Positions 1 through 35,009 of a DNA stretch of 35,009 nt are shown one piece after another. Each line of letters starts with the position of its first letter. Position 1 is the stretch's first letter. The position numbers and the translations under genes are program-made. Source of the DNA: Propionibacteriaceae bacterium (GTDB taxonomy: Bacteria; Actinomycetota; Actinomycetes; Propionibacteriales; Propionibacteriaceae); assembly GCA_030532825.1 (NCBI GenBank), contig JAUNKK010000023.1, forward strand, positions 1 to 35,009, given 5' to 3'. The notes under the pieces were generated by a model. That model was not told the DNA's origin and made no database searches. It saw only the letters and a program-made list of their open reading frames with translations.

Positions 1-60
1 CGATCGGTCACCATCCAAACCACGCGGGCACGAAACCCTTCTGGATACTTCCTAGGCATG
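1..60 (-). CDS. IS3-family transposase OrfA, N-terminal 20 residues only
   Basis: The minus strand from 60 reads MPRKYPEGFRARVVWMVTDR and then leaves the window. The MPRKYP-x-x-FR opening is typical of the helix-turn-helix OrfA protein of actinobacterial IS3-family elements, which binds the IS ends and is joined to the catalytic OrfB by frameshifting. A purine-rich stretch (GAGAGGA) lies about 6-8 bases upstream of the ATG. The assignment rests on 20 residues plus the correctly placed IS end at 106. Nothing can be said about whether the transposase is intact. Confidence 0.7.
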
Positions 61-106
61 TTCAATCCTCTCAAATAGGAGTCGGAACAAAACCCAGTAC
101 GGTTCA
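1..106 (-). mobile_element. IS3-family insertion sequence, partial, upstream end
   Basis: The terminal sequence reads TGAACCGTACTGGGTTT on the minus strand (106 down to 90). It begins with TG, as IS3-family ends do. About 30 bases inside it a transposase OrfA start codon occurs, which is the usual IS3 layout. The rest of the element lies left of the window, so its length, second open reading frame and far end cannot be seen. An identical 17-bp end recurs at 4404-4420. Confidence 0.75.
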
Positions 107-179
107 CCAAACCATCCACACCGCCACCCCACCCACCCCCGACCTCCAACACCTCCTCCACCGCCTCAACCCAACCTGA
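105..179 (+). pseudogene. C-terminal fragment of an unidentified protein next to the IS end
   Basis: Directly against the IS end, the plus strand has one frame that runs to a TGA at 177-179. Nearly every codon in it ends in C, as in real genes of this genome, and the encoded tail ends DLQHLLHRLNPT. This looks like the last two dozen residues of a gene cut by the IS insertion. A transposase tail is possible, but I cannot identify the family. The fragment is short, so chance codon bias remains possible. The remaining 130 bases up to 310 hold nothing I can recognise. Confidence 0.3.
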
Positions 180-310
180 CTAAAATGAGCCAAGTCGGGA
201 CCACATACCGGCCGCAGAGAACCTCTGAAGATGAACGCCAGAAACACCGTCCACCGGACAGACCCTTCTGACAACCCCTCCTCCTAAATCTGCTACGGAT
301 GTTCAGAGGC

Positions 311-2110
311 TCACTTGAACCCTTCGGACTGCAATCTATAAAGGGATGCGTATCTCCCTCTTTGCTGCATCAGTTGCTCATGCGACCCGGACTCAATGAT
401 GGACCCGTTATCCATAACAACAATTTTATCAGCCATGCGAACTATTGAAAACCTATGGGTAATGATGACGGTCGCTGATCGGTGTGCGCGAGACCGTTCC
501 GCGGCGGCGCTATATCTGTAAAACAGGTCAGCCTCTGCACGAGCGTCCAGTGCGGCGCTCGGCTCGTCGAGAAGCGTGAAGCTCGGTTTCGGATGCAGCA
601 TACCTCTGGCTATGGCTATCCGCTGCCATTGTCCGCGCGAAAGATTCACGCCACCCTCCCATTGAGCGCCCAGCTGTTGGCTCTCACCGAACTTCAGTTG
701 TGGCAAGAAGTCGACGACGCCCGAATCGCTGATGGCTCGTGAGAAGTCAGCCTCCGAGGCGGACGGGTATCCCAGCCGCACCGCCGCCTTCAACGTGGAC
801 TCAAAATTGAAGAAGTCCTGAAAGGTCGCTGCCACACCGCTTCGCCACTCCGCCCAGTTCTCCTTGCGTAGCGGCAGGTTGCCGCGCCAGATGGTTCCAT
901 TGGTCGGCTCGTACATTCCGGTCATCAGTTTTGCAAGGGTGCTCTTTCCGGACCCGTTTTCGCCCACGACCGCCACAACCTCTCCCGGGGCCACCGAAAG
1001 CGTGACGTTTCTTAGGGCAAACTCGTGGCTTCCTGGGTAACGGAATGAAACGTCATGTAGCTGGAGTTCCGACGACGCTGATGTGATAACTGCCCCTTGG
1101 GTTGCGGTGCTCGCCGTTTCTCCATACTCCAGCAGCCACTCAAGACGTTGAGCGACGCTCACCCAATCGCCACGAAGAAAAGAGGCTTCCGTGACGAATT
1201 CACTCAGATAGGAAGAGACCCGGCTGCCCACGACGACGAAGACAACAACTTGACCACTACCGAGATGGCCGGACTTGAGGCCGAGTATGAGGAGCCCTCC
1301 GAAGGACGCGCCGAAGCCGAGCCACGCCAGCGTGACTGCAGCTGCTGCTTTGCCCCGTGCGCGGAACACATGGTAGTTGCGAGACTCTCTATGCTGGACG
1401 TAGCTTGCCATGAGGCGAGCGCCGGTCCCGGCCACGCGAACCTCCTTGGCCGGGCCCGGGTCGGTCATGAGCCTTAGGTACGAGCGAGCTAGCCGTTCAT
1501 GGAAGCTAGTCCGCTCCTGCTCGTCCCTGATCCTTGTGCCCGTTCGTGCAGCTACAAGCAAGGCAGGCACCGCCGCGGGCACCAAAAGCAGGAGGGGCGG
1601 CCAGACGGTGACTAGGAGGAGTGCAGCTAAGATGATCCTCAGGAGTGCGCTCGCAGTATTGAGGAGCGATGAGTACAGCATTCCCAGCGCAAAACTCTGA
1701 TAACGGAGGACCGCGAGCCGGTCAAGGATCGCCGGCCGCTCGCAATGCTCGATACCAGGCAAATGGGCCATCACCCCTGCCACCAAGGACTCAGCCCTCA
1801 CCGATAAGCGGATGTTGTACACCCGCTGCATCTTCTGAATGACCGTCCTCGAGACCCACTCGAGGCCTGCAAGCAGGCCCAGCGCCAGAACGACCCCGAC
1901 CGCCCTCGCCGTCGTCGTTGGGCCGCGGTTGAGCCAAGCCAGGCCAAGGACACTGAGGAACTCCATTGCCACCGCGGCGATAGCGCCTAGCAGAACAACG
2001 TAGAACTGGGAGCGGCCACTCGAGTAGGCGAATCGCAGCGAACTCCAGAGCGAACGCCTGATCCCGGGGAGCGGACCGAGACTGTCAACGACAGTGCTAT
2101 TCGCTGTCAT
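311..2110 (-). CDS. ABC exporter half-transporter (fused membrane and ATPase domains)
   Basis: The protein has 599 residues, the normal size for a type IV half-exporter. An N-terminal membrane domain (about residues 15-320, five or six hydrophobic segments) precedes a nucleotide-binding domain. Visible motifs are Walker A GENGSGKST, Q-loop TFQDFF, signature LSRGQWQRIAIARG (Arg in place of the usual second Gly), Walker B FTLLDEPSAALD with the catalytic Glu, and an H-loop in IITHRFS. The ATG overlaps the end of the upstream ABC gene by 14 bases, so the two are translated together and probably form a heterodimer. The substrate is unknown; peptide, drug or lipid-linked sugar are all possible. The neighbouring dehydratase remnant makes a glycan link conceivable. 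No bacteriocin precursor or modification gene is present. Confidence 0.9.
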   Translation of the reverse strand: MTANSTVVDSLGPLPGIRRSLWSSLRFAYSSGRSQFYVVLLGAIAAVAMEFLSVLGLAWLNRGPTTTARAVGVVLALGLLAGLEWVSRTVIQKMQRVYNIRLSVRAESLVAGVMAHLPGIEHCERPAILDRLAVLRYQSFALGMLYSSLLNTASALLRIILAALLLVTVWPPLLLLVPAAVPALLVAARTGTRIRDEQERTSFHERLARSYLRLMTDPGPAKEVRVAGTGARLMASYVQHRESRNYHVFRARGKAAAAVTLAWLGFGASFGGLLILGLKSGHLGSGQVVVFVVVGSRVSSYLSEFVTEASFLRGDWVSVAQRLEWLLEYGETASTATQGAVITSASSELQLHDVSFRYPGSHEFALRNVTLSVAPGEVVAVVGENGSGKSTLAKLMTGMYEPTNGTIWRGNLPLRKENWAEWRSGVAATFQDFFNFESTLKAAVRLGYPSASEADFSRAISDSGVVDFLPQLKFGESQQLGAQWEGGVNLSRGQWQRIAIARGMLHPKPSFTLLDEPSAALDARAEADLFYRYSAAAERSRAHRSATVIITHRFSIVRMADKIVVMDNGSIIESGSHEQLMQQRGRYASLYRLQSEGFK

Positions 2111-3933
2111 CGCGAAACCCTGACGCCTGAAGATCGAACATTTCCCTATAGATTCCGTTCCTCTTCATCAAATCATCGTGGCTACCTGTCTCAGCAATCT
2201 CTCCATTCGCCAAAACATAGATTCTCGCGGCTTGTCGGACAGTTGGGAATCGGTGGGAGATCAAGATCGTGGCACACTCCTTCGTTGCATCTGTGATGTT
2301 CTGAAATACCTCCACTTCACCTTCAATATCCATCTGAGCAGTCGGCTCATCAAGCATCACGAGCCACACGCCTTCATGTACTTTCTGCAACGTTCGCGCG
2401 ACCGCGACACGCTGCCACTGTCCGCCCGAAAGGTCGCGCGCTCCTGGATACCCACTGCCCAAGGGGGTGTCTACGGCAACGCTGTCTGGGAATCCTGTTT
2501 GACTTAGGGACACCCGTACTGATTGCTCATCCGCAGCTCCTAGCGGCGCTACGTTCTCCGCAAGCGTCCAGTCGTACTTCGCGAAGTCTTGGAAGACCAC
2601 CGTTTGCATACTTCTATGCCCGGATGCCTCCACGTGTGTAACAGGCAGGCCATCGACTATGACTTCGCCCCCTGTGGGCGACAAAAGACCGCACAATAGT
2701 TTAGCAAGTGTCGTCTTTCCGGAGCCGTTGGCGCCAACGATGGCTATCGTTTCGCCTTGCTCTACTCGCAACGAAACTCCACTCAAGACCTGGCGATCAG
2801 ATCCGGGGTAACTGTACGTTACGCTTAAGACCTCGAGAAAGTGGGGGCCGGTGGCCCTGATGTTGTCGTTGAGCTTGGCGCCTGAAGGTCCGGACACCGT
2901 CTCGCCAAGTCCCTGTGCATCCCCGGGATCCGCTCGGCACTCGCGCTCCACCCTTTCCAACGCCGCAGTCACGCCGGAACACTGGTCATAGACCCAGTCC
3001 GCGCCGCCAAACCCAAGACCCGCGACGGCAAGAGATGCTAGTGCCGCAACAGTCAATTCAGACGCGCTCATCGAACCTGCGGAGACCCTCTGCGCAAAGG
3101 ACGCAAACACAGCCATGTACGTCACCACAAGAACAATCAGGCTCAGAGCGATACGCCCACCACCCAAGCTCGCTTGTGAAATCCGCTCGTCGGCCAGCAG
3201 TGTACGATGCCGAGTGAATTTTGAGCTTGCCCAACTAGCCAGATCAAAGACTCTGACTTCTTTCGCTGCGGGGGCGTCCACGCAAATTTCGTAGTAGTAG
3301 TTGGCCCGCCTCTGCGCCTGCCCCGTGGATGCGGTGTCGGGGCCCTTCCGTGAGTGATTGATGAGTCTAGTGACGAGCCACGCTGTCACAAGCACGGGTC
3401 CAGCCCACCAAAGGTAGAGCGAGGCGACTGCCGCCATCCCGAGACTAGTAATACGCCCCGCATTCCCCAAGGCGATTAGATTCATCGCCACACTCAAAGG
3501 GGGGGCCATCCAAAGCGAGGTCGAAATCTCTCGCTAAAGCAACATCCCCCATCACCTCTGCATCCTCCAATACGGACACAGAAGGCGCGTCCTCAAGCGA
3601 CGTCATAAGGCGGGAGTCATAAGACTTGACCATCTCATCACCCAAACACTCGCTAACACTTGAAAGAAGGCCCGGCAGGAAGTTCATCACGGCAAAGATG
3701 ATAGAAGTTGCGGCCACTAACGTGCCTGTGCGTAAATCTCCTGCCAGGAGTGCCCCTAATGTCCACACGAAGACTGCTGGGAGCAAGCCTGCGGCTACCG
3801 TAAGTGCGAACCACGATGCAGCGAGTCCCGGGGAGGCGACATAGGCGCTTCGGTGGAACCGAGCGCGATCGCGAAACCCCCTTGCAAGCAAGGTCAACGA
3901 CGGCCGCGGAAATGTCTTAGCTTGCTTTCGCAA
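2097..3933 (-). pseudogene. ABC exporter half-transporter, split by a homopolymer frameshift
   Basis: Two overlapping frames together encode one exporter of about 611 residues. The first (3933 to 3445) holds the start and first membrane helices. The second (open from 3509 to 2097) holds the remaining membrane part and the ATPase domain: Walker A GANGSGKTT, Q-loop VFQDFA, canonical signature LSGGQWQRVAVAR, Walker B VMLDEPTAQMD and H-loop ISHRF. They meet at a run of seven G (plus strand 3499-3505). With six, the frame reads through as DGPPLSVAMNL. The gene could be inactive, be a sequencing error, vary in phase, or be rescued by slippage on the C-run. Its ATG overlaps the end of the upstream dehydratase fragment by 17 bases, and its own end overlaps the partner exporter. 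Confidence 0.85.
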
Positions 3934-4380
3934 GGCGCCTAAACTCTCTCTTGATATCCACTGGAGCCCGCGATTTAGTCAATCCGTGCACTGCGTTTGG
4001 ATCGATTGCGGGAACGTTGAAGCAGTGTACTCTCACGCCACTGTACAATACCTCTTCCACGCTGCCCTCTGGATGCGTCCACGACCCATGTAGCTTCTCG
4101 CCGCCCGTCAAGCCAGTAAAACGAATCACGCCCACCTGCGGCGCCTTCCTCGTGAGTACAGCCGTGATCCCCAAGATGCTGTACGCCTGCCCAAGCGCTG
4201 GCTCCACCGTCGTACCTGGTTGCGCGGCCTCACAAGCACCCACCAAGAGGTCCACCGCTTGTTGCTCTGTCATGAAGTAGCACGTGGCTCTCGGATCGGT
4301 CACCGTGAGCGGAACACCGTTGCGCACCTGACGATCGAGTTTGCAGCACAGACCCCCGGCTTCCCAACCCGCTGGCCGGA
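3917..4380 (-). pseudogene. C-terminal remnant of a CapD/FlaA1/PglF-type nucleotide-sugar dehydratase
   Basis: The readable part runs from a GTG at 4327 or an ATG at 4273 to the stop at 3917. It matches the C-terminal end of UDP-GlcNAc 4,6-dehydratases/epimerases. LTVTDPRATCYFMTEQQAV corresponds to the family's 'P-TVTHPE-TRYFMTI-EAV', and FTGLTGGEKLH to 'FTGLRPGEKLHE'. Just upstream, in another frame, 4366-4340 encodes GLGSRGSVLQ, matching the family's 'NVLGSRGSV' block. The gene therefore has an indel near 4345 as well as a missing front. The Rossmann NAD-binding domain and catalytic centre are gone, cut off close to the IS end at 4404-4420. It is probably non-functional, although the remaining frame could still be translated. 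Its end overlaps the first ABC gene. Confidence 0.7.
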
Positions 4381-4403
4381 ATCAAACAGAGCAGGCCCCC
4401 ATC

Positions 4404-4420
4404 AAACCCAGTACGGTTCA
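4404..4420. mobile_element. Solo IS3-type terminal repeat
   Basis: The 17 bases AAACCCAGTACGGTTCA are identical to 90-106 and in the same orientation. Sequence on the inner side differs from the left copy straight after the repeat, so this is probably the opposite end (right inverted repeat) of a related element, or an end left by deletion. No transposase is readable next to it. The dehydratase remnant begins within about 40 bases of it. The 78 bases from 4421 to 4498 contain nothing recognisable. Confidence 0.65.
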
Positions 4421-4498
4421 GCTTGCTTCAAGGTTCGGGTCTGGCCGTCCCTGCCTGGTCCCTGCGCGCGGGAGCATCCAGTGGGAAGGCCGCCGGGT

Positions 4499-5046
4499 TT
4501 AGAACGGCCCTGGGGGATACTGCGCGTTGCGTAGTTGCTTGGCCTGCGAGGAGCAAAACACGAGATCGACGATGCACACGGCCGTGACGGCCAGTACACC
4601 AACGCAGAAGAGCAGCCCCAGCGTGCTCAGGATGGCGTTCTCCGTGCCCACCGAGACACCATGCGCCTGTGGAGGAATGAATAGCTGGGGACTACGTCGC
4701 CGCCATCCGGAACGAGGAAGGCCAGGAACATCCCCAGCGCCTCCGTTATGGCGAAGGCCGGAAACAGCCACGGCGAGACGGGGCGCCATGGGGCCTTCGA
4801 ACTGGCCGCGGTAAACAGGCCCGCCCACAGCAGGTGGGCGACTAGCCAGGGCAGGGCCACGAGCATGCCGTAGGCGATCACCATTCACCCCGCGGACCCG
4901 TCAGCAAAGAGGAGCGCACCATCAAGAGCGACGAAGAAGAAGCCGACGAGCCACACCCAGGTTTTCAACGCCTTACGCATGGGATTTGGGGGATAGGGCA
5001 TGAAGGAAAAGCCGCTCGGCGGGTAGTAGCCCTGGTACGTCATCAT
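4499..5046 (-). pseudogene. Small polytopic membrane protein, broken by a stop and a frameshift
   Basis: Read from an ATG at 5046, the frame encodes a Tyr/Pro-rich N-terminus (MMTYQGYYPPSG) and a hydrophobic helix, then meets an in-frame TGA at 4885-4887. The next codon, in the same frame, is ATG. The frame continues with two more helices to about 4690, where GGGG at 4687-4690 marks a likely indel. The adjacent frame supplies a fourth helix (STLGLLFCVGVLAVTAV) and the C-terminus (QYPPGPF) to a stop at 4499. Repaired, the protein would have about 181 residues and four membrane helices. Pro/Tyr-rich tails ahead of small helix bundles are common in actinobacteria. I do not recognise the family. 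Two separate lesions favour a decayed gene. Confidence 0.6.
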
Positions 5047-5113
5047 GTCTCTCAGAGTGGGCTTGTGTCCCCTCAGTGTTGCAGAGCGGTCCGCGGTTCT
5101 CCCGGTGGGGTCG

Positions 5114-7069
5114 CTACTGGTCCAGCGTGTACAGCCAGGCCAGCAGCAGCGATCGAGCGAACCCGTCGTCGATGGGGACCTGATCCGCCAATTCGACGGC
5201 TTCGTTCCGGGCGTCCGGTCCCGACAGCGCCCAGTAGGCCAGCAGCACGTCCCCGTAGGTGCGGGCGAAAGTATCAGCCGTCAGGCCATTGTCGATGTTG
5301 ACGGCAACCCGTCCGGGATCCGCCCCCAGGTACGTCGACGCCGGGGTCACCGGCAGAACCTGGATGGCCAGGCCCGCCTCCGGGTCGGGGGAGAACCACG
5401 TAGCGAAGTCCCGCTTGCCGCCGAAGTTGAGGGGCAGGAAGCTGTGCTCCAAGGGCGCATACAGCGGATCACTCGTGTTGAAGTTCAGCCAATACGCCAA
5501 GGCAGCGCTGGCCTCGTTGGACTGCAGCCAAGCGGCCTGATCCGCCAGCGCCTCGTCGCCGCTGACCTCCGCCCACAGCCGCAGCCCAACCCAGGCGGCC
5601 ACGGCCTCGCTCGTCGATTCCTGGTTGTTGGCATCCGCGAACGGGGCCGTCCCCGAAGCCCACGAATGAGATGCGTAGGCGTCGTAGACGCGCAGCGCCG
5701 GGAAATTTTCGGACGGGGTGGGGCGCGCGATGTCGGCGGTGATCAGGGTCATGATGGGCGCCAGCTCCGGGACCAGGCTGGGATCGTCCTGGCCGACCAG
5801 CGCGGCCGCATAGAGGAAATAGCCGTAGTGGAAATGGTGGTCGTTGAACTCATCGCTGCCGAACGTGGCCACCAGCCCGACCAGGCCGTGGTTCTGCTCG
5901 TCGTAGAAGAAGCAGCGCGCCGCCTCCGCCGAGCACCCGGCTGGATTCGTCCACGCCCTGAGCTCCGGCACCAGGCGCTCGCGAATCACGGCAGCTAAAT
6001 CGTCGCGACCCAGCGATTTCGCCAGGTGCAGCAGCTGGGCGTCCCGTGCCAGGGCCTTCCCCGCGAAATACGTGTCCGCCGGATACTCCGGCAACCCCCG
6101 GACATCGACCTCCAGATGTGCGGCGAGGTTCGCGCGCGCCGCCTCGTCCAGGCCGCTCAGGTCATAGGTCGCGGGTGCGGCCAGCTTCGGCGCGCCCCAC
6201 GTCACCGACGACTGCCGACACAGCTGCAACTCCCCATAGACACTGTCAAAGGTGCCCAGCTGGCAGTCCGTCGCATCCCCGGAGACCCGCTGATGCGGCA
6301 TGGTGGCCACCAGCGGCGGCCCACCGTCCGCCGTCTCCCAGGTGATGGTGGTGAACACCTGCTGCTCATCGGCTCGCCACGCCAACGACGACCCCACCAC
6401 GGGGCTGACCTGATCCAGCACCTCGGCTTTCGCCGCCCCCTCGGGGACCGCCACCCATGTCGCCGTCTCGCCTGCTGCGAGCGGGAGCTGGGGTCCCTCG
6501 GCCCCAGAATCAGCGACCAGCCCAAAGCGTTCCGGCAGCGGCGAACCCTCCAGCGTCACGGGCCGGGACGCCGTGAACGTCACCTGCGGCGACCCCTGAG
6601 CCAGGGTGACGCGCCCGACGGGACCAGCCGCGTCGCGTCCCTCCACGACGACGGTGGCGGTGTCGTAGGCCACCACCTGCCAGTCCGTGACCCCCGGCAC
6701 GACCACCGTCACGTCCGGCCGATGCCCACCGAACAGCGTCTTCTCTGTGGACTCCACCACCGGCAGCCCGAAGGTGAACCCATCGGCGGTGAGCTGAAAG
6801 CTCAACGGTAGGGGATACACGGGCAACGGCTCAGGGCCGAAGACCAGCCCGGAGAACCAACGGTTGGTGGGCGGGACGAGACCCTCGGCCAGCCGCGTGG
6901 CCTGCAGATCCCGACCCGCGCGATGGGCCACTGCCGCTAAGGCCGCGTCCTCGCCGGGCAGGGGGCTGGGCGGCGACGGTAGCTCGGGCTGTTGCCGGGT
7001 GCTGCCCGGCAACAGCAGGACCGCCACCAGGCAGACAAACCCCAGCAGAAGGGTGCAGAATCGCCTCAA
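5114..7069 (-). CDS. GH81 endo-beta-1,3-glucanase, secreted or membrane-anchored
   Basis: The protein has 651 residues. An N-terminal hydrophobic segment (FCTLLLGFVCLVAVLLLPG) without a lipobox suggests a signal peptide or anchor. The GH81 hallmarks are visible: PTNRWFSGL near residue 65, NDHHFHYGYFLYAAA near 406 carrying the conserved Asp, and ASHSWASGTAPFADANNQES running into TSEA near 480, which holds the two Glu spaced four apart (NQESTSE) that form the catalytic pair in this family. GH81 enzymes cut internal beta-1,3-glucosidic bonds. The start codon is TTG, overlapping the stop of the fusion-protein gene as TTGA, so the two are translationally coupled. It is the third gene of the synthase operon. 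Its likely job is to trim or release the glucan made by the first gene, although scavenging of fungal glucan is possible. Confidence 0.88.
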   Translation of the reverse strand: MRRFCTLLLGFVCLVAVLLLPGSTRQQPELPSPPSPLPGEDAALAAVAHRAGRDLQATRLAEGLVPPTNRWFSGLVFGPEPLPVYPLPLSFQLTADGFTFGLPVVESTEKTLFGGHRPDVTVVVPGVTDWQVVAYDTATVVVEGRDAAGPVGRVTLAQGSPQVTFTASRPVTLEGSPLPERFGLVADSGAEGPQLPLAAGETATWVAVPEGAAKAEVLDQVSPVVGSSLAWRADEQQVFTTITWETADGGPPLVATMPHQRVSGDATDCQLGTFDSVYGELQLCRQSSVTWGAPKLAAPATYDLSGLDEAARANLAAHLEVDVRGLPEYPADTYFAGKALARDAQLLHLAKSLGRDDLAAVIRERLVPELRAWTNPAGCSAEAARCFFYDEQNHGLVGLVATFGSDEFNDHHFHYGYFLYAAALVGQDDPSLVPELAPIMTLITADIARPTPSENFPALRVYDAYASHSWASGTAPFADANNQESTSEAVAAWVGLRLWAEVSGDEALADQAAWLQSNEASAALAYWLNFNTSDPLYAPLEHSFLPLNFGGKRDFATWFSPDPEAGLAIQVLPVTPASTYLGADPGRVAVNIDNGLTADTFARTYGDVLLAYWALSGPDARNEAVELADQVPIDDGFARSLLLAWLYTLDQ

Positions 7070-7809
7070 CGCAGCCCGATCTTCACCAGAAACTCCGTGA
7101 CAGCTTGCGTGGGTCCGGCTAACGGCCCGTCATCTCGCAACGACATCACGGCGGTGACCGGCGTACCTCGTCGGGTGAGGAGCATCAGATCCTGAGCCTG
7201 AAGCTGCTCGCTGGACGCCGTCACCTCCGTGACGGTGTTATTCGTGGCCGGATCAGTGACGATGTTGACGCTCATGACCTGTCCTTCCACCAGCTTTCCG
7301 TTGGGTAGGTGGATGGTTACTTTCCCATCCGGCTCGATCCTGCCATAGTCCGAGGGGTTGAGCTGGTATCGCGCCACCACGGTCTTGTTTGAGCTGGCGA
7401 CGATCTCGGCCAGCGATTCAGCGCCGTTGACATAGCTGCCCTGGAAGGCCGTGTAGCTGTCGAGGTAGCCGTCGATGGTGGCGAAGAACGTAATGGCACC
7501 AGCCTCTAAATCTATGGTGTAGCCATCGGTGCTATTCGGTTCGACCCCCAGCGCGGCCATATCCTTCAGGCTCGCGCTGGTGATGGTAAAGAGCTCGTCC
7601 CCAGCCGAAACATATTCCCCGGGATTCCGGTTCTGTTTCGAAACCAGGCCTCCATACGGGGACGCTATAACCGTGCGAGGTGCCTCGACGTGGGCCGATA
7701 TGCTGGACACCTGGTTTTGTCGTTGGTTAAACAACAGTGTCAGTAACCCAAGAACGATGACGACGATGATGATGCCTGTGAGGAGCTTCAGGCGATTCAG
7801 CCAGGACAC
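7066..7809 (-). CDS. HlyD/BgsB-like membrane-fusion protein of a polysaccharide export system
   Basis: The protein has 247 residues. One N-terminal membrane helix (LLTGIIIVVIVLGLLTLLF) precedes an extracytoplasmic part built like a membrane-fusion protein. A barrel/lipoyl-like segment, VIASPYGGLVSKQNRNPGEY, lies near residue 50. A second, ATIDGYLDSYTAFQGSYVNG, lies near 112, and a beta-rich C-terminal part follows. It is shorter than tripartite-pump HlyD proteins and lacks a long coiled coil, resembling the accessory proteins next to GT2 synthases (Alg44 C-domain, BgsB). The GTG start lies two bases after the synthase stop with AAAGGG upstream, and the end overlaps the glucanase gene. It probably forms a path for the nascent chain across the thick wall. 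The function is inferred from context. Confidence 0.75.
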   Translation of the reverse strand: MSWLNRLKLLTGIIIVVIVLGLLTLLFNQRQNQVSSISAHVEAPRTVIASPYGGLVSKQNRNPGEYVSAGDELFTITSASLKDMAALGVEPNSTDGYTIDLEAGAITFFATIDGYLDSYTAFQGSYVNGAESLAEIVASSNKTVVARYQLNPSDYGRIEPDGKVTIHLPNGKLVEGQVMSVNIVTDPATNNTVTEVTASSEQLQAQDLMLLTRRGTPVTAVMSLRDDGPLAGPTQAVTEFLVKIGLR

Positions 7810-7811
7810 GG

Positions 7812-9665
7812 TTAACCCTTTCGGTGATGACTGGTGGGATGTTCGGCAAGGGAGTCCTTGGCGGCCTGGGCCCCCAGGATGGCCTCGGCATTCAGGGGCT
7901 CGGGCTGGTTGCCAACCGGCACGAGCGCAGGATCTTCCTGGTCGGCGGCAGCTATCGGGTCCATCCCGTGCCGCGGCTGGCGCAGCTGCGGCCCAAGCTT
8001 GGCCTGCCGCTTCTTGTCCCGGTCCTCAAGGAAGGCGGCGACAACGAAAGCCCCCAGGAAGATGGAGTTCAGCACGCACCAGAACGTCGCCACGTTCAGA
8101 TGCCCCATCGAGATGTCGCGATACACGGACACGATGGAGGTGCCCACCATGAGTACAAACGCCCACACCTGCACCATGATGAAGTTGAACGCCGACACCC
8201 CACCGCGGGTGGCACCCGTCGCCGCCCACTTCGTGTCCACCTTCAACAGGGCGTTGAAGAAGGCCTTGATGTAGATGGGGAAGGAATTGGCGGCCAGCAG
8301 CAGCACCTCCCAGCGGAAGGTGCCCGCGATCACCGCCGCAAGCACGATCTGCATCACGTAAAAGCCGGGGTAGAACAGGGCCCATTCGTACCATTTGACG
8401 GCCAGCGTCACGGGCCGAAGGTCAAAGAACACCTCCATGACAGGCACCAGCATGAGCAGGCCGGGCGCGATCCCCGTGAAATAGAACGTGCAGGTGACGA
8501 AGTACATGAGCCGCTGGTCCATGTGGAGGCGACGGCGCGGGCTCAGCGGATTGTGCGTGAACAGGATCTCGAAGCCCCCGGTCGCCCAGCGCAGTTGCTG
8601 CTTGCTGTAGGCCTCGATGGTGTCGGGGGTCTCGCCGATGGCCAGCTCTTTCGGCTGGAAGATGGAACGCCAACCCCGCTCGTGCAGCAGGATTGAGGTC
8701 CAGATGTCCTCCGACTTGGACTGCGTATAGATGCCGCCGATGTCCTTGACCGCGGCCCGCCGGAACACCACGTTGGTGCCGACGCAGAAGGCTGCGTTGA
8801 ACTCGTTGCGCCCCGGCTGGATGAACCGGTAGAAGACCATCTGGATGAACCCGGCGCCGCGGGAGACGATGTTGTTGAGGTTCCCATACACCTGGGGGGC
8901 CTGCACGAAAGCGACGTTCGGGTCCTCCATGAACGGGATCGTCTCCACCAGGAATTCGGGTTTGGCCACGAAGTCTGCGTCGAAGATGACGAAGAACTCG
9001 GCCTTAGCCAGGGACAGCGCGTTGTTGACGTTGCCCGCCTTGGCCCCCGAGCTGCCGAGTCGTCGCACATAGTGGCAGCCGAGTTGCTTGGCGAGGTTCC
9101 GTACGTCGTCTGAGTCGCCGTCGTCCAGGATCCAGGTGGTGTGGCGGCCGCGCATCGCCATGGCCGCGGTGACGGTGTGACGGATGATGTCCAGTGACTC
9201 GCCGTAGACGGTGACCAGCACGTCCACATCGATCTCGCGGCCATCCAGATGCATGGGCCAGCGTGTCGGGTCGTCACTGACCCCCACCCGGGCGTTGACC
9301 TCCGGGTCGAACAGCCGAGCCTGGGCGGTCTGGAACCGATAGTTTGGCTGGCGTCCGTAGCCGGAGAGCATCGTCCACAAGGCCATCGAGGCCTGGAAGA
9401 TGAGGATCATCTCACACGAGATGACGATGAGCCACGGGATGAGATCGCCTCGGAAGTTCGGGTTGAGTAGGAAGCCGGCGTACGCGAGGACGCCGATGGA
9501 GGCGAAGACGGCCACCAGTAACAACGTGGGCGAATAACGACCTGAGATCGAGGCTCGACGTTCCTCGGGGGCAAGGTCGTCAACGCGCGCAAGCTCGGTA
9601 TTCGCGTTGACGGCCGACAGGTCTGCCCGTCGGCGGTGTCGCCGGGTTCGGCGTGACGATGACAC
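7812..9665 (-). CDS. Processive GT2 beta-glucan synthase (cellulose/curdlan synthase-like)
   Basis: The protein has 617 residues. Two N-terminal membrane helices (about 48-100) are followed by a cytosolic GT-A domain and then four or five C-terminal helices (about 375-560). The processive-synthase motifs are in order: DDGDSDD near 179, DADF near 227, SED near 316 (catalytic base position) and QQLRW near 355 (the Q-x-x-R-W chain-binding motif). It would polymerise UDP-glucose, or another UDP-sugar, and push the chain out through its own channel. The C-terminus is a polar tail of about 70 residues with no PilZ RxxxR motif, so c-di-GMP control through PilZ is unlikely. The start is GTG with AGGAGA about six bases upstream. 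The GH81 partner argues for beta-1,3 or mixed 1,3/1,4 linkages. A hyaluronan- or PNAG-like product is less likely given that partner. Confidence 0.88.
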   Translation of the reverse strand: MSSSRRTRRHRRRADLSAVNANTELARVDDLAPEERRASISGRYSPTLLLVAVFASIGVLAYAGFLLNPNFRGDLIPWLIVISCEMILIFQASMALWTMLSGYGRQPNYRFQTAQARLFDPEVNARVGVSDDPTRWPMHLDGREIDVDVLVTVYGESLDIIRHTVTAAMAMRGRHTTWILDDGDSDDVRNLAKQLGCHYVRRLGSSGAKAGNVNNALSLAKAEFFVIFDADFVAKPEFLVETIPFMEDPNVAFVQAPQVYGNLNNIVSRGAGFIQMVFYRFIQPGRNEFNAAFCVGTNVVFRRAAVKDIGGIYTQSKSEDIWTSILLHERGWRSIFQPKELAIGETPDTIEAYSKQQLRWATGGFEILFTHNPLSPRRRLHMDQRLMYFVTCTFYFTGIAPGLLMLVPVMEVFFDLRPVTLAVKWYEWALFYPGFYVMQIVLAAVIAGTFRWEVLLLAANSFPIYIKAFFNALLKVDTKWAATGATRGGVSAFNFIMVQVWAFVLMVGTSIVSVYRDISMGHLNVATFWCVLNSIFLGAFVVAAFLEDRDKKRQAKLGPQLRQPRHGMDPIAAADQEDPALVPVGNQPEPLNAEAILGAQAAKDSLAEHPTSHHRKG

Positions 9666-10271
9666 CGGATCTCCTATCGGGTTATGTGGGGATGCTACGT
9701 CCGACTGACGCTAGCTACTTCAACGGAAAGATTAACTTGAATCAACGGAACTTTTGGGAGCAACAAGGATGTTGCGAGCCGTGACATGAATGCGTCGCGA
9801 TGGTTAGGGGTGGGTTTCCGAATGGCGTGCGCATGCTCCCGAACGAAGCGTGCTGGTTGGCTAGGAGGACAGCGTGTCCCAGAGCGTTGTGTAGCGGGCC
9901 TGAATCACGAATCGCTCCACATCGGCCATGGGCCTCGGGGTCTTCGTGGGGTCCTTCTGCGGGGGAGCCGCCCGGCTGTCGGCTTTTTGGCTGTTGGGAG
10001 AATGGCGAACGGTTGGTGCACGCCCTGGTGGGTACGGGGGGTGCTTACTGCTTTCGCGACGGTGGAGCGGCGATCGTTGCCTTACTCCGGCCATGAACGA
10101 GGTTGGTTGTAAATGAAGAATACGATTTCTTGTGCGTATCTCTTAGGTTTCGAGTAGATCCAAGCGTCGATCGTTGCAGAATGTGTGTCGTAACCCGCGC
10201 CTTGAATCCCGATGACAAGGGGTTTCGCCTTCGTCGCCTGGGCAGATTAGTTCCCTGAGGAAAATTAGAGG

Positions 10272-10283
10272 AATCTTAAGATT
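10272..10283. promoter_or_regulatory. 12-bp perfect palindrome
   Basis: AATCTTAAGATT reads the same on both strands and lies in an AT-rich patch of a GC-rich genome. It could be a dimeric regulator's operator. There is no further support. Confidence 0.25.
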
Positions 10284-10395
10284 GCTCTTGCAAATTTCAG
10301 CGGCGTGAAGTAGCGTCGGTCTTGCTCGTAAAGACCCCATTCCCGCCGGCGACTAGGCGAGTTCTGCCGGTAGAAGAAGAAAGGAGAACGCGACC

Positions 10396-10434
10396 ATGGA
10401 GCGGTCGCCAGGCGACAGCCAGGACCACTACTAG
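10396..10434 (+). CDS. 12-codon mini-ORF with a strong ribosome binding site
   Basis: ATG at 10396 follows AAAGGAGA with spacing of about seven to nine bases and encodes MERSPGDSQDHY before a TAG. The ribosome site is better than most in the window. The reading frame itself contains an inverted repeat (GTCGCC A GGCGAC, 10403-10415). It could be a leader peptide or simply a chance match; it lies more than 500 bases ahead of the next gene. Confidence 0.2.
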   Translation: MERSPGDSQDHY

Positions 10435-10680
10435 CTCAACTGAGCGAGCCGTGGGGTGACTGGCACCCACGTCGAACAGGAGTGCTGTGCCAAGAAGACT
10501 CCTATGGTCGCGAATCGCCATCGCAGCTTGAGGTGACGTGGGTTTTATATGGATGACGTTCGATGCTTCCAGGATGCCCGGCTGAGGCTGTCTCAATAGC
10601 TCGGTAGAATGGTTTGCATCAAACGCAGCAATAACCGTGTTCCTTGACGCTGGTTAGTGTTAGCGGTTCATCAGCATAAT

Positions 10681-10701
10681 GGCCAAATCTAAGATTTGAC
10701 C
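10681..10701. promoter_or_regulatory. Inverted repeat, possible operator
   Basis: CAAATCT-A-AGATTTG (10684-10698) is a perfect 7-bp inverted repeat with a one-base centre. It is extended by GG/CC on the outside with one mismatched pair. It lies about 280 bases upstream of the NlpC/P60 start. An operator for a dimeric regulator is the simplest reading, but no regulator gene is nearby. Confidence 0.3.
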
Positions 10702-10978
10702 TGTCTTGAAGTGCCACCATCGCTAATTGCGTTACAAGGCTGCCCTCTGGGGCGACAATGTGCTCTTTTGCCCTTGTCGTGGCTGGATCCTTGATGTTCA
10801 AGGTGACGGCGAAGCGCCTGTCTTCTCGTCAGATAATGAGGCAATGCCCAGGCTAGCAGCAAGGACAGCACATTCCAACTGAAGAACCGCCGGTGCCGCG
10901 CCGCGACGCCGGAGGGAAGGCCGCATTTTAGAAGCGGTCTCCCAGGACCGCATTGAAAGGAAAGAAGGGAACTAATCA

Positions 10979-11818
10979 ATGTTGATCGAGCGATCCAAGC
11001 TCATGTCCCGGAGGAGCCTGCTAGGCACCACAGCCCTCAGCATCCCTGCCCTAGGGCTAGCGGGCGCCATGAACCTGTTTGGAGCAACACCGGCCCGCGC
11101 CGCTACCCGCGAGGAGTTTGTGTCCATGGCGGAGACCTGCCAAGGCTGCGCCTACGTCTTTGGTACCGAGGGGCCGACAACCTTCGACTGCTCCGGGCTC
11201 ATTAAGTGGTCCCTGGCGCAAGTCGGCGTCGGCTTCCCCCGTACTTCGGGATCCCAGATTGAGGCCTGCAACCGCATATCTGTGGACGAGGCCCTGGGCA
11301 TCCGTGGCGCATTGCTCCACTACTCGGGACATATCGCGATCTCGCGCGGCGACGGTACGACCATGGAGGCCCGCAGCCCAAGCCAGGGAGTCAACATCTT
11401 CTCGGCCGCCGGGATGGGCTGGACCAGCGGCGGACTCATCCCAGCACTGGGCGACGGCGGCGGCGCTGCCCCGGCCCCGCCGGCGGGACCCGACGGCTAC
11501 TGGGGCTCGGACACCACCAAGCACCTCCAAGCCGTGCTGGGCACCCCCCAGGATGGGGTTGTCTCCAGCCAAGACGTCTACTGGAAGGGCCAGAACTCCG
11601 CCCTGACCAGCGGCTGGGAATGGTCCGCGGCAGCCACCGGCTCCACCGTCATCCGAGCCATGCAGGACCGGCTTGGCGTGACCGCTGATGGCCTGATTGG
11701 CCCCAACACCATCAAGGCCTTGCAACGCCACCTCGGCACCCCGGAGGACGGTACTCTGACGGGGCCATCCCTCGCCGTGCAGGAACTACAGAAGCGGGTG
11801 TACGCAGGCCAGTTCTGA
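10979..11818 (+). CDS. Tat-secreted NlpC/P60 peptidoglycan hydrolase with C-terminal repeat module
   Basis: The protein has 279 residues. The Tat signal SRRSLLG (about residues 10-16) is followed by a hydrophobic stretch and an Ala-x-Ala cleavage region (ARAATRE). The NlpC/P60 domain carries its nucleophile Cys at about 71 (FDCSGL) and His at about 118 (GHIAIS). The third polar position reads EARS, as in several actinophage lysins. Such enzymes cut D-iGlu-diaminopimelate bonds in wall peptides. A Pro/Ala/Gly linker leads to a C-terminal module (about 174-279, DGYWGSDTTKHLQAVLGTP to the end), also present in the amidase downstream and probably wall-binding. The start follows AAGGAAAGAAGGG; a second Met at codon 9 is an alternative. 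The Tat signal argues for folding before export. Confidence 0.88.
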   Translation: MLIERSKLMSRRSLLGTTALSIPALGLAGAMNLFGATPARAATREEFVSMAETCQGCAYVFGTEGPTTFDCSGLIKWSLAQVGVGFPRTSGSQIEACNRISVDEALGIRGALLHYSGHIAISRGDGTTMEARSPSQGVNIFSAAGMGWTSGGLIPALGDGGGAAPAPPAGPDGYWGSDTTKHLQAVLGTPQDGVVSSQDVYWKGQNSALTSGWEWSAAATGSTVIRAMQDRLGVTADGLIGPNTIKALQRHLGTPEDGTLTGPSLAVQELQKRVYAGQF

Positions 11819-11851
11819 CCTCCTAGGAGTTTAGGATCAGTTGCCTAGCTG

Positions 11852-11892
11852 CTGGTTGTGGTGCCCAGCGAATCACCGGGCACCACAACCAG
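11852..11892 (+). terminator. Long hairpin between the two hydrolase genes
   Basis: A perfect 15-bp stem (CTGGTTGTGGTGCCC with its complement) encloses an 11-base loop 33 bases after the NlpC/P60 stop. There is no T-run after it, so it may act as an intrinsic terminator without a U-tail, a partial terminator or an RNA-stabilising structure ahead of the amidase gene. Confidence 0.6.
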
Positions 11893-11934
11893 ACACCTGC
11901 CTACCTGCCCCGCGGGCAGAGAGGAACAAGGCTC

Positions 11935-12915
11935 ATGACATTCAACGACATCAAGAAACGTTCATTGAACCGCCGCACGCTCCTACGCGCGGCCCCGGCG
12001 GTCGGCCTAGCGAGTGTGGCCCTCGTGGGTGGGGCGGCCCAGGCTCGCGCCGCCGATTTTGCCGACGACTTCCGGCAGGCCGTGAACTACGATCCCGGCC
12101 GTCACCTCCGCAGTGGGCAAGCCGCAGGATTGACCGGCATCGTCATTCACTGGTGGGGTGAGCCCAGCGGTGCCTCCCATGAAAGCATCGCTGGATATTT
12201 GGCTGGCCCCAATTCGGGCGCATCAGCGCATTACGTGGTCAGCCAGCACCGAACGACGCAGCTCGTCTCGCTGAGCGACACGGCATTCCATGCCGGGGAC
12301 TACGACATCAATGCCCAAAGCGTCGGGATTGAATGCCGCCCCGAGATGGATGATGAAACGACGACGCGCCTTAAGCAACTCATCGTCAGCTTAAGGGAAC
12401 GGTATGGCCCGCTATGGCTCGGACCGCACCAGCAGTTCTCCAGCACCGGATGCCCAGGCACTTATATGCAGCTAATCCCCGCGCTGAAGGTGGTTGCTGC
12501 CGGTTCTTTGAATAACATTCCACAACCGCCAGGCGACCCAGCCCCCACGCCGCCACCGTCCGATCCCGGCGCGTTGGACGTCGACGGATATTGGGGCGCA
12601 GCCACGACGACACAACTGCAGAAAGCGTTAGGAACCCCCGTCGACGGGGTCATTTCGAAACAGGCGGCTGTCTGGAAAGCCCGGAATCCCGGACTGGTCA
12701 GTGGCTGGGACTGGGTTCCCGAAGCGGCGGCGACCGGTTCGACGGTGATGCGTGCCCTCCAGAAGAAAGTTGGTGCCGATGCCGATGGCCTGATCGGTCC
12801 GAACACCATCAAGGCCATTCAGAAGTACTACGGCCAGCCCCAAGACGGCACCTTCGCCGAGGGATCAGCCACTATCAAGGCGCTGCAGCAGGCCTTGAAC
12901 GACGGCAAGGTGTGA
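11935..12915 (+). CDS. Tat-secreted N-acetylmuramoyl-L-alanine amidase (Amidase_2) with the same C-terminal module
   Basis: The protein has 326 residues. A Tat-type N-terminus (NRRTLLRAAPA) leads to a cleavage region near AQARAADF. The Amidase_2/PGRP domain has zinc ligands at about His72 (IVIHWWG), His119 (FHAGDY) and Cys173 (SSTGCPGTY). It cleaves the bond between MurNAc and the L-Ala of the stem peptide. A Pro-rich linker leads to a C-terminal module (about 222-326, DVDGYWGAATTTQLQKALGT onward) that closely parallels the module in the NlpC/P60 protein, including the shared block ADGLIGPNTIKA. The ATG follows AGAGGAACAAGG. The overall design is that of an actinophage endolysin plus a Tat signal. 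No phage genes surround the pair, so domesticated lysins or ordinary remodelling enzymes are both possible. Confidence 0.88.
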   Translation: MTFNDIKKRSLNRRTLLRAAPAVGLASVALVGGAAQARAADFADDFRQAVNYDPGRHLRSGQAAGLTGIVIHWWGEPSGASHESIAGYLAGPNSGASAHYVVSQHRTTQLVSLSDTAFHAGDYDINAQSVGIECRPEMDDETTTRLKQLIVSLRERYGPLWLGPHQQFSSTGCPGTYMQLIPALKVVAAGSLNNIPQPPGDPAPTPPPSDPGALDVDGYWGAATTTQLQKALGTPVDGVISKQAAVWKARNPGLVSGWDWVPEAAATGSTVMRALQKKVGADADGLIGPNTIKAIQKYYGQPQDGTFAEGSATIKALQQALNDGKV

Positions 12916-12922
12916 TTCGTGC

Positions 12923-12970
12923 CCCCGGTGCTGGCCAGGCGTCTGCTCCCCCGCAGAGCCAGCACCGGGG
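12923..12970 (+). terminator. Hairpin after the amidase gene
   Basis: A perfect 13-bp GC-rich stem (CCCCGGTGCTGGC with its complement) with a 22-base loop starts eight bases after the stop codon. It lacks a T-run, but its position fits a transcription stop. Confidence 0.6.
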
Positions 12971-13328
12971 AGCGGTCGTCGACCCTGCCTCGCCGACAAC
13001 CTATACCTTTTGGTTAATGCGTGACGTAACGAACCACGTCCTTTAGTCGGGGCGGCTCGCTGGCGGTCACAGGTGTTTTCCCCACTAGTGCGACTGGATT
13101 GCTCTTGGTGCTTTTCGGTCACAATCGCTCTAGCCTTTTGAGGGATGTCATCTCTCAGGCTGATCCAAGTCCTTGACTGACAGCGATACCGACTTTCGAC
13201 CACAGATAGGTCGTTAGTTAATGTCTCGAACACAGATGGTTGGGCTTTTATGTCCTGGAGTGTACTCGGCCTATCTCCTGGGATAGTCTAGGCACGATTA
13301 ATTGTCGCCAGACTAGGGGGAGGGTGCG
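12971..13328 (+). promoter_or_regulatory. Leader and promoter region of the large surface protein
   Basis: This 358-base stretch has no gene. It is less GC-rich than the flanks and must carry the promoter for the surface-protein gene. TTGACT near 13172 is a -35-like hexamer, but I see no well-spaced -10 box after it. AGGGGGAGGG just before the TTG start is a strong ribosome site. No tRNA or riboswitch pattern was recognised. Confidence 0.4.
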
Positions 13329-16300
13329 TTGTATAAACCGAGGACCTGGGGCCTGCGTGGCCTAGTTTTATTGGGAGTCGCTTCGTTGCTAGGCAGCATG
13401 GTTTCAACTCCGGCTCATGCCGCGCCTCAGCTTGCGTTGCTGGTCAGAATCTCCTCCGATGGAACGGAGGCCTGGGATCACGACGACACGGCCGGTAACG
13501 ACTCCGGACCGAACAACGGCATCGTCCGGGTGAACGACACGGTGAACTACCGGATCCAGTACAATGTCAATGACTCGGATGGGGCTGCATATACGGGTCA
13601 GAACACCACGGTCAAGCTCAAGTTGCCCAAGGGCCTTTACGTCGACTCCCTGCCAGGCGTCTGCCGACAGCCGGGCTCGGCCCTGACCCCCGAATCCCTC
13701 CCAGAACCATCGCTGCCGCTGGCGGCCAACGCACTCGACGAACTGCCCGAGCAGGAACTGACGTGCAACCTCGGGGACAAGACCAACGCCTCCGAGTCCT
13801 TCTATCTGACGGTGAAGGTCAGCAACCTGGTGGGCAACGGCGCCCAGCTGCCCATCCTGGAGGGGTCGATCAGCACCGACGATGCGCCGGCGGTGGCTGC
13901 GGCGTCGCTGCCCACCGTGACCGCGTCGTCGCGCCTGAAGTGGGACATCTCCAAGAACAGCGTTGCCCTGGAAGAAAACCGGGGTTATGTGTACGGGCCC
14001 ACTAACTCCGAGTGCCCGTGGGACAAGAACAAGGTCTGTAAGCTCACCGCCTACACCGCGCAGCTCTCCGCTCCCGCTGCTGGCAAAGGGGCCATGCCAG
14101 CCATCGGCGACATCACCTTCACCGACGACCTGAGCCCAGCCGCCATGTACCCCGGCCTGGGCAGCGACCAGATCGCTGCCATTGAGGCGGACCTCGACAA
14201 ATACGGCAACCGGGTTTATCCGTACGATTACTTCTACATGGCCGCGGCCCCCAAGATCGGCTTCCGAGACGCCACGGCCGTCAACGCGGTGCGTGACTCC
14301 GGGCAGGTCACCATCGAGCAGGCTGGGCCCGGCAAGCCCGCCGTGTTCACGGTGAAAAACGCCGACACCACCTTGAAGACCTACCCGACTCAAGTGCTCC
14401 TGCCCTCGGGCAATGCGATCCCATCGGATGCCGCGTACGCCGTGACGACGTCCTTCGTCGTCTACACCCCCGTCGATGTGATCAAGGACTTCGGAACCTA
14501 CCGGGGGAACACCTGGACGCTCGCCACCCACAATGCGTTCACCGACCTTCAGGTGCACGGTCTCACGGCAGCTGACGTCCAAAACAGTGCGCAGCAACCC
14601 GTGTGGAACGACTACCGGGACACCACGCCTGAGGTGAGCATCGGGGTCGGCTTCTCGAAGTACTTCGCTGGCGTACCGGGGAGCGCGGGCAACATGCCCC
14701 CCGCCCAGTTCAGCCCCAACGACTTGTCCTACGGGGAGGGTCCGCCCGGCGGCGCCACCTTCCACTCCGGCGGCATCACCGTCGCGCCGACCCAGGACGT
14801 CCAGACGCAGTTGCTGCTCGTCGGCACCAATCCCGGCCTGCCCGGCAAGGTCAGCGCCGTCATGTGCGACGCCTGGGACAACTCGCGGTTGCATCTTGAA
14901 GCGCGTGACGTACCTGGCTCCACCGACTCCGAGGCGAACCTGCAGCGGATCGGCAGCGGCGGCGCCCCGGTGTGGGTGGCTGGCTACAACAACGTGCTCA
15001 TCAACGGTCAAGCGGCGTGGGCAACCCAGGCCGATCAGGTGCCAGCCATCAAGGTGCAGTATTCGGCGACCCCCGGCGGAGCCGGTGCGGCCTCGGAATG
15101 CGGCGACGACCAGGGGCCGTGGTACGACTCGCCCGCTGATGTTCCGGGCAACGACGCTACCCTGGCGGCTCGCGGTGTGTATTCGGCAGTGTCCCGGGTG
15201 CGGGTACACACCGTCCTGCCCGAACCCGTGGCAAACAACCCGGTGGTGGGCGTCGGTGTCCGTATGGTCGTCGCCATCTCGCATGAGGTTGTCGAATCGG
15301 GTAATCCGGCTGGGGACATCATCCCGAACTGGTCCGGCATCAAGCGGGTGAACCTGCAAGAGTTGTCCCAGGAGGAGGTGCTGGCCTATAACACCACGTG
15401 GGGGCGCAGCGACTACGGCCCGAGCGACCACACCGGCCAGTACGGCGATCGCCTGATCCTGTCCTTGGCGCAGGTCCGGGTGAACAAGCAGATCCGCGCC
15501 GGCACATCCGGGGAGTTCAGCTCCACCCCGCCGCGCGTGACCGGCGGCGATGTAGTGCAGTTCCAGCTGTCGCCGTCGCTGACCTCCGGTGCGTTGGTAC
15601 CGGGAATTCTCAAGGACGTCTGGATGGAGGACTGCCTACCCGATGCGCTGACCTATGCCGATGCGTCGGTGGCTCCGGACGTGGTGTCGGTGGGATCGAC
15701 GCCCAGCGACGCGAAACGTGCCGCCTGTGCGGCGGGCGAGACCTACCTTCGGTGGGTTTTCCCAAGCCACGAGGTGAATCAGGCCATCGAACCCATCATC
15801 CTGACTACCGAGGTTTCGCCCGCGGTGAAGGATGGCGTCTACACCAACACTGTCGTCGTATGGGCCCAGGACGACGCCTCGACGCTGGCGCAGCGCAGCT
15901 CCCAGGCCTCGGTGCAGGTGTCCAACGTCGCCGGCATCAAGCTGGAAAAGGTGGCCCTGACGCCCGTCGTTCAGGCCAACCGCGAGGGCCAGGCCGCCAA
16001 CGAACTGAACAAGTGGCGGATCCGCCTGACGAACACCCTGCCGAATCCCGACGCGCAGGCGATTAGCGACCCGGACGTGATCGACGTGCTGCCTCGCAAC
16101 GGTCTCAACGACACGGCGTTCAACGGCACGTTCACGCTAGATGCGGTCACCATCACGCACGGCGGCGGCACCGCCCGGATCCTGTACACCGCGGCGAGCG
16201 AGGTGAACCAGGACCCCGCCCACGCCTCCAACGCCAGCGACGGCGCCACCGTGTGGTGTGATGCCTCGGCGGGTGGCAACGTGGTGTCGGGGAATGGCGT

Positions 16301-17774
16301 CTGCCCCGCGTCGGCCGCCGAGGTGACGGCGCTGCGAATCCAGCAGCCCGGTAGCTTCGGTTCTGGCGAATATATTGAGGCCGAGTTGGCCATGGTCGGC
16401 GTCGGTAATCTCGACGGCGACGTCTACTCGAACGTGGTGTTTGCCCGCGCCACCGGGCTGGACCTGCCGGTGGGGCCGATCAGGCGCGTGGAGCGTGTTA
16501 TCGCGGGCGAGATCGGCGACTACGCCTGGGTGGATGTCAACCGAAACGGCATCCAGGACAAGGTCGACGGAAGCGATGAACCACCCGCGGCGGGCGTCGA
16601 GGTCACCTTGACGGGCACCGACGACCTGGGCAACCCGGTCAACGTCGCCACCACGACGGACGACTCCGGCAAGTACCTGTTCCGTGGGCTGCGGGCCTCC
16701 GACGCGGCGGGCTACACCGTCACGTTCGGGTCCTTTGCTGAAGGGTTCACTGTCCAGACGGCGGGCGACGACACCGCGCTCGACTCCAACGCCGACCCCG
16801 CCACCGGCGCGTCTGCGCCCGTGGTATTGGAGCGCGGCGGCAAGGACCTGACGATCGACGCCGGCTACGTCGCCGAGGGCAGCCTAGTCATCACGAAGGT
16901 GCTCGCCGGTGAAGGCGCCACCTTCGCGGCCGGAAAGAGCTTCACGTTCTCGGTCGCCTGCATGCTCTACGAACAGCAGGACGTCTTCGTCAAGCCGGAT
17001 GTCACCATCACCGTCCCTGCGGGCGCCACCAGCGCCGACAGCGCGACCGTGACCGGTATCCCCGTGGGAAGCCAATGCTTGATAACCGAGACTGACGTCG
17101 ACGTCGAACCGACGGGGCGGCCGGGAGCCACGATCCGCGTCCTCTGGGATGCGGATGCGAGGGCTGGCGAGACCGAGAGGGTGTCGCTCACCAACCCCTA
17201 CACGGCGGGCATCGTGCAGGTCACCAAGACCCTCGAAGGCGATGCGGAAGCCGTGGTAGCCGCCGCCCAGACCGAATTCACGGTCAATGTGACCTGTCAG
17301 CTTCCTGATGCCAATGGGGAGGCGGGGGCCACCGTCTTCAGCGGCGACGTGAAGCTGAAGGGCGGCGAAACCGTCACCGTGAAGGACACCCAAGGTGTGG
17401 ACGTCCGGTTGCCGCAGGGGGCGCGGTGCTTCGGCCAGGAGACCGATGCGGGAGGCGCCGCCAGCCACACCGTCACCCCCAGCACGTGGGCTGATGCCGT
17501 AGCAGTGACCGGCGACGACCCTGCCACCTTGCAGGAGTTGCACATCGCGGTTGTCAACACCTTCAACACCCCGCCCTCTCCGGAGCCGAGTCCGTCGCCG
17601 TCGCCTTCCCCGGAGCCGAGTCCGTCGCCGTTGCCCTCTCCGGAGCCGAGCCCGACGCCCAGTCCCTCGCCGTCGGCGCCCCCGACGTCCGCGGATCCAA
17701 CGGTGACGCCCACGCCATCGCGACCGAGCCCCGTGCCCATCAGGCCCGGTCTGCCTGAGACTGGTAGGGCATAG
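13329..17774 (+). CDS. Large secreted surface protein with SdrD-B and DUF5979 domains and a tail-less LPETG motif
   Basis: The protein has 1481 residues and starts at TTG behind AGGGGGAGGG. A signal peptide ends near THPAHAAP-type residues at about 32 (STPAHAAP). A long region without recognised domains (about 33-1050) resembles the repetitive isopeptide or DUF11-like beta domains of actinobacterial adhesins. An SdrD-B domain follows (GDYAWVDVNRNGIQD, about 1060-1180), then two DUF5979-type beta domains (SLVITKVLAGEGATF and IVQVTKTLEGDAEAV). A Pro/Ser/Thr spacer ends in GLPETGRA and a stop. The LPETG sortase motif is present, but the hydrophobic helix and basic tail that should follow are absent in all three frames. 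Sortase retention would fail by the usual mechanism, so the protein is either released or truncated. It has its own terminator and looks monocistronic. Confidence 0.85.
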   Translation: MYKPRTWGLRGLVLLGVASLLGSMVSTPAHAAPQLALLVRISSDGTEAWDHDDTAGNDSGPNNGIVRVNDTVNYRIQYNVNDSDGAAYTGQNTTVKLKLPKGLYVDSLPGVCRQPGSALTPESLPEPSLPLAANALDELPEQELTCNLGDKTNASESFYLTVKVSNLVGNGAQLPILEGSISTDDAPAVAAASLPTVTASSRLKWDISKNSVALEENRGYVYGPTNSECPWDKNKVCKLTAYTAQLSAPAAGKGAMPAIGDITFTDDLSPAAMYPGLGSDQIAAIEADLDKYGNRVYPYDYFYMAAAPKIGFRDATAVNAVRDSGQVTIEQAGPGKPAVFTVKNADTTLKTYPTQVLLPSGNAIPSDAAYAVTTSFVVYTPVDVIKDFGTYRGNTWTLATHNAFTDLQVHGLTAADVQNSAQQPVWNDYRDTTPEVSIGVGFSKYFAGVPGSAGNMPPAQFSPNDLSYGEGPPGGATFHSGGITVAPTQDVQTQLLLVGTNPGLPGKVSAVMCDAWDNSRLHLEARDVPGSTDSEANLQRIGSGGAPVWVAGYNNVLINGQAAWATQADQVPAIKVQYSATPGGAGAASECGDDQGPWYDSPADVPGNDATLAARGVYSAVSRVRVHTVLPEPVANNPVVGVGVRMVVAISHEVVESGNPAGDIIPNWSGIKRVNLQELSQEEVLAYNTTWGRSDYGPSDHTGQYGDRLILSLAQVRVNKQIRAGTSGEFSSTPPRVTGGDVVQFQLSPSLTSGALVPGILKDVWMEDCLPDALTYADASVAPDVVSVGSTPSDAKRAACAAGETYLRWVFPSHEVNQAIEPIILTTEVSPAVKDGVYTNTVVVWAQDDASTLAQRSSQASVQVSNVAGIKLEKVALTPVVQANREGQAANELNKWRIRLTNTLPNPDAQAISDPDVIDVLPRNGLNDTAFNGTFTLDAVTITHGGGTARILYTAASEVNQDPAHASNASDGATVWCDASAGGNVVSGNGVCPASAAEVTALRIQQPGSFGSGEYIEAELAMVGVGNLDGDVYSNVVFARATGLDLPVGPIRRVERVIAGEIGDYAWVDVNRNGIQDKVDGSDEPPAAGVEVTLTGTDDLGNPVNVATTTDDSGKYLFRGLRASDAAGYTVTFGSFAEGFTVQTAGDDTALDSNADPATGASAPVVLERGGKDLTIDAGYVAEGSLVITKVLAGEGATFAAGKSFTFSVACMLYEQQDVFVKPDVTITVPAGATSADSATVTGIPVGSQCLITETDVDVEPTGRPGATIRVLWDADARAGETERVSLTNPYTAGIVQVTKTLEGDAEAVVAAAQTEFTVNVTCQLPDANGEAGATVFSGDVKLKGGETVTVKDTQGVDVRLPQGARCFGQETDAGGAASHTVTPSTWADAVAVTGDDPATLQELHIAVVNTFNTPPSPEPSPSPSPSPEPSPSPLPSPEPSPTPSPSPSAPPTSADPTVTPTPSRPSPVPIRPGLPETGRA
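17581..17670 (+). repeat. Three 30-bp tandem repeats encoding a Pro/Ser spacer
   Basis: The word CGGAGCCGAG recurs at 17581, 17611 and 17641, exactly 30 bases apart, each followed by Pro/Ser codons. The first two copies are nearly identical and the third diverges. Being ten codons long, a change in copy number would lengthen or shorten the wall-spanning spacer without shifting frame. Confidence 0.85.
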
Positions 17775-17790
17775 GCCCCGTCACACCGGC

Positions 17791-17831
17791 GGCCCCGCAG
17801 GTGATCGCTCACCTGCGGGGCCGTCTTTGTT
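17791..17831 (+). terminator. Rho-independent terminator after the surface protein gene
   Basis: A perfect 14-bp stem (GGCCCCGCAGGTGA with its complement), a four-base loop TCGC and the tail GTCTTTGTTAT make a textbook terminator 16 bases after the stop codon. It confirms that transcription is meant to end just beyond the LPETG stop. Confidence 0.9.
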
Positions 17832-17904
17832 ATGAGTTGGCCAAGCCGCGCAGCCGGATCGTCGCCATCACCGCACCCCTGCTGTACCGGTATAGGATGC
17901 CGCC

Positions 17905-19170
17905 ATGCCTCGTCACGCCATCAGCACCATCTTCGGGAAGCTCGTCAAGCGAGTGGCGCAACTCAAAGGCAGCGGCTCCGCACTTCCCGGGCTGATGGTC
18001 GAGAAGTTCGACAGCGGCTACCTACGGCGCACGCTCAGCACGCTGCCGGAGGGGGTCGTCCTCATCTCTGGAACCAACGGCAAAACCACCACGACGAAAC
18101 TGGTCACCGAGCTGCTGCAATCGGTCGGCTACAAGGTGTTCACCAACCGCACCGGCTCCAACTTCTCGCGCGGCGTCATCTCCGAGCTGCTGCCCCTGGT
18201 GAACTGGCGCGGGAAACTCGACGCCGACATCGCCGTCCTAGAGCTGGACGAGGCCTGGGCGGTGCACTTCGTCAAACAGGTCAAGCCCCGCATGAGCCTG
18301 TTCCTCAACGTCATGCGCGACCAGCTCGACCGCTTCGGCGAGATCGACACCGCCGCCGAGATGCTGGCCAAGAACGCCGAGGCCGCCACCGAAAAAGTCA
18401 TCCTCAACCGCGATGACCCCCGCGTCTTCCGCATCAACCAGCGCACCCAGGCGCAGCCCGTGTACTTCGGCACCACCGACGAGCTGCTGGCCCTGATGCC
18501 CACCGACGACACCTTGAAGGGCGGTGAGGCCCGCGCGAACCACGCGGCCCGTGCTGACGTCCTCCTCAAGGCCATCGACGGCCGCACCGCCTGCTACGAG
18601 ATCGACGGGCAGGACCACACCGTCCAGATGAGCCTCGGCGGCGTCTACAACCTGCTCAACGCCGCCGCGGGTCTTGCCCTGGTGCGGCAGATTGTCGGGG
18701 ATCGGGTGTCGACGGCGCAGCTCTTGGATGCGCTCGCCAAGGTCCGGCCGGCGTTCGGTCGCGGCGAGACCATCACCTATCGTGGCGTTCCCATCGAGCT
18801 GGTGCTGGTGAAAAACCCCAGCGGCTTCCGGCTGTCGCTGCTGTCTTTCGCCGACGGCAACGCCGACAACATGATCGCCATCAACGACAACTACGCCGAC
18901 GGTCGGGACATCAGCTGGCTGTGGGACGTCGACTTCACGCCCCTCGACTCCGTCGCTATGGTCACCGGCACCCGCGCCCACGGCATGGCGCTGCGGCTGG
19001 CCTACGACGACCTCGCTGTCGACGTCATCGAGCCGGATTTGCAGCGGGCCCTCGACCGCTTCGCCGCCCTCAACCCCGGGAAGCCGAAACGCATCTACAC
19101 CACCTATACCGCCATGACCGCGCTCCGACGCATGATGTCGGGCCTGGCCCTCGGGGAGGAAGCCGCATGA
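17905..19170 (+). CDS. murT: Lipid II isoglutaminyl synthase, MurT subunit
   Basis: The protein has 421 residues and belongs to the Mur ligase superfamily. The ATP-binding loop GTNGKTTTTK lies at about 55-64. Downstream are the Mur central-domain signature FLNVMRDQLDRFGE, the NLLNAAAGLA block and, in the C-terminal DUF1727 domain, DGRDISWLWDVDF. With GatD it converts the alpha-carboxyl of D-Glu in lipid II to an amide, using ATP and glutamine on the cytoplasmic face. The family in S. aureus and S. pneumoniae carries a four-cysteine zinc ribbon; here the corresponding region (about 195-245) has only one Cys (TACYE), so the ribbon is missing. The stop overlaps the gatD start (ATGA). AGGA lies seven bases before the ATG, and a TATAGGAT -10-like box overlaps it. 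Confidence 0.95.
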   Translation: MPRHAISTIFGKLVKRVAQLKGSGSALPGLMVEKFDSGYLRRTLSTLPEGVVLISGTNGKTTTTKLVTELLQSVGYKVFTNRTGSNFSRGVISELLPLVNWRGKLDADIAVLELDEAWAVHFVKQVKPRMSLFLNVMRDQLDRFGEIDTAAEMLAKNAEAATEKVILNRDDPRVFRINQRTQAQPVYFGTTDELLALMPTDDTLKGGEARANHAARADVLLKAIDGRTACYEIDGQDHTVQMSLGGVYNLLNAAAGLALVRQIVGDRVSTAQLLDALAKVRPAFGRGETITYRGVPIELVLVKNPSGFRLSLLSFADGNADNMIAINDNYADGRDISWLWDVDFTPLDSVAMVTGTRAHGMALRLAYDDLAVDVIEPDLQRALDRFAALNPGKPKRIYTTYTAMTALRRMMSGLALGEEAA

Positions 19171-19883
19171 TTCGTATCGTCCAGCTATACCCGCGCGACA
19201 TGAACCTTTACGGGGACTGGGGCAATGCCCGCGTCCTGTGTCAGCGCCTGAACTGGCGGGGAATCGACGCCGAGATCGTCGACCACAACCCCGGCGACGC
19301 CACCGACCTGGCGGCCGGGGACATCTTCCTGGGTGGCGGCGGCCAGGATGCGGGCCAAGGCAAGATCCAAGACGAGATCGGCAAGCACACTGAGGTGCTG
19401 CGTCACCTCGTCGAGGACGGCGCCCCCATGCTGCTGATCTGCGGCATGTACCAGCTGTTGGGTCGCACTTTCGTGACGGGCGATGGCGAGGTCATCAAGG
19501 GCGCGGGTATCCTGCAACTGGAGACGCGGGCGGGCGCGGACCGGCTGATCGGCAATGTGACGCTCAACAGCCCGGAGTTTGGGCAGGTGGTCGGCTACGA
19601 AAACCACTCCGGGCGGACGTATCTCGACGCCGGGCAACAGCCCCTTGGGCAAGTTACCCGCGGCGCTGGTAACAACGGTGAGGATCAGCAGGAGGGGTTG
19701 CGCGTCCATAACGTCATCGGCACCTACTTGCACGGCCCGATCCTGCCCACGAACCCCCAGATCGCCGACTTCCTGATCACCAAGGCGCTGGAGCGACGGG
19801 GCATGGCCACGGAACTGGCGCCCCTGGCCGTCGACGAAATCGCGCAGGGCGCCCACAAGGCGGCCCAGGGACGCCCGCGGTAG
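19167..19883 (+). CDS. gatD: Lipid II isoglutaminyl synthase, GatD glutaminase subunit
   Basis: The protein has 238 residues when started at the ATG that overlaps the murT stop; an upstream extension in the same frame is only murT sequence read out of frame. It is a class I glutamine amidotransferase of the CobB/CobQ-like type. The nucleophile Cys is at about 92 (LLICGMYQ) and the catalytic His at about 189 (YLHGPILP), matching the known family positions. It releases ammonia from glutamine and passes it to MurT. The end lies three bases from the end of the convergent gene. Amidated lipid II is the preferred substrate for wall cross-linking, which links the pair to the penicillin-binding protein further along. 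Confidence 0.95.
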   Translation: MIRIVQLYPRDMNLYGDWGNARVLCQRLNWRGIDAEIVDHNPGDATDLAAGDIFLGGGGQDAGQGKIQDEIGKHTEVLRHLVEDGAPMLLICGMYQLLGRTFVTGDGEVIKGAGILQLETRAGADRLIGNVTLNSPEFGQVVGYENHSGRTYLDAGQQPLGQVTRGAGNNGEDQQEGLRVHNVIGTYLHGPILPTNPQIADFLITKALERRGMATELAPLAVDEIAQGAHKAAQGRPR

Positions 19884-19886
19884 GGG

Positions 19887-20702
19887 TCACGTGGATTGGA
19901 TGTCGATGCGTTTGACCGGTGGGTCGTCGGCGTTCTCCGCGTGAAGTGCTGCCGTCGCGGCGATCAGCCCGATGGTGAGGGGGAAGAAGCCCATCGGGTT
20001 GATCTTGTCGGCGTTCTCGCGGACTAAGAACGCAGCTCCGGCCCAGTACGTCACCGCCAAGGCGTAGCCACCCAAGCGGTGGATGAACGTGGCGCAGAAC
20101 AGGGCCAAAGCCGCCAGCAGCGCGAGCCCCGGGCCTAGGAAAAGGGCTATATCGAGCTGCTCGAAGTGCAGGTCGTCTGGACTGCGGGTGTTTCGGCCCT
20201 GAGCGAGCAGGCCCGGGGCGACCATGACAGCCAGTATGAATCCGCCCACGATGCCGACGAGGATGCTGCTTCCCGCGACTTTCCAGTCGAGGGGGGCGGC
20301 GGGATTCTCGTGTCTGTCGCCCGCCAGCTTTTGACGCCGCAGCACTGCCCCGCTGATGCCGAAGCAAGCGCCCCCAAGAAGCCACGCAGGCTCCGACCAG
20401 CCGAGCAGCGGAGTCATGAAGAGCGCGGCGGCAAGGGCACCGCACCCGAGGGCGGCGGGGCCGAGCACCGTGCCCCACCCCAAGGCGGTAGCGATGGGCG
20501 GAATCACCACAGCGACGGGCGCAACCAAGACTGCTGAGGCGTTCGATGTGCTCGTACTGAGCTCGGGGATGCTGAGCACGCCCAAGCGCGCGTGAGCGAT
20601 CCCCAGGACAATTCCCAGCACCAGGCAGAGGCAGCCGCGGAACAGGTCGCTGGCTGTGGGGGGAGCATCAATGATGGCGTATAGCCGTTTTTGCCGTTCC
20701 AT
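19887..20702 (-). CDS. Polytopic membrane protein of unknown function
   Basis: The protein has 271 residues with about six or seven hydrophobic segments, for example LFRGCLCLVLGIVLGIAHA, ASAVLVAPVAVVIPPIATAL, VAGSSILVGIVGGFILAVMV and LDIALFLGPGLALLAALALF. Short loops and a charged middle loop (RRQKLAGDRHEN) separate them. I recognise no family and see no catalytic motif. AGAGGA lies five bases before the ATG. It stands alone on this strand, convergent with gatD and 78 bases downstream of the broken ATPase gene. Confidence 0.75.
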   Translation of the reverse strand: MERQKRLYAIIDAPPTASDLFRGCLCLVLGIVLGIAHARLGVLSIPELSTSTSNASAVLVAPVAVVIPPIATALGWGTVLGPAALGCGALAAALFMTPLLGWSEPAWLLGGACFGISGAVLRRQKLAGDRHENPAAPLDWKVAGSSILVGIVGGFILAVMVAPGLLAQGRNTRSPDDLHFEQLDIALFLGPGLALLAALALFCATFIHRLGGYALAVTYWAGAAFLVRENADKINPMGFFPLTIGLIAATAALHAENADDPPVKRIDIQST

Positions 20703-20780
20703 GGGTCCTCTCTTGGGTGAGGACCTTGAGCTTAGGGCCTGGGAAGTTCACTAAACCCCGAACGGAGGCAGCCGAATGGT

Positions 20781-22042
20781 TTACGGGGCGAGCATGGCCA
20801 AGGGGATCACGGCGATGCCGTCGGGTCGACGGTAGGCATGCGGTCCGCCATACAGGACCACCGTCTCAACGAGCCGGTCAGGTAGCTGGTCTCGGAGCCA
20901 GTGTAGGTGGCGCGTGTCGCCGTCGCTGACCGTGTCAGCCAGCTTCACCTCGATAGCTGTGCAGCGGGAGTCCGCGGTTTCGACGATCAGGTCTACTTCG
21001 TGGTCGCTGTTCTTTGTGCGCAGATGCCCGAGCGTGGCGCCCATAGCTTCGGCATAGACGCGCACCGACTGCGTTGCTAGGGATTCAAAGAGCGCTCCCA
21101 GCCATGTGCCAGTCGTCGGTGCGACTTGGGTGCCCTGACCGGTAAGGAGCCCAGCGGCCCCCACCCCGACGAGGCGGGCCGCCAACGCGGGATCTACCAG
21201 ATGGTGCTTTGGTGCCAAAGTAAGGCGCTTCAAAGGAGAGAAGACTGGTGCCCAGGCCGCCACGGGATCCAAGATGAACAACCGCTGAAGGTACTCGCGG
21301 TAGGCATCGACCGTTGTCCGAGAGGGCTTGTCAGTTTCACCGGCTGTTGCGGCGTCGAGAATCTTTGTATAGTCCGCCGTCGACGCGGTGGCTGCCCCAT
21401 AGGCACGCAGCGCCATGGGGCGACGCACAGTGTGATGCCGTTGTCGGGCATTTCTCGCTGCACAATGCGGGCTAGATAACCGTCCAGTTGACGATCCCGG
21501 TTGGGCGGTGACAAATGTCGGATGCCAGGAAAACCGGACCGGAGGATTTCGTCAACGTAGTCAGCGACGCCTACGGTGGTGCTGCCGGCGATAGTGACGT
21601 CCCCAGAGTGCAGGGCAGATAAGGAAACATGATCGTCCGCCATGCCTCGTTCGTAGAGCGACATCGGTCGCATCGTCATGCTCACGATGCGACCCGCCCC
21701 GCTGTGGACTCGGATGCCGGGAGCCAACCCGGCGGAACCGGCGAGCAAGAATCGGCCGCCTACCTCCGGGGCGTCGTCGACGGCGCGCCGTACCCGATCC
21801 CACACCTGCGGTTGGAGTTGCCATTCGTCAATGAATACCGGCGGCGGCACCTGCACCACCAGGTCGAAATTAGCTGAGACGCTTCGCAACTCCCGGGGAT
21901 CGTTGAGGGACAGCGTGCTCTTCGCACGGCGACTCGCCGTCGCGGTCTTCCCCACGCCTTTGGCGCCCTCAATAGCGATAGCCGCCAACTCGGGGAACGC
22001 CTCGTCAAGTAGGTCGTCGAGTATGCGGCGCTGGTATGTCAT
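20781..22042 (-). pseudogene. AAA ATPase with C-terminal DUF4143/nuclease-like domain, frameshifted
   Basis: The first frame (ATG 22042, AAGGTGG upstream) has the ATPase fold: Walker A EGAKGVGKTATA, Walker B-like VFIDEWQLQP and the sensor-region RFLLAGS. It reaches QREMPDNGIT near 21440. The rest, from about 21428 in another frame (VRRPMALRAYGAATA), holds the DUF4143 part, ending in a PD-(D/E)xK-like HEVDLIVE...AIEVKLA. Removing one CA from CACAC near 21434 restores DNGITVRRPMALRAY, so the lesion is a 2-bp insertion. Repaired length is about 419 residues, normal for this family. These proteins are common, poorly characterised and often lost or broken. A repeat array lies directly upstream. 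The remaining N-terminal fragment could still be made. Confidence 0.8.
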
Positions 22043-22051
22043 GGCAGCGAT

Positions 22052-22143
22052 GCCACCTTGCTGGGCAGCTGGACGGAATCCTGCTGTGAAAATGGACGGG
22101 ATCCTACTGGGCAAACAGACGGGACTCTACTGTGAAAATGGAC
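22052..22143 (-). repeat. Four 23-bp tandem repeats overlapping the ATPase gene's ribosome site
   Basis: On the minus strand, four 23-bp units start at 22143, 22120, 22097 and 22074, each beginning GTC and containing CAG-[CT]-A. Units one and three share TCCATTTTCACAG. Units two and four share TGCCCAG, so the array alternates as two 46-bp dimers. A partial copy ending GGATCC precedes unit one. The last unit supplies AAGGTGG, the ribosome site ten bases from the ATG. The unit is not a multiple of three, so copy-number change would alter leader length and any upstream frame. Confidence 0.75.
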
Positions 22144-22222
22144 GGATCCTTCCTGCGCTTGATTAGGCACGGCGTTCCCAGCTGGGGCCGATGCGCACCG
22201 GGAGGTGGGCAATCCCTACGGG

Positions 22223-23134
22223 CTATGTTGGGCGTCCTCGGGGCACCAGGGTGAGCAGCGTGACTTCCGGGGGGCAGGCGAACCGATAGGGGGCAAACGG
22301 CGACGTCCCGATCCCCGCCGAGACGTGTAGCCAAGCCCACCGGTCGGCTACAGCGTGCCGCGATAGCCCCTTGACCTGGCGACGGGGGAGGTCGCAGTTC
22401 GTGGTCAGCGCTCCGTAGCCGGGCACGCACACCTGACCGCCATGCGTGTGGCCCGCGAAGATCACGGCCACGCCGTCGGCCACCATCGGGTCCAGCACCC
22501 GGCGATACGGTGCGTGGGTCACCCCGAAACTCAAATCCACGCCTGCGGAGGGTGGGCCCGCCACTGCGGGGTAGTGGTCGTGGTCGTGGTGCGCGTCGTC
22601 AGTGCCGCGCAGCTCGATCCGATACCCACCGGCTTCGACGATGGCGCGCCGGTCGTTCAGATCCTGCCAGGTGCCGCGCGCGGTCAGGGCTGCCCGCAAT
22701 CCCTCGGCGTCGAGGCGTTCGGGTGCTCCGGAGGCCTTTGAGCGGCCGTGGGTGACGTATCGCAGCGGGTTCTTGAACTCTGGTTTGTGGTAGTCATTCG
22801 AGCCGAAAACGAACCCGCCCGGTACATCCTTCAGCTTCCCGAAGGCCGTCATGAGTGATGCGGTTGCCCGGTCGCTGGCGATGTTGTCGCCCGTGTTGAT
22901 CACCATATCCGGGCGGAGATCAGCCAGCGACCGCAGGAAATCCAGCTTGGCGTGCTGCGACTCCAGCAGGTGAGCATCAGACAGGTGCAGGACCCGCAAC
23001 TCTGGGCCCCCGAGGGGCAGCACGGGTACCGTCACGCACCGGACGCGAAACAGGTTTGCCTCCGCGAGCCCCCAAGCAAAGCAGCCAACTGCGGCCGCGG
23101 CCAAACTGGCCGCGGCGCGCAGCGGATTCGCCAC
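22223..23134 (-). CDS. Membrane-anchored metallophosphoesterase (YaeI/YkuE type)
   Basis: The protein has 303 residues with one N-terminal hydrophobic segment (AAASLAAAAVGCFAWGLA). Calcineurin-like metal motifs appear in order: LSDAHL near 50, GDNIAS near 80, GSNDYH near 110, THAPY and GHTHGGQ near 225. The family hydrolyses phosphoesters with two bound metal ions; some members act on lipid A-type or undecaprenyl phosphates, but the substrate here is unknown. The GTG start comes directly after the TAA of the penicillin-binding protein gene, so the two are co-translated. This pairing with a class A PBP is a common actinobacterial arrangement and suggests a role in wall metabolism. Confidence 0.9.
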   Translation of the reverse strand: MANPLRAAASLAAAAVGCFAWGLAEANLFRVRCVTVPVLPLGGPELRVLHLSDAHLLESQHAKLDFLRSLADLRPDMVINTGDNIASDRATASLMTAFGKLKDVPGGFVFGSNDYHKPEFKNPLRYVTHGRSKASGAPERLDAEGLRAALTARGTWQDLNDRRAIVEAGGYRIELRGTDDAHHDHDHYPAVAGPPSAGVDLSFGVTHAPYRRVLDPMVADGVAVIFAGHTHGGQVCVPGYGALTTNCDLPRRQVKGLSRHAVADRWAWLHVSAGIGTSPFAPYRFACPPEVTLLTLVPRGRPT

Positions 23135-25555
23135 TTACTGATCCCCCGGCGGCTGAATCGGATCAGGTGCCGGTATGCCTGGGTCCGTGGGGCCGGTTGG
23201 GATGGGGTAGGGATTAGTGGGGTCCCCGGGTACCGGTGTGGGCGTTGCGGCCGGCTCCGGGCCTTGCGAGAAGTGCATCATGATGGTCGAGTACTTCGGC
23301 GCCACCGTCGAAGGACTCACCACCCCCAGGTAGGTACCAGCCGGCTGTGGGCTGTAGACCAACTGGCGTGCGGTGGAGAAGCCGGCCTCTTCCAGAGTGG
23401 CGCGGGCTTCTTCGTAACCCATGCCCGCGACGCTGGGGACTTGGACCTTCTCGCCCTCCAGGATCCGCTGGCTGACCTGACCGAACGGGGTTGGGTCCAC
23501 GTCATCCAGGGCTGCGCTCATGGCCCGTTTCCAGATCGGGCCAGCGTCACTGCCACCAGTACCGGAGAGCTTCACACCGGTCGACAGCCGCGGGATGTCT
23601 GTGAGGCCCTTGTTCGAGTTTTCCTTGAACGTCGGGTGGCTGGTGTCGATGGCGATGAAGGCCGCCCCGGCCATGTCCGGGGTATAGCCGGTGAACCACA
23701 CCGACTTCGAGGAGTCAGTGGTGCCGGTCTTACCGGCCTGGGGCCGGCCATCCGACATGAGAGCTGGCCGCCCCGTGCCCTGCGTCATGACGCTGGCCAG
23801 CACATAGTTCACGCCGTCAGCCACCTCCGGCGAGATCACCTCCTGGCAATCGGCGGAAGGCACCGGCACCTCCTTGCCGTCCTTGGACTGGATGTACTGC
23901 AGAATGATCGGGTTGCAGTGGGTGCCGCGGTTTGCAAGCGTCGCGTACGCCTCCGCCATGGACAGCGGCGTGATGTAGGAGGTGCCCAACACCCACGAGG
24001 GAAAGTCGGCCTGCTTCCGCATGTCCGAGCCATCGGCCATCCGCACCCCGAGCTTTTGAGCCATGTCGATGGACGAGCAGATGCCTACCTTGCTCTCCAA
24101 CTGGACGAAGTATGTGTTTACCGAGTTCTGGGCGGCCTGCATCATGTCGATGGTGCCATAGGCCTTGTCGTAGTTCCGTGGTTCCCAGCCCTGGTTGAAC
24201 TTGAACGAGGATTCGCAGTTCTTGAAGGTCATGCCGTTGGTGTTGAGTATTTGGGGCGAGTCGAAGGTAGTGCTCGTCGGCACCCCCTGCTCCAAGGCTG
24301 CGGCCATCACGAATGGCTTGAACGTTGACCCTGCCTGGAAGCCTTCGATGCCGCCATATTTCGCCTCGGCGTTGACGACTTTCCAGGTTTCGCCCTCGCC
24401 TTCGCCGAGCTTCGGGCGGCTCTGCGCCATCGCGACGATGAGGCCGGTGTTCGGCTGAATCAGTACGGCACCACCCCACACCGGGTCGGTCGGGCCGACG
24501 CTCGCGGCCACGGCTTCCTCCGCAGCCTGCTGCGCCTTCGGGTTGATGAGGGTGTGGATGGTGAGCCCGCCACGCTTCAGGGTGTTCTCCCGTTCCTTAG
24601 GCGTAGAGCCGAGGCCCGGCATCTGATCGGAGATCAGCACGTTGTAGACGTACTGGCACAGCGTGGGGAATTGGGAGACGGTGCAGCCGTTTGGGGTGCT
24701 CACCACCTGCGACGGGTCGAAGCCAACCTGCTTGGCCGCGTCAGCTTCCTCCTGAGTGATCATCCCGACCTGGGGCGAGGCCATCCGGTTCAGCACCTGA
24801 TTGCGGCGCTCAATGGCCTTCGCGGTGTTCGTCACTGGGTTGAACGCCACCGGGTTCTGGACGATCCCGGCCAGCATCGCGGCCTGGTCCAGGCTGAGTT
24901 CCGCGGCCGAGATATTCCAGTAGTGCTTGGCTGCCGCCTCGACGCCGTAAGCACCGTCGCCGTAGTAGGCGATGTTCAGGTAGCGTTCCAGGATCTCGTC
25001 CTTGGTGAGGCGCTCCTCCACGGCCATGGCGTAGCGCATCTCCCGGATCTTGCGTTCAATGGTGGGGACCTGGGCCTCCTGAACCCCAGTCGCGTCACCA
25101 CGCACCTTGGCGCTTTCCACCTGCACCTGTTTCACGTACTGCTGGGTGAGTGTGGAAGCGCCCTGGGTGTCGCCCGCCAGAGTCTTGATGACGGCGCGAC
25201 CCAAGCCCTGCAGGTCGATGGCGCCGTGGTCGTAGAAGCGGTGGTCCTCGATGGCGACCTGGGCCTGCTGCATCACCTTCGCGATATCGGGAAGGGGCTT
25301 GTAAACCCGGTTCTCCTCGAAGAACGTGGCCAACTCCGAGCCGTCGGCCATCAGCACTCGGGAGCGTTCCGACTGAGCTGGGGTTTCCAACTCGGCCGGC
25401 AGATATTGGACGGAGTCGGCGACGAGCTTCGTCGCCCCCCCAGCCAGAGCCGTCACGGGAACGAGTAAGCCTGCCAGCAGCACTCCGCAGAGCGCGCTGA
25501 CGAGCCCGAACATAGCGAGCGAATAGGCCGTACCGGCACTCTTGGGCTTCGACAT
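23135..25555 (-). CDS. Class A penicillin-binding protein with PASTA domain
   Basis: The protein has 806 residues. A single N-terminal membrane helix (about 12-40) precedes the GT51 glycosyltransferase domain (EDHRFYDHGAID near 102, with the catalytic Glu). The transpeptidase domain has its nucleophile in GSTFKP (near 407), SVN near 477 and KTGT near 606. One PASTA repeat follows (VQVPSVAGMGYEEARATLEE, about 702-765), then a Pro-rich tail. It polymerises lipid II into glycan strands and cross-links their peptides outside the membrane. PASTA domains bind uncross-linked muropeptides. The start ATG has no clear Shine-Dalgarno sequence. The gene leads a two-gene unit with the metallophosphoesterase. 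All catalytic residues I can check are present. Confidence 0.95.
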   Translation of the reverse strand: MSKPKSAGTAYSLAMFGLVSALCGVLLAGLLVPVTALAGGATKLVADSVQYLPAELETPAQSERSRVLMADGSELATFFEENRVYKPLPDIAKVMQQAQVAIEDHRFYDHGAIDLQGLGRAVIKTLAGDTQGASTLTQQYVKQVQVESAKVRGDATGVQEAQVPTIERKIREMRYAMAVEERLTKDEILERYLNIAYYGDGAYGVEAAAKHYWNISAAELSLDQAAMLAGIVQNPVAFNPVTNTAKAIERRNQVLNRMASPQVGMITQEEADAAKQVGFDPSQVVSTPNGCTVSQFPTLCQYVYNVLISDQMPGLGSTPKERENTLKRGGLTIHTLINPKAQQAAEEAVAASVGPTDPVWGGAVLIQPNTGLIVAMAQSRPKLGEGEGETWKVVNAEAKYGGIEGFQAGSTFKPFVMAAALEQGVPTSTTFDSPQILNTNGMTFKNCESSFKFNQGWEPRNYDKAYGTIDMMQAAQNSVNTYFVQLESKVGICSSIDMAQKLGVRMADGSDMRKQADFPSWVLGTSYITPLSMAEAYATLANRGTHCNPIILQYIQSKDGKEVPVPSADCQEVISPEVADGVNYVLASVMTQGTGRPALMSDGRPQAGKTGTTDSSKSVWFTGYTPDMAGAAFIAIDTSHPTFKENSNKGLTDIPRLSTGVKLSGTGGSDAGPIWKRAMSAALDDVDPTPFGQVSQRILEGEKVQVPSVAGMGYEEARATLEEAGFSTARQLVYSPQPAGTYLGVVSPSTVAPKYSTIMMHFSQGPEPAATPTPVPGDPTNPYPIPTGPTDPGIPAPDPIQPPGDQ

Positions 25556-25607
25556 GGGGCCAAGTCTACGTGACGGCTCTGATAAGCCCAGGCAGCGGTT
25601 AGCCCGC

Positions 25608-25730
25608 TTAGTCGTCGACGTCTTGGGCGGACAGGTCGGGGCGCCGCAGCAGGTTCATGGTGGCGGCCGTCAGCCCGCCCCACAAGGTGGCGATGGCGAT
25701 GGTCATCATGACGATGGCGGTCATGGTCAT
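25608..25730 (-). CDS. metS: MetS-like small subunit of an NSS amino-acid transporter
   Basis: The protein has 40 residues: a single membrane helix (TAIVMMTIAIATLWGGLTAA) and a short polar tail (NLLRRPDLSAQDVDD). It matches the small subunit family first defined in Corynebacterium glutamicum MetPS, where it is needed for methionine and alanine import by the large subunit. Its ATG overlaps the stop of the transporter gene (ATGA), so the two are coupled. Genes of this size are often missed in annotation. Confidence 0.85.
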   Translation of the reverse strand: MTMTAIVMMTIAIATLWGGLTAATMNLLRRPDLSAQDVDD

Positions 25731-27322
25731 GCGGTGCCCTCCTGGCCCTCGTCGATTGCCGATGCATCCGCCGCGGCGGTGGCGGGAGAGTCGGCCCGTT
25801 CGTGCTCGTTGTCGGTTTCGTCGAACCTGATGTTGGCGCCGTGCCGCCACGGGAGCGCGCGCAGGATGACGGCCACGACGATCAGGGCCGCCGACATGCC
25901 CCACCCGAAGATGCCCAGCAGGTGCAGCGGATAGCCCTCGTAGGGTTCCTGAAGCTTGGCGATGATCTCAGTGACCAGCATGTAGCCTAGGACGACGGGG
26001 ACGATGCCGCCAATGAAGAACAGCCAGGTCTTACCCGTCGGGAAGCTGGAGAAGCGGTCGAGGTGGCGGCGCAGTACCGGCAGTTTGCGGACGATCCAGG
26101 CCACCGACACCACGCAGGCGAACGCGCCCGCGAGAATGCCGAACTTGTTGACGAACTCGTCGGTGATGTCCAGGAAGTACACCGCGGTGGTGGTTCCCAG
26201 CAGCAGGGTGGAGATGGCCGCCATGGGGATGCCGATGGCAGCCGTTGCCTGCTGCTTGGACACGCCTAGCTTGTCGCGGACGGCGGCCACGATGACCTCA
26301 ATGATGCTGAGCAGCGACGTGAGTCCCGCCACCGTGAGGGAACCGAAGAACAGCACGCCCATCAGCGAGCCCAGCGGAGCTTGCGAGATGATTGTCGGGA
26401 AGGCGACGAAGGCCAGCGTCAGTCCCGATTGGGCGACCTCGCTGACACCGACCCCGGAGGTGTAGGCCATGAACCCGAGCGCCGCGAACACGCCGATGCC
26501 CGCCAGCAACTCGAAGCCGGAGTTCGCGAATCCCACCACCAGACCCGAGCCGGTCAGGTCGGTGCGGCGCTTCAGATACGAGGAGTAGGTGAGCATGATG
26601 CCAAAGCCCACCGACAGGGAGAAGAAGATCTGGCTGAACGCCGCCGCCCACACACCAGGGCTGCCCAGCGCCGCCCAGTCGGGGGTGAACAGCGCGTTGA
26701 GGCCCTCCGTGGCCCCGGGCAGGAACAGCGACTGCACCACCAGAACCAGGAACATCGCCACCAGCAGCGGCATGAACACCAGGTTCGCCAGCGCCAGCCC
26801 CTTGTTGACGCCCAGCGCAATGGTGCCGAGCGCCACGATCCACACCACGACCATGGGAACCATCAGCGTTCCAACGAACTCAAAGCCGACCCCTGGCTCC
26901 GCCGCGCGCTGCAGGAACTCGCCCGTCAGGAAGCCCTCCGGGTCGTCGCCCCAGGCCTGGTTGAAGCTGAAGATGGTGTACATACCCGCCCAGGCCACGA
27001 TAGCCGCGTAGTAGATGGCGATCATGAAGCACACCATCACCTGCCACCAGCCGAGAGTCTCAGTCCAGCCGCCGAGCCGCCGCAGGGCCAAGGGTGCGGA
27101 ACCGCGGTAGCGGTGACCGATGGCGTAGTCGAAGAACAACAGGGGGATACCGGCGCTGAACAGCGCGATCAGGTAGGGCAGGATGAAAGCGCCGCCGCCG
27201 TTGCTATAAGCCACGTAAGGGAAGCGCCAAATGTTTCCGAGCCCGACGGCGGACCCGATGGCGGCCAAGATAAAGAAGTTACGGGAGTTGAAGATCTCCC
27301 GCTTCGGCGCTGTTTTTCCCAT
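25727..27322 (-). CDS. metP: Sodium-dependent NSS-family amino-acid transporter, MetP-like
   Basis: The protein has 531 residues with about 12 membrane helices, starting with the NSS signature NFFILAAIGSAVGLGNIWRF, which contains the sodium- and substrate-binding unwound region of helix 1. Helix 6 and 8 regions (FSLSVGFGIMLTYSSYL, GLTSLLSIIEVIVAAV) are also typical. It imports a neutral amino acid with sodium. The MetS-like partner points to methionine or alanine, by analogy with C. glutamicum MetP. The ATG has AGGAGAG four to five bases upstream. The charged C-terminal tail (about 490-531) is cytoplasmic. Confidence 0.9.
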   Translation of the reverse strand: MGKTAPKREIFNSRNFFILAAIGSAVGLGNIWRFPYVAYSNGGGAFILPYLIALFSAGIPLLFFDYAIGHRYRGSAPLALRRLGGWTETLGWWQVMVCFMIAIYYAAIVAWAGMYTIFSFNQAWGDDPEGFLTGEFLQRAAEPGVGFEFVGTLMVPMVVVWIVALGTIALGVNKGLALANLVFMPLLVAMFLVLVVQSLFLPGATEGLNALFTPDWAALGSPGVWAAAFSQIFFSLSVGFGIMLTYSSYLKRRTDLTGSGLVVGFANSGFELLAGIGVFAALGFMAYTSGVGVSEVAQSGLTLAFVAFPTIISQAPLGSLMGVLFFGSLTVAGLTSLLSIIEVIVAAVRDKLGVSKQQATAAIGIPMAAISTLLLGTTTAVYFLDITDEFVNKFGILAGAFACVVSVAWIVRKLPVLRRHLDRFSSFPTGKTWLFFIGGIVPVVLGYMLVTEIIAKLQEPYEGYPLHLLGIFGWGMSAALIVVAVILRALPWRHGANIRFDETDNEHERADSPATAAADASAIDEGQEGTA

Positions 27323-27418
27323 GACTCTCCTGCGACAATAACGAGATCAACCTAATACCCGGTAGTCGCCGTGGCGCATCTCGTCCACGTGGTGAGCAAT
27401 CCGGATGCTGAAAGTCGA

Positions 27419-27806
27419 TCAGGACAGCAGCGAGGCGACAACGCAGCTGACGGCCAGCAACGGATAAAGTGCCTTGTTTCGCGGCGGCTGCCCGGTGGGT
27501 CGCCGAGACCAGGGCCAGGACAACGGCGGCCGCAAGCATGGCCGCTGTCCCGGCCAGGACTAGGGTCAGGCCCACCGTCCGCTGCCCCACAAGCGTGACG
27601 ACAATGCCAATGGTGGCCTGGAGAGCCAGGAAGAGGTTGTAGAAGCCTTGGTTGAAGGCGTAGAAGGCATGCGGCCGGGCCTCTTCCGCGGTGCCGCCGA
27701 AAGTCTTGCGGGCCAGCGGCCCCTCCCAGTTGATCGACTCCATGTAGAAGATGACGACGTGAAGGAGCGCGGCAAGGGCCGCGAAGATGAGGCCGACGAT
27801 GAGCAT
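27419..27806 (-). pseudogene. DUF1304 small membrane protein with a C-terminal frameshift
   Basis: The frame from ATG 27806 encodes the DUF1304 pattern: LIFAALAALLHVVIFYMESI, then FGGTAEEARPHAFYAFNQGFYNLFLA and two more helices up to SATHRAAAA. After the GC-rich CCGCCGCG (27481-27495), the neighbouring frame encodes the expected end, ARNKALYPLLAVSCVVASLLS, and stops at 27419. As written, the first frame instead runs on for about 60 unrelated residues into the transporter gene, to 27279. A one-base indel explains this. Repaired length is about 128 residues, normal for the family. The function of DUF1304 is unknown. Loss of only the last helix may or may not inactivate it. Confidence 0.75.
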
Positions 27807-27863
27807 GTGGCTAGTCCAATCGAGTCGAGACGGGGCAACCCTCCCGCCCCGGCCCCGGTGATC

Positions 27864-28478
27864 CTATACCTCCACGTCGGGGGCGCCCTCAAAATCCGTC
27901 ATGGAGGCTTGCCCCTCTTCGGTGATGCCCTCCCGCTTGAACACGACGGTGACGGTGTCGAACAGGATCTCCGCATCCAGCTTCAGTGACCGATTATCCA
28001 CGTAGTGCACGTCCCAGGCCAGCCGTTCCGCCCACGGCATCGCGTTGCGGCCCTTGACCTGCGCCAACCCCGTCACACCCGGTCGCACCTCGTGGCGACG
28101 GGACTGCTTTGGCGTATACAGGGGCAGGTACTGGGGCAGCAGGGGGCGGGGACCCACCAGCGACATGTCGCCCTTGAGGACGTTGATGAGTTCCGGTAAC
28201 TCGTCCAGGCTGGTGGAACGTAGCCGCGCCCCGAACGGGGTGAGGCGGTCTTCGTCACTGGTCAGGCCCGGCGCCGGGTCCTTCATGGTGCGGAACTTGT
28301 ACATCATGAAGGGGCGGCCGTACCGCCCCGGGCGCTCCTGCTTGAACAGCACCGGCGACCCAAGATTTCGGCGGACCAAGAGCGCCACGGTGAGTTGAAT
28401 CGGCGCTAAGATGACCAGCGCGACCCCGGCAACCAGCACGTCGAGGATGCGCTTGAGGACGTCGTAGGGGCGTCTCAC
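27864..28478 (-). CDS. PglC-like phosphoglycosyl transferase (bacterial sugar transferase)
   Basis: The protein has 204 residues when started at the GTG that overlaps the aminotransferase stop (GTGA); a longer upstream frame is only aminotransferase sequence out of frame. One re-entrant N-terminal helix (ILDVLVAGVALVILAPIQL) leads to the monotopic catalytic domain: KQERPGRYGRPF, MYKFRTM, the Asp-Glu dyad in TSLDELPELINVLKGDMSLV, GPRPLLPQYLPLY and RPGVTGLAQVKGRN. The layout follows C. jejuni PglC closely. It transfers a sugar phosphate from a UDP-sugar, for PglC diacetylbacillosamine, to undecaprenyl phosphate, starting a glycan. The sugar here is inferred from the PglE-like partner. Confidence 0.9.
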   Translation of the reverse strand: MRRPYDVLKRILDVLVAGVALVILAPIQLTVALLVRRNLGSPVLFKQERPGRYGRPFMMYKFRTMKDPAPGLTSDEDRLTPFGARLRSTSLDELPELINVLKGDMSLVGPRPLLPQYLPLYTPKQSRRHEVRPGVTGLAQVKGRNAMPWAERLAWDVHYVDNRSLKLDAEILFDTVTVVFKREGITEEGQASMTDFEGAPDVEV

Positions 28479-29632
28479 GCGGAGCCCTCCAGAACCTTGT
28501 GCAGGGCTGCGACCACGCGATCCATGTCGTCGTCGCTGAGCGCCGACCCGCTGGGCAGGGACACGCCCGTCGCGAACAGGCGGTCGGAGTTGCCGTTGAC
28601 GTAGGCCTCCAAATGCTGGAACACGGGCTGCGCATGCATGGGCTTCCACAGCGGGCGAGCCTCGATGTTGTCTTCGGCCAGCACCCGGACCACATCGTCG
28701 CGGGAGAAGCCGGCGGCGTCGGGGTCGATGACGATGGAGGTCAGCCAGAAGTTGTCGTGGTCGCCCGCGTCGAGAGGATGATCGGCCCCGTCGGGCTGCC
28801 CGAAGAAAGTGACGCCCGGCACCCCATCGAATACGGTGCGGTAGCGGAGCCGGTGCTCGCGGCGGCGCTCCAGCATCTCCGGTAGCCGGGCCAGCTGGGC
28901 GCGGCCGACGGCGGCCAGCAGGTTCGACATGCGGTAGTTGTAGCCGATGTCAGTGTGTTCGTAGTGGAGCACCGGCTGGCGGGCCTGCGTCGCCAGGTAG
29001 CGGATGTGTGCCGCCCGGTCGCCGTCGTCAGTCAGGACGGCGCCGCCTCCGGACGTGGTCATCACCTTGTTGCCGTTGAATGAGACGGCCGCCAGTTCAC
29101 CGTAGGCCGGGGCGGGGCGGCCCCGGTAGGCCGCGCCCAGCGACTCGGCCGCGTCGCTGAGGATCGGCAGCCCGCACTCCTGAGCAACCGCGCTCAGCCC
29201 CTCGTGGTCGACGACATGACCTAGCAGGTCGACGGGCACGAGGGCGACGACATTGTGGCCCTTGGAGCGCTGGTCGGCGATGGCCCGGCGGGTCAGGTCG
29301 ACGTCGATATCGCCCTGCGGGGTGGCGTCGATAAAGACGGGGGTGGCGCCCGTGTAGCAGATGGCGTTGGCTGTGGCGGCGAACGTCATGGAGGCGGTAA
29401 TTACCACGTCTCCGGGCCTAAAACCAAGGTTAAGGCCGGCTAGATGTAGCGCTGCGGTGCCGGAGGACAGTACGACGGCGTGCTCTCTGCCGCAGTAGGC
29501 CGCCAACTCGGTCTCAAAAGCGTCAACCTCAGGCCCCAGGGGCGCGATCCAGCCGCTCGCGAAGGCACGCGACAAGGCCTCCTGTTCTAGGTTGGTCATG
29601 TCGGGTGGGGAGAGGAAGATGCGGCTGTTCAC
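28475..29632 (-). CDS. PLP-dependent nucleotide-sugar aminotransferase, PglE-like (DegT/DnrJ/EryC1)
   Basis: Started at GTG 29632 it has 385 residues, the usual family length, opening with NSRIFLSPPDM. The frame stays open to another GTG at 29722, adding 30 residues that do not resemble the family. Features are IAPLGPEVDAFE near 30, SSGTAALHLA near 70, a cofactor-binding Asp in SDAAESLGA, and the PLP-binding Lys at about 189 (SFNGNKVMTTSGGG). The enzyme moves an amino group from glutamate to a 4-keto UDP-sugar. With the PglC-like protein it forms the core of a bacillosamine-type pathway. The matching dehydratase is not in this operon; only a broken one is seen at 3917-4380. An acetyltransferase is also not seen. 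Confidence 0.9.
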   Translation of the reverse strand: MNSRIFLSPPDMTNLEQEALSRAFASGWIAPLGPEVDAFETELAAYCGREHAVVLSSGTAALHLAGLNLGFRPGDVVITASMTFAATANAICYTGATPVFIDATPQGDIDVDLTRRAIADQRSKGHNVVALVPVDLLGHVVDHEGLSAVAQECGLPILSDAAESLGAAYRGRPAPAYGELAAVSFNGNKVMTTSGGGAVLTDDGDRAAHIRYLATQARQPVLHYEHTDIGYNYRMSNLLAAVGRAQLARLPEMLERRREHRLRYRTVFDGVPGVTFFGQPDGADHPLDAGDHDNFWLTSIVIDPDAAGFSRDDVVRVLAEDNIEARPLWKPMHAQPVFQHLEAYVNGNSDRLFATGVSLPSGSALSDDDMDRVVAALHKVLEGSA

Positions 29633-29746
29633 ACCCGGGAGAATACCGTCCGCGGCTGCCAGCCGGGGGCCGGTCCCAAGGAGTCGGTGCCACGGTAGGG
29701 CGAACGGGCCCAGGATGCGCACCAGACCCGCGCGAAACTGGGCCGG

Positions 29747-31372
29747 TCAGCGTACGCAGGCCAGGTAGGTGCGGTACCGGTTGGCCTTGCCACCTGCCTC
29801 GGTGCCCAGCCAGGTGCCTTCCACCATGACGCAGCCGGGGGCGGCCCAGGCGCTGGCCTTATGGGTCGGTGAGTCGGTGGCGGGCAGGTCGGCAGGAATC
29901 GGGATCGGGCCTTTGTTGGTGCTGAGCTGAAGTTTCCCGTCGACCCATTCGGCTTTGTGGACGTCGTTGGTGGGCCAGGCCCGGTCCTCGTCCAGGGCGA
30001 CGCTCAAGGTGGAAGCTTTGGTGGGGGTGAGCGTCCGGGTGGCGGAGTCGAACACGTTGGCTGTGTCTTCGGGGTCCTCCAGCACTAGCCGGGTCGGGGA
30101 GGCGGGGTACACGAAGCGGAACGGGCCCAAGGGCACCGTCTCCTCTGTGTCGATGGAGTAGGCCTGCATGGCGATGGGGCCACTGGTGCTATCCGGTGTG
30201 GTTCCGGTGGTTGGCTGCACTAGCCAGCCGCTCGCCAGTGGCGTCTTGCTGCCACCCTGGGCCCGGATGTACTGGATTTCGCGGGTGTCAGCCGGGTCGG
30301 TGTCGGCGAACACCTCGGCGGGGCACACGGCCTCCTGGCAGTTCGGGAGCGCGATGAAGTGGGACAGTCCGGCTGTGCCGCTGTCGATATTCCCGTCGTC
30401 GTCCCGGTACCACAGCGTGGCCCCGTCGGTCAGGCTGATGCCTTCCCCCCCCGCCAGGGCCACTTGGTTGGTGAGTTGAACCGCGGGCGGCTCGGTGACG
30501 TCGCGCCCAGTGACGATCCTGCCCGTTGCCGTCTCCACGATCTCTAGTCGCCCGCGGGTGGCGCACTGACCGGATAGGAGGACCGCGTGGGCTCCGTCTG
30601 GGCTAGTCACTATGTAGGGACGCTGCTTCAAGCCGACGGGATCGCCTCCGAGCTGGCACTGCGACACCGAACTGCGACGGCGCTCCCACAGCACGCTCCC
30701 GTCGGCCGAGTCCAGGGCGATGACGCCGTCCTCCAGCACGACGAGCGGGCCGCGCGACCCGGCTGCACTATCCAGCACCGGCGATTCGACGGTGTGAGTC
30801 CAGGCGACCTCCCCAGTCACGTGGCGCGACTGATCCGGGTATGGATCCTGACCGGCGTCGGCTGTGGTGATGCGTGTGTAAGGCATGAGCGGCGCCAGGG
30901 CGACCGCGACAAGAGCTAGGGCTACCAGCGCCGACCCGGCGCCCAGCAGGGCCGGCCGAGAGTGCAGGAGAGCGCGGGGCGTCGTCTTGTCCGGGTCGAA
31001 CGCGCGGGCCATGAGGTCGACGGTGGCGGCCGTCGTCAAGGTCAGCGTCCCCAGCGCCACCAGCAGTATTCCGTCGGGAGTGTAGCCATCGTCGGCCAGC
31101 TCCATGACGTACCGGCCGCACAACCATGCCGACGCCACAAAACCGGCGGCAAACACGCTCTTGCTGAGCACCCGCTGGCGAGCCGAGATCCCCCAGACCG
31201 CCAGCGACCAGCCCGCGCACACGCCGGGTAGGGCCAGTGTCACACCGGTGGCTTGCGCCGGTGTATTAGCGAGCGGATCGGTCCACCAAAGGACGGCTCC
31301 GTACACCGTCAGCGCGCTGCCCGCCACAAGCAGGACCGTGCGGGCTCCGGCCAAGGCCGCTACCCGGTTCAT
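29747..31372 (-). CDS. Membrane-anchored PQQ-like beta-propeller protein, paralogue 1
   Basis: The protein has 541 residues from the ATG that overlaps the neighbouring stop (ATGA). About five N-terminal helices (1-185, for example TVLLVAGSALTVYGAVLWW) precede a large extracytoplasmic domain of repeated beta-blade words: GPLVVLEDGVIALDSADGSV, VQLTNQVALAGGEGISLTDG and MQAYSIDTEETVPLGPF. Cysteines are paired (LPNCQEAVCPAE, APGCVMV, LACVR at the very end), as expected outside the membrane. The closest relative in the window is the 545-residue protein at 32825-34462: both share VTGEVAW, a WPTNDV-x-KA block and the LACVR end. A quinoprotein-like fold is likely, but no cofactor site is evident. The role is unknown. 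Confidence 0.8.
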   Translation of the reverse strand: MNRVAALAGARTVLLVAGSALTVYGAVLWWTDPLANTPAQATGVTLALPGVCAGWSLAVWGISARQRVLSKSVFAAGFVASAWLCGRYVMELADDGYTPDGILLVALGTLTLTTAATVDLMARAFDPDKTTPRALLHSRPALLGAGSALVALALVAVALAPLMPYTRITTADAGQDPYPDQSRHVTGEVAWTHTVESPVLDSAAGSRGPLVVLEDGVIALDSADGSVLWERRRSSVSQCQLGGDPVGLKQRPYIVTSPDGAHAVLLSGQCATRGRLEIVETATGRIVTGRDVTEPPAVQLTNQVALAGGEGISLTDGATLWYRDDDGNIDSGTAGLSHFIALPNCQEAVCPAEVFADTDPADTREIQYIRAQGGSKTPLASGWLVQPTTGTTPDSTSGPIAMQAYSIDTEETVPLGPFRFVYPASPTRLVLEDPEDTANVFDSATRTLTPTKASTLSVALDEDRAWPTNDVHKAEWVDGKLQLSTNKGPIPIPADLPATDSPTHKASAWAAPGCVMVEGTWLGTEAGGKANRYRTYLACVR

Positions 31373-32721
31373 CGTCGCACCTGCTTGGTGAGGGGGTTGA
31401 ACCAGGCCTCTGGGTCGGGGAGGTTGTTCCCCAATTCCTGCTCCCACGAGTCGGCGTCTTCGACGGTGATCGCGGGCAGAATGGCTAGCTCGCCCTCGAC
31501 TGCCTCGGCGCCGATGGCGCGACCCACCGGAATCTCCTGGCCCGTCGGGATGTAGTACGCCACCAGCTCGGCGCCGACGTCAACCCCCGTCGCCTCATCC
31601 GCGATGGGCTCGACGGGGTTGGCCCGGCGTAGCACCCAGCCGTCGACGATCACGGGATACCGGGGGTTGGGGTGGCCGACGACCCCGCCAAGGGTGGTGG
31701 CTCCTTCCTCCGGCTTCCCCTCGTGCACCAAATCCAGCTGGCAGGTGGTCAGCCAGTCCTCGTCTCGCGCGCACCGGGTGTCGGTGATGAAAAACCCGTT
31801 GAGCGCAGTCCGGGAAGGAAAGCTGACGGGGATAGCGTCGCTGCGCCACACGCGCCCCCCACCGGCCAGGGAATAGGCCTCTTGGCCGATGAGCACCGTG
31901 GAGTCGGTCAACTGCACGTTCACGAACCGCGGAACGCTGACTTCCTTTACCACCTGCCCCGTCGCCGTTTCGAGTACGACGACATGCTGCAGAGGGAAGT
32001 CGGGTTCGGGTCGCTCCCATTGAACTCCGGTTACCCGAAAGGGGGTTGAAAACGGCAGGACGAAGGACACAGCGACGTACGTGCCGCCGGGGTTGGTGAT
32101 CAGTTCCCTGCCGCTGTGTTTGGGCCACGGCGAGACCTGGGCACCCCGATGCCGATAGGTCCAGGTGCCTTCCGGGCCGGTGCCGCTCACGGAATCGGCG
32201 TGGGCGGACACGGTGACGTCCCCCAGCATGAGCGACTCCTGGGGTTCCGCCGTCGGCGCCGCCGCAGGGGCAGAGACGGGGTTGAAGGCGAGCAGGAGCA
32301 CACCCAAGCCCAGCAGGCACAGCGCCGCCGGAACCGCCGCCCACCCCGGATGCTGGAACCGTGCCGTGGGTTCGTTGTGGCTGAGGAAGCGGTCCACCTG
32401 GACGAAGCCCGCGAATGAGAGACAGGCCAGGATCTGAAGCGCCGTTCCCAAGCTCCAGTACCCGACGTCACGGAACAGCACAGCGACGAAGACCGACAAC
32501 CCCCCGAGGGCCACGGCGCCGAGGGTCGGCAGCCACATCCAGTGCGGGCGGCCGCGCGGGTCGTAGCGCTGCCAGGCCCAACTGACGGCGATACCGACTA
32601 TCGCGAAGACCGTCACCCATGGCGGCACCGGCGACTGAACTGGCTCCTCGGCCCCCAGCCACCAGGCGCTCGCTCCACATCCGACGGTGAGGGCAAGAAG
32701 CATGGTCCGACCCCATTTCAT
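31369..32721 (-). CDS. Membrane-anchored beta-propeller-like protein, shorter paralogue 2
   Basis: The protein has 450 residues. Four N-terminal helices (about 5-155) precede an extracytoplasmic domain with the same words as its neighbours: HVVVLETATGQVV, VQLTDSTVLIGQEAYSLAGG and the cysteine pair TRCARDEDWLTTCQLDL. It lacks the APGCVMV and LACVR ends of the other two and stops at PLTKQVRR, so it is either a shortened or a specialised copy. AGGA lies nine bases before the ATG, and its stop overlaps the next gene. No enzymatic residue is recognisable. Its place between two full-length paralogues suggests that the three work as one membrane complex. Confidence 0.75.
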   Translation of the reverse strand: MKWGRTMLLALTVGCGASAWWLGAEEPVQSPVPPWVTVFAIVGIAVSWAWQRYDPRGRPHWMWLPTLGAVALGGLSVFVAVLFRDVGYWSLGTALQILACLSFAGFVQVDRFLSHNEPTARFQHPGWAAVPAALCLLGLGVLLLAFNPVSAPAAAPTAEPQESLMLGDVTVSAHADSVSGTGPEGTWTYRHRGAQVSPWPKHSGRELITNPGGTYVAVSFVLPFSTPFRVTGVQWERPEPDFPLQHVVVLETATGQVVKEVSVPRFVNVQLTDSTVLIGQEAYSLAGGGRVWRSDAIPVSFPSRTALNGFFITDTRCARDEDWLTTCQLDLVHEGKPEEGATTLGGVVGHPNPRYPVIVDGWVLRRANPVEPIADEATGVDVGAELVAYYIPTGQEIPVGRAIGAEAVEGELAILPAITVEDADSWEQELGNNLPDPEAWFNPLTKQVRR

Positions 32722-32824
32722 AGGATTGATCCTGCCAGGGGAGAGGTTCAGTATCGGGTAGGCAGAGCCGTCACCGACGCAATTAATCGCCGTCCAATAT
32801 TACCGAGGCCGTTCGTCGGGTGGG

Positions 32825-34462
32825 TCAGCGGACGCAGGCAAGGTGGGTGCGGTCGGGCTCGGCCTCCCCGCGGCTGGGGTGGCTGCCTGACCAGGCCTGC
32901 ACCATCACGCAGCCCGGTGCAGCCCAGGCCCGCACGGCTGCTGGGCGGGCGAGCGATGTCGCGCCCGCGGGATGGTCGACTGGGATGATGACGGGGTCAC
33001 CGACGCGATCGAGGCGCAGAGCGCGCGTGTTCGGCGACAGGGGACCGTCCCAGTTCGCCTTCCAAACATCGTTTGTGGGCCACATGGTGTCGGCCGATAT
33101 GGTGTCCACGGTGCCGGCCGGATAGTTCGTGACAGTTTTCGTCGTTGGGTCGAATACGGCCACGTCGCCGTCGGCGCGGCGCAGGACGAGGCGGGTCTCG
33201 GAGACGTGCTGAACCTCACGGAACTCGCCCAGCGGCACGGTTTCCCCGGTCTCCAGATGAAGGGCCTGCATGGCGGTGTTCGCATCCCGGCTCGTGATCG
33301 GCGGCCCTTCAGGCGCTAGCTGTATCACCCAGCCGTGAGCCGCCGGGAGGACACCGGAGGTGCGGACGATGCTCTCGACCCGACGGATATTGCGCGGGTC
33401 GGAATGGAGGAACAGTTCCAGGGAGCAGGTACCAACGCGGGTTTCGCCCTCGTCGGTGCAGGTCATTTCCTTGACGAACAGCGACCCCGAGACGGCTCCG
33501 CTGCCCGCTCGCTGCGCGACTGTTGTGGTCCAGATAACGGAGCCGTCGGACAGGCGAATGCCCTCCCCGTTGACCCAGGCCATGCTGTTGGTCAACTGGA
33601 CATCGGGATACCTGCGGAGGTACCGCTGAGCGACGATGCGTCCTGTGGTGGTCTCCACTATGTGAAGGATCCCGTCTGAGCTGTTGTCTCGTTGGCAGGC
33701 GCCGAATGCCGCGTAGGCACCGTCGGGGCTAGAGAGCAGGAGGGGACTGCTGGTGAGGTACAGCTGGTTGAAGCTGCATGGTGGCCCGGCCGTGAGGCGG
33801 TGCTCCCACAGCACCTCGCCGTCGGCGGCGTTCAGCCCGATCACCCGGTTGGTCAGGGCGATGACCGGCCCACGTGCGCCTCGGGTCTGGCCTACCGCAA
33901 CATCTGGCAGCGTCTGGGACCACGCCACCTCGCCGGTCACGGAAGTCGGAAGGCTGGGATAGGGCTGGCTGCCGGGGTTGGTCGTGATGGAGATCAGGTG
34001 CTGCTGATATAGGGGCATTACGCATGCGACGACGAGTGCCATGGCCAGCAGCGACGTCACGGCCCCGGGTGCCGCGATTCTCCAGGAGCCCGGATGCCGC
34101 CGGGCAATCAGGTCGCATGCGGCTGCCAAGGTCAGCGCCAGCGCTCCCAGGCCGATCCAGGCTGCGCCTGGCTGATAGAATAGTGATACCGACCGTTCGG
34201 CACCGAGGTAGCACAGCCTGGCTGCCACCGAAAGTCCTAAGACGACGACCAGGAACACCGGTGCCTCGCGCTTGACCGCCCCAAGAACCCAGCAACTGGC
34301 CGCGGCAACGGGCGCGACGCCTAGCCAGAGCCAGTCCGCGTCCCCGATGGACGTGGGGATGGGCAACGCATGCCACGCGTAGCCGCCCCAGGCGATCAGC
34401 GTGATCCCGGACAGCAACAGAGCGAGGCTGGCGCCGCGCAGCGCGGGGGCGAATCGACTCAT
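32825..34462 (-). CDS. Membrane-anchored PQQ-like beta-propeller protein, paralogue 3
   Basis: The protein has 545 residues from ATG 34462, which overlaps the stop of the 34-codon ORF (ATGA). A longer frame reaching 34576 reads that small ORF out of frame. About five N-terminal helices (to about 185) precede the extracytoplasmic beta domain: GPVIALTNRVIGLNAADGEV, VQLTNSMAWVNGEGIRLSDG and MQALHLETGETVPLGEF. Cysteines occur at PPCSFNQ, GACQRD, MTCTDEGETRVGTCSL, APGCVMV and LACVR. It is clearly a duplicate of the 541-residue protein. Such designs occur in membrane-bound sensors and assembly factors; the function is not known. Confidence 0.8.
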   Translation of the reverse strand: MSRFAPALRGASLALLLSGITLIAWGGYAWHALPIPTSIGDADWLWLGVAPVAAASCWVLGAVKREAPVFLVVVLGLSVAARLCYLGAERSVSLFYQPGAAWIGLGALALTLAAACDLIARRHPGSWRIAAPGAVTSLLAMALVVACVMPLYQQHLISITTNPGSQPYPSLPTSVTGEVAWSQTLPDVAVGQTRGARGPVIALTNRVIGLNAADGEVLWEHRLTAGPPCSFNQLYLTSSPLLLSSPDGAYAAFGACQRDNSSDGILHIVETTTGRIVAQRYLRRYPDVQLTNSMAWVNGEGIRLSDGSVIWTTTVAQRAGSGAVSGSLFVKEMTCTDEGETRVGTCSLELFLHSDPRNIRRVESIVRTSGVLPAAHGWVIQLAPEGPPITSRDANTAMQALHLETGETVPLGEFREVQHVSETRLVLRRADGDVAVFDPTTKTVTNYPAGTVDTISADTMWPTNDVWKANWDGPLSPNTRALRLDRVGDPVIIPVDHPAGATSLARPAAVRAWAAPGCVMVQAWSGSHPSRGEAEPDRTHLACVR

Positions 34463-34563
34463 CGCGCCAGCTGCCTCGTCAAGGCCGCGAACCGCACAAG
34501 AGACTCGGCCCGATCCTCGGCGAGGATGAACGCCTTGACCACACCGAGGTGGTGATTCACCAT
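34459..34563 (-). CDS. 34-codon micro-ORF heading the propeller genes
   Basis: ATG 34563 follows GAGGAGG at ideal spacing, one of the best ribosome sites in the window. It encodes a soluble, helix-prone 34-residue peptide (VVKAFILAEDRAESLVRFAA in the middle) ending at a TGA that overlaps the ATG of the propeller gene. It could be a true small protein, a leader ensuring coupled translation of the next gene, or the last piece of an older gene. I do not recognise it. Confidence 0.6.
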   Translation of the reverse strand: MVNHHLGVVKAFILAEDRAESLVRFAALTRQLAR

Positions 34564-34761
34564 AGGGCCTCCTCAAGTAAGCCTAAGGCTGCCAGCAGGT
34601 ACGGCATCACGCTATCAGGGCTGGGCGGGAGGCCCCCTCCAGGCCAGCATAGGCGGCACCGGCGGCCGCTAACCGACGTTGCTACCCAGGTGCGGAAGTC
34701 GCTTGCAGGGGGGCGTTGTCGAACGTAGGCTGCCGGTTAGTCGACGTTAGCTTCGAGCGAC

Positions 34762-34767
34762 TATAAG
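34762..34767 (+). promoter_or_regulatory. Possible -10 box of the von Willebrand A gene
   Basis: TATAAG lies 32 bases before the GTG start in the 235-base divergent region. No well-spaced -35 hexamer is visible, so the assignment is weak. The rest of 34564-34798 must also hold the promoter for the minus-strand propeller genes. Confidence 0.3.
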
Positions 34768-34798
34768 CGATGCAGATGCAAAGGTGTGGGAGGCTTTC

Positions 34799-35009
34799 GT
34801 GAAGCGTGTGAAGTGCCTTGTCATATTGGGATTGGCTGCTGCGACTTCCTTACTGGGGATTGCAAATCCGGCGGCCCGAGCGGACGGTGAGGCGCCCCGG
34901 GTTATGCTGGTGCTGGACGCGTCGGGCTCGATGAAGGACGCCGACCCGTCCGGTGTCTCCAAGATGGAGGCGGCGAAGTCGGCGCTGATCAACAGCCTGG
35001 ATGCGATCC
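34799..35009 (+). CDS. Secreted von Willebrand factor A domain protein, N-terminal part
   Basis: A GTG start behind GGGAGG opens a frame that runs off the right end, giving 70 residues. A signal peptide (KRVKCLVILGLAAATSLLG) ends in an Ala-x-Ala site (AARADGE). The domain then begins with VMLVLDASGSM, the first metal-binding (MIDAS, D-x-S-x-S-type) motif. Such proteins bind partners or ligands through a divalent metal. Being divergent from the propeller operon, it may belong to the same system. The rest, including any C-terminal membrane helix, lies outside the window. Confidence 0.85.
   Translation, partial: MKRVKCLVILGLAAATSLLGIANPAARADGEAPRVMLVLDASGSMKDADPSGVSKMEAAKSALINSLDAI

Follow-up and report, generated by a model that had tools for sequence, protein, structure and literature searches.

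Does a three-gene locus from a Propionibacteriaceae bacterium encode a Gram-positive machine for the synthesis of beta-1,3-glucan? The window, by which we mean the whole 35,009-nucleotide stretch of DNA that was analyzed, carries on its reverse strand a gene for a processive GT2 beta-glucan synthase (7812..9665; 617 residues, GTG start), followed by genes for a HlyD-type membrane-fusion/adaptor protein (7066..7809; 247 residues, GTG start) and a GH81 endo-beta-1,3-glucanase-like enzyme (5114..7069; 651 residues, TTG start). An earlier note on this DNA had described the trio as one coupled operon, of a kind best known in Gram-negative bacteria. The latter remark is fair, but Gram-positive producers have been published: Cellulomonas flavigena makes curdlan (available sections of PMC3035266 and PMC3544764), and Romboutsia ilealis makes a mixed-linkage glucan with RiGT2 (available sections of PMC10374906).

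The predicted coupling was confirmed. A 2-base gap (7810-7811) lies between the synthase and HlyD genes, a 4-base overlap (7066-7069) joins the HlyD and GH81 genes, and the trio recurs in other loci. Synthase-HlyD spacing fell within -20 to 60 bases in 99 of 101 junctions and HlyD-GH81 spacing within -60 to 150 bases in 95 of 100; the 101 junction rows overlap in part, with at least 8 of the 80 relatives' loci coming from the same genomes as the close-relative loci. The stretch between the operon and a divergent NlpC/P60 gene (9666..10978, no strand assigned) is the presumed promoter region, and a promoter scan of it found no sigma-70-like site. A loose lipobox pattern matched 81 of 100 rows, the window protein not among them.

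All 15 close loci, among them that of the window, keep the gene order, as do 78 of 80 loci representing the best 80 of 259 relatives; the other two end at a contig edge. Because only the best 80 were taken, the latter figure holds for the nearest relatives. The synthase and the operon-type GH81 were also found together or not at all among 60 related genomes, own included (both in 15, neither in 45), and in Cellulomonas the operon-type GH81 was present in 50 of 51 synthase-bearing genomes and in 0 of 30 without the synthase. These counts, for which the Fisher tests ignore relatedness and carry no phylogeny correction, agree with the earlier proposal of a dedicated, co-occurring glucanase. Fragmented genes were counted as present (one Cellulomonas synthase, one Cellulomonas GH81 and the GH81s of four loci), as was one GH81 cut by a contig end among the 80 loci.

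The module occurs in about 23 named actinobacterial genera among the best 80 of the 259 relatives' loci. It is rare in the phylum at large: in a phylum-wide draw, a full-strength synthase was found in 1 of 396 genomes, which was the window's own. Seventeen other genomes of that draw had synthase relatives with 31-44% identity, and 27 stretches around distant relatives, some of which end at contig edges, contained no operon-type HlyD or GH81 at E 1e-10. A search for a fourth conserved gene (proteins of at least 110 residues, within 5 kb) yielded no cluster in more than 13 of 85 loci; many of the gene-neighbour clusters listed look like wrong-frame readings. In Acidipropionibacterium jensenii, synthase and HlyD lie in one 866-residue frame. 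We rejected a fusion there and consider a frame break likelier, because the stretch linking the two does not seem to continue the reading frame and HlyD starts behind a ribosome-binding site of its own.

We then asked what the synthase is likely to make. The window protein has six hydrophobic segments, a GT domain at about residues 145-365 and a short C-terminal tail (24-70 residues in the first 10 rows of the synthase alignment). It has Pfam matches of up to 83 bits for GT2 models and of 52 bits for Cellulose_synt. Its signature reads DD/DxD/SED/QQLRW, and the GT2 signature (D, DxD, ED, QxxRW, QxPH/Q) is invariant in all 53 alignment rows. The FxVTxK gating motif, said to be fully conserved in BcsA, CrdS and BgsA (PMC6821405), does not describe the operon synthases, in which the Lys position is occupied by A, S, T, R and others across the 53 rows. 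The family loop is WxVTG, with W, T and G invariant in 53/53 rows, and reads W-A-A-T-G in the window synthase. The claim that the synthase lacks a PilZ domain held up: a Pfam search of the three proteins that took matches up to E 0.1 found none in the synthase, and neither PilZ nor GGDEF was found in searches of the window's own genome (97.5% complete). Regulation by c-di-GMP is unlikely.

Of about 100 operon synthases, 36 entered the phylogenetic tree, together with 26 distant relatives and 7 reference sequences; it held no hyaluronan synthase, RiGT2 or Xcs sequences, and long branches were flagged for reference rows. The operon synthases formed their own clade (100/99), beside and not within CrdS, BgsA and BcsA, which lie together with a Bradyrhizobium row on one branch (99/91); the backbone is open. 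Membership of the curdlan or BgsA clade is thus not borne out. Judged by score, the operon family is no nearer to CrdS than to BcsA or BgsA (family profile: BgsA 214.9, E. coli-type BcsA 201.2 and CrdS 196.5 bits). Grouping with PNAG synthases, which the earlier note had named as a refutation, was not seen for those compared, nor was grouping with the Nod synthases compared. The GT2 fold is broadly shared, and distant matches to PgaC and NodC could suggest another polymer altogether, of the poly-GlcNAc or hyaluronan type. We regard such a product as extremely improbable, because PgaC and NodC score 71.7 and 35.0 bits against the family profile, compared to 194-215 bits for glucan synthases, because both lie outside in the tree, though on very long branches, and because no additional gene is widely found next to the module.

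Residues at the channel entrance bear on the choice among glucans. Position 258 is Gln in 53/53 rows, as is CrdS Q237 (BcsA has H276); position 275 is Gln in 53/53, as is CrdS Q259 (BcsA has N298); and position 286 is Arg in 53/53, where CrdS has K270 and BcsA L309. Position 279 is Tyr, like BcsA Y302. CrdS H374 is not kept (V390 in the window synthase; V, A or I across the family), and CrdS H442 is probably not kept either, with L, M, T or V at position 456, where the alignment is uncertain. A cellulose (beta-1,4) synthase, accompanied by a GH81 that is an unrelated passenger attacking foreign beta-1,3-glucan, would be consistent with several observations. The closest solved structures to the window synthase are BcsA, BcsA is about as close as CrdS to the family profile, and the window protein matches the CelA model TIGR03030 with 217 bits. 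Moreover, a cyanobacterial operon (Xcs, or type IV cellulose operon) for a synthase (XcsA), a HlyD-like protein (XcsB) and an endoglucanase (XcsC) has been assigned to cellulose (available sections of PMC12430437). The CelA cut-off is 699 bits, however, the three entrance residues are not BcsA-like, and a passenger would hardly be expected to co-occur in 15/15 and 50/51 genomes. We consider a cellulose synthase very unlikely.

BgsA, too, has Gln, Gln and Arg at the three entrance positions compared, which raises the possibility that the product is a mixed beta-1,3;1,4-glucan (as made by BgsA and RiGT2) or another substituted beta-1,3-glucan, with GH81 editing the beta-1,3 runs. BgsA also outscores CrdS against the window synthase (162 versus 147 bits) as it does against the family profile. 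GH81 enzymes require contiguous beta-1,3 bonds, and mixed-linkage glucans in which such bonds stand singly would serve them poorly. R. ilealis provides a published Gram-positive precedent for mixed linkage, but RiGT2 has a PilZ domain (available sections of PMC10374906) and BgsA a 139-residue c-di-GMP-binding tail (available sections of PMC5567048), neither of which was detected in the operon synthase. On balance, a mixed or substituted product seems unlikely, and a linear, mainly beta-1,3-linked glucan remains our preferred reading.

The adaptor is HlyD-like in the broad sense, matching HlyD_3 with 59.2 bits (cut-off 22.2), and has one N-terminal hydrophobic segment. By eye, its two lipoyl-like halves are about 25 residues apart, which leaves no space for a long alpha-hairpin. 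The more specific likeness to BgsB that had been suggested is weak, since comparison with the Sinorhizobium meliloti protein gave an hhalign probability of 42% over the C-terminal part only. CrdA was considered as an ortholog of the adaptor and rejected, profile comparison having detected none.

The third protein matches Glyco_hydro81C with 169 bits (cut-off 25.6) and has one N-terminal hydrophobic segment, probably a membrane anchor. It contains the motifs NDHHFHYG and NNQES..E, and D410, E484 and E488, which we take to be the GH81 catalytic residues, are invariant in 14/14 rows and identical in four alignments to solved GH81 relatives. Two of those solved sequences are named endo-beta-1,3-glucanase, and it is this enzyme that suggests a beta-1,3 linkage for the product. 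The N-terminal beta-sandwich PF03639 had no Pfam match in the window protein, but residues 58-177 align to residues 28-151 of 6fop (7.7e-08). CrdC was rejected as a relative, showing no profile similarity. Twenty-two operon GH81s share a single branch (100/100) from which 7 other GH81s are excluded, and the enzyme therefore looks dedicated to the module.

The operon GH81 could chiefly be a re-utilization enzyme with no part in synthesis, the polymer being a reserve or capsule from which sugar is freed in starvation; this reading concerns the role of GH81 and would fit a beta-1,3-linked polymer. The mechanism of curdlan re-use in C. flavigena is called unclear in the available sections of PMC3544764, and a further GH81 is present in 45 of 51 synthase-bearing Cellulomonas genomes, compared to 4 of 30 without the synthase. 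That second, larger GH81 could already do the scavenging, however, the window's genome has a single GH81, and the operon enzyme is tightly coupled, probably membrane-tethered and in a clade of its own. A chiefly re-utilizing role is somewhat doubtful.

Known systems resemble the operon only in part. The Agrobacterium curdlan operon crdASC likewise combines a GT2 synthase with a HlyD-type protein (CrdA) and a third protein (CrdC), and CrdS has no PilZ match and shares the Q237/Q259 residues. In contrast to the operon, crdA comes first, CrdS belongs to another clade and has the FxVTxK loop, CrdA has 484 residues (adaptor 247) with no profile match, and CrdC gives no Pfam match above a cut-off and shows no recognizable relationship to GH81. 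S. meliloti BgsBA also pairs a GT2 synthase with a HlyD-like partner and lacks PilZ, but the published description is of two genes, with no glucanase among them; BgsA lies in the other clade, and BgsB has 412 residues with about 190 between its lipoyl-like halves (by eye). The Xcs operon, compared by description, is built on the same plan, with conserved, clustered genes for a synthase, a HlyD-like adaptor and an endoglucanase, but XcsA has a PilZ domain and in the published model the system extends to a TolC-like channel of the outer membrane, whereas here there is no outer membrane and the hydrolase is of beta-1,3 type (available sections of PMC12430437). RiGT2, also compared by description, is a Gram-positive GT2 beta-glucan synthase but clostridial, and the available sections of PMC10374906 mention no HlyD-GH81 partners.

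Cellulomonas connects the module to a known polymer. The operon is very probably carried by the genomes of C. flavigena, C. fimi and C. gilvus, and the operon synthase of the presumed C. flavigena genome shares 38% identity with CrdS over 281 residues, within the 35-39% given for the Cellulomonas GT2s flagged in PMC3544764. According to the available sections of that paper, the C. flavigena candidates are Cfla_3154/_2615, a second CrdS-like GT2 is flagged in each of the three species, and C. flavigena, which lives in soil, makes abundant curdlan, with only a small amount in C. fimi and other species. C. gelida is reported to make no curdlan (available sections of PMC3035266). Operon presence is thus no predictor of yield. 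The sections of PMC3544764 treat the CrdS-like GT2s and GH81 apart and mention no operon, adaptor or link.

Together, these results lead us to favor, with some confidence, a monoderm actinobacterial machine for linear, mainly beta-1,3-glucan (curdlan-like), laid out like Agrobacterium crdASC or cyanobacterial Xcs though equipped with a GH81. The synthase would polymerize UDP-glucose and pass the chain across the membrane by a channel of its own. The HlyD-type protein, anchored by its single N-terminal helix, may sit at the outer face and serve as a collar or scaffold where the chain exits; with the long alpha-hairpin known from its Gram-negative counterparts apparently missing, contact with an outer membrane would not be required. 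GH81, probably membrane-tethered, could trim, release or later re-mobilize the chain. More tentatively, synthase, hairpin-less HlyD collar and tethered GH81 might form one monoderm-specific complex, with the glucanase setting chain length or release and the WxVTG loop working without c-di-GMP; this could be the Cellulomonas curdlan locus, having spread as one block among the Propionibacteriales and Micrococcales.

The module would offer one compact, testable locus for both curdlan synthesis and turnover, where the available sections of PMC3544764 name only candidate GT2 genes for C. flavigena curdlan. Its synthases are a natural comparison for how GT2 enzymes choose 1,3 versus 1,4 bonds, as they add another clade, one whose gating loop differs and which, at least in the window's genome, shows no trace of c-di-GMP control. 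Arachnia is host-associated, and beta-1,3-glucan on host-associated actinobacteria would bear on innate immune recognition.

The window is one entire contig (G000:C180; 35,009 bases) of a 3.33 Mb draft genome that is 97.5% complete and whose nearest relatives include [Pseudopropionibacterium] massiliense (Arachnia, Propionibacteriaceae, at NCBI). In the direction of transcription, three genes follow one another on its minus strand: that of a GT2 synthase (7812-9665; 617 aa), then that of an HlyD-type protein (7066-7809; 247 aa) and last that of a GH81 enzyme (5114-7069; 651 aa). The first junction is a gap of 2 bases, the second an overlap of 4 bases. Pfam and solved-structure searches were consistent with these names: the top structural matches of the synthase were cellulose synthase (BcsA) chains (7.5e-43), the GH81 enzyme matched 6fop (3.3e-58), and the matches of the HlyD-type protein were weak (best E 0.077). 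Beside the operon lies a short ORF (3917-4327, minus strand), probably a truncated remnant, in which a Polysacc_synt_2 (CapD-like) match is confined to the C-terminal part (positions 187-279 of 293). The window also carries two overlapping ABC exporter genes (311-3509, minus strand), which matched many exporter models, among them MsbA and CydC/CydD, without reaching their cut-offs, and a surface-type protein of 1,481 aa (13329-17774, plus strand) containing SdrD_B and DUF5979 domains.

We examined whether synthase and glucanase occur together. A full-length close synthase was found in 15 of 60 related genomes, including the window's own (the other 14 being 51-83% identical), and full-length GH81s of the operon type were present in exactly those 15; the remaining 45 had neither. 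Gene order was identical at all 15 loci. Two more, distant GH81s occurred among the 60 genomes, one in G057 and one as a second copy in G003. When the best 80 of 259 relatives were taken from a one-genome-per-species collection, 78 had the full trio in order, and the other two loci (L106 and L119) reach a contig end. Within Cellulomonas, 51 of 81 genomes encode a full-strength synthase and 50 an operon-type GH81, all 50 inside those 51; in the one genome left over, G099, the contig that bears the synthase is 4.7 kb long. Among the 30 Cellulomonas without the synthase, none had an operon-type GH81 and four had a distant one. A second GH81 was present in 45/51 synthase-bearing genomes versus 4/30 of the others, and in several Cellulomonas a larger second GH81 lies directly downstream of the operon (e.g. 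G090:C2:996687-998006 and G079:C1:2112658-2113977). No fourth gene was found to recur widely beside the module. The operon loci placed in the tree described below are assigned at NCBI to Propionibacteriaceae, Nocardioidaceae, Microbacteriaceae, Cellulomonadaceae, Promicromonosporaceae, Demequinaceae and Sanguibacteraceae, plus one MAG labelled Acidobacteria. In a phylum-wide draw of 396 genomes, no genome other than the window's own contained a full-strength synthase, which marks the module as a trait of a scattered minority. Some loci depart from the standard form. Demequina iriomotensis (L093, 7827-16320) has two tandem synthase-HlyD pairs, with no GH81 after the second in the stretch covered. 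In Naasia aerilata (L096) and three other loci (L061, L065 and L070) the GH81 match is split over several reading frames, reflecting either a broken gene or sequencing error, while the reading frames of synthase and HlyD are uninterrupted.

In a 69-row tree, the operon synthases formed one clade (support 100/99), and BcsA, the mixed-linkage synthase BgsA, a Bradyrhizobium relative and the curdlan synthase CrdS formed another (99/91); the backbone between clades is not settled, and a number of the reference rows sit on long branches. The family profile placed these references at about equal distance (BgsA 214.9, BcsA 201.2 and 194.3, CrdS 196.5). Grouping with PNAG or hyaluronan synthases would have spoken against the proposal; for the PNAG and Nod types compared (PgaC and NodC) no such grouping was seen, and both lay far from the operon synthases. 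The CrdS reference, from an Agrobacterium plasmid, has W344, Q237, Q259, K270, H374, W422, E439 and H442 exactly where the available text of PMC6821405 places them, and the gene upstream has 1,455 bases, crdA being given as 1,458 bases in the accessible part of PMC10819609. A second cellulose-synthase-like family from the same genus and order (L036-L040, in G046, G037, G027, G031 and G026), with frames up to ~1,200 aa, formed its own clade, and a profile search found no operon-type HlyD or GH81 neighbours.

The GT2 catalytic signature was unchanged in 53/53 operon synthases. Channel-entrance positions differ between curdlan and cellulose synthases, according to the available text of PMC6821405. 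Three of these are Q, Q and R in the family, which is like CrdS/BgsA and unlike BcsA; two further discriminating positions have residues of neither type, and position 279 is Tyr (Y279), as in BcsA. In the gating loop, WxVTG stands in place of FxVTxK. In agreement with the earlier note, no PilZ domain matched in the synthase, and a search of the 97.5% complete genome detected no GGDEF or PilZ domain. Together with the short synthase tail, these results make a c-di-GMP switch of the BcsA or BgsA type unlikely.

Characterised GH81 members are endo-beta-1,3-glucanases, and two PDB names among the structural matches of the operon enzyme read the same. Because a GH81 partner is present, we predict that the product is probably beta-1,3-linked. 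The operon GH81s (n=22) fell on a single branch, separated (100/100) from the seven other GH81s compared. A lipobox-like motif was found in 81 of 100 operon GH81 rows, and the window enzyme has an N-terminal hydrophobic segment instead, so these enzymes probably sit outside the membrane on a tether. Aligned members of the adaptor family (n=47) are 241-253 aa long. Read by eye, the window adaptor has ~25 residues between its lipoyl-like halves versus ~190 in BgsB (412 aa). Gram-negative adaptors reach an outer-membrane channel by a long helical hairpin; the short spacing suggests that this hairpin is probably absent here, as would be expected of a cell that lacks an outer membrane.

Three operon-bearing genomes (G083, G080 and G086) are very probably C. 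flavigena, C. fimi and C. gilvus. The available text of PMC3544764 reports abundant curdlan from C. flavigena and a small amount from C. fimi and other species, and its CrdS-like GT2s, 35-39% identical to CrdS, include Cfla_3154, Celf_3456 and Celgi_1506. We estimate that their locus numbers fit the operon map positions; the operon synthase of C. flavigena shares 38% identity with CrdS over 281 aa. That same text names a second CrdS-like GT2 in each of the three genomes, and this second enzyme remains a rival candidate for the curdlan locus. The mechanism by which C. flavigena re-uses curdlan is called unclear in the accessible part of PMC3544764, where GH81 is mentioned apart from the CrdS-like GT2s.

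Among published systems that we came across, cyanobacterial Xcs is closest in architecture; it, in the available text of PMC12430437, combines a synthase, an HlyD-like protein and an endoglucanase; the Xcs synthase has PilZ, whereas the module synthase does not. The closest known chemistry is that of Agrobacterium crdASC, from which the module is set apart by its clade, its gating loop, the size of its adaptor and its third gene. Agrobacterium CrdC (L172, 6908-8188) had no Pfam match over cut-off, and its function is given as unknown in the accessible part of PMC10819609. We recognised no published description of such a module in the titles and abstract openings of the open-access literature. 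As for the distinct Gram-positive exopolysaccharide machine proposed in the earlier note, the linkage of its product stands as a probable prediction, and the module itself is a real, recurrent and apparently so far undescribed variant of synthase-dependent beta-glucan secretion.
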